A stretch of DNA of 34,709 nt, from contig PBEP01000011.1 of assembly GCA_002719775.1 (NCBI GenBank), positions 22,672 to 57,380 on the forward strand. The letters are read 5' to 3'. Shown here piece by piece: positions 1-34,709 of the stretch. Source of the stretch: Chloroflexota bacterium. GTDB lineage: Bacteria; Chloroflexota; Dehalococcoidia; Lucifugimonadales; Australimonadaceae. The first letter of the stretch is position 1. Each line of letters starts with the position of its first letter. The notes under the pieces are model-generated. The model saw only the letters and a program-made list of their open reading frames with translations, made no database searches and had not been told where the DNA came from. A program made the translations under genes and the position numbers.

Positions 1-122
1 TCATTAGCTGGGCCAATTACGTTTATTTTCCCTTTGCTAATTAAAATTGCCTGATTCTCATAAAGTTTATGAGATTTACCGTCGAACAAATTTTTTGCCT
101 TGATCAATTTGAATTCAGACAT
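1..122 (-). CDS. Amidohydrolase / imidazolonepropionase-like N-terminus (partial, runs off window)
   Basis: Reverse complement from ATG at 122 reads MSEFKLIKAKNLFDGKSHKLYENQAILISKGKINVIGPAN, typical of amidohydrolase N-terminal beta-sandwich (LFDG...ILI..GKI..IGP). Confidence 0.6.
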   Translation of the reverse strand, partial: MSEFKLIKAKNLFDGKSHKLYENQAILISKGKINVIGPAN

Positions 123-204
123 CTCTTGGCTCCAGTATTATTTGTGTGGTCAAGTATTTTTTAGATAGAATACTCAAAAAGCAATCAGGTGGTTTTTATC
201 AGAT

Positions 205-1032
205 ATGGCCTCAACAAACCATGAATCGGTTGGCAAATTTTCAATGGTGAATGGAATTAACATTCATTACAACGAACTATCTTCTAACGGAACACCCCTA
301 ATATTTCTTCACGGAGTTACAAGTTCCTCTCGAACATGGGAAGCAGTTGCGAAAGAATTTACAGATAATTACAGGGTCCTGACAGTAGATTTAAGAGGCC
401 ATGGCAAATCTGAAAACCCTGGCATGGGATACTCTTGGGAAGATGATTACGCCGAAGATATTGCCCAATTTTTAAATGAAAACACTGAAGAGCCTGCTTA
501 CTTGGTTGGTCATTCCCTTGGTGCTTCAGTATGTGGTCCCGTGGCAGTGAAATCGGCGAATAGGGTCAAAGCGATAGTGATGGAGGATCCGCCAGTATTC
601 GTTCATGAAAAAGCACCTGAGTCTCTTTCAATTCCACCAACGCATTTCCTCAATATGCTTGCTGCAAAGGAATTAGGTTTTGATGCCCGAGTGCTTGCCA
701 TTATGAAATATACAGAATGCGATTATGAAGCAGCCGTTTTACGTGCGCGAAATATTGAAGACATGGACAAAGCCGTCCTAATTGAGCTATTAACTGGAAA
801 AACTGGGTATGACCCTGAAGTCATTTTCCCTAAAATTTCATGCCCTGCCCTTATTTACCTTGGTAACCCAGAGCTCGGAGGGGTTGTTGATTTTGAGGAT
901 AGAGAACGCCTACAAACCCTGATCGGCCAAGTTACTATTATTGAAAGAGACTCCGTAGGGCATAGTATTCATAGTGAAGATTTTCAGTTTTTTGTTAGTT
1001 CTTTGGAAGAATTTCTCAAAAGTAACGAATAA
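205..1032 (+). CDS. Alpha/beta hydrolase
   Basis: PLIFLHGVTSSSRTWE, DLRGHGKS, GHSLGA nucleophile elbow, C-terminal VGHSIH. Confidence 0.85.
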   Translation: MASTNHESVGKFSMVNGINIHYNELSSNGTPLIFLHGVTSSSRTWEAVAKEFTDNYRVLTVDLRGHGKSENPGMGYSWEDDYAEDIAQFLNENTEEPAYLVGHSLGASVCGPVAVKSANRVKAIVMEDPPVFVHEKAPESLSIPPTHFLNMLAAKELGFDARVLAIMKYTECDYEAAVLRARNIEDMDKAVLIELLTGKTGYDPEVIFPKISCPALIYLGNPELGGVVDFEDRERLQTLIGQVTIIERDSVGHSIHSEDFQFFVSSLEEFLKSNE

Positions 1033-1101
1033 GTAACAAATAAAACCTTCCGGCTGTGAGAAATAATCTTCTCATAGTATGATTGTTTCAGGAGGGGTTA
1101 T

Positions 1102-1764
1102 ATGTCACTACGAATAAATGATATTGCACCGGATTTTCAGGCCAATACAACTGAGGGAAATATTCAATTTCATGACTGGATAGGCGACGGTTGGGCTATG
1201 TTATTTTCACATCCGAAGGATTTTACTCCTGTATGTGCAACTGAGCTTGGCTACGTTGCCAAACTAAATGATCAATTTCTAGCAAGAAATTGTAAGGTAA
1301 TTGGTCTAAGTGTTGATCAAGTTGAGGACCACCTTAAGTGGGCACAGGACATAGAAGACATTGGGGGCACAAAGCTTAATTTTCCTATCATCGCCGATGA
1401 AGATCTAGGCGTAGCTAAAATGTACGACATGCTTCCAGCAGAAGAAGGCACATCTTCGACAGGAAGGACTGCTGCCGATAACCAAACCGTAAGGTCAGTT
1501 TTTCTTATTGGACCGGATAAGAAAGTTAAAATGAGCCTTACTTATCCAATGAGCTCAGGACGTAATTTCGATGAGCTACTTAGGGTTTTGGATTCCTGCC
1601 AACTTACAGCTAAGCACAAAGTTGCTACCCCTGCCAATTGGGCTAAAGGTGACGACGTCATTATTGTTCCGGCCGTCAACAACGACGACGCAAAGGATTT
1701 ATTCCCAGATGGTTGGGAAACAGTCAAGCCTTACCTCAGGAAAGTTAAGGATCCAAGTGCATAG
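1102..1764 (+). CDS. 1-Cys type peroxiredoxin (AhpC/TSA, Prx6-like)
   Basis: APDFQANTTEG, FSHPKDFTPVCATELG active site, GLSVDQVEDHLKW, Prx6-type C-terminus TPANWAKGDDVIIVP; SD aggagg upstream. Confidence 0.9.
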   Translation: MSLRINDIAPDFQANTTEGNIQFHDWIGDGWAMLFSHPKDFTPVCATELGYVAKLNDQFLARNCKVIGLSVDQVEDHLKWAQDIEDIGGTKLNFPIIADEDLGVAKMYDMLPAEEGTSSTGRTAADNQTVRSVFLIGPDKKVKMSLTYPMSSGRNFDELLRVLDSCQLTAKHKVATPANWAKGDDVIIVPAVNNDDAKDLFPDGWETVKPYLRKVKDPSA

Positions 1765-1771
1765 CATTTTG

Positions 1772-1807
1772 ACCCACCATTAACTTAATCGTTAATGGTG
1801 GGTTTTC
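1772..1807 (+). terminator. Rho-independent terminator of the peroxiredoxin gene
   Basis: 13-bp perfect stem ACCCACCATTAAC-TTAATC-GTTAATGGTGGGT followed by TTTTCTG. Confidence 0.8.
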
Positions 1808-2258
1808 TGTCCCAAATTTCAGCTAAAACTTTCGCTCTAAAGTCGAAAATTTTTACAAGGTCTTGCTCAACAAAAAATCGATGAATTAAGGGTTCTAAAA
1901 TCCCACCAGGTACTTTATATGAAACTTTATCTCGGACTATTGTTTTACCATTAGAATCTTCAAATATATGCTCGTGAACCCATTTCTTATATGGACCCTT
2001 GATTTGTTCATCTACGAAATAGTGTGGTGGGTTCCAAGCAGAAATCCTGCTTACCCATTTCAATTTAAAGCCGTGAAGACTTAACTTATATGCAATCAAT
2101 GTACCCTCAGCAACTTCAATTTTCTCTGAGGTTTGGATGTTGAAATTCAAAAAAGCAGGAGTGATTTTTTCCAAGTTATGAGGGTTGGAAAAAAAATCAA
2201 ATACATCGTCTAATTGTGCTGCGAGTATTTGGGTTTTATTTAAGAATCGGTTTGTCAT
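1785..2258 (-). CDS. SRPBCC / START-like ligand-binding family protein
   Basis: MTNRFLNKTQILAAQLDDVFDFFSNPHNLEKITPAFLNF...; the longer ORF start at 2588 would overlap the 2335 gene, so the ATG at 2258 is preferred. Confidence 0.75.
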   Translation of the reverse strand: MTNRFLNKTQILAAQLDDVFDFFSNPHNLEKITPAFLNFNIQTSEKIEVAEGTLIAYKLSLHGFKLKWVSRISAWNPPHYFVDEQIKGPYKKWVHEHIFEDSNGKTIVRDKVSYKVPGGILEPLIHRFFVEQDLVKIFDFRAKVLAEIWDRKPTIND

Positions 2259-2334
2259 GCTAATCCTTGATCGGCCAGGATAAAAGAATAGAATGCCTTG
2301 ATTATAGAAAGCATAAAAAGAAAAGGAGAATACC

Positions 2335-3228
2335 TTGAGTATAGGATTTATAGGGATCGGCACGATGGGGAAACCCATGGTGAGGAATTTAATAGATGCT
2401 GGCCACGACATGGTTCTCCACGATACAAACCCTGCTACATACAATGATTTTAATTTCGATGCTGTGACAATAGCCCAGTCACCAGCTGAAGTAGCGGCTT
2501 CTACTGATGTGATTTTCACTTCCCTTCCAGGGCCATCGGAATTAGAGAGTGTAACGCTTGGTAAAGGCGGCATAATTGAGGGCATCAACCCTGAGACTGT
2601 TCAGGTAGATACATCAACTGTTTCACCATCAACCATTGAGAAAATCTCAAAAGAGTTCAGCAAAATTAACGCACATTTAATAGACGCACCAGTAAGTGGA
2701 GGCCCGATAGGTGCAGAATCTGGGAAATTAGCGATTATGGTTGGGGGTGATATTGCAGTATTTGATAAGGTCAAACCTATACTTGAAATATTAGGCTCTA
2801 GTATCACCAGGGTTGGCCCCACAGGATCAGGGACAGTTGCTAAATTAGTACATAATGGCATATCAATGAGCACCAGGATAGCCGTGCAGGAAGGAATGAT
2901 CCTTGCAGTAAAATACGGTATCCATCCAACTGATATTCTGAATGTACTTACCCATGGTTCTTTCGGGCAACAGACTCTCCTAAAGTCACATATCCCTGAT
3001 TTAGTATTTAAGGATGATTTCGACAATCCAAGATTCAGTTTAGCTCTCTCAGAAAAGGATGTATCACTAGCATTGGCTTTTGCTGAAGAGATGGGGCTGG
3101 AGTTTGGTATGGCAGAACGTGCACTTTCCAGAATACGAGAGGGTGTAGACAAAGGGTTAGGCGCGAAGGACAACCTTGTCACTTACAAGGTTGCCGAAGA
3201 GAAGGCAGGGGTAAAAATTAGAGGCTAA
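2335..3228 (+). CDS. NAD(P)-dependent oxidoreductase, 3-hydroxyisobutyrate dehydrogenase family
   Basis: IGFIGIGTMGKPMVRNLIDAGH Rossmann motif, DAPVSGGPIGAESGKLAIMVGGD, KLVHNGIS; TTG start. Confidence 0.88.
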   Translation: MSIGFIGIGTMGKPMVRNLIDAGHDMVLHDTNPATYNDFNFDAVTIAQSPAEVAASTDVIFTSLPGPSELESVTLGKGGIIEGINPETVQVDTSTVSPSTIEKISKEFSKINAHLIDAPVSGGPIGAESGKLAIMVGGDIAVFDKVKPILEILGSSITRVGPTGSGTVAKLVHNGISMSTRIAVQEGMILAVKYGIHPTDILNVLTHGSFGQQTLLKSHIPDLVFKDDFDNPRFSLALSEKDVSLALAFAEEMGLEFGMAERALSRIREGVDKGLGAKDNLVTYKVAEEKAGVKIRG

Positions 3229-4520
3229 GTACCAGGGGGTTTCGTTCTACCTATAACAAAAGCACTCACAGCAAGTAATGAAACAGCAACCCACCAAACT
3301 GGTGCAAAGGTGCCAATGGAATCTGCTACATAGCCAGTTAATGGAGCTGATGCTGCACCAAGTCCCATAGATACTGACAGAGATACTCCTCGAATTGCAC
3401 CAATGTGGGCTCTTCCAAAAAATGCAGGATATATCAGGCTTTGTACCATAACGAGGTATGTGACGGCTAGCCCAAAAAGAATAGTGGCAATGGTGACTTC
3501 AATCCCAGTAGAGGCTACGATCGTTAAACTATGGGAAGCAATCATTAGAATAAACCCAATAGATGCAAGGCCTTGCAATCTGAAACGGTAAACTAGGAAT
3601 CCCAAAGTAAAAACAGCAATAATTGATGAAACTCCTTCCATTGATGCAGCATAAGAAATAATGGTGGGGTCAACTCCTTGGTCTGCATAATGTGCCCATC
3701 GATATAGAGAGACTGATTGTTGCCCAGCCATGTGTAAACCAAACGCGAGCGTAAGACGCCAGAACGTACCACTTCTCAAAGCTTCAGCGCGGGTCCATGA
3801 TCTCTCAACGGCATTAACATTGTTTTCATTTTGGCTGCTTGTGCTATCAAAGAAGAGTCCGTCAACCTGTAAACCCATATCCTCAGGTTGTCGCCTTAAA
3901 AGGAATAAAGAAATAGGGACAATCATCCCTACTCCTGCAAGCCCGATTACAAGCCACGCAGTTCTCCAACCAAATTCATCTATTAAAAACTGAGTTAGAG
4001 GAAATGCAAATATTAATACCATAGGCAAACCTAGATACATTACTGACATAGCCTTGGTTCTTTTTACAACAAACCATTTAGCTACAACTGAGCCTGTGTA
4101 AATATTTGCCCCACCTTGCATCCCCAGCATTCCAACAATTCCATAGATAGCTATGAGGTGCCATTCATGACTAATCATTGAAATCAACGCAATTGAAGCG
4201 GCACCTATTCCACCAAATACAGCAAGCAAGACACGAGGTCCATGCTGGTCTATTAAGCGGCCGATCAAGATTCCTCCCACAGCGGCTCCTACAGTTCGCG
4301 CGGAGGAAGCCCAGCCAAACACTGCGCGATCAAAGTTCAATTCTTCTCTCATGGGATTGATGAAGAAGCCAAAATTAGCTACGCCCATAGAAAGCGTCCA
4401 GCCACCAATTACCGCCATGCTTATCGCTATAACCCAGCCATAATAAAAGCGACCTGCCTTGGCAGGTGCTCCTTCGGAATTATGTTCATTGGGGTTATTT
4501 TGAGAAGATGGGAGTTTCAC
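3225..4520 (-). CDS. MFS transporter (OFA/monocarboxylate-like)
   Basis: 12-TM-like protein; FYYGWVIAISMAVIGG N-terminus; GRLIDQHGPRVLLA; AHIGAIRG. Confidence 0.85.
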   Translation of the reverse strand: MKLPSSQNNPNEHNSEGAPAKAGRFYYGWVIAISMAVIGGWTLSMGVANFGFFINPMREELNFDRAVFGWASSARTVGAAVGGILIGRLIDQHGPRVLLAVFGGIGAASIALISMISHEWHLIAIYGIVGMLGMQGGANIYTGSVVAKWFVVKRTKAMSVMYLGLPMVLIFAFPLTQFLIDEFGWRTAWLVIGLAGVGMIVPISLFLLRRQPEDMGLQVDGLFFDSTSSQNENNVNAVERSWTRAEALRSGTFWRLTLAFGLHMAGQQSVSLYRWAHYADQGVDPTIISYAASMEGVSSIIAVFTLGFLVYRFRLQGLASIGFILMIASHSLTIVASTGIEVTIATILFGLAVTYLVMVQSLIYPAFFGRAHIGAIRGVSLSVSMGLGAASAPLTGYVADSIGTFAPVWWVAVSLLAVSAFVIGRTKPPGT

Positions 4521-4607
4521 TTTGCGATAGTACAGTATATGAATGAGTAGCGTTAGCCTTTTTGCTACACCAATGCTAATTTAGAGAGGTTCGATTACTT
4601 TTATTGA

Positions 4608-5627
4608 TTGAAGGTTCATTTGAAAATCGGCCTCTCACTTTCTGGTTTATTGCAGCACACTGCAGAATCTGACATGGTCCAAAGATTTGAAGAAGTTTTA
4701 GATCTAGTCAGGACAGCTCGCGATTGCGGGTTTGATTATATTTATGCGGGGCAACATTACCTCACCACTCCATATCAAATGATGCAGCCATTGATTTCTT
4801 TAGCAAGGCTCAGTGCTGAGACAGGTAATATGGGGCTGTTATGCACAATTCTAGTGCCTTTGCAAAATCCGGTGCAGATGGCTGAAGACGTAGCAACCTT
4901 AGATGTAATTTCAGGAGGGAGGGTCACCATTAATGCTGCTCTTGGATACAGGGATTTGGAGTTTGATGCGTTCGGTATTGAAAAGAACACAAGGGTGCAG
5001 CGCATGTTCGAAAACCTTGATATTGCTAAAAAATTATGGTCCGGAGAAAAGGTTAGCTTTCAGAATCAATACATTAAAATTTCTAATACAAATATTGGTA
5101 TTACTCCTGTCCAAAAGCCGCATCCTAAAATATGGATTGCAGCTAATAGTGATGCGATGGTGCGCCGCATATCCTCAAGAGGTGAGGTTTGGTATATGAA
5201 CCCCCATTCATCCCTTTCCAACCTTAAAAGGCAGTTCGAACTGTACAAAGAAGATCTGAGTAAGAATGGTCACTCCTTACCTACAGATATTCCTATCGCT
5301 AGAGAAATGTTTATTGCGCGCTCTCGCGATGATGCGTATGCAATAGCAGGGCCTTTTTTGGAATCAAAGTACAAAGCATACGCTGCTTGGGGTCAGGATA
5401 AAGCGATTTCATCTCATGAGAATTTCACTTCACCATTTGAGGTTCTTTCTGAGGATAGGTTTATCCTAGGTACACCTAATGATGCCATCGTAATCTTAGA
5501 TCAAATACGCAATTTAGGAGTTACGCACGCAACATTGCGTTTGGGATGGCCTGGAATGAACAAAAGGCACATTGCAAGTGCAATCCGGCTAACATCAGAA
5601 GAAGTCATTCCCTCATTAAAAAGTTAA
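4608..5627 (+). CDS. LLM class flavin-dependent oxidoreductase (luciferase-like monooxygenase)
   Basis: FDYIYAGQHYLTTPYQMMQPLISLARLSAETGNMGLLCTILVPLQNPVQMAEDVATLDVISGGRVTINAALGYRDLEFDAFG. Confidence 0.88.
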   Translation: MKVHLKIGLSLSGLLQHTAESDMVQRFEEVLDLVRTARDCGFDYIYAGQHYLTTPYQMMQPLISLARLSAETGNMGLLCTILVPLQNPVQMAEDVATLDVISGGRVTINAALGYRDLEFDAFGIEKNTRVQRMFENLDIAKKLWSGEKVSFQNQYIKISNTNIGITPVQKPHPKIWIAANSDAMVRRISSRGEVWYMNPHSSLSNLKRQFELYKEDLSKNGHSLPTDIPIAREMFIARSRDDAYAIAGPFLESKYKAYAAWGQDKAISSHENFTSPFEVLSEDRFILGTPNDAIVILDQIRNLGVTHATLRLGWPGMNKRHIASAIRLTSEEVIPSLKS

Positions 5628-5732
5628 TATAAATGCAATATGCACTCATAGGGAAGTATGAATCGATACGGGTAATTGCTGACATTGTATATATACTTAA
5701 TTCAGTTACTACTAAGTTGAATTCATCAAATT

Positions 5733-6080
5733 ATGCATAAAGGAGGACACATGATATTCGTGGAGCCGCTTAAACATTATGCAGATTTTCAAGGCAGGTC
5801 GAGTAGAGCTGAATATTGGTCATTTGGCCTAGCTCAGATTGTGTTGATTGCAGCTTTATTAATCATCGATGGTTCTGGCATACTATTCACTCTAGCATTC
5901 CTAGCTTTAATGATTCCTAATTTAGCAGTATCCGTAAGAAGGTTACATGATACTAATAAAACCGGGTGGATGGTTTTGTTGGGACTGATTCCATTCGTTG
6001 GAAGCATAGTGTTGCTTGTGCTTTACCTGCTACCTGGAAATATAGGCGATAATGATTACGGAGCACAGCCTTCAAAGTAA
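5733..6080 (+). CDS. DUF805 family membrane protein
   Basis: LKHYADFQGRSSRAEYWSFGLAQ...SVRRLHDTNKTGWMVLLGLIPFVGSIVLLVLYLLPG; start possibly the ATG at 5751, preceded by aaggagg. Confidence 0.85.
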   Translation: MHKGGHMIFVEPLKHYADFQGRSSRAEYWSFGLAQIVLIAALLIIDGSGILFTLAFLALMIPNLAVSVRRLHDTNKTGWMVLLGLIPFVGSIVLLVLYLLPGNIGDNDYGAQPSK

Positions 6081-6103
6081 GCATTAGGTTTTAATAAAAG
6101 GTT

Positions 6104-6178
6104 TGGTGGAGCTGGAGGGATTCGAACCCTCGACTTCTGCCTTGCAAAGGCAGCACTCTCCCACTGAGTTACAGCCCC
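6104..6178 (-). tRNA. tRNA-Ala(TGC)
   Basis: Reverse complement GGGGCTGTAACTCAGTGGGAGAGTGCTGCCTTTGCAAGGCAGAAGTCGAGGGTTCGAATCCCTCCAGCTCCACCA; G3-U70 pair, TGC anticodon, CCA encoded. Confidence 0.97.
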
Positions 6179-6374
6179 ACTGTGTTAATTATACGTGATG
6201 ACACTACTTAAAAAAAATCAAGCAAGCTCAAGCATGGTTGATCTAGAGAATTTCTTGAGCAATTTCCAGTCAAAAATCTGAGTAATCTGATGTAGATGTG
6301 CCCACTCCGTAGGCTAATGTTGTTCCACTAAGTCAGAAGTAACATTATGCTTTCTTTTTACGATTGAGGAATTA

Positions 6375-7973
6375 ATGTCCACAGGACCAGAACTTTCATT
6401 ACTCACATGGTTTCTTTCAGCACTTCCCGTATTTGTGCTGATTGTTACGATTATGGGTTTTAAGTGGTCTGCACCTCGTGCTGGAGGGGTATCCTGGCTG
6501 ATTGCTGCCGGTCTAGCCTTATGGTTTTTTGGTGGAAATTCGACAAGCACTGCTATAGCAAGCGCAAAAGGTTTAAGCCTTGCGCTCTTCGTACTTTCAA
6601 TACTATGGGCATCTGTTTACATGTACAACATTGTTGACAGAGTCGGCGGCATTCAATCGATAGGAAAAGCGTTAGCCCGAATAGCTCATGATCCTCTTGC
6701 TCAGGCATTGCTTATCGCGTGGGGTCTTGCAAGTTTTATACAAGGGATAACAGGGTTTGGTGTACCTGTAGCTGTAGCTACTCCGCTTTTAATGATGATG
6801 GGCTTTCGCCCTGCCAAAGCTGCAACAATGGTTTTAATTGGCCATGGATGGGCAGTAACGTTCGGTTCGATGGGTTCAAGTTATTACACAATCCAGTTAG
6901 TTACTGAGATACCGGGTACAGTAATTGCTCCGCACATGGCATTGCTTTTTGCGCCGGTTACTATACTCAGCGGATTTATGGTTGCTCAAATACAGGGAGG
7001 GATGGCAGCTGTGAAACGTGCCGCTCCTCTGATTCTCGTTATTGGATTTTCGATGGCTTTTGCAATGTGGGCAATGGCCTGGATTGAAGCCCCACAAGTA
7101 GCTTCATCAGTGCCTGGCATAATCGCATTAGCCGGCGTAGCTGTAGGGTTGAGAGTCCCATTTTTGTTCAGGTCAGATGCAAATTCAAAACTTTCAGCAA
7201 AAACTGAAGGAATTGAAAGTTCAATGATGAACCCTCACCTAGGTTTTATGCCGTATTACCTCTTGATATTGTTTAGTCTCATTGTCCAGCTGGGCGCCAT
7301 TAAAGATTTAACCAGGAATATCGCCTGGGGAATCGATTACCCTGGTTTTATGACTAGCAAAGGGTTTGTTGTCCATGCTGTTTCTGATTATGCAGTAATT
7401 CGCATGCTTTACCACCCTGCACCGTTAATTATTTTTTCTCTTTTGATCAGCGCTATAGCTCTTGCATATTTTGGGTATTGGAAAAAATCAGTAGCTGTTG
7501 AAGCAGCTGTTTTAACGTACAAACAATCTATGTCTACAACAGTTGGAGTAGGAACGATGGTCATGATGGCCTTGATCATGGCTGATACAGGGATGACCAC
7601 TCTGCTCGCTGAGGGTATAGCAAAGGGCTCTGGCCCGATATTCCCTCTAGTGTCCCCATTTATTGGTCTGCTTGGTTCATTTATGACCGGCAGCAATACT
7701 AATTCAAATGTGCTATTCGGAATTCTCCAAGTAGAAACTGCGAGAAACCTTGAAATTGGTGCTGTAACAATAGCAAGCGTGCAGTCCATTGGTGCGTCTG
7801 TAGGAAGCACTATGGCTCCGGCTAAAGTTCTGCTAGGTGCAGCCCTTACCGGTCTTGCGGGTCGTGAGCACGAAATTATGAGACTAGTCGTGCCTTATGT
7901 TCTGATCTTAGTTGGTGTAACCGGTGTAGTTGCGCCAATCTTAGTCGAACTGTTCCCTGGGTGGACAAAGTAG
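6375..7973 (+). CDS. L-lactate permease family transporter (LctP/LldP)
   Basis: 532 aa; VPVAVATPLLMMMGFRPAKAATMVLIGHGWAVTFGSMGSSYY, GSFMTGSNTNSNVLFG, family-characteristic motifs. Confidence 0.92.
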   Translation: MSTGPELSLLTWFLSALPVFVLIVTIMGFKWSAPRAGGVSWLIAAGLALWFFGGNSTSTAIASAKGLSLALFVLSILWASVYMYNIVDRVGGIQSIGKALARIAHDPLAQALLIAWGLASFIQGITGFGVPVAVATPLLMMMGFRPAKAATMVLIGHGWAVTFGSMGSSYYTIQLVTEIPGTVIAPHMALLFAPVTILSGFMVAQIQGGMAAVKRAAPLILVIGFSMAFAMWAMAWIEAPQVASSVPGIIALAGVAVGLRVPFLFRSDANSKLSAKTEGIESSMMNPHLGFMPYYLLILFSLIVQLGAIKDLTRNIAWGIDYPGFMTSKGFVVHAVSDYAVIRMLYHPAPLIIFSLLISAIALAYFGYWKKSVAVEAAVLTYKQSMSTTVGVGTMVMMALIMADTGMTTLLAEGIAKGSGPIFPLVSPFIGLLGSFMTGSNTNSNVLFGILQVETARNLEIGAVTIASVQSIGASVGSTMAPAKVLLGAALTGLAGREHEIMRLVVPYVLILVGVTGVVAPILVELFPGWTK

Positions 7974-7979
7974 AACTAA

Positions 7980-8135
7980 ATGAAAAATCACCTCAAAGTA
8001 GCATCGTTTATTGGTCTATTTATTGCCTTCCCAGCCCTAATAATCAGCAGTGTAACCCTTGGAACTGCTTCACTTACCATTGCAGCTTTGATTTTTACGG
8101 CTGCTATATGTGCCATTGCAGTTCTTGCGTTTTGA
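7980..8135 (+). CDS. Small hydrophobic (membrane) protein, 51 aa
   Basis: Uninterrupted ATG...TGA: MKNHLKVASFIGLFIAFPALIISSVTLGTASLTIAALIFTAAICAIAVLAF*; 6 nt after lactate permease stop; below ORF-track length cutoff. Confidence 0.55.
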   Translation: MKNHLKVASFIGLFIAFPALIISSVTLGTASLTIAALIFTAAICAIAVLAF

Positions 8136-8186
8136 CCTTTAATTAAAAGAATTTCATCGAATCACGGTTTGAGCTATGATGAGTGC

Positions 8187-8975
8187 ATGAACGAGATCAC
8201 AAAGCCTCAGAAGTCTGCGCTCTCACAATTTGGCGAAACAGCAGCGAATTACAGGGTTAGTAAGCCGCACAGTCAGGGAGAAAGCCTTGAGATTCTTGCT
8301 TCATTCGTAGCAAAAGGTGGTCGTCGTTTTAATATCGGCGTTGATATAGCGACAGGAGCGGGCTTTGCTGCATTTGCCTCTGCCGTTAATGCAGACCTTA
8401 TGCTCGCAACAGATCCCACACCTGCAATGTTGCAGCAAGTCCATAAACTCAAATCAGAAAGAGGAGTGAACAACGTCGAAACCATGATGGTGATCGCCGA
8501 AAGTCTTCCCTTTTCTGATGATTCAGTCGACTTAGTTACATGCCGCGTAGCACCACATCACTTCCTGAATGTTCCGCTTTGGCTCTCAGAGGTTAATAGG
8601 GTGTTGAAACCAGGAGGAGTGTTCGTAGTTGCCGATACTAGTGCTCCTGAAGACCCAGAAATTGCAAAATGGATGAATGCCCTCGAGTTAAAGAGAGATC
8701 CTAGCCATATCAGGAACTGGACACCTAGTGAATGGGAATCTGGTATCAACACTACCGGCCTAAAAGTCACTGATACCGCTCTAGGTAAAGTTAATCATGA
8801 ATGTAATGACTGGACTAAACGGTCAAATTCCACCGAACAAGAAGCTGCAGAGATAGAGGAAACCATCAGGAATGCCTCGCCATCAATCAAAGCTGAGTTT
8901 AATATCAAAGAAGATGAGGCTGGTGCATTAACTTGGCACTGGGGTGTTTCAATTCTAAGAGCTGAAAAGCCTTAG
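8187..8975 (+). CDS. Class I SAM-dependent methyltransferase
   Basis: VDIATGAGFAAFA, DPTPAMLQQ, SLPFSDDSVDLVTCRVAPHHF, VNRVLKPGGVFVVAD; start taken at ATG 8187. Confidence 0.88.
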   Translation: MNEITKPQKSALSQFGETAANYRVSKPHSQGESLEILASFVAKGGRRFNIGVDIATGAGFAAFASAVNADLMLATDPTPAMLQQVHKLKSERGVNNVETMMVIAESLPFSDDSVDLVTCRVAPHHFLNVPLWLSEVNRVLKPGGVFVVADTSAPEDPEIAKWMNALELKRDPSHIRNWTPSEWESGINTTGLKVTDTALGKVNHECNDWTKRSNSTEQEAAEIEETIRNASPSIKAEFNIKEDEAGALTWHWGVSILRAEKP

Positions 8976-8978
8976 AAG

Positions 8979-10172
8979 TTAATTCGACTCAGAAAATACA
9001 CGTCTAGCTGCAGCCAGACTGGCTCCAACTGGCAATTCAAAGCTTTGATTACTCAATGCATCTTCTAGCGCACTAAGAGCAGTGAATACGTTACTTGGGT
9101 TAGCGTTGTAGCCCATCAACCCAACACGCCACACCTTTTCTGCTACTGCCCCGAGTCCGGAACTGAATTCAATATTGCGTTCCTCCAAAAGGAATTTCCG
9201 AACCGAAGATGCGTTTACTGAGTCAGGCACTTCTACGCTTGTCAGGTTAGGCAATCTGTCATTTGGATTTTTTACATAAAGACCCAGGCCCATAGCTTCA
9301 ATTCCTGCCTGGAAAGCTTTCCCAACTACCTGATGTCTGGCCCATCGATTTTCTATGCCTTCTTCGACTACCAGGCGTAAACCTTCACGGAGTGCATATA
9401 TCTGGTTAATAGGAGCGGTGTGATGATATGCGCGCATCTGGAAATAACTTCTTAATTGAGTCATGTCGAAATAAAAGCTGTGGGTGGGGCGATTTCTATT
9501 TTCGAGAACTTGCATAGCCCGGGGACTAAAAGTAATAGGCGATAAGCCAGGGGGACAGGCTAGGCACTTTTGAGTACCCGAATAGCAAACATCTACTTCC
9601 CAGTCATCAATTCTCAGCTCAATTCCTCCAAAAGAAGTAACTGCATCAACTATCAGCAAAGCCCCGTGATCATGTGCAACGTTAGCAATGGGGAGAATTT
9701 GGGAGACAGCCCCTGTTGAAGTTTCTGCATGGACCATTGCTATGGCTTTTACTGAGTCATGTTTAGAAATTTCAGCTTCCACTTGTTCGGGAGTTACTGC
9801 AGTTCCTGGTTCAAATTGAACTTTATAGACATTGGCACCACACCTTAGTGCTATTTCGCCTAAGCGATTAGCAAAGTACCCATTCTCACAAATCAAAATT
9901 GTGTCACCGGGTTCAAGTACGTTTACTAAGGCTGCTTCCATACCTCCAGTACCTGTAGCTGAAACTGGCCATGTAACTTCATTGCTAGTTTTAAAAGCAA
10001 TTCTCAGCATTGCTTGGACATCATCAAGCACTTGAAGGAAATCAGGATCCATGTGCCCCAGTAAGGAGGTTGTCATTGCACTAAGAACCCTAGGATGGAT
10101 GTTACTAGGCCCGGCTCCCATCAGAAGACGTGGAGGGGGGTTAAATTCATTAGTGAATGAGTCCATTAGCAA
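8979..10172 (-). CDS. Class V aminotransferase (alanine/serine-glyoxylate aminotransferase family)
   Basis: LLMGAGPSNIHPRVLSAM, GTGGMEAALVNVLEPGD, VDAVTSFGGIELRIDDWEVDVCYSGTQKCLACPPGLSPI (PLP Lys). Confidence 0.9.
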   Translation of the reverse strand: MLMDSFTNEFNPPPRLLMGAGPSNIHPRVLSAMTTSLLGHMDPDFLQVLDDVQAMLRIAFKTSNEVTWPVSATGTGGMEAALVNVLEPGDTILICENGYFANRLGEIALRCGANVYKVQFEPGTAVTPEQVEAEISKHDSVKAIAMVHAETSTGAVSQILPIANVAHDHGALLIVDAVTSFGGIELRIDDWEVDVCYSGTQKCLACPPGLSPITFSPRAMQVLENRNRPTHSFYFDMTQLRSYFQMRAYHHTAPINQIYALREGLRLVVEEGIENRWARHQVVGKAFQAGIEAMGLGLYVKNPNDRLPNLTSVEVPDSVNASSVRKFLLEERNIEFSSGLGAVAEKVWRVGLMGYNANPSNVFTALSALEDALSNQSFELPVGASLAAARRVFSESN

Positions 10173-10406
10173 ATTCTCACTTTTTGAACAATCTGGTTCT
10201 GATCTGAAATAACGATTAATAAGGCATTATAACAGCAAGACGGGAATTTTCTAAACCGTTAGCCGAAAAATATTATGAGTCTAGCAGGTATACAAGTTAA
10301 GGTTTAGTTGTTTTTAGACTTTCCTAACTAAGCTATTAATAACCAAAAAAAGCACATGGACACAAGAAGATTGTAAAAACATAAAATACCAAAGAATTCT
10401 TCATAC

Positions 10407-10473
10407 AATATTTAGTAGTTGTTTAAGAAACACGCCCAGTAATCGCATAAACAGTATCTAATATTTAGTAGTT
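10407..10473. repeat. Direct repeat AATATTTAGTAGTT (10407-10420 and 10460-10473) in AT-rich intergenic region
   Basis: Two identical 14-mers 53 bp apart read directly from sequence. Confidence 0.7.
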
Positions 10474-10614
10474 AATTTTAAATTTTAATGTTTTTTTGGC
10501 TTTAATTTTTTTACAAATCTTAAACTTAGGTATTGTCATAATTTTAAACAAAGTATAGTTTTTTAACCAACAAGTTTTTATTGAAAGAATTGTTTTGTTA
10601 GTTAGGTTGCAAAA

Positions 10615-11499
10615 ATGGAAAACGAAACACGCAAGTATCACCAGTCCGTTTTGCTTAATGAAACTATCGACGCTTTAATGCCTGAAAGCGAAGGCATCTA
10701 CATTGATTGTACTTTAGGTGACGGCGGACATTCCGAAGCAATTCTTAAGGCAAGTGGTCCTGCTGGCAGGGTGATTGGGATCGACGCTGACCCTGAAGCA
10801 CTCGCGGAAGCAGAGCATCGATTAGAGTCTTATCGACCACGTGTGCGATTTATCAATAGTAACTTTTCTGCGTTAGCAGAGGTGGCCTGGAAGGAGGGCC
10901 TAAGTCAAGTAAATGGGGTATTGCTGGATCTCGGTGTTTCAGCCAGACAGCTAGACACCGAAAAACGAGGTTTCAGTTTCCGTAGAGCGGAATTCCTCGA
11001 TATGCGGTTCTCTCCAAGTAATGGGGTTACTGCAGATGAAATAGTCAACTCAATCCCAGAGGCGGAATTAGTTGATGTCTTGTTCAGGTATGGCGAAGAA
11101 CCCAGAGCAAGGCGAATCGCAAGTTCAATAGTATCGGCTAGGCCAATCAAGGACAGCATGCACTTAGCTGAAGTAATAAAGCTAGGTTCTGGGTACAAGT
11201 TTGGGAAAATACATCCCGCTACCAGAACATTCCAAGCCCTTCGAATACTCGTTAACCAAGAGCTGGAAAAGCTTGAGCAAGCCTTGGTTTCTGCAACATC
11301 TATATTGATAAATGGGGGAAGGCTTGTTGCAATTGCATACCATTCTTTAGAGGACAGGATCATCAAGAATTTCATACGTTCTTCTTCAAATCTTGAACGT
11401 ATTAACAAAAAAGTGATCAGGCCATCAAAAGATGAAATTCAGAACAACAGAAGAAGTAGAAGTGCCCGAATGCGAATAGCAGAAAGGCATGCTGGATAA
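10615..11499 (+). CDS. rsmH: 16S rRNA (cytosine1402-N4)-methyltransferase
   Basis: YHQSVLLNETIDALMP, YIDCTLGDGGHSEAIL, GVLLDLGVSARQLDTEKRGFSFR, AYHSLEDRIIKNF. Confidence 0.97.
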   Translation: MENETRKYHQSVLLNETIDALMPESEGIYIDCTLGDGGHSEAILKASGPAGRVIGIDADPEALAEAEHRLESYRPRVRFINSNFSALAEVAWKEGLSQVNGVLLDLGVSARQLDTEKRGFSFRRAEFLDMRFSPSNGVTADEIVNSIPEAELVDVLFRYGEEPRARRIASSIVSARPIKDSMHLAEVIKLGSGYKFGKIHPATRTFQALRILVNQELEKLEQALVSATSILINGGRLVAIAYHSLEDRIIKNFIRSSSNLERINKKVIRPSKDEIQNNRRSRSARMRIAERHAG

Positions 11500-11554
11500 A
11501 GCCCGCATTAGCGGCAAAATCGCGCCAAGGTAGAGAACCAAAAAGGGAGTAGAA

Positions 11555-12649
11555 ATGTTTGAGTCATTTGGATCTAATCAGTTACCACCTACGGATGGAC
11601 TAGCAATGGTCAAGGTCATTGGTGTGGGCGGAGGAGGCTCTAATGCCGTCAACCGCATGTACCGCGAACGAGTTCCTGGGGTTGAATACTTAGCAGTTAA
11701 TACTGACACTCAACACTTACTGAGAATGGATGTGCCTGTCAAGATTCGCATCGGCGATAAACTCACTAGGGGCCTTGGTGTCGGTGGTGACCCTGAAATT
11801 GGGAACGCTGCCGCGGAAGAGTCTCGTGAAGAGCTTTACGAAGCAGTTCGAGATGCCGATCTAGTTTTTATTGCTGCTGGAATGGGTGGTGGTACCGGAA
11901 CTGGTGCTGCCGCAGTAATGGCACAAGTAGCTAAAGAGACCGGTGCATTAACAATTGCAGTGGTAACCAAACCCTTTGGTTTTGAAGGTCGTCGCAGAGC
12001 CATGAATGCTGATGACGGCCTGGCCAGGTTAAAAGACAACGTGGATACGCTAATAGTGATCCCTAATGACAGATTAGCCGCATTCTGTGAAGAAGAAGTA
12101 ACAGCCGAACAGGCATTTAGAATTGCTGATGATGTTTTGAGGCAAGGGGTACAGTCTATTGCAGAGTTAGTCACCGTACCAGGTGAGATTAATCTGGACT
12201 TTGCTGATGTCAAGACAATCATGAGTGGTGCCGGTCCTGCCTGGATGGCTATTGGAACTGCTTCAGGAGAAAACAGAGCTGTAGAAGCGGCTAAGAATGC
12301 AATAAATAGCCCAATGCTCGATGTGAACATAGAAGGTGCCAAGGGTGTAATTTTTAATATTACAGGCGGAACCGACTTAACTCTTAGAGAAGTAAATGAT
12401 GCCGCCAAGGTAATTCAGTCAGCAGTAGATCCAGAAGCAAACATCATTTTCGGAATGGTTCCTGATATGAAAATGGAAGGCGAAGTCCGAGTGACCATCA
12501 TTGCAACTGGTCTGCCTACTGTAGATGCAGCCAACCTTCGAGATGATGATCTATCAGGGATATTGAGAGACGTACTTGGTGAAAGCCATGAAAGTGAAGC
12601 AGATCTTCCTGCATTCTTACAGGCATCACATCAAAAAGAAGCTAGCTAA
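11555..12649 (+). CDS. ftsZ: Cell division GTPase FtsZ (conventional paralogue)
   Basis: [28 protein letters not shown] tubulin signature, T7 loop [11 protein letters not shown], short C-terminal peptide DLPAFLQ. Confidence 0.97.
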   Translation: MFESFGSNQLPPTDGLAMVKVIGVGGGGSNAVNRMYRERVPGVEYLAVNTDTQHLLRMDVPVKIRIGDKLTRGLGVGGDPEIGNAAAEESREELYEAVRDADLVFIAAGMGGGTGTGAAAVMAQVAKETGALTIAVVTKPFGFEGRRRAMNADDGLARLKDNVDTLIVIPNDRLAAFCEEEVTAEQAFRIADDVLRQGVQSIAELVTVPGEINLDFADVKTIMSGAGPAWMAIGTASGENRAVEAAKNAINSPMLDVNIEGAKGVIFNITGGTDLTLREVNDAAKVIQSAVDPEANIIFGMVPDMKMEGEVRVTIIATGLPTVDAANLRDDDLSGILRDVLGESHESEADLPAFLQASHQKEAS

Positions 12650-12654
12650 ATCCC

Positions 12655-12683
12655 TTTCGCTATGCCGCGACGGCATAGCGAAA
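12655..12683 (+). other. Perfect 13-bp hairpin just after ftsZ stop
   Basis: TTTCGCTATGCCG-CGA-CGGCATAGCGAAA; no clear U-tract follows. Confidence 0.75.
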
Positions 12684-12778
12684 TCGCATAGAGACCTCCT
12701 CCCCGGGAGAGGTTCATAGATTTCTCCTAGCGGTCTCTGCCCTAGCCCCTCCATTCGCGCCAAAGGGAGTGGGTAAAA

Positions 12779-12815
12779 GAGGCTCTGCTGGAACATTCCA
12801 GCAGAGCCTCTATTC
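12779..12815 (+). terminator. Strong hairpin, possible transcription terminator
   Basis: GAGGCTCTGCTGGAA-CA-TTCCAGCAGAGCCTC (15 complementary pairs, loop effectively 4 nt) followed by TATTCTAT. Confidence 0.6.
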
Positions 12816-12966
12816 TATGAATTTCACTCAGCATGTAGACCAGTTGAATTTCACTAACCTTATTACATATAAATTGATCTCACGGACTCTTGACATACTG
12901 ATCCAGTCACTGTGATAACAAGAAAGTCAAAAATAAGCCTATAAGTTGTGGCTTGCGCACTTTAAA

Positions 12967-12982
12967 ATACTATATATTGTTG
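12967..12982. promoter_or_regulatory. NrdR-box-like operator upstream of nrdR
   Basis: ATACTATATATTGTTG matches about 13/16 positions of the NrdR box ACACWATATATWGTGT; 71 bp before nrdR ATG. Confidence 0.5.
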
Positions 12983-13053
12983 TCATTACATGTAATTATG
13001 TATTCGGTACGTATTATTTACTGAGTTTCATGCAGTATTGCTAGGAGGCATAA

Positions 13054-13653
13054 ATGCGTTGTCCCCATTGCGGGAACCCAGAATCTCGAGTTACTGATTC
13101 AAGAGATAACGGTAATGAGATACGCCGCAGGAGAGAATGCTCTGAATGTGGTGCTCGATTTACTACGTATGAGCGTGTTCAACATGCAGCTCTTATGGTT
13201 GAGAAAAGAGATGGTCGTAGGGAGGAATTTAGTAGGGAAAAAATATCCAGTTCAATCAGACTGGCTTGCGTTAAAAGGCCTTTACCAACTGGCTCAGTAG
13301 AAAAGCTAGTCGATGAAATTCAAAGCGACCTTCTACGAATTGGAAGAGCTGAGGTAAAAGCTTCAAGAGTTGGTGAGATTGCGATGGAAAGATTAAAAGA
13401 TCTCGACCCAGTAGCCTATTTACGCTATGCAAGTGTCTACCGAGACTTTGCTGACTTAGACATGTTTTTGAGGGAAATCCAAGCTATAGAAACTCTTGAG
13501 CCTGAAACTGACTTGTCTTCTATAAGCCAGTTAGCTTTGATACCTAATGAATCTGCGGCTCCGCCAAAGCCAAAAGCTAAGCGAGGAAGAAGGCCTACTC
13601 TTTCGGTACCACAAAGTCAGGCCCGCTTTACTGATTTCGATTCAGATCAATGA
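13054..13653 (+). CDS. nrdR: Transcriptional repressor NrdR with C-terminal extension
   Basis: MRCPHCGNPESRVTDSR...IRRRRECSECGARFTTYERV Zn-ribbon plus ATP-cone; about 45-aa basic tail PKPKAKRGRRPTLS. Confidence 0.95.
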   Translation: MRCPHCGNPESRVTDSRDNGNEIRRRRECSECGARFTTYERVQHAALMVEKRDGRREEFSREKISSSIRLACVKRPLPTGSVEKLVDEIQSDLLRIGRAEVKASRVGEIAMERLKDLDPVAYLRYASVYRDFADLDMFLREIQAIETLEPETDLSSISQLALIPNESAAPPKPKAKRGRRPTLSVPQSQARFTDFDSDQ

Positions 13654-13726
13654 AGAGTTCTACTGGATAACCAGGAAATTACTAATTCAAAGCTCTGAAA
13701 CTTAAGTTCATAACAGGGAGGTAAGC

Positions 13727-14167
13727 ATGGGAAAAGGAAATTTTAGATGGCTTCTTGATTTTGATTTGCCAGCTTCCCGATCAAACGCACTGGATGCCTT
13801 GCATACCTTAAAACTATTCCGTAGACCAGGCCATTCAGGGATTAGAGAATCGACTGCATTGGATAGATGTTTAGTCACACTGGATCAGGAATTCCGAGGA
13901 GTTTGGGCTTTAGACGGAAGTCATGGTGGGATTGTTATTCTTGAGATTGCGCCTATTGATCATCATGAAGTTGAAAGAATTTTATCGATGCTGGAATTCC
14001 GTCTAAATCAATATGGACATACAGAACTCTGGGGACTGCGCTACGTAGTAAGGAACGATCAAACAGTTGCAGAAATTAAAAGCGACGGTACAGAGGTAGA
14101 GCTTTCACCTTGGAAGTTGGCTCAAAATTTGATTACTGAGGTGCATGGCCTGCCAAATTCGGCCTAA
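13727..14167 (+). CDS. Hypothetical protein (146 aa)
   Basis: SD gggagg before ATG; MGKGNFRWLLDFDLPASRSNALDALHTLKLF...; no family recognised. Confidence 0.7.
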   Translation: MGKGNFRWLLDFDLPASRSNALDALHTLKLFRRPGHSGIRESTALDRCLVTLDQEFRGVWALDGSHGGIVILEIAPIDHHEVERILSMLEFRLNQYGHTELWGLRYVVRNDQTVAEIKSDGTEVELSPWKLAQNLITEVHGLPNSA

Positions 14168-14289
14168 TACATTTACTTGAATAAATTGCCTTTACTGAGC
14201 GTAAAGGTCCCAGAATGTCTCTACCCCGGAGATATTCATCGTTCCCTCCTCCGCAGGCCCCTCTCGCGCGCCACGGGTGTGGGCCACAT

Positions 14290-14328
14290 GAGCCCCGAAG
14301 GATTCACCTTCGGGGCTCAACTTTTCTC
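14290..14328 (+). terminator. Rho-independent terminator
   Basis: GAGCCCCGAAGG-ATTCA-CCTTCGGGGCTC perfect 12-bp stem then AACTTTTCTC. Confidence 0.75.
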
Positions 14329-14384
14329 GCTAGATGCTCTAACCTCACTCACGTTATACTGAGTAGTAGAAGCATCTCTGTTAA

Positions 14385-15413
14385 TTGAGGCATTTAGCTT
14401 TGGATAGACTTACTAAAATTGCAATAACCATGGGTGATCCGGCTGGAATAGGTCCTGAAGTGGTAGCAAAAGCATTAGCTGCTTACCCTGAGGGCTACGG
14501 AGCAAGGCTTGTTGTTATTGGTAATTATTTAGTTATGGAAAAAACCTCAAAAGATATTGGATCCAGTTTAAAATTGAAAAAGATCACTACTCCGGATGAC
14601 TTTAACCAATTATCGCCTGCAGAGTACGGAATCATCGATGACAGTGACTCAGACCTTGTGAACCACCCAATGGGAACAGTTTCAGCTACTGCAGGCGAAT
14701 CGAGTATTCGATGGGTTAAGGATGCGGCCTACCTAGCCCTTGAAGGGTCTGTTGATGCAATCGTAACCGCACCTATAAACAAAACGTCTGCTTACGAAGC
14801 AGGGTATGCGGAAGTTGGGCATATGGAGATTTTCCAAGAGATGAGCAAATCGGCTCAAGTCGCAACCATGCTAATGACCACTGGCTTAAACGTGGTGCAT
14901 CTAACCACTCACAAGCCACTAAGCGAGGCCCACTTGCATCTAACTATAGACAATATTTTGGCAAAGATATTGTTGACTCACGATTTTTTTAAAAAGTACA
15001 ACTTTAGTGCTCCCAGAATAGGTGTATCAGCTTACAATCCTCATGGTGGTGAATCCGGAATACTTGGGAGCGAAGAGATTGAGTCTATATCTCCCGCGAT
15101 AATCAAGGCACAAGATATGGGAATCTTAGCATTTGGACCTATCCCCGCTGACTCAATTTTTACTAAAGCTATCGAAGGAGAGTTTGATGTCGTGCTAGCG
15201 ATGTACCATGATCAAGGTCATATAGCAGTAAAAGTCCATGGTTGGGAGCAAAGTGTTACTATCAACCTTGGATTGCCATTTTTAAGAACCTCGGTTGATC
15301 ACGGCACAGCATTTGATATTGCCGGTAAGGGTATAGCGAATCCTGCTGGAATGATCAGTGCAATTAAGGCGGCTGTACGTGTTTCTAGCCAGAATGGGTT
15401 AGGTGTGGAATGA
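14385..15413 (+). CDS. pdxA: 4-hydroxythreonine-4-phosphate dehydrogenase
   Basis: IAITMGDPAGIGPEVVAKAL, VTAPINKTSAYEAGY, MYHDQGHIAVKVHGWEQSVTINLGLPFLRTSVDHGTAFDIAGKG; TTG start. Confidence 0.96.
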   Translation: MRHLALDRLTKIAITMGDPAGIGPEVVAKALAAYPEGYGARLVVIGNYLVMEKTSKDIGSSLKLKKITTPDDFNQLSPAEYGIIDDSDSDLVNHPMGTVSATAGESSIRWVKDAAYLALEGSVDAIVTAPINKTSAYEAGYAEVGHMEIFQEMSKSAQVATMLMTTGLNVVHLTTHKPLSEAHLHLTIDNILAKILLTHDFFKKYNFSAPRIGVSAYNPHGGESGILGSEEIESISPAIIKAQDMGILAFGPIPADSIFTKAIEGEFDVVLAMYHDQGHIAVKVHGWEQSVTINLGLPFLRTSVDHGTAFDIAGKGIANPAGMISAIKAAVRVSSQNGLGVE

Positions 15414-16228
15414 CCACAGCATTCATAGGCGGCGGCAATATGGCAGAGGCAATTATATCTCGAGCAGTTCGTTTACCTTCATTTAACCCTAAATCGATAC
15501 GAGTTTCAGATCCCGTTGCTGAGAAAAGAGCTCATTTACTATCCACCTATGGTGTCCAATGCATGGAATCAAACACAGAGGCAATAGAAAATGCTGGTTT
15601 GGTTTTCTTAGCTATAAAGCCTCAACATTTTAAAAATGTTGCGACCGCTTTATCTGGACTATTCAGAAACGATCAAACAGTAGTCTCTATTATGGCAGGA
15701 GTGACAATCCAGAACCTACGTCTCAATTTAAATCATTCTAAAATAGTAAGGGTAATGCCCAATACACCAGCGCAAGTAGCACAAGGTGCCTCAGTATGGA
15801 CTTCTACGAAGGAAGTAGACTCTTCTGCTCTTACTGAAATATCAATGCTGCTAGAAGCAATAGGATATCAGGTGCGTGTTGATTCAGAAGATTTAATCGA
15901 CGCTGCTACTGCTATTTCAGGAAGCGGACCAGCGTATATTTTCAAAATGATTGAAGTGCTTACAGAAGCAGCAGAAGAGCTTGGGATTCCTCCTGAAATA
16001 GCAAAGCACTTGGTGGAGCAAACATTTTTCGGATCTTCTTATCTTGTAAAAGAATCAACTGTTTCTGCTTCATCCCTTCGTCAAATGGTTACATCCAAAG
16101 GTGGAACCACTGAAAAAGCCTTAGAAATATTAGACCAAAGGGGTTTTGACTCAATTATCAAAAGTGCGGCTATAGCCGCATACAAAAAATCCAAGGAGTT
16201 AGGTGGAAGCGATGTCCTCAATAGTTGA
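15410..16228 (+). CDS. proC: Pyrroline-5-carboxylate reductase
   Basis: TTAFIGGGNMAEAIISR, AIKPQH, VRVMPNTPAQVAQGASVW, AISGSGPAYIFKMIEVLTEAAEELG; ATGA overlap with pdxA. Confidence 0.95.
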   Translation: MTTAFIGGGNMAEAIISRAVRLPSFNPKSIRVSDPVAEKRAHLLSTYGVQCMESNTEAIENAGLVFLAIKPQHFKNVATALSGLFRNDQTVVSIMAGVTIQNLRLNLNHSKIVRVMPNTPAQVAQGASVWTSTKEVDSSALTEISMLLEAIGYQVRVDSEDLIDAATAISGSGPAYIFKMIEVLTEAAEELGIPPEIAKHLVEQTFFGSSYLVKESTVSASSLRQMVTSKGGTTEKALEILDQRGFDSIIKSAAIAAYKKSKELGGSDVLNS

Positions 16229-16481
16229 TATATTTTTGATACTACTTGATTTGGTATGGTACTTACTGCTTGCTCAGGTGATACTTTCCTGGTTAACAGT
16301 ATTTGGTATTAGAAACGATTTACTTAGGCAAATCACTCTTGCTGTCTCTTTACTTACTCAGCCTATTCTTGATCCTATTAGGAAAGCACTTCCTAGAACC
16401 GGGTCGTTTGATTTCTCTGTATTAGCAGCCTTCATTCTCATTTATATAATAAGAGCAGGTTTACAGGTAGCGCTGCGATAA
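16212..16481 (+). CDS. YggT family membrane protein
   Basis: VWYLLLAQVILSWLTVFG...LLTQPILDPIRKALPRTGSFDFSVLAAFILIYII; overlaps proC 3' end. Confidence 0.88.
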   Translation: MSSIVDIFLILLDLVWYLLLAQVILSWLTVFGIRNDLLRQITLAVSLLTQPILDPIRKALPRTGSFDFSVLAAFILIYIIRAGLQVALR

Positions 16482-16506
16482 TAAATCTCTACTTTAGGAA
16501 TCAACT

Positions 16507-17376
16507 CTGATAAATCCATCGACTGCAATTGTTGTAGATAGCTCCGTGTCACTTCCAAATCAGCTAATTGACAAGCTGCCATTAATTTTAGTGCCGTTTG
16601 AAATACACCATGGCCTTAACGTATATCGAGATGGAGTGGACATTTCTCCAGCTCATTTTTATCACTTACAGTCCTTAGAGCAACCTTTACCTATCACATC
16701 TGCACCTAGCCCTGAAGAATTCATGAAAGCTTTTAAAAAAGCTTCTGAAATCTCTAAAGAAATTATTTGTCTAACTTTATCTAAGGATTTAAGTGCCACT
16801 TACCAAGCAGCATCGTTGGCATACGATGAAATGAAAAAAGCTTTCCCCAGTTTTAAGGTTACACTTATTGACACAAACACAGCTGCAGCTGCAGAAGGGC
16901 TCATAGCACTAAATGCAGCGCGCTTATCTGCAAATGGAGTTCCTACTGAAAAGGTAATTCAATCTATTAATGATGGAATCGACAAAATAAAATTTATCGG
17001 CCGGATAAATACGTTTTATTATGTGTGGAAAAGCGGACGCCTCCATCGAGCTGGGCATGTGCTTGGCACAATGCTAAATATAAAACCAATACTAGATTTG
17101 GAATCTGGGAAAGTTGGAATAATTGCCAAACCTAGAGGCAACAACAAATCATTCAAATTGCTTGTTGATTTGATTAAAAAGCAGATGGGAGTGCGAAAAT
17201 CCCGCCTCTTAGTAGTACATGCCCATGCGCTGGACAAGGCTCAGGATCTAGCTGCAAGACTAGAGGGATCGGGTAATATCGAGGAATTGATACTCACAGA
17301 GTTCACGCCAGTCATTGGCGCTCACACTGGCCCTGGTTTAATTGGATGCGCAATAGAGCCCCTCGACTCTGTCTAG
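16507..17376 (+). CDS. DegV family (fatty-acid-binding) protein; likely CTG (or ATA) start upstream of the ORF-track GTG at 16546
   Basis: In-frame upstream codons LINPSTAIVVDSSVSLP give the DegV N-terminal motif; AGGA at 16496-16499; body contains TLSKDLSATYQAA, DTNTAAAAEGL, YYVWKSGR. Confidence 0.8.
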   Translation: MINPSTAIVVDSSVSLPNQLIDKLPLILVPFEIHHGLNVYRDGVDISPAHFYHLQSLEQPLPITSAPSPEEFMKAFKKASEISKEIICLTLSKDLSATYQAASLAYDEMKKAFPSFKVTLIDTNTAAAAEGLIALNAARLSANGVPTEKVIQSINDGIDKIKFIGRINTFYYVWKSGRLHRAGHVLGTMLNIKPILDLESGKVGIIAKPRGNNKSFKLLVDLIKKQMGVRKSRLLVVHAHALDKAQDLAARLEGSGNIEELILTEFTPVIGAHTGPGLIGCAIEPLDSV

Positions 17377-17435
17377 TAGTTCCTTTTGCTTTCTTGTGCG
17401 AGACTAGCCACATCACAGTATGAAATAGGTGAATA

Positions 17436-18956
17436 ATGGTATCTATTAACGTATCTCAGGGTGACGCTCTTGAAAATGACAGTTCTGCTTTGGTTATTCA
17501 TGCATTTGAAGGTATCACCAAGCCCGATGGCATTCTCAGTACAATTGACTCGCTGTTAAGTGGTGTTGTCAACAGTTTGATAAAAGACGGTGAATTTACT
17601 GGTAAAAGTACTGAAATAGTGCGCTTCCCTACCCTTGGGAAAATTAAGCCTAGCAGAGTGGTGCTGTCAGGGTTAGGGAAAAAAGAATCCATTAATTCAT
17701 TGAAGATAAAGGAAAAATCAGCCGAAGTTGCTCGTTATTTAAGGAATATAGGAGTTACCAACATATCAATAGCGCTTCTTAGTGAAAGTGATACCGGCAT
17801 ATCTGAAGAATCATTTGGTCAGTCAGTTGCGATGGGTTCTAGTATGGGGCTTTATCAATTCAAGAAGTACAAGTCCCCAAAAGCCAACAATCCAGAGAAA
17901 TCTGTAGAATCTATCTCCATTATTTCCCCCACTGGCTCATCATTGCCAGACTTGAAACGCGGTGTCGAAAAAGGGATCCTTTTAAGTAATGCAGTCGAAA
18001 TAACCCGAAACCTTGTCAATGAGCCTGCTAATGTCGTTACTCCGTCCCAAATGGCAAATATCGCATCTGAAACTGCTAATGCAGCTGGCCTACCAATTAC
18101 CATTTTAGAAAAAGATGACATGGTCAAGCACAAGATGGGCGCGATGCTCGGGGTAACTGCTGGCAGTGCTCAACCTCCTAAGCTTATTCTTATTGAACAC
18201 AAAGGTGACCCAGAAAACCCAGATAATAATATCGCGCTAGTTGGCAAAGGAATTACTTTTGATACTGGAGGGATTTCGCTCAAACAAGCTGCGGGAATGG
18301 GTGACATGAAAGGTGATATGTCAGGTGGAGCCTCAGTGATTGGTGCAATGCATGCAATTGGTACAATCAAGCCGAAAATTAACGTTCTAGGTGTAATTCC
18401 AGCAGTTGAAAATATGCCTGGGAGTAATGCGCAAAGACCGGGCGATATTGTCACCGCCATGAACGGTAAAACAATCGAAGTGGAAAACACTGACGCAGAA
18501 GGTCGCCTTGTCTTAGCAGATGCAATTTCATACATCATTCAAGAAAAAGGCACTAAGCGAGTCGTAGACATAGCTACGCTTACAGGCGCCATGGTCATTG
18601 CGTTAGGTCATGTAACTACAGGGGTTTTTGGGAAAACGCAGTCTTTAGTTGACGAAGTTCTAAAGGCATCAAAAACTGTTGGAGAGAAAATGTGGCAATT
18701 GCCAATCTTTGATGAGTACAAAGAACAAAATAGGTCAGATTGGGCTGATGTGAAAAACACAGGTGGAAGGCCAGCGGGTAGTATTACTGCAGCGCTTTTT
18801 ATTGGTGAGTTCACTGACGGTGCTGATTGGGCGCACTTAGATATTGCAGGCACCAATATGGCAAGCAAAGCTAAGGGTCATATCGTGAAAGGTGCTACTG
18901 GAGTCCCCGTTCTCTCTCTGGTTCAACTAGTGGAAAATTTGGCTGAAGCCACTTAG
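17436..18956 (+). CDS. pepA: Leucyl aminopeptidase (M17)
   Basis: LVGKGITFDTGGISLK, NTDAEGRLVLADAISY, GGRPAGSITAALF, AHLDIAGT. Confidence 0.95.
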   Translation: MVSINVSQGDALENDSSALVIHAFEGITKPDGILSTIDSLLSGVVNSLIKDGEFTGKSTEIVRFPTLGKIKPSRVVLSGLGKKESINSLKIKEKSAEVARYLRNIGVTNISIALLSESDTGISEESFGQSVAMGSSMGLYQFKKYKSPKANNPEKSVESISIISPTGSSLPDLKRGVEKGILLSNAVEITRNLVNEPANVVTPSQMANIASETANAAGLPITILEKDDMVKHKMGAMLGVTAGSAQPPKLILIEHKGDPENPDNNIALVGKGITFDTGGISLKQAAGMGDMKGDMSGGASVIGAMHAIGTIKPKINVLGVIPAVENMPGSNAQRPGDIVTAMNGKTIEVENTDAEGRLVLADAISYIIQEKGTKRVVDIATLTGAMVIALGHVTTGVFGKTQSLVDEVLKASKTVGEKMWQLPIFDEYKEQNRSDWADVKNTGGRPAGSITAALFIGEFTDGADWAHLDIAGTNMASKAKGHIVKGATGVPVLSLVQLVENLAEAT

Positions 18957-19010
18957 AGTTTTCTTTAACGTTGTGCAAAAGCTTTGTAGCTCGTAAAATT
19001 GTTCTTCTGT

Positions 19011-19087
19011 GGTGGGCGTGGTCGAGGGGTTAAGACGCCAGGTTGTGGCCCTGGAGATCGAGGGTTCAATTCCCTCCGCTCACCCCA
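19011..19087 (+). tRNA. tRNA-His(GTG)
   Basis: Cloverleaf GGTGGGCG...CCAGGTTGTGGCCCTGG...GGTTCAATTCC...CGCTCACCCCA; G-1 opposite C73, GTG anticodon, CCA encoded. Confidence 0.95.
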
Positions 19088-19101
19088 TTAGTCATTCGCC
19101 C

Positions 19102-19177
19102 CCGCCCGTAGCTCAGTGGATAGAGCATCGGTCTTCGGAACCGAGTGTCGAGGGTTCGAATCCCCCCGGGCGGGCCA
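19102..19177 (+). tRNA. tRNA-Arg(TCG)
   Basis: CCGCCCGTAGCTCAGTGGATAGAGCATCGGTCTTCGGAACCGAGTGTCGAGGGTTCGAATCCCCCCGGGCGGGCCA; anticodon loop CTTCGGA. Confidence 0.95.
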
Positions 19178-19217
19178 TTCTCTCTAACTCTAAGATACCA
19201 AAGCAATTTTGAGACGA

Positions 19218-20771
19218 TTAATTATCCATAATTGTGCTAAAAATAGAACCTGCAATACATTGAGCAATAGGCATATAGTCATAACCGCGGAAACCGCATT
19301 TACCAGGTTCGTGCAAGATATGAGAATTTGCCAATAATGAAATAGAAACATCTAATTCGGGTGAATAATACAGCCATGATGTTCTGCCGCCTCCACCGCC
19401 TGGGTGAGTATAAACTTTTAATTTCTCCCCATTCCTTAAAGACACATTCCCGGAGCCCATGTAATATCCGTAAGTATCCATACCCATACTTGACATCCCG
19501 GGGTCAGTGGGGATGGTCATGCCACTAATCAAAGTTTCTCTGGTTTTATTTGGTATAGCTGACCCCAAAGGGCTAAAAAGTTCATATCCCCAACGGGCAA
19601 TATTTTCAGGAGTTGAAATGATGCCTGCGCCAGCCCAGCTAATCATAGGATCGCGTCCATAGAACTGAGACATCATTCCTTCGTTCAATGGGCCAAACCC
19701 TTCACCAGCTTGATATAAGGACAGGTCGTCATAGGGTACGGCAGTGGCTAATGGCATGCTAATTTCTGGTAGTAACCCCCCCTCTATTCCCAAAGGCTCA
19801 AAGAAAAGTTCTTGGTAAATTTCATTCAAGTTTCTACCATCTTTATGTGTTGCGATTAAACCAAGCAAAATACTATTTGCATATGAGTAGTAATAGTTTC
19901 CAGGTTCGACAAATTTTGTTGGAATCTTACTTAAATTATTAGCTGGTTTCCATTCACGATCCATCATTATAGCTAAGCGAGATGAGAAATCAGATTGCTC
20001 AGACCAATCATCAAGCCCGGAAGTCATTGTTAATAATTGTTCAACTGTTACTGAAGTATTTACATTTGGTATGTCGATCAATGCGTAGTCCTGATGATCA
20101 GATAGCAATGACTCGACCGTATCATTAAATTTATATAAGCCCTGTTCGATTTGAGAAACAACTAATGCACCTAAGAAAGTTTTCGAAGTGCTTCTAATTA
20201 TCATAGGGGTAGCGGTAGTCATTTTTTGTTCTGCACTTGCTATGCCGAGGGCATCTTCCCACAAACTTTTACCGTCAAAAACTGCAATATTGATACCTGC
20301 CTTTAAAGGAGATTGTTCAAAATTGATTTTCAAGGCTTCAGAAAATTCTGATATATGTTGGTCCGAAAACGAAGTTAAGTCTCTAGATTTTGAAAAGTCC
20401 AGTTCGTTAGGAATATTAAATGGAAAGGGAGCAGAAATAGCCGCAACTTCAACCTCTTGCTTTTCTTTCGATTCAACAACGGTTGGAGTGATAGTTGGTA
20501 ATGGTGGTGTTTCTTCTGCAGGCTCACTTGTAGGGAGTTCCGCTTGATCTGAGGTTTTATCACCAGCTTTAGTTTCACTCTTATCTATTTGAGTTGCTGT
20601 GCTACCTTGCCCATTTGGTTGAGCAGTTGTTGTTGCAGGCACCACACTTTGTGTTTGATTTGTATCGGTTTTAGGTATTTGAGTTGAATCGTTGCTACAT
20701 GAAATAATTAGACATAGGCTTATTAAATAGAGGAACATCAACTGGAATTTGAAAGTCTTTACTTTAGTCAT
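19218..20771 (-). CDS. Serine hydrolase / class C beta-lactamase-like lipoprotein
   Basis: Signal with lipobox LIISC; Thr/Pro/Glu-rich linker; STSK nucleophile motif, YSYAN, HPGGGGG; start taken at ATG 20771. Confidence 0.85.
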   Translation of the reverse strand: MTKVKTFKFQLMFLYLISLCLIISCSNDSTQIPKTDTNQTQSVVPATTTAQPNGQGSTATQIDKSETKAGDKTSDQAELPTSEPAEETPPLPTITPTVVESKEKQEVEVAAISAPFPFNIPNELDFSKSRDLTSFSDQHISEFSEALKINFEQSPLKAGINIAVFDGKSLWEDALGIASAEQKMTTATPMIIRSTSKTFLGALVVSQIEQGLYKFNDTVESLLSDHQDYALIDIPNVNTSVTVEQLLTMTSGLDDWSEQSDFSSRLAIMMDREWKPANNLSKIPTKFVEPGNYYYSYANSILLGLIATHKDGRNLNEIYQELFFEPLGIEGGLLPEISMPLATAVPYDDLSLYQAGEGFGPLNEGMMSQFYGRDPMISWAGAGIISTPENIARWGYELFSPLGSAIPNKTRETLISGMTIPTDPGMSSMGMDTYGYYMGSGNVSLRNGEKLKVYTHPGGGGGRTSWLYYSPELDVSISLLANSHILHEPGKCGFRGYDYMPIAQCIAGSIFSTIMDN

Positions 20772-20781
20772 AATTATTGCC

Positions 20782-21912
20782 CTAGCTTTCACCACGTGCT
20801 GTTCGGTTACATAAATCCATAAAACCTGTTGCAAAGGCATCAGGTTTATAAGCAGCCATAGGCCCATGTTTTCCTTGGTGCTTTTCCCAATTTGTGGCTC
20901 CTGCTGACATCGCAGCATCTTGTTGATTAAATCGCCCGTTGCGCATGGGGTCTACCCATACACGATGCCAAAATTCAATCCAAGCACGATGGATGATATT
21001 TTTTGGGAAATACGCATTCACCTGTACATAGCGGTAATAATCTTCATTAATTGGGATGTACCACTCGTAATGAAAAGCTCCGTCCATAGGCCAATGAGGT
21101 ACGCGGAGGAGCCCAGGCATCCTGATTCCTTGGTGCGACGTGCCATGAATTGGAGGGAATGTCCCACCATGTGCAGTTAAATGGTACCGCCAAGGACGTT
21201 TTGGCGGCCATACTCCTAACCCTGGGTAATCTGCCTGCTCAGCTACGCCTTTATGTTTATGCGCAAGCCATTCTCCCCCGTCAACTTCATCAAATATAAT
21301 TTCAGTTTCGTAATCTTTCCAATGTGCATGCCAGCTCAAAGATAGAAGAGCAAGTGCATCATGGTGAGTTGTAGGGAAATGGCCTGCATCTGATTGAGCG
21401 TGGTAGCGCCAATTGCCATAAATTACACGTTCCCGCCACTTCAATACCGTCTGGTCCCTAAGCATTAAATGGGGAATGTCATCTTCTAAGGGCACTGGCT
21501 TTCCAGCACCCATCCAAATCCACAAAATTCCCTTTTTTTCCTCCAAGGGAAATGTTCTAGCCTTCAATTTACCTACAGCTTCACTATCTGGTCCATCTGA
21601 TAATACTGCTACGCAGCTACCATCAGTGAGGTCAAAAGTGAATCCGTGAAACTTACAGGTAATAGTATTAGTTCCTCTGAAATAATTCTTACCTAATGAT
21701 AAAGAAATACCTCTATGAGGGCAGAAATCTGAAATTGCGTAAGCCACTCCGTTACGACGGGTAATTGTGATTGGTTCACCCAGCATTATGATCTTACGAG
21801 GTCTAGTAGTTATCTGGTTTGCTTGAACTAGTGGGTACCAATAATTCTTAAACCCTACCTTTGCTCTATCGAAAGGAGTTTCTTTTTTTTGTGATGTTGG
21901 TGTTTTTTGCAT
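20782..21912 (-). CDS. Rieske [2Fe-2S] aromatic ring-hydroxylating oxygenase, alpha subunit-like
   Basis: CPHRGISLSLGKNYFRGTNTITCKFHGFTFDL Rieske ligands; YHAQSDAGHFPTTHHDAL putative mononuclear iron site. Confidence 0.88.
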   Translation of the reverse strand: MQKTPTSQKKETPFDRAKVGFKNYWYPLVQANQITTRPRKIIMLGEPITITRRNGVAYAISDFCPHRGISLSLGKNYFRGTNTITCKFHGFTFDLTDGSCVAVLSDGPDSEAVGKLKARTFPLEEKKGILWIWMGAGKPVPLEDDIPHLMLRDQTVLKWRERVIYGNWRYHAQSDAGHFPTTHHDALALLSLSWHAHWKDYETEIIFDEVDGGEWLAHKHKGVAEQADYPGLGVWPPKRPWRYHLTAHGGTFPPIHGTSHQGIRMPGLLRVPHWPMDGAFHYEWYIPINEDYYRYVQVNAYFPKNIIHRAWIEFWHRVWVDPMRNGRFNQQDAAMSAGATNWEKHQGKHGPMAAYKPDAFATGFMDLCNRTARGES

Positions 21913-22035
21913 AAATTTTCTCCATCGTCATAACGAAAGCAATATATAAGCCAGACAGAAAACAGCATATATGCTATATATCTCCAAGCTATTCTTATAT
22001 TAAATTAGCCTTACAAGTAAATCAAAGAAGGAAAA

Positions 22036-23433
22036 TTGAAAATACCTGAGCCTCTCTATTACCTTGATATTTCTAGCGCCGCAGATTTGATTCGGTCGAA
22101 AAATCTTTCACCTGTTGAATTAGCTCAATCTTACCTTGATCGTATTAACCTATTAGATTCAAAACTTGGGGCTTATATCACACTCGTTGCAGACAAGGCG
22201 ATCAATGACGCCAAAGTTGCCGAAAAGGAAATCTTAAATGGGAAGTACAAGGGACCTATTCATGGGATTCCAATAGGCATCAAAGACTTGATAGATGTAA
22301 AGGGTATCCCCACCACTTGCGGCGCTGATTGGAAAAGGAGTGCACTGGCAACGGGAAATGCCCCAGTGACGCAGAATCTTATAAACGCAGGCATGGTATT
22401 ACTCGGAAAACAGTCACTGCTGGAATTCGCTATGGGTGGGATTGACCATAATCCGCACTTTGGCTACACAAGAAATCCTTGGAATCTTGATTATTTTTCT
22501 GGAGGCAGCAGTTCTGGTGCGAGCGCATCCGTAAGTGCTGGCCTTGCAGCAGGAGCGCTAGGAACGGATACGGGTGGATCAGTACGCCAACCTGCTGCTT
22601 ACTGTGGAATAGTAGGAATGAAAACTACCCATGGCCTTGTGTCTCTAGAAGGAGTATTTCCCATGGCTCCCTCGTTGGACACTGTAGGTCCTTTGACGAG
22701 ATCAGTTATGGATAATGCTCTTCTTTTAGAAGCTATGACTGGAAGGACCAATACATTCTTTGCCGGATTAGACCAACAAAACCCAAAAACCATGAGGATT
22801 GGTCTGCCCGTAAAGTGGGTAGAAGACGATGCAGATTCAGAGGTTGCTAAATGCTGCTTCGCAGCAGCTGAAGCTTTGATGGAATCTGGGGTGGAAGTAA
22901 GAGAAATTGATTTTTCCCCAAACGATGCCGACCATGAGGCTTACCAAGGCATTGCCTACTATGAAGCTTTCAGAGTACATAAGCCATATTTAAATGATTA
23001 TTTAAGCAGCTACGGAAAACATGTAAGAGAGCGCATTGAAGATGGTTTTGCAATCTCTGAATTAACACATTTAAATGCTAGAAAGCAGGCAACAGACCTT
23101 TCAGCCCGTGCAGCATCTGCACTTAGTGGTTTCGATGCATTGCTGCTCCCTACGCAGCCAACTACCGCGCCTGAGCTTAACAAGGGAGCTATTATAATGA
23201 ATGGTGAATTGGTTAGCATGGCAGAGATAAGGGGCAATTTCACTGTACCTTTCAATCTGACTGGATGGCCAGGTTTATCTTTACCAGCTGGTTTTTCAAA
23301 GAATGCACTTCCAATGAGTATCCAGTTCGTATCAAAACCGTATAATGAACGCTCTCTCTATCAAATTGGGCATTTATACCAAACGTTAACCAGCTGGCAT
23401 GAGATGCGCCCTACTTTTGATAAAAGTAATTAA
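22036..23433 (+). CDS. Amidase signature family amidase
   Basis: GIPIGIKDLIDVKGIPTTCG, FSGGSSSGASASVSAGLAAGALGTDTGGSVRQPAAYCGIVGMK; TTG start. Confidence 0.93.
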   Translation: MKIPEPLYYLDISSAADLIRSKNLSPVELAQSYLDRINLLDSKLGAYITLVADKAINDAKVAEKEILNGKYKGPIHGIPIGIKDLIDVKGIPTTCGADWKRSALATGNAPVTQNLINAGMVLLGKQSLLEFAMGGIDHNPHFGYTRNPWNLDYFSGGSSSGASASVSAGLAAGALGTDTGGSVRQPAAYCGIVGMKTTHGLVSLEGVFPMAPSLDTVGPLTRSVMDNALLLEAMTGRTNTFFAGLDQQNPKTMRIGLPVKWVEDDADSEVAKCCFAAAEALMESGVEVREIDFSPNDADHEAYQGIAYYEAFRVHKPYLNDYLSSYGKHVRERIEDGFAISELTHLNARKQATDLSARAASALSGFDALLLPTQPTTAPELNKGAIIMNGELVSMAEIRGNFTVPFNLTGWPGLSLPAGFSKNALPMSIQFVSKPYNERSLYQIGHLYQTLTSWHEMRPTFDKSN

Positions 23434-23483
23434 GTTAATTGGCTATCATGTAATTTTGTCGATTTGCTTATTAAGGTAAATCC

Positions 23484-24758
23484 ATGGGCGTAAGCAAATA
23501 CGGACAAAATGACAAAATTACGGACAATGTCCCTTTCTACTACGGCTGGGTAATTCTTGTAATTTCCACTCTGGCAATTTTTATGTCCGGTCCAGGGCAA
23601 ACATATACTTTTTCTGTCTTTATCGACCCTATTATTCTGGAAACTGGCTGGACGAGAACACAAATTACTGCAATGTATGCCTTTGGTTCCTTATCAGGAG
23701 CAGTTCTAATCATTGGGGTAGGGAAATTGTTGGATATTCATGGTGCCAGAAAAATCATTTCTATAGTAATCATACTCTTTGGATTAGCTTCATTTTGGAT
23801 AAGCCAAATCGATTCAAAGTTGGACCTCTATATTGGTTTCACCGCAATGAGAACTTTAGGGCAAGGTGCAATGACCCTTATCCCAACGACTCTTATTGCA
23901 ATTTGGTTTGTTCGGGATCGCGCTAAATTAACCTCAATCGCAACTCTAGGAGGTGCAGCTAGCGCAGCAATATTTCCTATTCTTGGTCATTTTCTAATAA
24001 GCCAATATGGATGGAGGGATTCGTGGCTGATACTTGGTTTGCTGATATGGGCAGTAATGCTCTTACCAGCAGTTTTTTTAGTAAGAAAATCACCAGAGTC
24101 TATAGGAGCTCTACCTGACGGAGTTTCTATAAAGAACCATCCCGAAATTAGCAGTTCGGAAGTACCTGAAGTTGAAGGATTTACTTTATCGCAAGCTATA
24201 CACACCAGAGCATTTTGGTTTTTGTTATTTGCAGGTTCATCATTTTCATTGATAGGTACTGCATTGACCTTTCACAACGTTGCTCTACTAGGTGAAAAAG
24301 GTCTTTCTGCAAATCTAGCCGCTTCAGTGCTTAGTGTGATGGCAATTAGCTCTTTATCTGGAAACCTAATTGGCGGTTACTTAAATGATCGTATTCCTAA
24401 CAAATACACCCTAGTTTTAGCTCAAGCTATTTTAATTCTGGCGATGATTCTTACTTTCACGATAAACGATGAATGGATCGCTTTTCTTTATGCTGCAACC
24501 CTTGGAGTAAGCATGGGCTTTGGAATGAACACCATTACAGTTATCTGGCCAAATTATTTTGGGCGTTCACATCTAGGAAGCATAAGAGGACCTGCAACTA
24601 CAAGCATGATGGCTTCTGCTGCGCTAGGGCCTCTTCCTTTTAGTCTAGTACATGATTCAGCTGGTTCATTCCAGGTTGCAATATTAATTTTTTTCGCCTT
24701 GCCTGTAGCATGTGCAATAGCAGCTATACTAGCCAAGAAGCCACCATATCCAAATTGA
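23484..24758 (+). CDS. MFS transporter (OFA/monocarboxylate-like), paralogue of 3225..4520
   Basis: FYYGWVILVISTLAIFMSGPGQTYTFSVF; GKLLDIHGARKIIS; FGRSHLGSIRG. Confidence 0.88.
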   Translation: MGVSKYGQNDKITDNVPFYYGWVILVISTLAIFMSGPGQTYTFSVFIDPIILETGWTRTQITAMYAFGSLSGAVLIIGVGKLLDIHGARKIISIVIILFGLASFWISQIDSKLDLYIGFTAMRTLGQGAMTLIPTTLIAIWFVRDRAKLTSIATLGGAASAAIFPILGHFLISQYGWRDSWLILGLLIWAVMLLPAVFLVRKSPESIGALPDGVSIKNHPEISSSEVPEVEGFTLSQAIHTRAFWFLLFAGSSFSLIGTALTFHNVALLGEKGLSANLAASVLSVMAISSLSGNLIGGYLNDRIPNKYTLVLAQAILILAMILTFTINDEWIAFLYAATLGVSMGFGMNTITVIWPNYFGRSHLGSIRGPATTSMMASAALGPLPFSLVHDSAGSFQVAILIFFALPVACAIAAILAKKPPYPN

Positions 24759-24765
24759 AATTTAA

Positions 24766-26331
24766 TTATCGCTGGCGATTCTGAATTGCTCCCATAACCA
24801 CAAGCCCTAATGAAACAACACCGATGATCGCCATAATAGCAAGCCCTAAACCTGGTGCTCCCTCGAAAGGTAGTCTGAATCGCTCAAATGGAGTCGGTGT
24901 TGGTGTTGCAGGTTGCACAACAGGAACAGGAGTTGGGCTAGGAGTCGGCACTGAATAAACGTTTGCAATTGGAGTAGGAGTTGGTAACGAAACTTCCTTA
25001 CTTTCTTCAGGCAAAGGAGAGTTTACTTGTACGGAGGGAACCGGGGTAGGCACTTGGTCCAATCTGGGGGTGGGAGTGAATATTACAGTTGGGGTTGGCA
25101 GTGGTGCTGGTGGAGTTGGTTCAGGTATCAGTGCTGAATTTCCACTAATTTCAAAGCGATAGACTCCTCCTGCAGAGCTAAGTACGTAGATTTCACCCAA
25201 TTCATCCATTCCAAATGAAGGAATCAGGAAGTCCGAATCAACTAATAAGTACGGATCTGAAGTAATTCCATTTTTGTGCCTAATTGCCCAAACACGCCCA
25301 GAGCAATAATCTGCAAAAACGTAGTGCCCGCTGAGTGATGGGAGTCGACCGCCTCTATAAACATGCCCTCCCGTAATTGAACAATTCCCATCTGAGTGTT
25401 TGTATTCAAAAACTGGGAGTTCGAATTGGCTCAGGTCACAGTCGCTAGTTTGAAAGCATTCACTTCCTTCGGATAAATTCCAACCATAATTTAAACTAGG
25501 CTGAATGATATTGATCTCTTCTCGTGAATTTTCACCAACATCCCCTAACCAAAGCTCACTAGTAACATCATCAAAAGACATTCTCCATGGGTTGCGAAGG
25601 CCATAAGCCCAAATTTCTGGACGCTCGCTCGATTGTCCGGGTCTTGGAACTGTTGTTTTATTGAAGAAGGGATTATCTTGAGGCACTCTGTAAGGTTCTG
25701 CTTCCGTAGAAGCAGAAACGTCGATTCTTATAACTGAACCTAGCAGAGTTGAAGTATTCTGGGCATGTCCTTTCGGGTCTGAGAACAACCCTCCGTCACC
25801 CAAGCCTAGGTATAGGAATCCATCAGGGCCAAAAACCATTCCGCCTCCGTTGTGATTAGCAAATGGTTGGTCAAAGCGTGCAAGAAGCAAACCTGATGCA
25901 GTGTCTGCAATATTCGGATCAGTGCTTACCGAATACCGCATAAGCGCAGTGCTATCTACTCCATATTCAGTGTGATAAACGTAAAAGTAGCCGTTTGACG
26001 CGTAATTTGGGTCGAAAGCTAATCCTAGAAGTCCCTGCTCATTCCCTATTGAATTTATTTTTTCTCTGATATCTAAGAAAACGTGACTATCAGAAATAAG
26101 CTCAAAGTTCTGAAAAACCCTTACCATACCGTCTTGTTCAGCGACGAATATCCTATTTGTTCCGTCACCTGAATTGGTCAAGAGAATCGGGTTGATAAAT
26201 CTTAATTGATCAAAAAATCGCTTGAGTGAAATTTCAGGTGCGTTGTTTTCTGCGTGCAAAGTTACTTGAGGCAGGGTAGCCATTGCCCAGAGGGAAATAA
26301 CTAATAGTAGTAAAACTTTAATATGAATCAC
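24766..26331 (-). CDS. PQQ-dependent sugar (glucose/sorbosone) dehydrogenase-like, with Thr-Pro-rich linker and C-terminal TM
   Basis: GLLGLAFDPNYASNGYFYVYHT, NHNGGGMVFGPDGFLYLGLGDGG, WAYGLRNPWRMSFD; repeated PTPTP linker; GTG start overlapping the upstream TGA (GTGA). Confidence 0.88.
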   Translation of the reverse strand: MIHIKVLLLLVISLWAMATLPQVTLHAENNAPEISLKRFFDQLRFINPILLTNSGDGTNRIFVAEQDGMVRVFQNFELISDSHVFLDIREKINSIGNEQGLLGLAFDPNYASNGYFYVYHTEYGVDSTALMRYSVSTDPNIADTASGLLLARFDQPFANHNGGGMVFGPDGFLYLGLGDGGLFSDPKGHAQNTSTLLGSVIRIDVSASTEAEPYRVPQDNPFFNKTTVPRPGQSSERPEIWAYGLRNPWRMSFDDVTSELWLGDVGENSREEINIIQPSLNYGWNLSEGSECFQTSDCDLSQFELPVFEYKHSDGNCSITGGHVYRGGRLPSLSGHYVFADYCSGRVWAIRHKNGITSDPYLLVDSDFLIPSFGMDELGEIYVLSSAGGVYRFEISGNSALIPEPTPPAPLPTPTVIFTPTPRLDQVPTPVPSVQVNSPLPEESKEVSLPTPTPIANVYSVPTPSPTPVPVVQPATPTPTPFERFRLPFEGAPGLGLAIMAIIGVVSLGLVVMGAIQNRQR

Positions 26332-27851
26332 ATCACAGCGCCAAGTTGCCAAGGAGTAAACTCTTCATCCCCAAATCCTAATTCCTCACTTTTAGTAGCT
26401 TTACCAGATGCAGTTGATAGGATCAAATTAAATAATCGTTCGCCTGCATCTTCGATACTTTCGCCTTCTAATATCGTTCCCAAATTAATGTCCATATCAT
26501 CTTTCATTGATTCGTACATTTTTGAATTGGTGGCAAGTTTCAAACTGGGGACTGGTTTACATCCAAAGACAGAACCTCTACCTGTAGTAAAGCAAACTAT
26601 ATTCGCACCTCCAGCAACCATTCCAGTGACTGATACTGGATCGTAACCTGGGGTATTCATGAAATTGAAACCGCTCTTCTTAACTGGCTCTGCATAATCA
26701 AGTACATCTACAAGGTTAGATGTACCACCTTTGGCAACGGCACCTAGAGACTTTTCATAAATTGTGGTCAATCCGCCATCTTTATTACCCGGAGAGGGAT
26801 TATTATCCATTTCCCCACCGTTCCTGCTAGTGTAATCCTCCCACCAGTGAACGAAATCTAGTAACTTTTTACCAACATTCATATCAGCAGCTCTTCTTGT
26901 CAAAAGGTGCTCTGCACCATAAATCTCAGGAGTTTCACCAAGAATACTAGTTCCTCCATTTTGAATCAGTAGATCTGACGCTTTACCTAGGGCTGGGTTG
27001 GCCGAGATCCCAGAGTAGGCATCTGATCCTCCGCACTCCAATCCCAGAATCAGATGGCTCGCAGGTACCGGTACTCTCTTTGTATCATTAGCAATTTCTA
27101 ACATTTCAAAAATTTGAGACTCTCCTGCCTTGATTGTGGCAGAAGTACCTCCTGATTCTTGTATAGTCAGAGCTCTGACAGTTTCGCTTAAAGTTAAACT
27201 AGTGCCTTCGAGTAAGTAGTCAATTTGGTTAGTTTCACAACCCAGACCCACAATTAAAACGCCTGCGAAGTTAGGGTGAACTGCATAGCCAGCGATCGTA
27301 TTTTGGAGAAGTTCTAACCCTTTTCCTTTAGCATTCATTCCGCATCCATAGGCATGAGTAAGCGCAACGACTCCATCAACATTAGGAAATTGCTCTGGGA
27401 TTCTGCGGAATAGATCAGCTATGTATTTTGCAACCGTTGCTGAGCAGTTAACTGTAGTCAAAACTCCAATATAGTTCCTTGTAGCAATTCTTCCGTCTGG
27501 CCTTATTATTCCATCAAAGGTTGCTATGTCTTTTATAGGTATTAGCTGTGTTGGCTTTAAGTCTTGAGAAATAGCATGGTCTCTTTTGAACCCCTCAACG
27601 TAAACATTATGAGTATGCACGTGAGACCCTGGAGTGATATCTGAATTAGCAAAACCGATAATTTGGTTATATTTTATTATGGGTTGGTCTTTGGGGATAA
27701 AGGAAAGAGCGATTTTATGACCAGCTGGAATTTCATTCAGTGCAGTCAAGCTTTGAGGAGTTAAAATTGCACCAGAACTTATTTCTGACGAGGCAACAGC
27801 AACATTATCGTTGTTGTTTAACTTTATCAGCCTAGCTCGAGTGGTAGTCAT
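26328..27851 (-). CDS. UxaA/altronate dehydratase family protein with N-terminal SAF-like domain
   Basis: GIIRPDGRIATRNYIGVLTTVNCSATVAKYIAD, HAYGCGMNAKGKG, GLECGGSDAYSGISANPALGKASD, FTTGRGSVFGCKPVPSLKLATNS. Confidence 0.9.
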   Translation of the reverse strand: MTTTRARLIKLNNNDNVAVASSEISSGAILTPQSLTALNEIPAGHKIALSFIPKDQPIIKYNQIIGFANSDITPGSHVHTHNVYVEGFKRDHAISQDLKPTQLIPIKDIATFDGIIRPDGRIATRNYIGVLTTVNCSATVAKYIADLFRRIPEQFPNVDGVVALTHAYGCGMNAKGKGLELLQNTIAGYAVHPNFAGVLIVGLGCETNQIDYLLEGTSLTLSETVRALTIQESGGTSATIKAGESQIFEMLEIANDTKRVPVPASHLILGLECGGSDAYSGISANPALGKASDLLIQNGGTSILGETPEIYGAEHLLTRRAADMNVGKKLLDFVHWWEDYTSRNGGEMDNNPSPGNKDGGLTTIYEKSLGAVAKGGTSNLVDVLDYAEPVKKSGFNFMNTPGYDPVSVTGMVAGGANIVCFTTGRGSVFGCKPVPSLKLATNSKMYESMKDDMDINLGTILEGESIEDAGERLFNLILSTASGKATKSEELGFGDEEFTPWQLGAVM

Positions 27852-27917
27852 TTTCTGTAGTCCTTTAGAGCTAGCTATACACTCTCATTTAAATTAATTA
27901 AAGCCCGAATATTTGCC

Positions 27918-29381
27918 TTAATCGTTTTTCCTGCGGAACCTCTTTAAGAATCCTGGTAGTTCTATCTGGGGCTCTTGGTTATTTTCCATTTCCTCTTCCG
28001 GAGACAAACTATCTTCCAGTAAATCCTCAAATGTAGGACCAAAATTATCTTCTGTCGGCAGTCCTGTCGCTATTATGGTCACCCTCACTTCTTCTTCTAA
28101 CCTAGGGTCCGTAACCATACCAAAAATGATATTGGCTTCGGGGTCAACCGCACGCCCAATAAACTCAGCTGCTTGATTGACCTCCTGCAACGTCAGGTCA
28201 GGTCCCCCAGTCACATTTAGTAAGACTCGAGTTGCACCTTCGAGAGGAGCATCCAGCAAAGGACTTGCTACAGCATTCCTTGCTGCAGTAATTGCCCTGT
28301 CTTCTCCTCTGCCATTTCCTATAGCTATCCAAGCAGGGCCAGCCTCTGCCATAACGGTCTTAACATCTGCGAAGTCCAAGTTGATTTCACCAGGAACTGT
28401 TACCAGCTCTGCTATTGACTGAACGCCTTGGCGCAAAACATCATCTGCTATACGAAATGCATTTGCCGTAGTCATAGTTTCGTCTGAAAGAGCTATCAAG
28501 CGGTCGTTAGGTATTAAAATCAGTGTGTCCACTCGATTTTCCATAAGTAACGCCCCTGTCTCAGCCTGAGCTTGTCGCCTTCTACCTTCAAAGCTAAAAG
28601 GCTTAGTCACGACAGCAATTGTCAGTGCACCTGTTTCTTTAGCTATTGATGCCACCACTGGCGCTGCACCTGTTCCTGTACCGCCACCCATTCCAGCGGC
28701 TACAAAAACCATGTCAGTGCCATTTATAAGGTCATATAATTCTTCCCTAGATTCTTCAGCAGCTTCTCTTCCCAGCTCAGGATCACCTCCAACTCCTAGC
28801 CCTCTCGTAAGTTGATCTCCTATCCTGACTTTATGCGGAACGTCAATGCTCAAGAGGTGCTGTGCGTCGGTATTAACAGCCACGTAATCCACGCCAGGGA
28901 TTGCCTGTGAGTACATCCTAGCAACCACATTGGATCCTCCACCGCCAACACCAATTACTTTTACTGAAGCAACTCCTAGCGGAGGAGCTTGATCCGCGTT
29001 GTATTTGATTTCTTGATTTTTAGGGTCTGGATTAGTCAATTTTGAATCCTCCGAAGAAGAGCTTTCTATGTTCACTGTAGCTAAATTCTCTCTGCCCTCC
29101 AAGATGCGCATTAAACGTACCCAAGTATTGGACGCCACTTCAGAAGGCTTTAACAACCCTTGCTCTAAAGCTGCAAGGGTTTCACTTGGGATATCAAGCT
29201 CTTCAGATAATTCTTCTAAAGTGTACCCTCGTTCTAAGCGTTTTTCTCGCGTATTATTGCCAATTTTTATTAGCTCGATAGAAGGCTTAGATTTTAAACC
29301 TGCCCATCGGTTAAGAATTTCAGAAGAAAAGCGAATCCAGGAACCTCTAGACATTGTGATGCCATCATTAGAGCTATTCAT
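27918..29381 (-). CDS. FtsZ paralogue with N-terminal XRE-type helix-turn-helix domain
   Basis: Single uninterrupted 487-aa [41 protein letters not shown]...WVRLMRIL, acidic/Ser linker, then complete FtsZ ([50 protein letters not shown]). Confidence 0.93.
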
Positions 29382-30045
29382 TTGTTTCCTCTTCCCAAAA
29401 TCTTTGCATAATCGACATGACCTCTTCTCGATTGTATCCGGTTTGCTCTAAGAACATCTGAAAACGTGATTTAGCCCTTTCGATTTTGGATACAAGAGTA
29501 CGGTGGTTAGGCACATCAAGCATGTACTCTAGTTCAGAGTCTGAGTGGCCTTTCTCAAACTTTAACCTCAAAGCATATGCGTCCCTTTGAAATTCTGTTT
29601 CGAAAATCTGCCATGGACCTTCCTTGTTTTTGAATAGGTTCTTTGCAGTAGGCTTAACTTTTTTTATCTCGGGTTCACCATAGCTTGGTTGGTTTTGCAA
29701 TCCAGTGCCAAAGCTCTTTGTTAAAGTCCAATACTCACGAAATCTTGACTCTAAGGCTGCTACAAACCACTCGGCTGCTGAGCCGGTTATTCTTGTTGAA
29801 CTATTAGCAGATAGAAGATCCACTAGAGCGTCTTGAGCCACGTCATTTCGTGCATGTTCTGGTATTTGGGACAAGCCCCATTTAGATGGGTTGTCATAAA
29901 TTCTCGTGGCCAATTCAGAAAATAAAGCCTGTGCATCTAACAAGGTTCTTTCGTTAGTGCTAGGGTCAATGGGCCTGTCAGCTAAAAGCACATTAAGCCG
30001 TTTCAGGATTTCTTCGTCCGAATAATAACTCGGACTTGTAGTCAT
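29374..30045 (-). CDS. Sigma-70/ECF-like protein (putative)
   Basis: DVAQDALVDLLS...AAEWFVAALESRFREYW resembles sigma region 2; DAYALRLKFEKGHSDSELEYMLDVPNHRTLVSKIERAKSRFQMFL resembles region 4 HTH; overlaps HTH-FtsZ start by 8 nt. Confidence 0.6.
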   Translation of the reverse strand: MTTSPSYYSDEEILKRLNVLLADRPIDPSTNERTLLDAQALFSELATRIYDNPSKWGLSQIPEHARNDVAQDALVDLLSANSSTRITGSAAEWFVAALESRFREYWTLTKSFGTGLQNQPSYGEPEIKKVKPTAKNLFKNKEGPWQIFETEFQRDAYALRLKFEKGHSDSELEYMLDVPNHRTLVSKIERAKSRFQMFLEQTGYNREEVMSIMQRFWEEETNE

Positions 30046-30253
30046 AATAATTACCTTTCACAATCAGGAATACAAATTAACTCTAATTCCAGCTGATCAT
30101 ACCAGAAACCAGCTATATACAGCCAACTGAGATCGCTAGAAGTATCCCATCTTTATAAATATTATCAGGTTAGTGTTAAACTAATTTGATAAGCTAGCAC
30201 AAGTATATGGAATTCGTTGGTAGTCAGTGCTAGCATCTCTTTGTGGTATTTAT

Positions 30254-31807
30254 ATGGCTCTAGATAAAAAAACTCTCTCATCACTAGAAGTACTTCAGCA
30301 GAAAAAATCAGAAGCTAGTGGCGATAATCGCGCCGAACAACAACATTCAAGAGGTAAGTTAACAGCTCGAGAGCGAATTAATTTGCTTTTAGACCCTGGC
30401 ACTTTTCAGGAAGTTGGTTCCTTTGTAACTCATAGGGGTGTTGGAGTAGATTCTGATCAACAAAAGCACCCTGGTGACGCTGTTATCACTGGCTCTGGCC
30501 GTGTTAATGGTCGTTTAATTTATCTATTTGCCCAAGATTTTACTGTTTTCGGGGGTTCAGTTTCAGAAGTTGTAGCAGAAAAAATTTGCAAGGTTATGGA
30601 TACTGCTATCAAGAATGGGGCTCCAATGATAGGTCTCGCCGACTCAGGCGGGGCTAGAATCCAAGAAGGCGTGATCAGCCTTGCTGGATATGGCGAAATC
30701 TTTAGGCGTAATACCATGGCATCCGGAGTCATACCTCAAATTTCTGCAATACTAGGACCCTCAGCAGGTGGAGCAGTTTATTCACCTGCAATAACTGATT
30801 TCACTTTGATGGTTAGAGGCATTTCCCAAATGTTCATAACTGGACCTGAGGTTGTTAAGTCTGTTACGGGTGAAGACATCACACAGGAGGAATTGGGAGG
30901 AGCAGATGCTCACGCTTCTTTATCGGGGGTTGCACATTTTGTTTCGGACTCAGAGGAAGAGTGTTTTTCCACTATTCGAGATTTACTAGGGTTCCTGCCC
31001 CAAAATAATCTAGATGATCCACCAATGGGACCTCAAGATGACGACCCTGAAAGAATTGATGAATCTTTAAGAGAATCTGTTCCACAAGATCCGTCTCGAC
31101 CTTACGACATGATGGACATCATAGAAACCATAGTTGACGATGCGAATTTTCTACCTATCCATCAAGCCTATGCCCCAAATATGATCGTAGGTTTTGGGCA
31201 CATGGACGGACGAAGTGTTGGTATCATTGCTCAACAGCCTTCTTATTTAGCTGGTGTAATTGACATCAATGCGTCAATTAAAGGTGCTCGTTTTGTTAGA
31301 TTTTGTGATGCTTTCAATATTCCTATTATCACTTTTGTTGATGTGCCTGGGTATATGCCTGGTAAGGATCAAGAGCATCAAGGGATCATAAGGGAAGGAG
31401 CAAAGCTGCTGTATGCATTTGCTGAAGCGACAGTCCCCAAAATAACTGTGGTTACTAGGAAGGCGTATGGTGGTGCTTATATTGTGATGGGCTCCAAACA
31501 CTTGGGCAGTGACATGAATTTCGCTTGGCCTTCTGCTGAGATTGCAGTCATGGGGCCAGATGCAGCGGTTAACGTGATACATAAACGCAAACTCTCTGAA
31601 TCATCTGATGCTGATGCTGAAAGGGCGAGTCTCATTGCTGGCTATCGAGAATCCTTTGCAAATCCGTACCTTGCGGCAGAAAGGGGATATATTGACGATG
31701 TCATAGATCCCGCTACAACCAGACCTGTATTAATTAAAGCACTGGAATCTCTTCAGAACAAAAGGGATTCTATTCCGCCTAAAAAGCATGGAAATATTCC
31801 GCTATAA
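30254..31807 (+). CDS. Acyl-CoA carboxylase carboxyltransferase (beta) subunit, propionyl/methylmalonyl-CoA type
   Basis: KLTARERINLLLDPGTFQEVGSFV, DFTVFGGSVSEVVAEKICKVMD, IGLADSGGARIQEGV, PSAGGAVYSPAITDF, RKAYGGAYIVM. Confidence 0.93.
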   Translation: MALDKKTLSSLEVLQQKKSEASGDNRAEQQHSRGKLTARERINLLLDPGTFQEVGSFVTHRGVGVDSDQQKHPGDAVITGSGRVNGRLIYLFAQDFTVFGGSVSEVVAEKICKVMDTAIKNGAPMIGLADSGGARIQEGVISLAGYGEIFRRNTMASGVIPQISAILGPSAGGAVYSPAITDFTLMVRGISQMFITGPEVVKSVTGEDITQEELGGADAHASLSGVAHFVSDSEEECFSTIRDLLGFLPQNNLDDPPMGPQDDDPERIDESLRESVPQDPSRPYDMMDIIETIVDDANFLPIHQAYAPNMIVGFGHMDGRSVGIIAQQPSYLAGVIDINASIKGARFVRFCDAFNIPIITFVDVPGYMPGKDQEHQGIIREGAKLLYAFAEATVPKITVVTRKAYGGAYIVMGSKHLGSDMNFAWPSAEIAVMGPDAAVNVIHKRKLSESSDADAERASLIAGYRESFANPYLAAERGYIDDVIDPATTRPVLIKALESLQNKRDSIPPKKHGNIPL

Positions 31808-32239
31808 GACTTCATTTTTTTGGCCAGGGATTTCCTCCCATATTGTTTTTAAAGTCTCTCTTTCATTTTCTTCATCCACACTCCCTAGGCTCCAAACCTT
31901 AAAGCCACAAGCCCGGAAGAAATAGGCTGAGTCCCAGCTTATTTCAGCTTCGAATCTGACAATTCCATGCAATGATGCTACTCCTTTGATTAATTTAGAC
32001 CCTATACCTCTTCTACGCCATTGATGCTCTACTGCAATGTGAAGAATTCTAGCTTCGCCTTTACCGAGATCTTCTATTCCAATGGCTCCCAAAATGCAAT
32101 TACCTTTTTTAATTTTATAAAGGTGCTTTGTTTGGTTAGTTTCATATTGCTCTATAGTTTTTTGGTTGCCATCGCCTCCATTAGCCACATGCAAAAGGTA
32201 TTGCACATCAGAGCCTTGAGCTTTACTTAAGTCAAACAA
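31802..32239 (-). CDS. GNAT family N-acetyltransferase
   Basis: GEARILHIAVEHQWRRRGIGSKLIKGV acetyl-CoA binding motif; YFFRACGFKVW. Confidence 0.85.
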   Translation of the reverse strand: MFDLSKAQGSDVQYLLHVANGGDGNQKTIEQYETNQTKHLYKIKKGNCILGAIGIEDLGKGEARILHIAVEHQWRRRGIGSKLIKGVASLHGIVRFEAEISWDSAYFFRACGFKVWSLGSVDEENERETLKTIWEEIPGQKNEVL

Positions 32240-32286
32240 TGGTATTCCTCTAGTGTTTACTGGCTATGAAGTCCATCAACGTAGAT

Positions 32287-33039
32287 TTATTTTCCTGTTA
32301 ATTCAGATGTGAATTTTCTCAAAAGGTCTTTGAAAATTTCAGGGTTTGCGTTGGTGATTTGGCTTTGTCCATTTGGATAAATCGCCAGTTGAGCTCCGGG
32401 TATGCTTTTAAGCAGCTCAATTGAATGGTCCAAAGGATGGACAGGGTCGGGAACGTTATCTCCCCTGATAATTAAAACTGGAACAGTGCAATTTTTTGCT
32501 TCCCCACGCAAATTATAAAATTCTTGAAGCGATGGTTCGTTACGAATGTTAAAGAAATTTTGCAAAACAACAGCCCAATTCTCCCCGTGCTGGCGCAAAG
32601 CCGTATCCTTCCTTTCCTGAGGCATGCTTTCAGGTGTAAATCCACGGTTGAGCTGTGCATTGCCTGCAGGGTCATTTGCAACTATAGCCGCATCAAGAAT
32701 GCACCCAAGAGTTCGATTAGGGTTATCTAGCCCAAACCTTAATGCAACTCTGGATCCTAGGCTAACGCCATGAATCACAGCCTTATCTATGCCTAATTCA
32801 TCCAATAAAGACAAAAGGTCGTCCACCCAAGCTGATGCAGGTATTTCAGCAACATGCTCACTACGGCCCATCGCTCTAAAATCAGGTACGATTACGCGAA
32901 ATCCTTCTTTACTAAGCTCAGTCGCTATCGCTAAAAACCCCGCACCACTCCCCGCTGCTCCATGCAGCATTACAACAGGAATTCCATCACCTAGGTCTTC
33001 ATAATAATGACTATGTCCGTTAATTTCTGATACTGGCAT
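32287..33039 (-). CDS. Alpha/beta hydrolase
   Basis: GIPVVMLHGAAGSGAGF, DFRAMGRSE, IHGVSLGSRVALRFG. Confidence 0.88.
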   Translation of the reverse strand: MPVSEINGHSHYYEDLGDGIPVVMLHGAAGSGAGFLAIATELSKEGFRVIVPDFRAMGRSEHVAEIPASAWVDDLLSLLDELGIDKAVIHGVSLGSRVALRFGLDNPNRTLGCILDAAIVANDPAGNAQLNRGFTPESMPQERKDTALRQHGENWAVVLQNFFNIRNEPSLQEFYNLRGEAKNCTVPVLIIRGDNVPDPVHPLDHSIELLKSIPGAQLAIYPNGQSQITNANPEIFKDLLRKFTSELTGK

Positions 33040-33105
33040 GACAACACCTCATTTTTTGAGTTCTATCAGAGTAACATAGTAGCCAGTAATGTTTCATTAA
33101 GGGGA

Positions 33106-33291
33106 ATGAGTATGCTATTTCGTGTTGGGCATGATGTGCGATACGAAATTATCGTAGATGCACCAAATGCTAAAGAGGCTGAAAAAATTGCTGAGGATTT
33201 TCCGTATGAGGAATGGGTTTTTAGGTATACATCAAACGAAGATGTGGTCGCCATGGAGGAAGACCCTCGCAATCCGAATCCATCATCATAA
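33106..33291 (+). CDS. Small conserved-looking hypothetical protein (61 aa)
   Basis: SD aagggga before ATG; MSMLFRVGHDVRYEIIVDAPNAKEAEKIAEDFPYEEWVFRYTSNEDVVAMEEDPRNPNPSS. Confidence 0.6.
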   Translation: MSMLFRVGHDVRYEIIVDAPNAKEAEKIAEDFPYEEWVFRYTSNEDVVAMEEDPRNPNPSS

Positions 33292-33307
33292 TTCCAAGAC
33301 TTAAATT

Positions 33308-33447
33308 GGGCTCGCAAAATAGCCATAAAACAGGCCTGGCGTATAGCAGCTGTTGCGAGCCGTCCGAACCCGGCAATATAATCAATCCTTAGGTTACTCA
33401 GTACCCAATAACAGGCAGCATTCCTAATTTTATGAATTAGGATTTTT
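33308..33447 (+). ncRNA. Candidate structured mdh leader ending in a terminator-like hairpin
   Basis: GGCTCGCAA (33309-33317) pairs with TTGCGAGCC (33353-33361); then TCCTAATT-TTATG-AATTAGGA followed by TTTTT. Confidence 0.5.
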
Positions 33448-33485
33448 GTTGTCATTTATTAATAATATTTTCATCATTAGGGAAA

Positions 33486-34439
33486 ATGGAGCAATTGAAG
33501 ATGCGTAAAAAGGTTACAGTCGTAGGAGCTGGTAATGTTGGTGCTACCACTGCTCAGAGGCTTTATGAAAGAGGAACAATTGATGTTGTTCTAGTAGATG
33601 TCGTTGAAGGTATGCCGCAAGGGAAATCGCTTGATATGGCCGAATCTGGGCCTGTACTTGGAATAGATGCATCCATTATTGGCACAAATTCCTACAACGA
33701 AACTGAAGGATCAGATGTCGTAGTTATTACTGCAGGAATAGCTAGAAAGCCCGGAATGAGCCGAGATGATCTTCTCTTCACTAATATGCGCATAGTGGGT
33801 TCGGTAGTTGAAGAAGTAGTGAAAAAATCCCCAAATGCAATTTTAATAGTTGTTTCCAATCCTTTGGATGCAATGGTTCAGCATGCTTATAGCGTTGCCG
33901 GTTTACCAAAAAATCGGGTTATTGGTATGGCTGGTGTACTGGATACGGCACGATTCAGAACTTTTCTTGCATGGGAATTAAATGTTTCTGTTAAAGACGT
34001 ACAGGCCTATGTTTTAGGGGGCCATGGGGATCAAATGGTTCCTCTGATACAACACACCACAGTAGGTGGTGTATCGATAAAAGAATTACTAACCCCTGAT
34101 CGCCTCTCTTCCATTATTAAGCGAACTCAAACTGGGGGTGGTGAAATTGTAGAGCTACTGAAAACTGGAAGTGCGTTTTATGCTCCTTCAGCTGCTGTAG
34201 CAGAGATGGTTGACTCCGTATTACTGAACCAGAATCGACTTTTGCCTTGTGCTGCGCTTCTTGAAGGTGAATATGGCATTAGTGGAGTATATTTGGGTGT
34301 CCCCGTTATATTGGGGTCCAATGGAATTGAAAGGGTAGTAGAGTTGGAATTAAGCAGTGAAGAAAATGCAGGGTTGGAAAATTCCGCAAGTGGTGTACGA
34401 GAGCTGATTGAAGCGATGGCCAATGCACCAAAAAGTTAA
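33486..34439 (+). CDS. mdh: Malate dehydrogenase (LDH-like)
   Basis: [60 protein letters not shown]. Confidence 0.95.
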
Positions 34440-34455
34440 TTATAAAGGTGCCTGA

Positions 34456-34709
34456 ATGCCTAAGAGTCGTTTTATTCCATTAGAAGTTGTAGGAAGCCAA
34501 GATTCACCGCCAGCTTTGACAGATGTAATAGTTGCTCTTTATTCACAGGTGCTTATTCACGATCTTCAAGAAACTGAGGATGTGGAGCTCATTTCTTATG
34601 ATAGTTTATGGTCGATTTCTGAAGAGGTTTTTACATTAGGGTGCTCTATAGGATTGAGCAATTACGGAGACATTACACGGATTTTAGAGCAAACGCATAG
34701 CGATGTATC
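34456..34709 (+). CDS. Hypothetical protein, partial (runs off window)
   Basis: Open from ATG 34456: MPKSRFIPLEVVGSQDSPPALTDVIVALYSQVLIHDLQETEDVELISYDSLWSISEEVFTLGCSIGLSNYGDITRILEQTHSDV... Confidence 0.55.
   Translation, partial: MPKSRFIPLEVVGSQDSPPALTDVIVALYSQVLIHDLQETEDVELISYDSLWSISEEVFTLGCSIGLSNYGDITRILEQTHSDV

Follow-up and report, generated by a model that had tools for sequence, protein, structure and literature searches.

What does a helix-turn-helix (HTH) domain do on FtsZ, a very conserved protein whose helper functions normally reside on separate proteins? The question is raised by a gene, here called HTH-FtsZ, in the 34,709 nucleotide stretch of Dehalococcoidia DNA that was analysed (the window). 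In the preliminary description the gene was read as one continuous ORF encoding a complete FtsZ behind an N-terminal HTH, and this was borne out by both TIGR00065 (NCBIfam ftsZ; 413.9 bits against a cut-off of 295.2) and Pfam (Tubulin, E 4.3e-46; FtsZ_C, E 1.3e-31), residues 137–487 representing a full FtsZ. The GGGTGTG signature, the NxDxxD T7 loop (NLDFAD) and the C-terminal peptide are all present as claimed, the first two being invariant in 11 aligned orthologues, and the protein is predicted from its sequence to polymerise. It thus shares the complete GTPase, T7 loop, C-terminal domain and C-terminal peptide with FtsZ of TIGR00065 but differs in the added N-terminal HTH domain of ~100 aa and its linker, in being a second copy and in its position outside the rsmH-ftsA-ftsZ cluster. 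No description of this architecture was found in the literature searched, the coverage of which was incomplete.

Table 1. Positions of the features discussed, numbered from the first base of the window.
Feature	Position	Strand	Remarks
ftsA site of relatives (rsmH-ftsA-ftsZ)	11500..11554	+	here only 55 bases
Canonical HTH-less FtsZ paralogue	11555..12649	+	364 aa; shares 65% identity with the core of HTH-FtsZ
HTH-FtsZ	27918..29381	-	487 aa; ATG start; no internal stop
C-terminal peptide of HTH-FtsZ	27921..27962	-	contains ELPGFLKRF
FtsZ GTPase and C-terminal domains	28056..28973	-	residues 137–442; catalytic motifs intact
Ser/Glu/Asp-rich linker of HTH-FtsZ	28974..29087	-	evolves fast; variable
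Family-specific N-terminal domain	29088..29381	-	residues 1–98; conserved helix, then XRE/RodZ-type HTH
XRE/RodZ-type HTH	29097..29282	-	residues 34–95; Pfam HTH_25, HTH_3; AF2 helices
Recognition-helix region	29157..29192	-	residues 64–75; acidic
Amphipathic N-terminal helix, W-x-R-F...R-W	29304..29348	-	residues 12–26; conserved
Likely degenerate ECF-sigma-like protein	29374..30045	-	223 aa; its last 8 bases are shared with the start of HTH-FtsZ
Promoter-like block GCTGGTTTCTGGTATGAT (extended -10 type)	30096..30113	-	lies 50 bases ahead of the sigma-like ORF

The HTH had been placed at residues 38–95 (29097–29270), coordinates that are right, but the conserved domain begins earlier with a helix at residues 12–26. 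In this helix the residues W15, R17, F18, R25 and W26 are invariant in 11 aligned orthologues, its hydrophobic moment is 0.45–0.63 and it is helical, with low confidence, in the AF2 model. When searching Pfam, HTH_25 matched residues 45–75 (E 2.2e-5) with 24.6 bits, which is exactly the gathering cut-off of 24.6, and HTH_3 matched as well (E 4.6e-5, 23.8 bits against a cut-off of 23), residues 45–80 being covered by the two. The best model is the RodZ-type HTH_25, in line with the comparison to RodZ made earlier, and HTH-type profiles match most members of the group at E<=1 (HTH_31 in 10/11, HTH_25 in 8/11). AF2 helices were seen at residues 34–51, 55–62, 66–73 and 84–94, with a pLDDT of 54–81 for the block (77–81 at residues 41–70). 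The structure predictions were built on the sequences of the window and related loci and therefore on shallow alignments; the model of the full-length protein is mostly poor (mean pLDDT 52) because just two sequences went into it, and the Foldseek matches listed for it were all FtsZ. In genus g4 (L010–L014) the tail of HTH-FtsZ is a strongly amphipathic helix, LQRIARFFSNLFGG, with a moment of up to 0.87, possibly a direct membrane anchor.

Pairwise codon comparisons at the nucleotide level gave an omega of 0.03–0.18 for the HTH domain and 0.01–0.18 for the FtsZ core, while the linker mostly ranged from 0.16 to 0.58 (0.04 in one close pair). The HTH stretch evolves as protein, under purifying selection, and the N-terminal domain holds invariant residues throughout six genera, E73, P79 and W87 among them. 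The start codons are located ahead of the HTH and have a Shine-Dalgarno-like sequence, GAGGAG or similar preceding the start in most members, and the start overlaps or abuts the upstream stop. A translation start after the HTH was ruled out on these grounds, as was an assembly or frameshift artefact, the fusion being found in 15 independent genomes.

To follow the distribution of the fusion, 16 genomes representing seven genera of the window's family were compared, among them that of an uncultured Dehalococcoidia bacterium (CALGTL010000003). Full-length HTH-FtsZ was found in 15 of the 16, so the fusion is kept in orthologues; the genome in which it was not found (G006) is 60% complete and forms the deepest branch of the family. 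An HTH-less FtsZ is present in all 16. The full N-terminal domain was not found outside the family among 393 Dehalococcoidia genomes, where the other matches were partial and those inspected were ordinary XRE domains, and among the matches listed from 400 genomes of the phylum the HTH domain aligned with no FtsZ from beyond the family. An occurrence of the fusion in other lineages was thus rejected for the sampled class and phylum genomes, and so was a phage origin, as the phage matches covered only the FtsZ core with the HTH missing.

In a maximum-likelihood tree of the FtsZ cores the HTH-FtsZ copies fall into a single clade (support 100/100) that lies next to the canonical FtsZ of the family, and the genomes are grouped largely alike in both. 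The simplest reading is that the pair arose by one duplication early in the history of the family and was then inherited vertically. A different and very divergent second FtsZ without an HTH was seen in three genomes from other families of the order (G020, G036 and G058; L178, L181 and L179, respectively), and some of the divergent copies in those families lack the usual C-terminal peptide.

When analysing the region upstream of HTH-FtsZ, a gene of ~220 codons was found directly upstream in 15 out of 15 loci, the ends of the two genes overlapping or abutting, never more than a few bases apart. Its product was not found outside the family among the 393 class genomes. No Pfam family reached its cut-off, Sigma70_r2 and Sigma70_r4 appearing below threshold in single members (E 0.06–0.17), and the nearest matches in outside genomes were ECF sigma genes (E 3e-5, 4e-4 and weaker). 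A profile search of the PDB aligned it collinearly with sigma-E (1or7) over regions 2 and 4 (E 0.1), and in a Foldseek search of 350,542 chains, with a query model of pLDDT 63, the best five matches were sigma-factor entries, mostly ECF (E 0.13–0.77). The product is likely a degenerate ECF-sigma-like protein. An ECF sigma gene is commonly followed by the gene for its anti-sigma factor, which puts HTH-FtsZ in the anti-sigma position; the order, with the sigma-like gene first and the second gene overlapping or abutting, is that of ECF sigma/anti-sigma pairs, but the second gene encodes HTH-FtsZ and no recognised anti-sigma factor, and the sigma-like protein is degenerate.

The promoter-like block upstream of the operon is nearly identical in three genera, g2 and g6 included, and is otherwise rare in the g2 and g6 genomes; it looks like an ordinary extended -10 element. 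No iteron-like repeat array was found at 29300–30400, and a TubZR-like centromere was ruled out since the locus has no repeats. A carboxyltransferase-like gene (30227–31807, + strand) is divergent from the operon, and in some relatives the sequence upstream points to the same neighbour.

Comparison of evolutionary distances showed that those of the HTH domain follow the sigma-like protein best of everything tested (r 0.89). The correlation persists without G000 and G002, and a partial r of 0.74 (p 0.0005) remained once the contributions of canonical FtsZ and of the FtsZ core next to the HTH had been removed. HTH and FtsZ core distances gave r 0.74, and distances of the linker and C-tail were mostly uncorrelated with the sigma-like protein. 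When each genus was represented by a single genome (n=6), the partial r was 0.48 (p 0.17) and significance was lost, and the signal of co-evolution is taken as supporting evidence only.

The divisome context was studied by searching for SepF, MreB and FtsA. SepF was absent from 15/15 family genomes tested. No MreB could be recognised in the family, matches to MreB_Mbl being partial and situated in DnaK-sized frames (~640 aa) or at the FtsA locus (the window's genome is 76% complete), and a partnership of the HTH with MreB, as in RodZ, was ruled out on this ground. In relatives ftsA is located directly upstream of canonical ftsZ, while in the window rsmH ends at 11499 and canonical ftsZ starts at 11555, and neither the FtsA family nor the FtsA protein of a relative identified a homologue elsewhere in the window's genome (76% complete). 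Of the 15 genomes that have HTH-FtsZ, 14 keep ftsA. The C-terminal peptide of canonical FtsZ reads ADLPAFLQ in the window against LDLPPFLR or close in relatives, a change from PPFLR to PAFLQ that is as expected if the anchor is gone. The preliminary description, right about the architecture, had overlooked the sigma-like ORF, the second FtsZ in the window, the absence of SepF and MreB and the loss of ftsA.

The net charge of the recognition helix lies between -1 and -3 in 15 out of 15 orthologues (LPYEDLLMLEVG in others than that of the window), and the usual polar pattern of DNA contacts is lost from all of them. As a control, 21 ordinary XRE domains from Dehalococcoidia, picked for their similarity to the HTH of HTH-FtsZ, showed a mean charge of -0.24, although some come near the same helix charge and one reaches -2. 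The whole HTH domain is net negative in 14/15 orthologues. The best PDB sequence matches of the HTH are DNA-binding XREs together with an entry named DBP48. A classical DNA reader is, going by the residues, not favoured, and the earlier proposal that the HTH couples a Z-filament to DNA, as a built-in nucleoid occlusion, is disfavoured for the same reason. The alternative offered with it, a protein or membrane adaptor, fits better in its protein form, although MreB, the partner of RodZ, is not recognisable.

Our tentative preference is that the HTH is a protein-docking module, chiefly for the sigma-like protein encoded beside it, and that FtsZ assembly is thereby coupled to this partner. The HTH would dock the sigma-like protein without reading DNA, and HTH-FtsZ would form filaments, by itself or mixed with canonical FtsZ, on which the docked partner would be collected or from which it would be freed. 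Assembly of the Z-filament could thereby control how much of a sigma-like transcription factor is available, which would give a cytomotive filament a role like that of an anti-sigma factor; alternatively, what was once a sigma factor may now regulate the assembly of HTH-FtsZ. Docking is favoured because the pair is inseparable in all 15 loci and was not seen outside the family among the 393 class genomes, because the partner most resembles ECF sigma factors and HTH-FtsZ takes the anti-sigma place, because the recognition helix is acidic and the HTH is under purifying selection, because HTH distances follow the sigma-like protein best, and because the HTHs of SepH and RodZ set a precedent by binding division filaments as proteins. 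It is weakened by the fact that a tight operon alone may reflect dosage or stoichiometry and that the sigma homology of the partner lies below Pfam cut-offs and at Foldseek E 0.13 and worse. RodZ, which binds MreB, has likewise an HTH_25-type HTH, in its case cytoplasmic, tied to a cytomotive filament, but in HTH-FtsZ the domain is fused to the filament protein itself, with just HTH, linker and FtsZ and no transmembrane or periplasmic part recognised, in genomes without recognisable MreB. The boldest form of docking, in which an ECF-derived sigma protein is captured or set free on assembly and transcription thus reads out the state of the filament directly, in bacteria presumed to be without a peptidoglycan wall, we regard as unlikely.

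The main rival, possible if on the doubtful side, is a built-in counterpart of SepH, an actinobacterial FtsZ regulator whose HTH binds FtsZ and not DNA and which stimulates assembly (PMC7968930). The HTH would bind its own or canonical FtsZ filaments in cis or trans and nucleate, bundle or cap them, leaving the sigma-like protein as a modulator or merely co-expressed; such an organiser would be useful where SepF is missing from the family and FtsA from the window's genome, and the HTH does track the FtsZ core to some degree. Both systems put an HTH to use in FtsZ biology, but SepH is a separate DUF3071 protein, a family without a Pfam match in HTH-FtsZ, and the HTH covaries less with the core than with the sigma-like protein. 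Tethering to specific DNA, with nucleoid occlusion, a fused segregation filament resembling TubZ-TubR or autoregulation by filament state as the outcome, would agree with the usual DNA binding of XRE domains, the PDB matches and the promoter block common to several genera. It is distinctly unlikely because the recognition helix is acidic in every orthologue, and the domain is mostly net negative, iteron-like repeats are missing and the block resembles an ordinary -10 element. TubZ-TubR plasmid partition also combines a tubulin-family filament with an HTH protein, but here there is one fused chromosomal protein with a true FtsZ sequence and no centromere repeats; SlmA and Noc share the possible theme of HTH-type DNA binding and Z-ring control but are separate proteins of other families, and DNA binding is unsupported for HTH-FtsZ. 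That the amphipathic N-helix and HTH anchor the protein to the membrane or envelope, standing in for FtsA or SepF, appears quite improbable: the losses of FtsA in the window's genome and of SepF throughout the family, the conserved N-helix and the g4 tail are consistent with it, but the N-helix may just pack against the HTH, and with ftsA kept in nearly all genomes that have the fusion, anchoring cannot be its original reason. That the HTH is just a passive appendage of a redundant FtsZ copy, as the variable linker and the HTH-less FtsZ of every family genome might suggest, is largely refuted by the purifying selection on the HTH, the invariant residues across six genera and its retention in the family, and is most improbable.

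The protein is a member of FtsZ whose domain architecture and partner gene are both new, and in which the HTH has become a permanent part of FtsZ, vertically kept across the family and locked to a sigma-like partner. The setting is the class Dehalococcoidia, whose studied members Dehalococcoides and the affiliated SAR202 are reported to be without peptidoglycan, reports that concern these two groups (PMC11994032). The fusion bears on how division proceeds where FtsA and SepF are both missing. The operon of HTH-FtsZ and the sigma-like gene suggests a direct link from the division filament to the transcription machinery, and makes a direct feedback of filament assembly on transcription testable.
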